12,582 nt of DNA, taken from Planctomycetota bacterium. Its GTDB lineage: Bacteria > Planctomycetota > Planctomycetia > Pirellulales > Lacipirellulaceae. A program made the translations under genes and the position numbers. A model generated the notes under the pieces. That model did not search any database. It worked only from the letters and a program-made list of their open reading frames with translations, and was not told the DNA's origin. This document shows, piece after piece, positions 1-12,582 of this stretch. The DNA lies in NCBI GenBank assembly GCA_024278035.1, contig JAJRUA010000177.1, positions 1 to 12,582 on the forward strand. The letters are read 5' to 3'. How positions within the stretch are numbered: the stretch's first letter is position 1; each line of letters starts with the position of its first letter.

Positions 1-40
1 AAAACCCCTCCCCTAGCCCCTCCCCTAAAAAGGGGAGGGG
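1..40 (-). terminator. G-rich inverted repeat, possible terminator of the ccsBA transcript
   Basis: The plus strand has CCCCTCCCC twice (5-13 and 17-25) followed by GGGGAGGGG (32-40), so either left copy can pair with the right arm in a 9-bp stem. On the minus strand, the direction of ccsBA transcription, the distal pairing is followed by a T run (positions 4 to 1) that is cut by the window edge, which resembles an intrinsic terminator. The same strand has four G4 runs spaced 1, 3 and 1 nt, so a G-quadruplex is an alternative fold. It could also be a dispersed intergenic repeat; termination is inferred. Confidence 0.5.
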
Positions 41-73
41 GAACTCATTGGCAAAGCTTATATAAGGTTCAGC

Positions 74-95
74 CCGCCACGCTAACGCTAGGCGG
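74..95 (-). repeat. Short hairpin overlapping the ccsBA stop codon
   Basis: CCGCC (74-78) and GGCGG (91-95) form a 5-bp GC stem around a 12-nt loop made of two ACGCTA direct repeats. The TAG stop of ccsBA (88-90) lies in the loop. It may protect the 3' end or be the edge of an intergenic repeat; no T run follows directly. Confidence 0.35.
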
Positions 96-3000
96 CGGTC
101 TCGGCAACGGGTCTTTGCTTCAGGGGCAAGCACCCCAGGGCAATCACGGCCAATTGGCTCACGACGAATGCTAGCAGCCAAGTGGTCGTGCTGCTTTCGT
201 TGGCTCCGTAGGCGTGGAGGCCGACTCCCAGTTCGTTCACGCCGAACCAGCTCCAAGTGGTGACGATATTGCCCCCGACCACCAAAGTCGCCAAACCGAC
301 GGGCCCCACCAGCTTGCCCCAACGGGCGTGGAGCACCAGGGCGTTCCAGAGCACAATGATGAGGGCCCCATTTTCCTTAGGATCCCACCCCCAGAAGCGG
401 CCCCATGAGTCGTCGGCCCACAAGCCGCCCAGCACCGTGCCGATGAAGCTGAAGAAAAGGGCGAAGCAGAGCGTGCCGTAAACCATTTTCATCAACTGGT
501 CGGCCCCCTGCTTGTCGAGGCGCGCACGCCCGCCCCAAAGCCTTGGCAAATGGACTGCAAACAGATAATAAATCGCCAAGAACCCGGCAAGGAACGTCGT
601 CGAGTACCCCAGCGTGATGCAGACGACATGCGTGGCAAGCCAAAACTGTGTGTCAAGCACCGCCTGCAAAACGGTAAACGTATCGCCATCAAGCGAAAGG
701 AAGTGGGCGATCACAAGTGAAGCAAACCCAATGACCGACGCCACTGCGTTCCCCACGCCCAGTTTGTAAATCGCCTCAAACGCCAAGCCAAACAGAACGG
801 CGGCCCAGCCGATAAAGACCGCCGACGAGTAGAGATTGGTCACCGGCGGACGCCCCGAGATGTAGATTCGAGCAACCAGCGCAAACGTATGCACGAGCAG
901 CGTCACCACGACTATCGCCGTCGCGCTCCGGGCCAGCGGCCGCGTCCATCCGCTGGTCGAGTAGCCGAGCCACGAGGCGGCTGTTAACAGGAAGGCGATC
1001 AAGTAAGTCGCCGCACAGTAGTAAAACGGGCTAAAACGATTGAAGAATTGCTCGAAGCTAATTTTGGTTGCGTTGAGACGCTCCGACGCCGCCAAGCCAT
1101 CTGGCGTTGGGCTCGACTCCAAACGGGCTTCGTACTGCGAAGCCGCCTCCTCCAACTTGGCAACCTGGGCGTTGAACGCTGCCGCATCGTTCTTGGCATA
1201 GGCACCCACAAGGCCGGAAAGGGCCGCTGTCGCGGGATTCGTCTCGCTGCCATTCACACGTTGGAACAGATCCTCCAGTTCCGCTTCGTAGAGGGTCTGC
1301 CATTCGTTGCTATCGGAATCTGCCCCTTCCCCATCAGCCCTGGGTGGAACCGACTTCGGCGCCCCCGAACCGGCCAGCATCTGGGCCCGTTGCTTGGCTA
1401 GGCCTACCTGCATCTGAATCTTTTCCGGATCGGTCCCAATTTGTGGCGAGCCGTAGGCAACTTTCAGCAGGATATAAGCGCTAAGCTTCTGCCCGAGTTC
1501 GCTGAACTTTTTCTGGACGATCGTCCGTTGCGACTCGGGCGTCATCGAAGCGAGCCGCAACTGTTCGTCGAGCTTCGCCCGATGCGTTTCGTCGCCCAAC
1601 ACCTCGGCACGAGTATAACGAAACGAGCCGGGGCGTACCTCAAGGCCGAGCGATTCCAAAACCTCCAGGTTCTCAATACGGAAGACGCGGTGATTGCTCG
1701 CCTCGGGTCGATCGGCAATCAGGTCCAACAGCCACTGGGCTGCCGAGATTTTGCGCCCCCCCTCCCCTGCCGGCAGAACCTCTTGCCTAGCGGAAAGGAA
1801 CTGGAGCGTGTTGCGAGCCAGTGTGTCGATCGGCTTGATCCGTCCACCGTGGGCGATCGGCAGTGCGGCAAACCGATCCACCATAAAACCACCCGGTGGG
1901 TTCTTTGCCGGTTTGGCTTTGCTGAGCAGATAGCCCCCGCAGAGGAAGGCCGCCAGCACGGGTGCCCAAACCAACGGCGAACGCCATTCGATCCGCTGAC
2001 GAACGCCCGGTTGCAGAGTCGAAGCCGCCTTTCTCGCCTGATCGGCCCGTCGCCTCGTGAATCGTGTTAGCACCACACCAAAGTGGGCGAGCATCCCCAG
2101 ACCGACCAACATGCAGCTCACGTAGGGAATCATCCATCCGCCGTTGGTCACGACTTGCAGCGTGGTGGTTCTTTCCGTTCCCTTATCAAAACTCGCTTGA
2201 TAGATCGTGTCGCCAGCGTAACGGAGTGGGTTGTTCATCCAGACCCGCACCTCTCGATCCACCCCTTGCGAAGGGTCGCGCAGAATCAAATCAGACGAGT
2301 AGTTCTTCGCCATTTGCGTGCCGACGTAGCGATCAAAGCGAAAATCATTGAGCGTAAGTGAGTAGGGCTTGTAAGTCCGTCTGAATCGTAAGTCGAGGTT
2401 GTAGGTCTTTTCCCCCACTGTGACCGACTGGGGGACCGCACTATCGCCGCCAGCGTCTCCTGGCGCCAAAAACAAAGTGGAAACAAGCCACACGCCGAGC
2501 GATTCGCCCATCTCTGAATCCAACACTTCAACGTAAGCCGAGGGCATGTTGACCCCCTGATCGGCAACGCCAACCACCGACTGCGCTGGCAGAGCGACTC
2601 GACTGAGGCCGATTCCCTGGTTCGCAAGATTCTTCGCAACCCTTGCCACTTCTCCAAGGCGTGAGTTGATATCGAAACGCACCACACGCAAATCGAACGG
2701 CAAGTCGGGGTGAGAGAGAATTTCACCACGGGCCGCGTGCTGGGCAAGCAAGGATTCAGGAAGAACCGTTTCACGTAAATCTTCTCCGGCAGCCGTCGTA
2801 ATCGCCAGTTCGGTGCTACGAATATCGTAGGTGTGAGAGACCGTCTGTCCCTCGGTAATTTGCATTTGTGCCTCCTTGGCCGTGAGTCCGGTAAGGAGCT
2901 CGCCGAACATGAGGAGGCCAATCCCGCCGTGCAGCAACACAATGCCGGCCCGTTTGCCGAACGCTAGCCCGCAGCCCCACAGCAACACTGCCGCCGCTCC

Positions 3001-3702
3001 TCCTCCCTTGGATAGCTGCCATAAGATGCGTAGCCCCGCGTCACTAATGCGTGCTTCGGGATAAGAGAACAGCCCAACAGCCAGCACCAGTAGCAGGCCA
3101 ATCGGTATCGAAGCGAGCGACCATTCGGCGGAGCGCATTTTGCCGTAGTTTTGTACGGCCCAATAAGCCCCACCGAGTGCCAAAAGTGCCACCGCTGCCC
3201 TGAGGCTTTGCCACAATCCCTCGCAAAACTGGGGCGAGAGCTGGCTCTCTAGCGTACCGTCCATGCCGCTGTAAACGACCCCGACCACAGCGGCAATGCC
3301 CAGGGCAATCACCATCAGGCCACGAGCCAGCCGCGTCCCCTTGGCCGACACCTTAAAACGAATTGAGTGGGCTGCCAGCAAGTTGATTGCCATCAGCGTG
3401 CCAATCAGCGTGCCACCAGGAAACCAAAATCCCCCGCCAATCGGTTGGGCTTCGTTCCGAGTGAACATCTCCGCCAATCGGAAGAATGCCTGGAACTCAA
3501 CCCAAGCGAACCAGACCCGGAAATACGACTTTTCTACAACAAACCAAATGTCGTGATCCACCTGGGCCAGCGTGCCAACAAACACGAGGAAGATCGCCAT
3601 CGCGAACAGCACGACCGTCAAACGCAAAGAGGCAAACGACTTGAGCACCGAGCGCCACGGCGTTGGGTCACGATCGAGCGAAGGGGGCGTGTCAGCGTTC
3701 AC
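88..3702 (-). CDS. ccsBA: Fused ResB-CcsA (CcsBA) cytochrome c synthetase, system II
   Basis: This integral membrane protein moves heme across the membrane and attaches it to CXXCH motifs of apocytochromes c. The N-terminal ResB part (about 20-545) begins with a membrane segment typical of the family (LKSFASLRLTVVLFAMAIF) and has a further NLLAAH segment with His112. The C-terminal CcsA part (about 890-1195) carries the WWD heme-handling motif WADDSWGRFWGWDPKENG (1095-1112), and His1025, His1125 and His1163 sit where CcsA heme ligands are expected. Between them, after a membrane segment near 575-593, lies a soluble stretch of about 290 residues that starts with HGGRIKPIDTLARN (618-631). At 1204 residues it is longer than the roughly 900-1000 of epsilonproteobacterial CcsBA. 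The start is GTG (3702-3700): the next in-frame Met is inside the first membrane helix. No Shine-Dalgarno site is visible. It is last of four minus-strand genes, 62 bp after the lipoprotein gene. The CcdA and ResA partners are not in the window. Confidence 0.93.
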   Translation of the reverse strand: MNADTPPSLDRDPTPWRSVLKSFASLRLTVVLFAMAIFLVFVGTLAQVDHDIWFVVEKSYFRVWFAWVEFQAFFRLAEMFTRNEAQPIGGGFWFPGGTLIGTLMAINLLAAHSIRFKVSAKGTRLARGLMVIALGIAAVVGVVYSGMDGTLESQLSPQFCEGLWQSLRAAVALLALGGAYWAVQNYGKMRSAEWSLASIPIGLLLVLAVGLFSYPEARISDAGLRILWQLSKGGGAAAVLLWGCGLAFGKRAGIVLLHGGIGLLMFGELLTGLTAKEAQMQITEGQTVSHTYDIRSTELAITTAAGEDLRETVLPESLLAQHAARGEILSHPDLPFDLRVVRFDINSRLGEVARVAKNLANQGIGLSRVALPAQSVVGVADQGVNMPSAYVEVLDSEMGESLGVWLVSTLFLAPGDAGGDSAVPQSVTVGEKTYNLDLRFRRTYKPYSLTLNDFRFDRYVGTQMAKNYSSDLILRDPSQGVDREVRVWMNNPLRYAGDTIYQASFDKGTERTTTLQVVTNGGWMIPYVSCMLVGLGMLAHFGVVLTRFTRRRADQARKAASTLQPGVRQRIEWRSPLVWAPVLAAFLCGGYLLSKAKPAKNPPGGFMVDRFAALPIAHGGRIKPIDTLARNTLQFLSARQEVLPAGEGGRKISAAQWLLDLIADRPEASNHRVFRIENLEVLESLGLEVRPGSFRYTRAEVLGDETHRAKLDEQLRLASMTPESQRTIVQKKFSELGQKLSAYILLKVAYGSPQIGTDPEKIQMQVGLAKQRAQMLAGSGAPKSVPPRADGEGADSDSNEWQTLYEAELEDLFQRVNGSETNPATAALSGLVGAYAKNDAAAFNAQVAKLEEAASQYEARLESSPTPDGLAASERLNATKISFEQFFNRFSPFYYCAATYLIAFLLTAASWLGYSTSGWTRPLARSATAIVVVTLLVHTFALVARIYISGRPPVTNLYSSAVFIGWAAVLFGLAFEAIYKLGVGNAVASVIGFASLVIAHFLSLDGDTFTVLQAVLDTQFWLATHVVCITLGYSTTFLAGFLAIYYLFAVHLPRLWGGRARLDKQGADQLMKMVYGTLCFALFFSFIGTVLGGLWADDSWGRFWGWDPKENGALIIVLWNALVLHARWGKLVGPVGLATLVVGGNIVTTWSWFGVNELGVGLHAYGANESSTTTWLLAFVVSQLAVIALGCLPLKQRPVAETAA

Positions 3703-3764
3703 AACAGTTTTTTTCTAAGCAAAGAGAAATGTCTATAGAGAGCCTTTTCCTGTCTCTGTCGCTC

Positions 3765-4913
3765 CTATTGCTGGATTTGCATGGAAGCGAGCCACGCCTT
3801 GAATGCTTCTCCTTGGGCTTCGACTGCTTCGTTCGGCCCCCGCAGCTTGAAGAACCAAACACGCTCGCCCCGGGTGGTCATAGCCGCATGGGTTGTTTCG
3901 CTATCGCCTACTAATTCGGCGTAGGTTGCCGTGCCACCGGAAAGAGGCATTTCGCTCGATTCTCTGGCAAGCTCCTCAGCCGTCGTGGGTTCAAGCCCTA
4001 TCTCACGACGCCAACGGTTGATGTTTGCCAGGGGGTCGGCCATCGCGGGGGCCGTCGCAGGGAACGCGAACGCTGTTACTTCTGCTCCGTCTGGAGTGGC
4101 AAACGAAGCTTTGCGCATCGAGCTGCCCAGTTTCTCTGTCCAGCCTTCGGGCGTTTCGTACTTGAGCTCGGTCGAAGTAGGCAAAGAGAGAACCGGTGCA
4201 ACGGGTTTCGCGGGGGCCGGTTTTTGTGCGAAGGGGGCATTCGCAAAGGGAGCGTTTGCAGAGGGAGCCATGCCACCCGATGCGTACCAACCGGTCTCGT
4301 CCATCAGAGTGGCTCCTTCCGCAGCAGTGAGCGGCGTAGTCACTTCCGATAAGCCATCGGCTGCTACCGGCTCACGGCCCAATTGCTTCCGCCACCGGTT
4401 CACATTGGAAAGCACTTGCGCCGGCCACTCGCCGACGAGAGGCAAACCGATCACGCTCAACTCAATCCCCGCCGGCCCCCCCTCGGCGGGAACAACAAGC
4501 GTTGCCAGACGCATCTGGCTTGCTGGCTTCTCCGTCCATCCTTCGGGCAATTCCCACACCGGCTTGCCTTTTTCCAGACGCACCGATTGCAAAAACTCCT
4601 CCAACGGCGGCTTGGCCGAGGCAATCGCTTCGATGGGGGCCACCACCTTGAGGAACCAGACTTGCTCATCCCCCTTGAGAATGGCTGCCAACATGCGGTG
4701 TGTTGGCTCGCCACGTTCCGCGGCAGGAACGGCGGGCTTGGTAGACGAACCGGCTGCCGACGTCGTTTTTGACACCAACTTCGACTCGGGCAAAATCTTC
4801 ACGATACGAGTGGTGACCTCGTCCGCAGGGCGACACCCGCACGACGCGACGAAAAGACCGACTAGCGAAAGACAAAGGAGCGGCAAACGCTCGACTGATA
4901 TTGGATAGTTCAT
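3765..4913 (-). CDS. Lipoprotein with two mirrored module pairs, function unknown
   Basis: This 382-residue protein starts with a lipoprotein signal: a hydrophobic stretch ends in the lipobox VASC, making Cys25 the likely lipidated residue. Two module types occur twice. Module A (71-113 and 341-380) shares a core of the type VWFxKxxxPxEA followed by an F-x(2)-[FW]-L-x-S helix. Module B (119-207 and 252-337) shares PEGWTEK, SxMRxA and NRWR[KR][EQ][IL]G. The order is A-B-linker-B-A, and the linker (about 208-250) is rich in Ala and Pro with an ANAPF repeat. I know similar architectures from planctomycete proteins of unknown function, but can name no activity. It lies 62 bp before ccsBA and 87 bp after the HTH-protein gene, so a role at the cell envelope linked to cytochrome assembly is possible but only inferred from position. 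The ATG at 4913 gives a full signal peptide. A 6-bp inverted repeat spans that start. Confidence 0.85.
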   Translation of the reverse strand: MNYPISVERLPLLCLSLVGLFVASCGCRPADEVTTRIVKILPESKLVSKTTSAAGSSTKPAVPAAERGEPTHRMLAAILKGDEQVWFLKVVAPIEAIASAKPPLEEFLQSVRLEKGKPVWELPEGWTEKPASQMRLATLVVPAEGGPAGIELSVIGLPLVGEWPAQVLSNVNRWRKQLGREPVAADGLSEVTTPLTAAEGATLMDETGWYASGGMAPSANAPFANAPFAQKPAPAKPVAPVLSLPTSTELKYETPEGWTEKLGSSMRKASFATPDGAEVTAFAFPATAPAMADPLANINRWRREIGLEPTTAEELARESSEMPLSGGTATYAELVGDSETTHAAMTTRGERVWFFKLRGPNEAVEAQGEAFKAWLASMQIQQ

Positions 4914-4917
4914 CCAA
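4901..4917 (-). promoter_or_regulatory. Small hairpin across the lipoprotein start codon
   Basis: TTGGAT (4901-4906) and ATCCAA (4912-4917) are a perfect 6-bp inverted repeat with a 5-nt loop, and the ATG (4913-4911) lies inside. In the mRNA this could mask the start and modulate translation. A stem this short and AT-rich can arise by chance. Confidence 0.25.
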
Positions 4918-4930
4918 GCCAGTATACGTG

Positions 4931-4972
4931 GGCCTCCCCGGCGAGGCCTAGGTGGCTGCGGCGTCTTGCCGC
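4931..4972. repeat. Two adjacent GC-rich hairpins between minus-strand genes
   Basis: GGCCTC (4931-4936) pairs with GAGGCC (4943-4948) over a 6-nt loop, and GCGGC (4958-4962) pairs with GCCGC (4968-4972) over a 5-nt loop. Both sit in the 87-bp gap between the HTH-protein stop (5001) and the lipoprotein start (4913). No T run follows either hairpin on the minus strand, so they are not classical terminators. They could uncouple expression of the two genes, act as an mRNA processing site, or be REP-like intergenic repeats. Confidence 0.5.
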
Positions 4973-5000
4973 GGTCGGGGACGACGCGGGGCTCTCTCCA

Positions 5001-6464
5001 CTAACCGCCGAAGAGGCCGAGAATGCCGTCCATGATCGCACTGTTGACCGAGTAGGGCTCGCTCCACGACCACATGCTGTTGATGAGGTCCAGCGCCATG
5101 ATGCCACACAAGGTCATGGTCAACAGGCTACAGCCGAGCAAAATCATAATCCCCGTCGGAAAGGTCGTGTCTGCTGTGGCAACCACCGATGCGCCCGCTG
5201 CTGCCACGCCGACCCCTGCGGCTCCAATGGCCGAGGCCCCCGCCATGCCCAGATCGCCGCCCAATTGGCTCGCTTCACTAAAACTAAACGCATCTTCCTC
5301 TTCGTCCTCTTCTTCCCCCTCAGGAATGAAGGCAACCACCTCGTCTTCCTCTTCAAGATCGTCCAGGTCCGCTAGCGAACCGCCCCCTGCCTCATCGTCC
5401 TCGACGGGCGTTAGCAAGAGATCTTCCGCCGGGGCAGAAGAAGCCTCGTCCGTTAAAGGGGCTGAAATGGCACTCGCCGCGGAGAGGGCAGCCAAGTCGA
5501 GTGCCGAGCCCAGCGCTGAGCCTCCCAAGTCGAGCGGCACTTCGTCCAGAGCGATGCCACTATCAGAAGGATTCAGGTTAATACCACTGTCGGAAGACGA
5601 CAGCGAAAAATCGTCGGAGCCGCCAAGCACCATGTCGTCCTGTTCGTCTTCGCCAAGCTGAATCGTATCAAGCCCCGAAAGACCCGCTACACTGCCCGGC
5701 GAAATCTCGCCTGTCTTCGACCCGCCACCTGCATCGGCTGGGTCCGATCCTGAGATGACCGACGCGTCGCTCGCTTCGAGATCAAGCTCAAACTCATCGT
5801 CCAGCGTCAGATCACTCGAACCGGCGGCAGGCTCTTGTTTCGCAGCGGCCTCTGCCGCAGCGACCTGGGCTGCGGCAACATCCTGGGCACCCAGAATTCG
5901 GCTCGACTCGGCTTCAAGATCAAGTTCCAATTCCTCCACATCGTCAAACGAAGCCACCGGTTGGGGCTCCTCCTTAGCACCGACCGCTGAGGAACTACCC
6001 GCTAGTTCTAAATCGTCCTCCAACGACAATTCACTACGGCCAATGATCGTGCTGGGAGAACCGGTGAGGCCCCCTTCGAGTTCTCCTTCGGTCAGCAGGA
6101 TCGACTCGGCATCGTCTCCTTCGCCCAGAGGTTCGACGCCCAACACCAAGTCTTCGTCCACGGAGACTTCTTCGGTACTCGTATCGTCGAGCCCCAGATC
6201 AAGCGACTCTAATTCAAGCGAGCTTTCGGCAGAGAGCCCCATGCCAATGTCTTCGGCGACATCTTCTGCCGGTTCTGCCGGAGCCTCTTCTTCGACGGCC
6301 TCTTTTTCAACTTGGTAACTATCAATTTCTTCGGTCCGAAATTTCCAGCTCGCTCCGTCGCGGTACGCGCGAAGGTCACCCTTCTCACGAATTCCGTTGA
6401 GTCGCTCTTTGGAGATACCGAGTTGCTCGGCTGCGTCGTCAAGGCTGATGAATTTCGTCGCCAT
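5001..6464 (-). CDS. HTH (excisionase/MerR-like) protein with acidic middle and C-terminal membrane segment
   Basis: Residues 6-50 (ISLDDAAEQLGISKERL onward to the segment before EEIDSYQ) have the winged-helix form of the excisionase-type HTH_17 domain. They are followed by about 340 residues of very acidic, Ser- and Ala-rich, low-complexity sequence with loose repeats such as LELDLEA, FELDLEA and a doubled SDSGI motif, probably disordered. Near the C terminus are a weakly hydrophobic Gly/Ala stretch (about 407-427) and a clear membrane helix (about 437-461), then a short amphipathic tail. The architecture suggests a DNA-binding domain tethered to the membrane by a flexible acidic linker, or an HTH fold reused for protein contact. 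I recognise the type from planctomycete genomes but know no function. The ATG at 6464 places the HTH at the very N terminus; no good Shine-Dalgarno site is seen. It is 63 bp after the small exported-protein gene. A 10-bp palindrome upstream (6499-6508) could be a binding site. Confidence 0.85.
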   Translation of the reverse strand: MATKFISLDDAAEQLGISKERLNGIREKGDLRAYRDGASWKFRTEEIDSYQVEKEAVEEEAPAEPAEDVAEDIGMGLSAESSLELESLDLGLDDTSTEEVSVDEDLVLGVEPLGEGDDAESILLTEGELEGGLTGSPSTIIGRSELSLEDDLELAGSSSAVGAKEEPQPVASFDDVEELELDLEAESSRILGAQDVAAAQVAAAEAAAKQEPAAGSSDLTLDDEFELDLEASDASVISGSDPADAGGGSKTGEISPGSVAGLSGLDTIQLGEDEQDDMVLGGSDDFSLSSSDSGINLNPSDSGIALDEVPLDLGGSALGSALDLAALSAASAISAPLTDEASSAPAEDLLLTPVEDDEAGGGSLADLDDLEEEDEVVAFIPEGEEEDEEEDAFSFSEASQLGGDLGMAGASAIGAAGVGVAAAGASVVATADTTFPTGIMILLGCSLLTMTLCGIMALDLINSMWSWSEPYSVNSAIMDGILGLFGG

Positions 6465-6498
6465 CGCAGAAATCGATCCGTTAGGTTTTCAGTTCTTG

Positions 6499-6508
6499 TC
6501 GCTAGCGA
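6499..6508. promoter_or_regulatory. 10-bp perfect palindrome upstream of the HTH-protein gene
   Basis: TCGCTAGCGA reads the same on both strands and lies 35-44 bp upstream of the HTH-protein start, in the 63-bp gap after the exported-protein gene. Location and symmetry fit an operator, possibly autoregulatory. There is no second copy in the gap and no experimental support. Confidence 0.3.
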
Positions 6509-6527
6509 TACGAGATAACTCTTGCGT

Positions 6528-6956
6528 TTAACGCTGTGAGTCTCGGAGATCGCTCGGCAACGGTTGGTTGGTATTGAATTCTTCAAGTCGCAAGTCCCAG
6601 GAGACTTGCCGGACACTCTTTAGGTTAATCTGCCCGGTGCTAGAATCGATCATGTAAACCGCCAGCACACCCCGGACCGCGTCAAACACGAACGCTGTGT
6701 AGTGACCTTGCGGGTTAGGCAGGATTTGACAGGTAACGCCGCTCTTGGCTCTGTTTTGCGGCAATTCGGCAGTTGCCCCGGGAGTCACTCCCCCAAATGC
6801 CGGCATTTCAGCCAGTGGCGACTTGACCCCAGGGGTTTCTCCCGAGGCGGATCCCAAGGCGGAGACGGTTCCTAGAACCGCCACCAAAAAAAAAGCTAAC
6901 CCCATTCTACTAAATACTTTACGGATCAAATCCACTACGTTTCTTGATGCGTCCAT
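6528..6956 (-). CDS. Small exported protein, function unknown
   Basis: This 142-residue protein has an N-terminal signal: a short positive region (SRNVVDLIRKVFSR) and a hydrophobic core (about 19-35, MGLAFFLVAVLGTVSALG). A Pro/Gly-rich stretch follows, and then a compact C-terminal region with FVFDAVRGVLAVYMIDSS and INLKSVRQVSWDLRLEEFN. That end (VYxI-x(n)-LKSVRxxxWDLxxEEFN) resembles small planctomycete proteins of unknown function; I can assign no activity. The start at 6956 is backed by AAGGAG (6970-6965) 8 nt upstream, the only clear Shine-Dalgarno site among the genes here, which favours it over the internal Met19. It is first of the four minus-strand genes, 63 bp before the HTH-protein gene, and is divergent from hisN. 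Confidence 0.8.
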   Translation of the reverse strand: MDASRNVVDLIRKVFSRMGLAFFLVAVLGTVSALGSASGETPGVKSPLAEMPAFGGVTPGATAELPQNRAKSGVTCQILPNPQGHYTAFVFDAVRGVLAVYMIDSSTGQINLKSVRQVSWDLRLEEFNTNQPLPSDLRDSQR

Positions 6957-6964
6957 TGCTACTG

Positions 6965-6970
6965 CTCCTT
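6965..6970 (-). promoter_or_regulatory. Ribosome binding site of the small exported-protein gene
   Basis: AAGGAG on the minus strand stands 8 nt before the ATG at 6956. It decides the start in favour of 6956. The other genes in the window lack a comparable site. Confidence 0.65.
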
Positions 6971-7011
6971 GGCTAATCGATCCGTCTTTACCGTCTTAAT
7001 CATGTCAGCTT

Positions 7012-7032
7012 ACCAATTCTAAGTGAATTGGT
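7012..7032. promoter_or_regulatory. 8-bp dyad in the divergent intergenic region
   Basis: ACCAATTC (7012-7019) and GAATTGGT (7025-7032) form a perfect inverted repeat around TAAGT, near the left third of the 188-bp divergent gap (6957-7144). A divergent gap must hold promoters for both sides, so an operator is plausible. No T run follows on either strand, which speaks against a terminator. The rest of the gap shows no further clear signal. Confidence 0.4.
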
Positions 7033-7144
7033 TTGGCAATCAAGCTAAATCGCGGAGTTCGGGCCCTGCTCACGGTTTCCAGATGAGCGATTCACGGCTA
7101 TTCTGCCCAATTCAACACCCAATCGCCCGAATCGATGACCAACC

Positions 7145-7966
7145 ATGCCCTCCCCATCTGCCGCTGTGAGCCAACGCCTTGAAGTGGCTCGCCAAATCGC
7201 TAAAGAGGCGGGTAACTTCACCCTTAAGTTTTTTCGTAGCAACACGTTAGGTGTCGACAGAAAGGGGGACGGATCGCCCGTTACCATCGCCGATCGATCG
7301 GCGGAGGAGCATCTGCGTAAACGAATCGGCGAGCAATTCCCCGACGATGCCATTCTCGGCGAGGAGTTTCCGGAAAAGCGGGGCACCTCGGGCTACAAGT
7401 GGATTTTGGACCCGATCGACGGCACAAAATCGTTTATCCACGGCGTGCCGCTCTATACGACGCTTATCGCCGTTTTGGAAGAATCGGAGGGGAAAATGGG
7501 AGAGCCCTTACTGGGCGTTATCCATTCGCCAGCTACCCGAGAGACCGCTTATGCGGCCGTGGGCGCCGGTGCTTGGTACACCCATGGCGACGCCGAGCCG
7601 GTTCCGGCACGTGTCTCTGAGACTGCTGACTTGGCCGAGGGGCTCTTTCTGACGACCGATGCCGACAGCTTTAGCGACCGCCCTCAGGATGCAGCGGATG
7701 TCTATTTGGCCCTACAAAAAGCGGCCCGTTTGTCACGCACCTGGGGCGATGCCTATGGCTACATGATGGTCGCTTTGGGGCGGGCTGAGGTGATGATGGA
7801 CCCCGAAATGAGCGTTTGGGACACGGCGGCTCTCAAGCCCATTATCGAAGAGGCGGGCGGCACCTTCACCGATTGGCAAGGCACGGCCACGGTCCATAAC
7901 AAGGAGGCTATCGCTACCAATGGCCACGTCGCCGAGAGGGTGCTTGGCCTCACTCGGGGTCGCTAA
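7145..7966 (+). CDS. hisN: Histidinol-phosphatase, inositol monophosphatase family
   Basis: This 273-residue Mg2+-dependent phosphatase most likely hydrolyses histidinol phosphate to histidinol, the next-to-last stage of histidine synthesis, in the cytoplasm. Metal-site motifs of the family are present: GEE (72-74), WILDPIDGTKSFIHG (86-100) with Asp89 and Asp92, and a C-terminal MDPEMSVWDTAAL (218-230) with Asp226. The RTWGDAYGY segment (198-206) and the TDW in the EAGGTFTDW stretch are features I link to the HisN subgroup rather than to true inositol monophosphatases or CysQ. Length is normal for the family. The ATG at 7145 is preceded by no Shine-Dalgarno site, and a nearby ATG at 7134 is out of frame. 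No other his genes are in the window. Its substrate is inferred from subfamily motifs; inositol phosphate or another sugar phosphate remains possible. Confidence 0.9.
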   Translation: MPSPSAAVSQRLEVARQIAKEAGNFTLKFFRSNTLGVDRKGDGSPVTIADRSAEEHLRKRIGEQFPDDAILGEEFPEKRGTSGYKWILDPIDGTKSFIHGVPLYTTLIAVLEESEGKMGEPLLGVIHSPATRETAYAAVGAGAWYTHGDAEPVPARVSETADLAEGLFLTTDADSFSDRPQDAADVYLALQKAARLSRTWGDAYGYMMVALGRAEVMMDPEMSVWDTAALKPIIEEAGGTFTDWQGTATVHNKEAIATNGHVAERVLGLTRGR

Positions 7967-8002
7967 GTCGATTTTCTCCCCTATTTTTGCCTGTTGCTCT
8001 GC

Positions 8003-8031
8003 TTGTGAACCTTCCGATGGTTCGTTATGCT
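8003..8031 (+). promoter_or_regulatory. Candidate sigma-70-type promoter for rpmB-gat
   Basis: TTGTGA (8003-8008) and TATGCT (8026-8031) are separated by 17 bp, the ideal spacing, and each matches the consensus at four of six bases. It lies 69 bp upstream of rpmB, in the 133-bp gap after hisN. A GAACC/GGTTC inverted repeat (8007-8011 and 8019-8023) falls between the two boxes. Prediction by eye only. Confidence 0.35.
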
Positions 8032-8099
8032 TCTTGATTCGACACATTTTTTGCTAACAAGACACTACGAACTACCAATTCAACGGAACGAGTGGAATC

Positions 8100-8372
8100 A
8101 TGGCCCGCGCTTGCCAACTCTGCGGAAAAGGCCCCCAGATGGGCAACCAAGTCACGACCCGTGGTAAGAAAAAGTACCTCGGCGGCGTCGGCACCAAGAT
8201 CACCGGCTGCACCCGCCGACAGTTCAAGCCGAATCTCCAGCGCGTGAAGGTCGCTGGTGAGAATGGCAATGGCAAGCACGTGCTTGCTTGCGTCCAATGC
8301 ATCCGCAGCGGGGCTGTCGTGAAGAAGGTTCGCAAGGCACCGTTCCGCTTGCCTGTGGCTGCCTCGAAGTAA
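8100..8372 (+). CDS. rpmB: 50S ribosomal protein L28, zinc-binding form
   Basis: This is a 90-residue protein of the large ribosomal subunit. The start MARACQLCGKGPQMGN matches the L28 N terminus, and RRQFKPNLQRVKV (39-51) is the conserved core. Cys5 and Cys8 pair with Cys64 and Cys67 (CVQC) to form the four-Cys zinc site of the C+ variant of L28, the version that in many bacteria has a Cys-free twin used under zinc shortage. The insert around 22-38 (KKKYLGGVGTKITGC) is slightly longer than in short L28 proteins. The gene starts the plus-strand translation cluster and is followed after 32 bp by gatC, so co-transcription is likely. No strong Shine-Dalgarno site is seen. Confidence 0.95.
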   Translation: MARACQLCGKGPQMGNQVTTRGKKKYLGGVGTKITGCTRRQFKPNLQRVKVAGENGNGKHVLACVQCIRSGAVVKKVRKAPFRLPVAASK

Positions 8373-8404
8373 TCGCCCGCGTCTCTCCAATTTGGAATAC
8401 GACC

Positions 8405-8710
8405 GTGGCTATCTCCCGAGCCGATGTCGAGAAAGCGGCCTCGCTTGCGAGGTTGATGCCAACGACCGAAGAGTTGGATGCGCTGGTGCCCCAGCTCTCA
8501 GAAATCGTCGCCTACGTTGAATTGCTCGGCGAGGTCGATACGGAAAACGTCGAACCGATGGCCCATGCTCCTATGGCCGGCGGCGTTGAGCTGACGAACG
8601 TCCTCCGCCCCGATGCAACACGGCCCAGCCTGCCACGTGAGGCGGCTCTCGCCAACGCGCCTCATACCGACGGTGCCGGCTTCCGCGTCCCGGCGGTCCT
8701 TGGTGATTGA
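8405..8710 (+). CDS. gatC: GatC subunit of Asp-tRNA(Asn)/Glu-tRNA(Gln) amidotransferase
   Basis: GatC is the small, extended subunit that wraps around GatA and GatB and stabilises the complex. The 101-residue product begins with AISRADVEKAASLARL, typical of the GatC N-terminal helix, and ends with ELTNVLRPDATRPSL, then LANAPHTDGAGFRVPAVLG, matching the family's conserved tail. I chose GTG at 8405 because it gives the normal GatC N terminus and length. The frame stays open upstream to an ATG at 8288, but that start lies inside rpmB and would add 39 residues unlike GatC. The gap to rpmB is 32 bp. The gap to gatA is 152 bp and is largely filled by a palindromic element, unusual for genes whose products form one complex. 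Confidence 0.93.
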   Translation: MAISRADVEKAASLARLMPTTEELDALVPQLSEIVAYVELLGEVDTENVEPMAHAPMAGGVELTNVLRPDATRPSLPREAALANAPHTDGAGFRVPAVLGD

Positions 8711-8754
8711 AAGGTGTGATCCGTAACCATCGTCCCATCACTTTTCTTACTATT

Positions 8755-8837
8755 CTTACTCCTAATCTTAATCAGCTTCTTCTCTCCCTTCGCAAGGGAA
8801 AGAGATAAGCAAAAAAAGGATTAAAATTAGGAGTAAG
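8755..8837. repeat. Long palindromic element between gatC and gatA
   Basis: Outer arms at 8755-8773 and 8819-8837 are 19-bp inverted repeats with one mismatch, built of CTTACTCCTAATCTTAATC on the left. Inside is a second hairpin: CCCTT (8786-8790) and AAGGG (8794-8798) around CGC, extended by TCTCT/AGAGA and GCTT/AAGC with a small bulge. Together they make one nearly continuous 83-bp hairpin that would be transcribed as part of the gat mRNA. An A7 run (8811-8817) precedes the right arm. It encodes nothing. It could be a gene-less mobile repeat, an mRNA processing or stability element, or a weak attenuator; a plain terminator is unlikely, since no T run follows on the plus strand and gatA is downstream. 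Confidence 0.75.
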
Positions 8838-8862
8838 ATTAAGATATAAGAACTAAATTGCG

Positions 8863-10401
8863 ATGCCTACGCCTACCGAACTCTCCGCCACTGAGCAAAT
8901 TCGTTCCCTCGCGGCGGGTGAACTCTCGTCGGTCGAATTGACGCAAGCCTATCTTGATCGCATTGCTGAGGTGGAGGACCGAGTCGGAGCCTTTCTCCGC
9001 ATCACGGCAGATCGAGCGCTCGAACAAGCGGCCTCGGTCGATGCCCGGCGTGCCCAAGGCGAATCGCTCGGGCTGCTGGCCGGTCTGCCCGTAGCGGTGA
9101 AAGACGTGCTCTGCGACAAAGGGGAGCTGACCACTTGTGCGTCACGCGTCCTGGAAGAGTTCCGCCCGCCCTACGATTCAACGGTCGTTGCCAAGCTCAA
9201 AGCGGCTGACGCCGTGCTGATTGGCCGGACGAACATGGACGAGTTTGCAATGGGCGGCTCGACCGAGAACTCGGCTTTCCAACCCACCCACAACCCGTGG
9301 GACTTGCAGCGTTCGCCCGGCGGTTCCAGCGGCGGTGCGGCCGCCTGCATCGCGGCAGGCGAGTCGCCCCTCTCAATCGGCACCGACACCGGTGGCTCCA
9401 TCCGCCAGCCAGCGGGACTCTGCGGCACGGTTGGTCTCAAACCAACCTATGGCCGAGTGAGCCGTTACGGCCTGGTGGCGTTTGCCAGTAGCCTCGACCA
9501 AGTCGGCCCGCTTGCTCGCAATGCCTCGGATGTGGCGCTGCTGTACGACGCGATTGCTGGCCATGACCCGAACGATTCGACCTCTTTGCCTGCCGAGAGC
9601 CCCCGGGTTTCCGACACGATCGACCAACCGCTCGTTGGTTTGCGAGTCGGCGTTGTTCCTGAGCATTTTGCCGAGGGGCTCCATCCCGAAGTGAAGGCGG
9701 CTGTCGAGAAAGCGATTGCCACTTATCGTGAATTAGGCGCCGAAATTATCGAGATCGATTTGCCACACGCCAAGTACGGCGTGGCAACCTATTACGTGAT
9801 TGCCCCCTGCGAGGCGTCGAGCAACTTGGCCCGTTATGATGGGGTCCATTACGGTCGTCGCACCGATCCGTCACAAATGCTGACCGATTTGGCTGCCGAG
9901 CGCAAGGCGGCCACCGAATCGGGCGACATGGAGACTGCGAACAAAGTCGATTCGGCTTTGGTGCGTCTCTACCGACAAAGCCGTAGCGAAGGACTGGGCC
10001 CCGAAGTGCAACGGCGCATCCTCCTGGGGGCTTATGCCCTCAGCGCCGGTTACTACGATGCCTACTACCTGAAGGCTCTGAAGGTTCGCCGACTGATTCG
10101 CCAAGATTATGACCAAGCGTTCGAGAAGGTCGATCTGATCGCCGGCCCTGTGACGGCGTCGCCCGCCTTCAAGCTGGGCGAACTAACGAGCGACCCGCTT
10201 GCCATGTACCTGGTCGATCTCTACACGGTGAGCGCGAACTTGGCGGGCCTTCCTGCAATGAGCCTTCCGTGCGGCCAAGCGGAAAGTGGCCTCCCGATCG
10301 GCCTCCACCTGATGGCCCCATCGCTCCAAGAAGATCGCCTCCTCCGCGCCGCACGAATGTACGAAACGGCCCGCGGCCCTACGACCACCGCACCGCTATA
10401 G
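8863..10401 (+). CDS. gatA: GatA amidase subunit of the tRNA amidotransferase
   Basis: GatA releases ammonia from glutamine and passes it to GatB for amidation of Glu-tRNA(Gln) or Asp-tRNA(Asn). The 512-residue protein is a full-length amidase-signature enzyme. [14 protein letters not shown] contains catalytic Lys80. The [11 protein letters not shown] glycine/serine motif gives cis-Ser155, and [13 protein letters not shown] gives nucleophile Ser179, so the Ser-cisSer-Lys triad is intact. The segment [23 protein letters not shown] and the C-terminal [13 protein letters not shown] are GatA hallmarks. The ATG at 8863 gives the standard N terminus; no Shine-Dalgarno site is seen in the AT-rich leader. 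It follows gatC after the 83-bp palindrome and is separated from gatB by 501 bp holding a decayed mobile-type element. Confidence 0.96.
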
Positions 10402-10416
10402 AAAGGAAGCAAAGGA

Positions 10417-10454
10417 AACCGCGAATGGACGCGAATAAGCGCGAATGAAAGAAG
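10417..10454 (+). repeat. Left 38-bp inverted repeat, three CGCGAAT units
   Basis: It is identical to the reverse complement of 10846-10883. CGCGAAT occurs at 10420, 10430 and 10440, one per helical turn. The last unit runs into ATGAAAGAAG, the start of the GxxExxY reading frame. Confidence 0.9.
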
Positions 10455-10833
10455 AAATCATCCTAAAAGAAGAGGCGTATCAAGTTATTGGTGCATGTTA
10501 TGAGATCCATAACGAGTTGGGCTCCGGTTTTCTTGAAGCCGTTTATCAAGAATGCCTAGAGATCGAGTTCAATGATAGAAAATCCCCTACCGCTCTCAGC
10601 CTTCAATAGCAATCCACTACAAGAATCGAACGATCACCAAAATCTACCAACCCGATTTCGTATGTTTCGATAAAATCCTGATCAAGCTCAAGGCCGTCTC
10701 AGAGCTATCGAACGCGAATCGGGCACAAGTCATCAATTATCTCAAAACAACCGGCCTCAATCTCGGACTCCTTATCAATTTCGGCAGGCAAGGAAAACTC
10801 GAATACGAACGCTTAGCCCTAACCCATCGCTAA
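10445..10833 (+). pseudogene. GxxExxY (PDDEXK_3-type) protein gene, frameshifted
   Basis: The first part (10445-10609) encodes MKEEIILKEEAYQVIGACYE, then IHNELGSGFLEAVYQECLEIEF, which contains the GxxExxY signature (GSGFLEAVY), before a premature TAG at 10607. The rest continues in another frame to TAA at 10831: AIHYKNRTITKIYQPDFVCF, then ILIKLKAVSELSNANRAQVI, then NYLKTTGLNLGLLINFGRQG. Adding one A to the A4 run at 10579-10582 restores a single frame of normal family length (about 130 residues) reading NDRKIPYRSQPSIAIHYK across the joint. The nuclease-fold motif PD-x(n)-ELK has its Asp (QPDF) but the Glu is Lys (LIKLKAV), a GAG-to-AAG change. Two independent lesions point to real decay rather than a sequencing slip alone. 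The family (GxxExxY; Pfam PDDEXK_3) has a restriction-endonuclease-like fold; its biological role is not settled to my knowledge. Confidence 0.88.
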
Positions 10834-10845
10834 ACTCACTTATCC

Positions 10846-10883
10846 CTTCTTTCATTCGCGCTTATTCGCGTCCATTCGCGGTT
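10846..10883 (-). repeat. Right 38-bp inverted repeat, three CGCGAAT units
   Basis: It is a perfect reverse complement of 10417-10454. It lies downstream of the pseudogene stop and ends 19 bp before the gatB ATG, so it occupies the gatB leader. Transcribed with the gat mRNA it could pair with the left arm into a 38-bp duplex closing a loop of about 390 nt. Confidence 0.9.
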
Positions 10884-10902
10884 CCTCTTTTTTTGCTCAC
10901 GC

Positions 10903-12396
10903 ATGTCTGATTACACCACCATCATTGGCCTTGAAGTTCATGTGCAGCTTGGCACACAGAGCAAGTTGTTTTGTGGGTGTACGACCACGTTTGGGGCGGA
11001 ACCGAACACGCAGACTTGCCCTGTCTGCTTAGGGCTCCCCGGCTCACTGCCGGTGCTGAACGCCGAGGCGATTCGGCTGGCCATCGAGACGGGCGTTGCG
11101 CTCAATTGCACCATCCCCCCGTTCACCAAGTGGGACCGCAAGCAGTACTTTTACCCCGATCTTCCGAAAGGGTACCAAACGAGCCAGTTCGACCTGCCTA
11201 TCACCGAGCAAGGGTGGTTAGAGATCGCCGACATCGCGGGCGAAGCGAAAGACCAAGCTGCCTTTGAGCCAAAACGAATCCGCATTACTCGCGCGCACCT
11301 TGAAGAGGATGCGGGCAAGAGCCTGCATGACGATTCCAAGGGAGGGGGCGATACGGTGATCGATCTCAATCGGGCCGGCACGCCGCTGCTGGAGATTGTT
11401 AGCGAACCCGATCTTCGTTCGGCAGCCGAGTCGAAAGCCTATTTAACCGAGCTAAAATTATTGCTCACTTCCCTGGGCGTTTCGGATTGCAACATGCAGG
11501 AGGGGTCGTTGCGAGTGGATGCCAACGTCAATCTGCATGTGGACGATCCCAAGAAGCCGGGCGAAAAATCGGCGACGCCAATCGTCGAGATCAAAAACCT
11601 CAACAGCTTCCGCGCCGTCGAACGGGCAATCGAATACGAAGTGGGCCGCCAGTGGCGAGACTGGCAAGAGACCCACAGGCGTATCGGCGAAGCCCCCAAG
11701 CAGACCCGCGGATGGGACGACTCGGCAGGCGTCACCCGCCCTCAACGTGAAAAGGAAGACTCTGCCGATTACCGCTACTTCCCTTGCCCTGACTTGGTGC
11801 CGGTCCTTACGACCGAGGCTGAGGTCGAGGCGGTCCGCAAGGCCATGCCCGAACTACCGGCGGCCCTTCGGCTTCGTTTGCAAACGGAGTTTGGCCTTTC
11901 GGCTTTTGATGCCGACGTGATCGTTAGCCGTGGACGTGATATTTCGGACTATTTCCTTGAGGTCGCCACCGCCAGCGGTGATGCCAAGCAAACGGCCAAC
12001 TGGATTTCGCAACATGTCCTGCGAGTGATGAATGCCCAAGAGAAGAGACTAGAAACGCTCGGCCTTTCTGCCGAAGTGCTGGCCGAACTGATAAAAAAAA
12101 TCGCGGGGGGCGAACTCCCCAAATCACGGTCGCGCGACGTGTTCGACCTTTTGGTAGACGAAGGGCTTGATATCGAAGGGGCCATGGACAAGCTTGGCAT
12201 CACGGCCGTCGATGAATCGGAGTTGATCGAAATCTGTAAAGAGCTACTTGCTTCGAACCCCAAAATCGTAGCCGACGTGCAAGGGGGCAAACAACAAGCG
12301 GTTGGCTCTCTCATCGGCCAAGCCAAGAAGAAAAACCCCAACGCCGATCCGGCCCGCGTCCGCGCGATTTGTCTCGAATTGATCGCTTCCCTCTAA
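10903..12396 (+). CDS. gatB: GatB subunit of the tRNA amidotransferase
   Basis: GatB binds the mischarged tRNA, activates its Glu or Asp with ATP, and amidates it with ammonia delivered from GatA. The 497-residue protein is full length. The N terminus YTTIIGLEVHVQL is the family signature. Cys24, Cys26, Cys39 and Cys42 (FCGC and CPVC) form the zinc-type site. LEEDAGKSLHDD, then DLNRAGTPLLEIVSEPD and MQEGSLRVDANV are conserved kinase-like core motifs. The C-terminal helical and tail domain (about 350-497, ending around VGSLIGQAKKKNPNADP) is the tRNA-contact region. The ATG at 10903 gives the normal start. The leader is almost all element sequence plus a T run, with no Shine-Dalgarno site. With gatC and gatA it makes a complete complex, which suggests indirect synthesis of Gln-tRNA(Gln) and/or Asn-tRNA(Asn); the window cannot show which. 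Confidence 0.96.
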   Translation: MSDYTTIIGLEVHVQLGTQSKLFCGCTTTFGAEPNTQTCPVCLGLPGSLPVLNAEAIRLAIETGVALNCTIPPFTKWDRKQYFYPDLPKGYQTSQFDLPITEQGWLEIADIAGEAKDQAAFEPKRIRITRAHLEEDAGKSLHDDSKGGGDTVIDLNRAGTPLLEIVSEPDLRSAAESKAYLTELKLLLTSLGVSDCNMQEGSLRVDANVNLHVDDPKKPGEKSATPIVEIKNLNSFRAVERAIEYEVGRQWRDWQETHRRIGEAPKQTRGWDDSAGVTRPQREKEDSADYRYFPCPDLVPVLTTEAEVEAVRKAMPELPAALRLRLQTEFGLSAFDADVIVSRGRDISDYFLEVATASGDAKQTANWISQHVLRVMNAQEKRLETLGLSAEVLAELIKKIAGGELPKSRSRDVFDLLVDEGLDIEGAMDKLGITAVDESELIEICKELLASNPKIVADVQGGKQQAVGSLIGQAKKKNPNADPARVRAICLELIASL

Positions 12397-12400
12397 AATT

Positions 12401-12554
12401 GAACCTCGACGGAAAAACGGAACGACGAACGGAAAAAAGAAAAGGAGAACCGCTAATGAACGCTAAAAAACGATAATTCTCTACTATTAGAGGTTCATCC
12501 AGCACGTATTAGCAGTTGCCCTTTTTTCGTAGTTCCTTCGTTCCGTTGTGGTTC
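12401..12554. repeat. Gene-less imperfect palindrome after gatB, related to the gatA-gatB element
   Basis: Paired segments run inward: GAACC/GGTTC (12401-12405 and 12550-12554), AACGGAACGA with its exact complement (12416-12425 and 12538-12547), GAAAAAAG/CTTTTTTC (12432-12439 and 12521-12528), and AACCGCTAAT/ATTAGCAGTT (12448-12457 and 12508-12517, one mismatch). In the centre CTCTA/TAGAG (12479-12483 and 12488-12492) makes a small hairpin. The left arm has CGCTAAT-like units starting at 12451, 12461 and 12471, again 10 bp apart. Over 30 ungapped bases (12448-12477 against 10417-10446) it matches the GxxExxY element arm at 23 positions. It starts 4 bp after the gatB stop and may also serve as its terminator. 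Confidence 0.65.
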
Positions 12555-12582
12555 CCTCTCTTGACTATGTGTACCAACGAAC

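Follow-up and report, generated by a model that had tools for sequence, protein, structure and literature searches.

A decayed GxxExxY nuclease gene between perfect inverted repeats in a planctomycete gatA-gatB gap: a candidate REPIN/RAYT-like selfish repeat element without a transposase

The window (i.e. the whole 12,582-nt stretch of planctomycete DNA analysed here) carries an insert between gatA (8863..10401, + strand), the host gene upstream of the element, and gatB (10903..12396, + strand), the host gene downstream of it, the gap being bounded by the end of gatA at 10401 and the start of gatB at 10903. The insert is framed by an inverted repeat, the top-scoring one of the window (the runner-up has 23 nt at 91%), whose two 38-nt arms (10417-10454 and 10846-10883) are 100% complementary and lie 391 nt apart. 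The left arm (10417..10454, + strand; 38 bp, outer end AACC) holds three CGCGAAT units (10420-10426, 10430-10436 and 10440-10446), and the right arm (10846..10883, - strand), as its exact reverse complement, holds three more (10880-10874, 10870-10864 and 10860-10854); the units are spaced at 10 bp, both arms face inwards (10420-10446 on the + strand, 10880-10854 on the - strand), and they begin AACCGCGAAT. An earlier note, made from the letters alone, had proposed perfect 38-bp inverted repeats around a decayed GxxExxY gene inside the gatCAB operon, with a reading frame starting within the left arm, and both proposals are borne out (ATG at 10445-10447, read from the sequence); the extent that it gave (10408-10897) encloses a real repeat-bounded unit but is slightly wider than the arms (10417-10883). 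On the score scale used for random windows the arms reach 76 (by arithmetic, 38 matches x 2), a high value that is nevertheless not unique, for other arm pairs score 73 (L105), 80 (L146), 79 (L149) and 93 (L335). The gatC-gatA gap holds a second palindrome (8751-8841; 23-nt arms, 91%, 45-nt loop), in which hexamer-like repeats (GATTAA GATTAG GAGTAA) were read by eye on the minus strand.

Between the arms lies one GxxExxY gene in two pieces. The first (10445..10609, + strand; 54 aa, stop at 10607-10609) begins in the left arm and matches positions 2-40 of PF13366 (E 4.8e-12), and the second (10609..10833, + strand; 74 aa), in a different frame, matches positions 50-116 (E 1.6e-20); both pass the family cut-off in Pfam (PF13366) and NCBIfam (TIGR04256) profile searches. 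As the GxxExxY/PDDEXK_3 gene is split over two frames and an intact reading frame is absent, the window copy is a pseudogene; moreover, the Glu of E-x-K (placed by eye), which is Glu in 56/58 proteins, reads Lys in its second piece. Intact copies are present in relatives. No other ORF of at least 60 aa was found between the window arms, and the ORF list and profile search revealed no DDE or other transposase in the insert; PF13366 is the sole gene between the arms, as foreseen in the proposal of a unit without transposase. An ordinary transposase-bearing element is ruled out here, there being no transposase in the window insert.

In this large family (5515 matches at E <= 1e-3 in one search) D70, E80, K82, Q94 and Y98 are conserved in 54-56 of 58 relatives, and the nearest matches to the predicted fold of the protein at L007 (a relative's gatA-gatB gap) are SSO0001, which we take to be a Cas4, and lambda exonuclease. 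Q-x3-Y is a mark of the RecB/Cas4/lambda-exonuclease branch. With D, E-x-K and a later Q-x3-Y on a predicted nuclease core fold, the GxxExxY protein appears to resemble that branch of the PD-(D/E)XK nucleases.

Arms flank most planctomycete GxxExxY genes, as the earlier note had anticipated: by a fixed rule they were found at 59 of the 69 testable loci (24/29, 17/22 and, in the last-fetched set, 18/18; nine clipped loci excluded), sampled as the best matches of the search, vs 1/2000 random gene-sized windows (score >=30) and 1/196 small genes. A previous count had given arms of score >=30 at 45/60 testable ORFs (42/57 once three twice-reached loci were merged), its boundary-effect misses including L006, L087 and L105, which do show arms by other scans. 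The first genomes had PF13366 matches in 7/9 cases (3 to 14 each, some being pieces of one broken gene), and five gene copies with outward-looking arms were met (L100, L151, L153, L329 and L330). The further expectation of CGCGAAT units stands in part: the repeats are widespread, but CGCGAAT is only one of many types (CACAGAG, CGCCAAG, CACGAAG and others, varying among copies within one genome) of a general unit, CRCNRAK, an arm being an array of about three units, one per 8-10 bp. Because the unit is this variable, a test restricted to CGCGAAT would miss many copies. Units differ between copies and largely agree within one: where both arms hold three units (21 copies), the two arms of a copy share their spacing pattern in 95% of cases vs 44% when the comparison is with other same-type copies, and agree at the free position 4 in 71% vs 46% (same 21 copies; permutation p 0.007). 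The consensus outer end of 145 arms (TT-AA-C, then CRC) is weakly conserved over about 5 bases.

Most element copies are gene-free, since arms far outnumber genes: the three-unit CRCNRAK pattern yielded 98-237 arms per strand in three genomes (vs 1-12 with the reversed pattern), and the same genomes gave only 6-14 gene matches. Neither this excess nor the link of unit type to protein clade (below) had been anticipated in the earlier note. The pattern superseded a de novo inverted-repeat census (800 kb), which was abandoned and had missed most elements because gene-free arms preserve the unit grammar without perfect pairing; with an exact 10-base seed, 800 kb of two related genomes yielded only 3 inverted repeats of score >=40 and gap >400 nt. 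Distinct short pairs face inwards in 20/21 cases (gat loci, pattern loci and 400 kb of G004), in 23/34 at the G084/G085 loci and in 3/17 within a G085 family picked for its outward arms. This CACGAAG family (L275-L290, L016:3612-4019) has outward arms within a larger repeat, near-identical cores and diverged loops, and is far less numerous in the listed part of the sister genome G084. GTAG-type REP-like hairpins and other short palindromes occur alongside in G004 (L169-L188).

Arms and genes also co-occur at the level of genomes (87 genomes): at least 10 net arms were counted in 38/46 genomes with a GxxExxY gene vs 5/41 without (26/33 vs 4/34 in one set, then 12/13 vs 1/7), the exceptions being G076, G064, G034, G077 and G017 (at least 10 net arms yet no detected gene) and G027, G043, G061, G065, G075 and G079 (gene present, fewer than 5 net arms). 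This co-occurrence is not specific to GxxExxY, since PF05635 associates with arms equally well (each family 11/12 vs 1/7 in the 19 genomes counted for both); of the discordant genomes, G009 and G020 alone favour GxxExxY, G018 does so weakly and G017 opposes it. The arms in the five genomes with no detected gene, the equal standing of PF05635 in those 19 genomes and the outnumbering of genes by arms all speak for a passenger role, in which another enzyme spreads the iterated hairpin repeats and GxxExxY is cargo or a nuclease domesticated nearby. We consider this unlikely, given that arms accompany 18/18 genes of the last set and that unit type follows the GxxExxY clade as well as, in trans, the type of gene that a genome carries.

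The evidence for this match comes from a protein tree (n=58; three duplicate loci and short ORFs excluded, nine proteins without unit label, one very long branch), on which the unit's final base (AG or AT) undergoes 7 and 6 changes vs 19.6 and 17.3 when shuffled, with 0/500 shuffles as low; finer unit types and spacing also group on the tree by eye. Such agreement could be plain linkage. Stronger evidence than the clustering is provided by a trans test, in which the typed genes' own arms were removed: AT arms are scarce in AG-only genomes and numerous in AT genomes (12 vs 7 genomes, p 0.0007), with a rank correlation of 0.74 over 26 genomes (G075 dropped), gene types deriving solely from the arms of fetched copies (1-5 per genome) and G069, G071 and G074 fitting poorly.

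In 33/41 armed gene-bearing copies the two neighbouring genes lie on the same strand, vs 40-43% of genes (three loci enter twice; four for which no neighbour was called are excluded), and from this codirectional placement we infer that the GxxExxY gene depends on read-through transcription. Of 32 distinct inward pairs without a gene, 13 occupy tandem gaps, 13 converging and 6 diverging ones, as compared to a background of 62-64% tandem among gaps (7 pairs inside open frames and 4 at edges excluded). The RNA of the window insert is predicted to fold strongly (-158.9 kcal/mol, z -7.5), its main stem being formed by the arms. A model acting on RNA, whereby the transcript arms form a long hairpin and RNase III cuts the insert out of the gatCAB mRNA, much as happens with 23S rRNA intervening sequences, the gene being a tolerated selfish rider, could draw on this fold, on the codirectional gene-bearing copies and on the S23p-bearing element in Coxiella 23S rRNA, which has tandem GACAGAT heptamers upstream of its ORF and is excised by RNase III (as described in the available portion of PMC4990558). 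It nonetheless strikes us as improbable: gene-free arms often mismatch at the N positions yet retain the unit grammar (suggestive of recognition by a protein), only the above 13 of 32 gene-free pairs occupy tandem gaps, and the copy number is left unaccounted for.

At the gat locus itself, the nearest gatB relatives are from Botrimarina species (78 and 76%), and gatA lies directly upstream in 68/80 gatB loci. Half of these 68 gaps (34) are compact; a GxxExxY gene flanked by arms occupies 6 (L002, L006, L007, L018, L020 and L023), a gene-free inverted repeat 4 (L004, L011, L017 and L024), and the other 24 are spacers of other kinds. An arm remnant is discernible by eye in L012 (scored compact) and L072. 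Relatives therefore show both empty and filled sites, in agreement with the empty alleles that had been expected there (L013 empty vs L020 filled, best segment 85.7% identical; L008 empty vs L007 filled, 80.5% identical); with arms at most GxxExxY loci as well, neither outcome named in the earlier note as refuting it came about. Since L023 falls in a different protein clade and has CACNGAT units, and the gene-free repeats of L004 and L017 have quite different units (AAGGAGAC and AAAGGAG), the gap has been invaded more than once, by at least two different invaders. At L020:11998-12157 a second palindrome, built of other units, lies within a gene-free CGCGAAT element (apparently nested elements).

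Several copies lie ahead of a host gene that is shared between genera (flanks read by eye), such genes being, as we take them from their protein starts, gltD, apgM and queE; such same-site elements in different genera would fit long vertical retention. Identical sites filled across genera, and the intact, broken, remnant and empty states of the gatA-gatB gap, would also be expected of a homing-endonuclease-like gene whose product cuts the intergenic site where no element is present, repair then copying the gene in, with the arms secondary; with several sites per genome, many arms without gene and an arm unit type that follows the protein clade, we hold this to be very improbable. Lastly, short terminator inverted repeats are frequent near gene ends, but a chance palindrome or ordinary terminator next to a hypothetical gene of scattered occurrence can be dismissed on the contrast between 59/69 GxxExxY loci and the 1/2000 random windows and 1/196 small genes.

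The filled/empty and G084/G085 comparisons revealed no transposition event, target duplication or intermediate, and at the roughly 80-96% identity of the sequences compared no clean junction emerged, nor, in G084/G085, a clean CRCNRAK element end. The latter pair differs in copy number and by several indels, the region read being a mosaic of repeats. It includes a clean indel of a 158-bp palindromic repeat without CRCNRAK units (L300:19455-19612), which is found in G085 and missing at the same place in G084, where about twenty places related to it occur.

Repeats of the kind described are plentiful in many planctomycetes and known here from single loci in Bacteroidota and Alphaproteobacteria. 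Six plasmid or chromid loci were examined (from eight records with matches): Sphingomonas (score 41) and Bernardetia (36) have clear unit arms, Treponema a short arm pair (22), Fusobacteria (24) and Persicobacter (18) weak or no arms, and in Gemmatirosa (score 21) a gene-free element adjoins (by eye). Viral contigs contained 4 matches to the pattern and no relative, and phages no match. The Sphingomonas GxxExxY gene (L244:1480-1908) sits between fabD and fabG, with the 3' arm within its own coding end.

Taken together, we read the insert as a decayed small selfish repeat element, REPIN/RAYT-like, with a PD-(D/E)XK nuclease and no transposase, and assign this reading a probability of roughly 0.57. 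It is weakened by the arm-rich genomes in which no gene was detected, by PF05635 accompanying the arms just as often, and by the numerous outward arms of G084/G085. Its direct support lies in the architecture, the copy number, the gene-arm and unit-clade associations and the filled and empty sites; it would further entail binding, cutting, copying in trans and read-through expression, which are inferred. In such an element, two inward arms of about three units each (CGCGAAT here, CRCNRAK generally) would enclose a single nuclease gene, promoterless and, judging by orientation, expressed by read-through from the host operon; the nuclease would bind arrays of its own unit type and act on paired arms, the substrate probably being a hairpin, a cruciform or an end derived from one. 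Gene-bearing and gene-free copies of the same unit type would thereby spread, the reaction being conjectural and the link in trans a correlation. Gene-bearing copies would be inherited vertically, decay, and in the end leave behind arms or no trace, and the window would represent the stage of a dead gene with intact arms.

The occurrence of a widespread repeat-bounded unit together with scattered gene-free copies suggests an undescribed kind of mobile element. More tentatively, and with somewhat less than even confidence, GxxExxY proteins may be the nucleases that mobilise a large, hitherto undescribed class of bacterial transposable elements, in which clade-specific unit arrays serve as a modular address and gene-free hairpins spread by hundreds, the S23p/23S intervening sequences being a second, unrelated family of the same iterated-arm design with 7-bp units. 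GxxExxY is a very large 'hypothetical' family, for which a link to repeats would supply a function and help to explain the patchy spread; the same link would account for a repeat class plentiful in many planctomycetes. If true, repeats would be spread by a PD-(D/E)XK nuclease instead of a transposase, and the pairs of protein and DNA unit that match in nature are directly testable.

Among the matches listed from open-licence PMC papers, none was found that ties GxxExxY or PF13366 to flanking repeats; two were judged irrelevant (from their available text, a GxxExxY domain gene near a CRISPR-like RT in PMC8934634, and a repeat-like string in a primer in PMC3090145). Like MITEs and other terminal-inverted-repeat elements, the present repeats have more gene-free inverted-repeat copies than gene-bearing ones; they differ in that the window insert lacks a transposase and that the arms are iterated and vary within one genome, and in the above comparisons, which gave no clean junction, no target duplication was seen. 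For Thiomargarita, MITEs have been suggested to derive from a PD-(D/E)XK-containing element (available passages of PMC4853749); its YhgA-like PD-(D/E)XK_2 domain (PF12784) is a different Pfam family from PF13366, and the MITE is there described with 10-bp direct repeats and a 19-bp inverted repeat, these passages describing no iterated units (PMC4853749). The 23S rRNA intervening sequences with S23p share a small ORF between complementary arms, tandem units and a patchy spread, whereas the window insert lies in a gatA-gatB gap and encodes PF13366; S23p itself is a four-helix bundle and not a nuclease, according to the available portion of PMC4990558. In our data PF05635 ORFs (23S_rRNA_IVP, S23p) lie between iterated arms in 26/34 cases (24/30 loci; L111-L140), with a best arm period of 7 or 14 in 25/26 PF05635 entries vs 8-11 in 45/45 GxxExxY entries.

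The closest parallel is with REPIN/RAYT, in which, as far as the available passages go, short hairpin repeats in inverted pairs reach high extragenic copy numbers, and repeat groups are tied to specific genes, with a dedicated nuclease-type gene nearby (PMC3116915; PMC3733652). Dispersed inverted-pair copies and a repeat type matched to gene type (here in relatives) are common to both. REPIN/RAYT has an HUH/Y1 transposase and a GTAG-tagged palindrome, whereas here we find a PD-(D/E)XK nuclease and arrays of about three CRCNRAK units with no GTAG tag at the hairpin foot. By analogy, the system described here would work like REPIN/RAYT without being a member of it, as both nuclease and tag differ.
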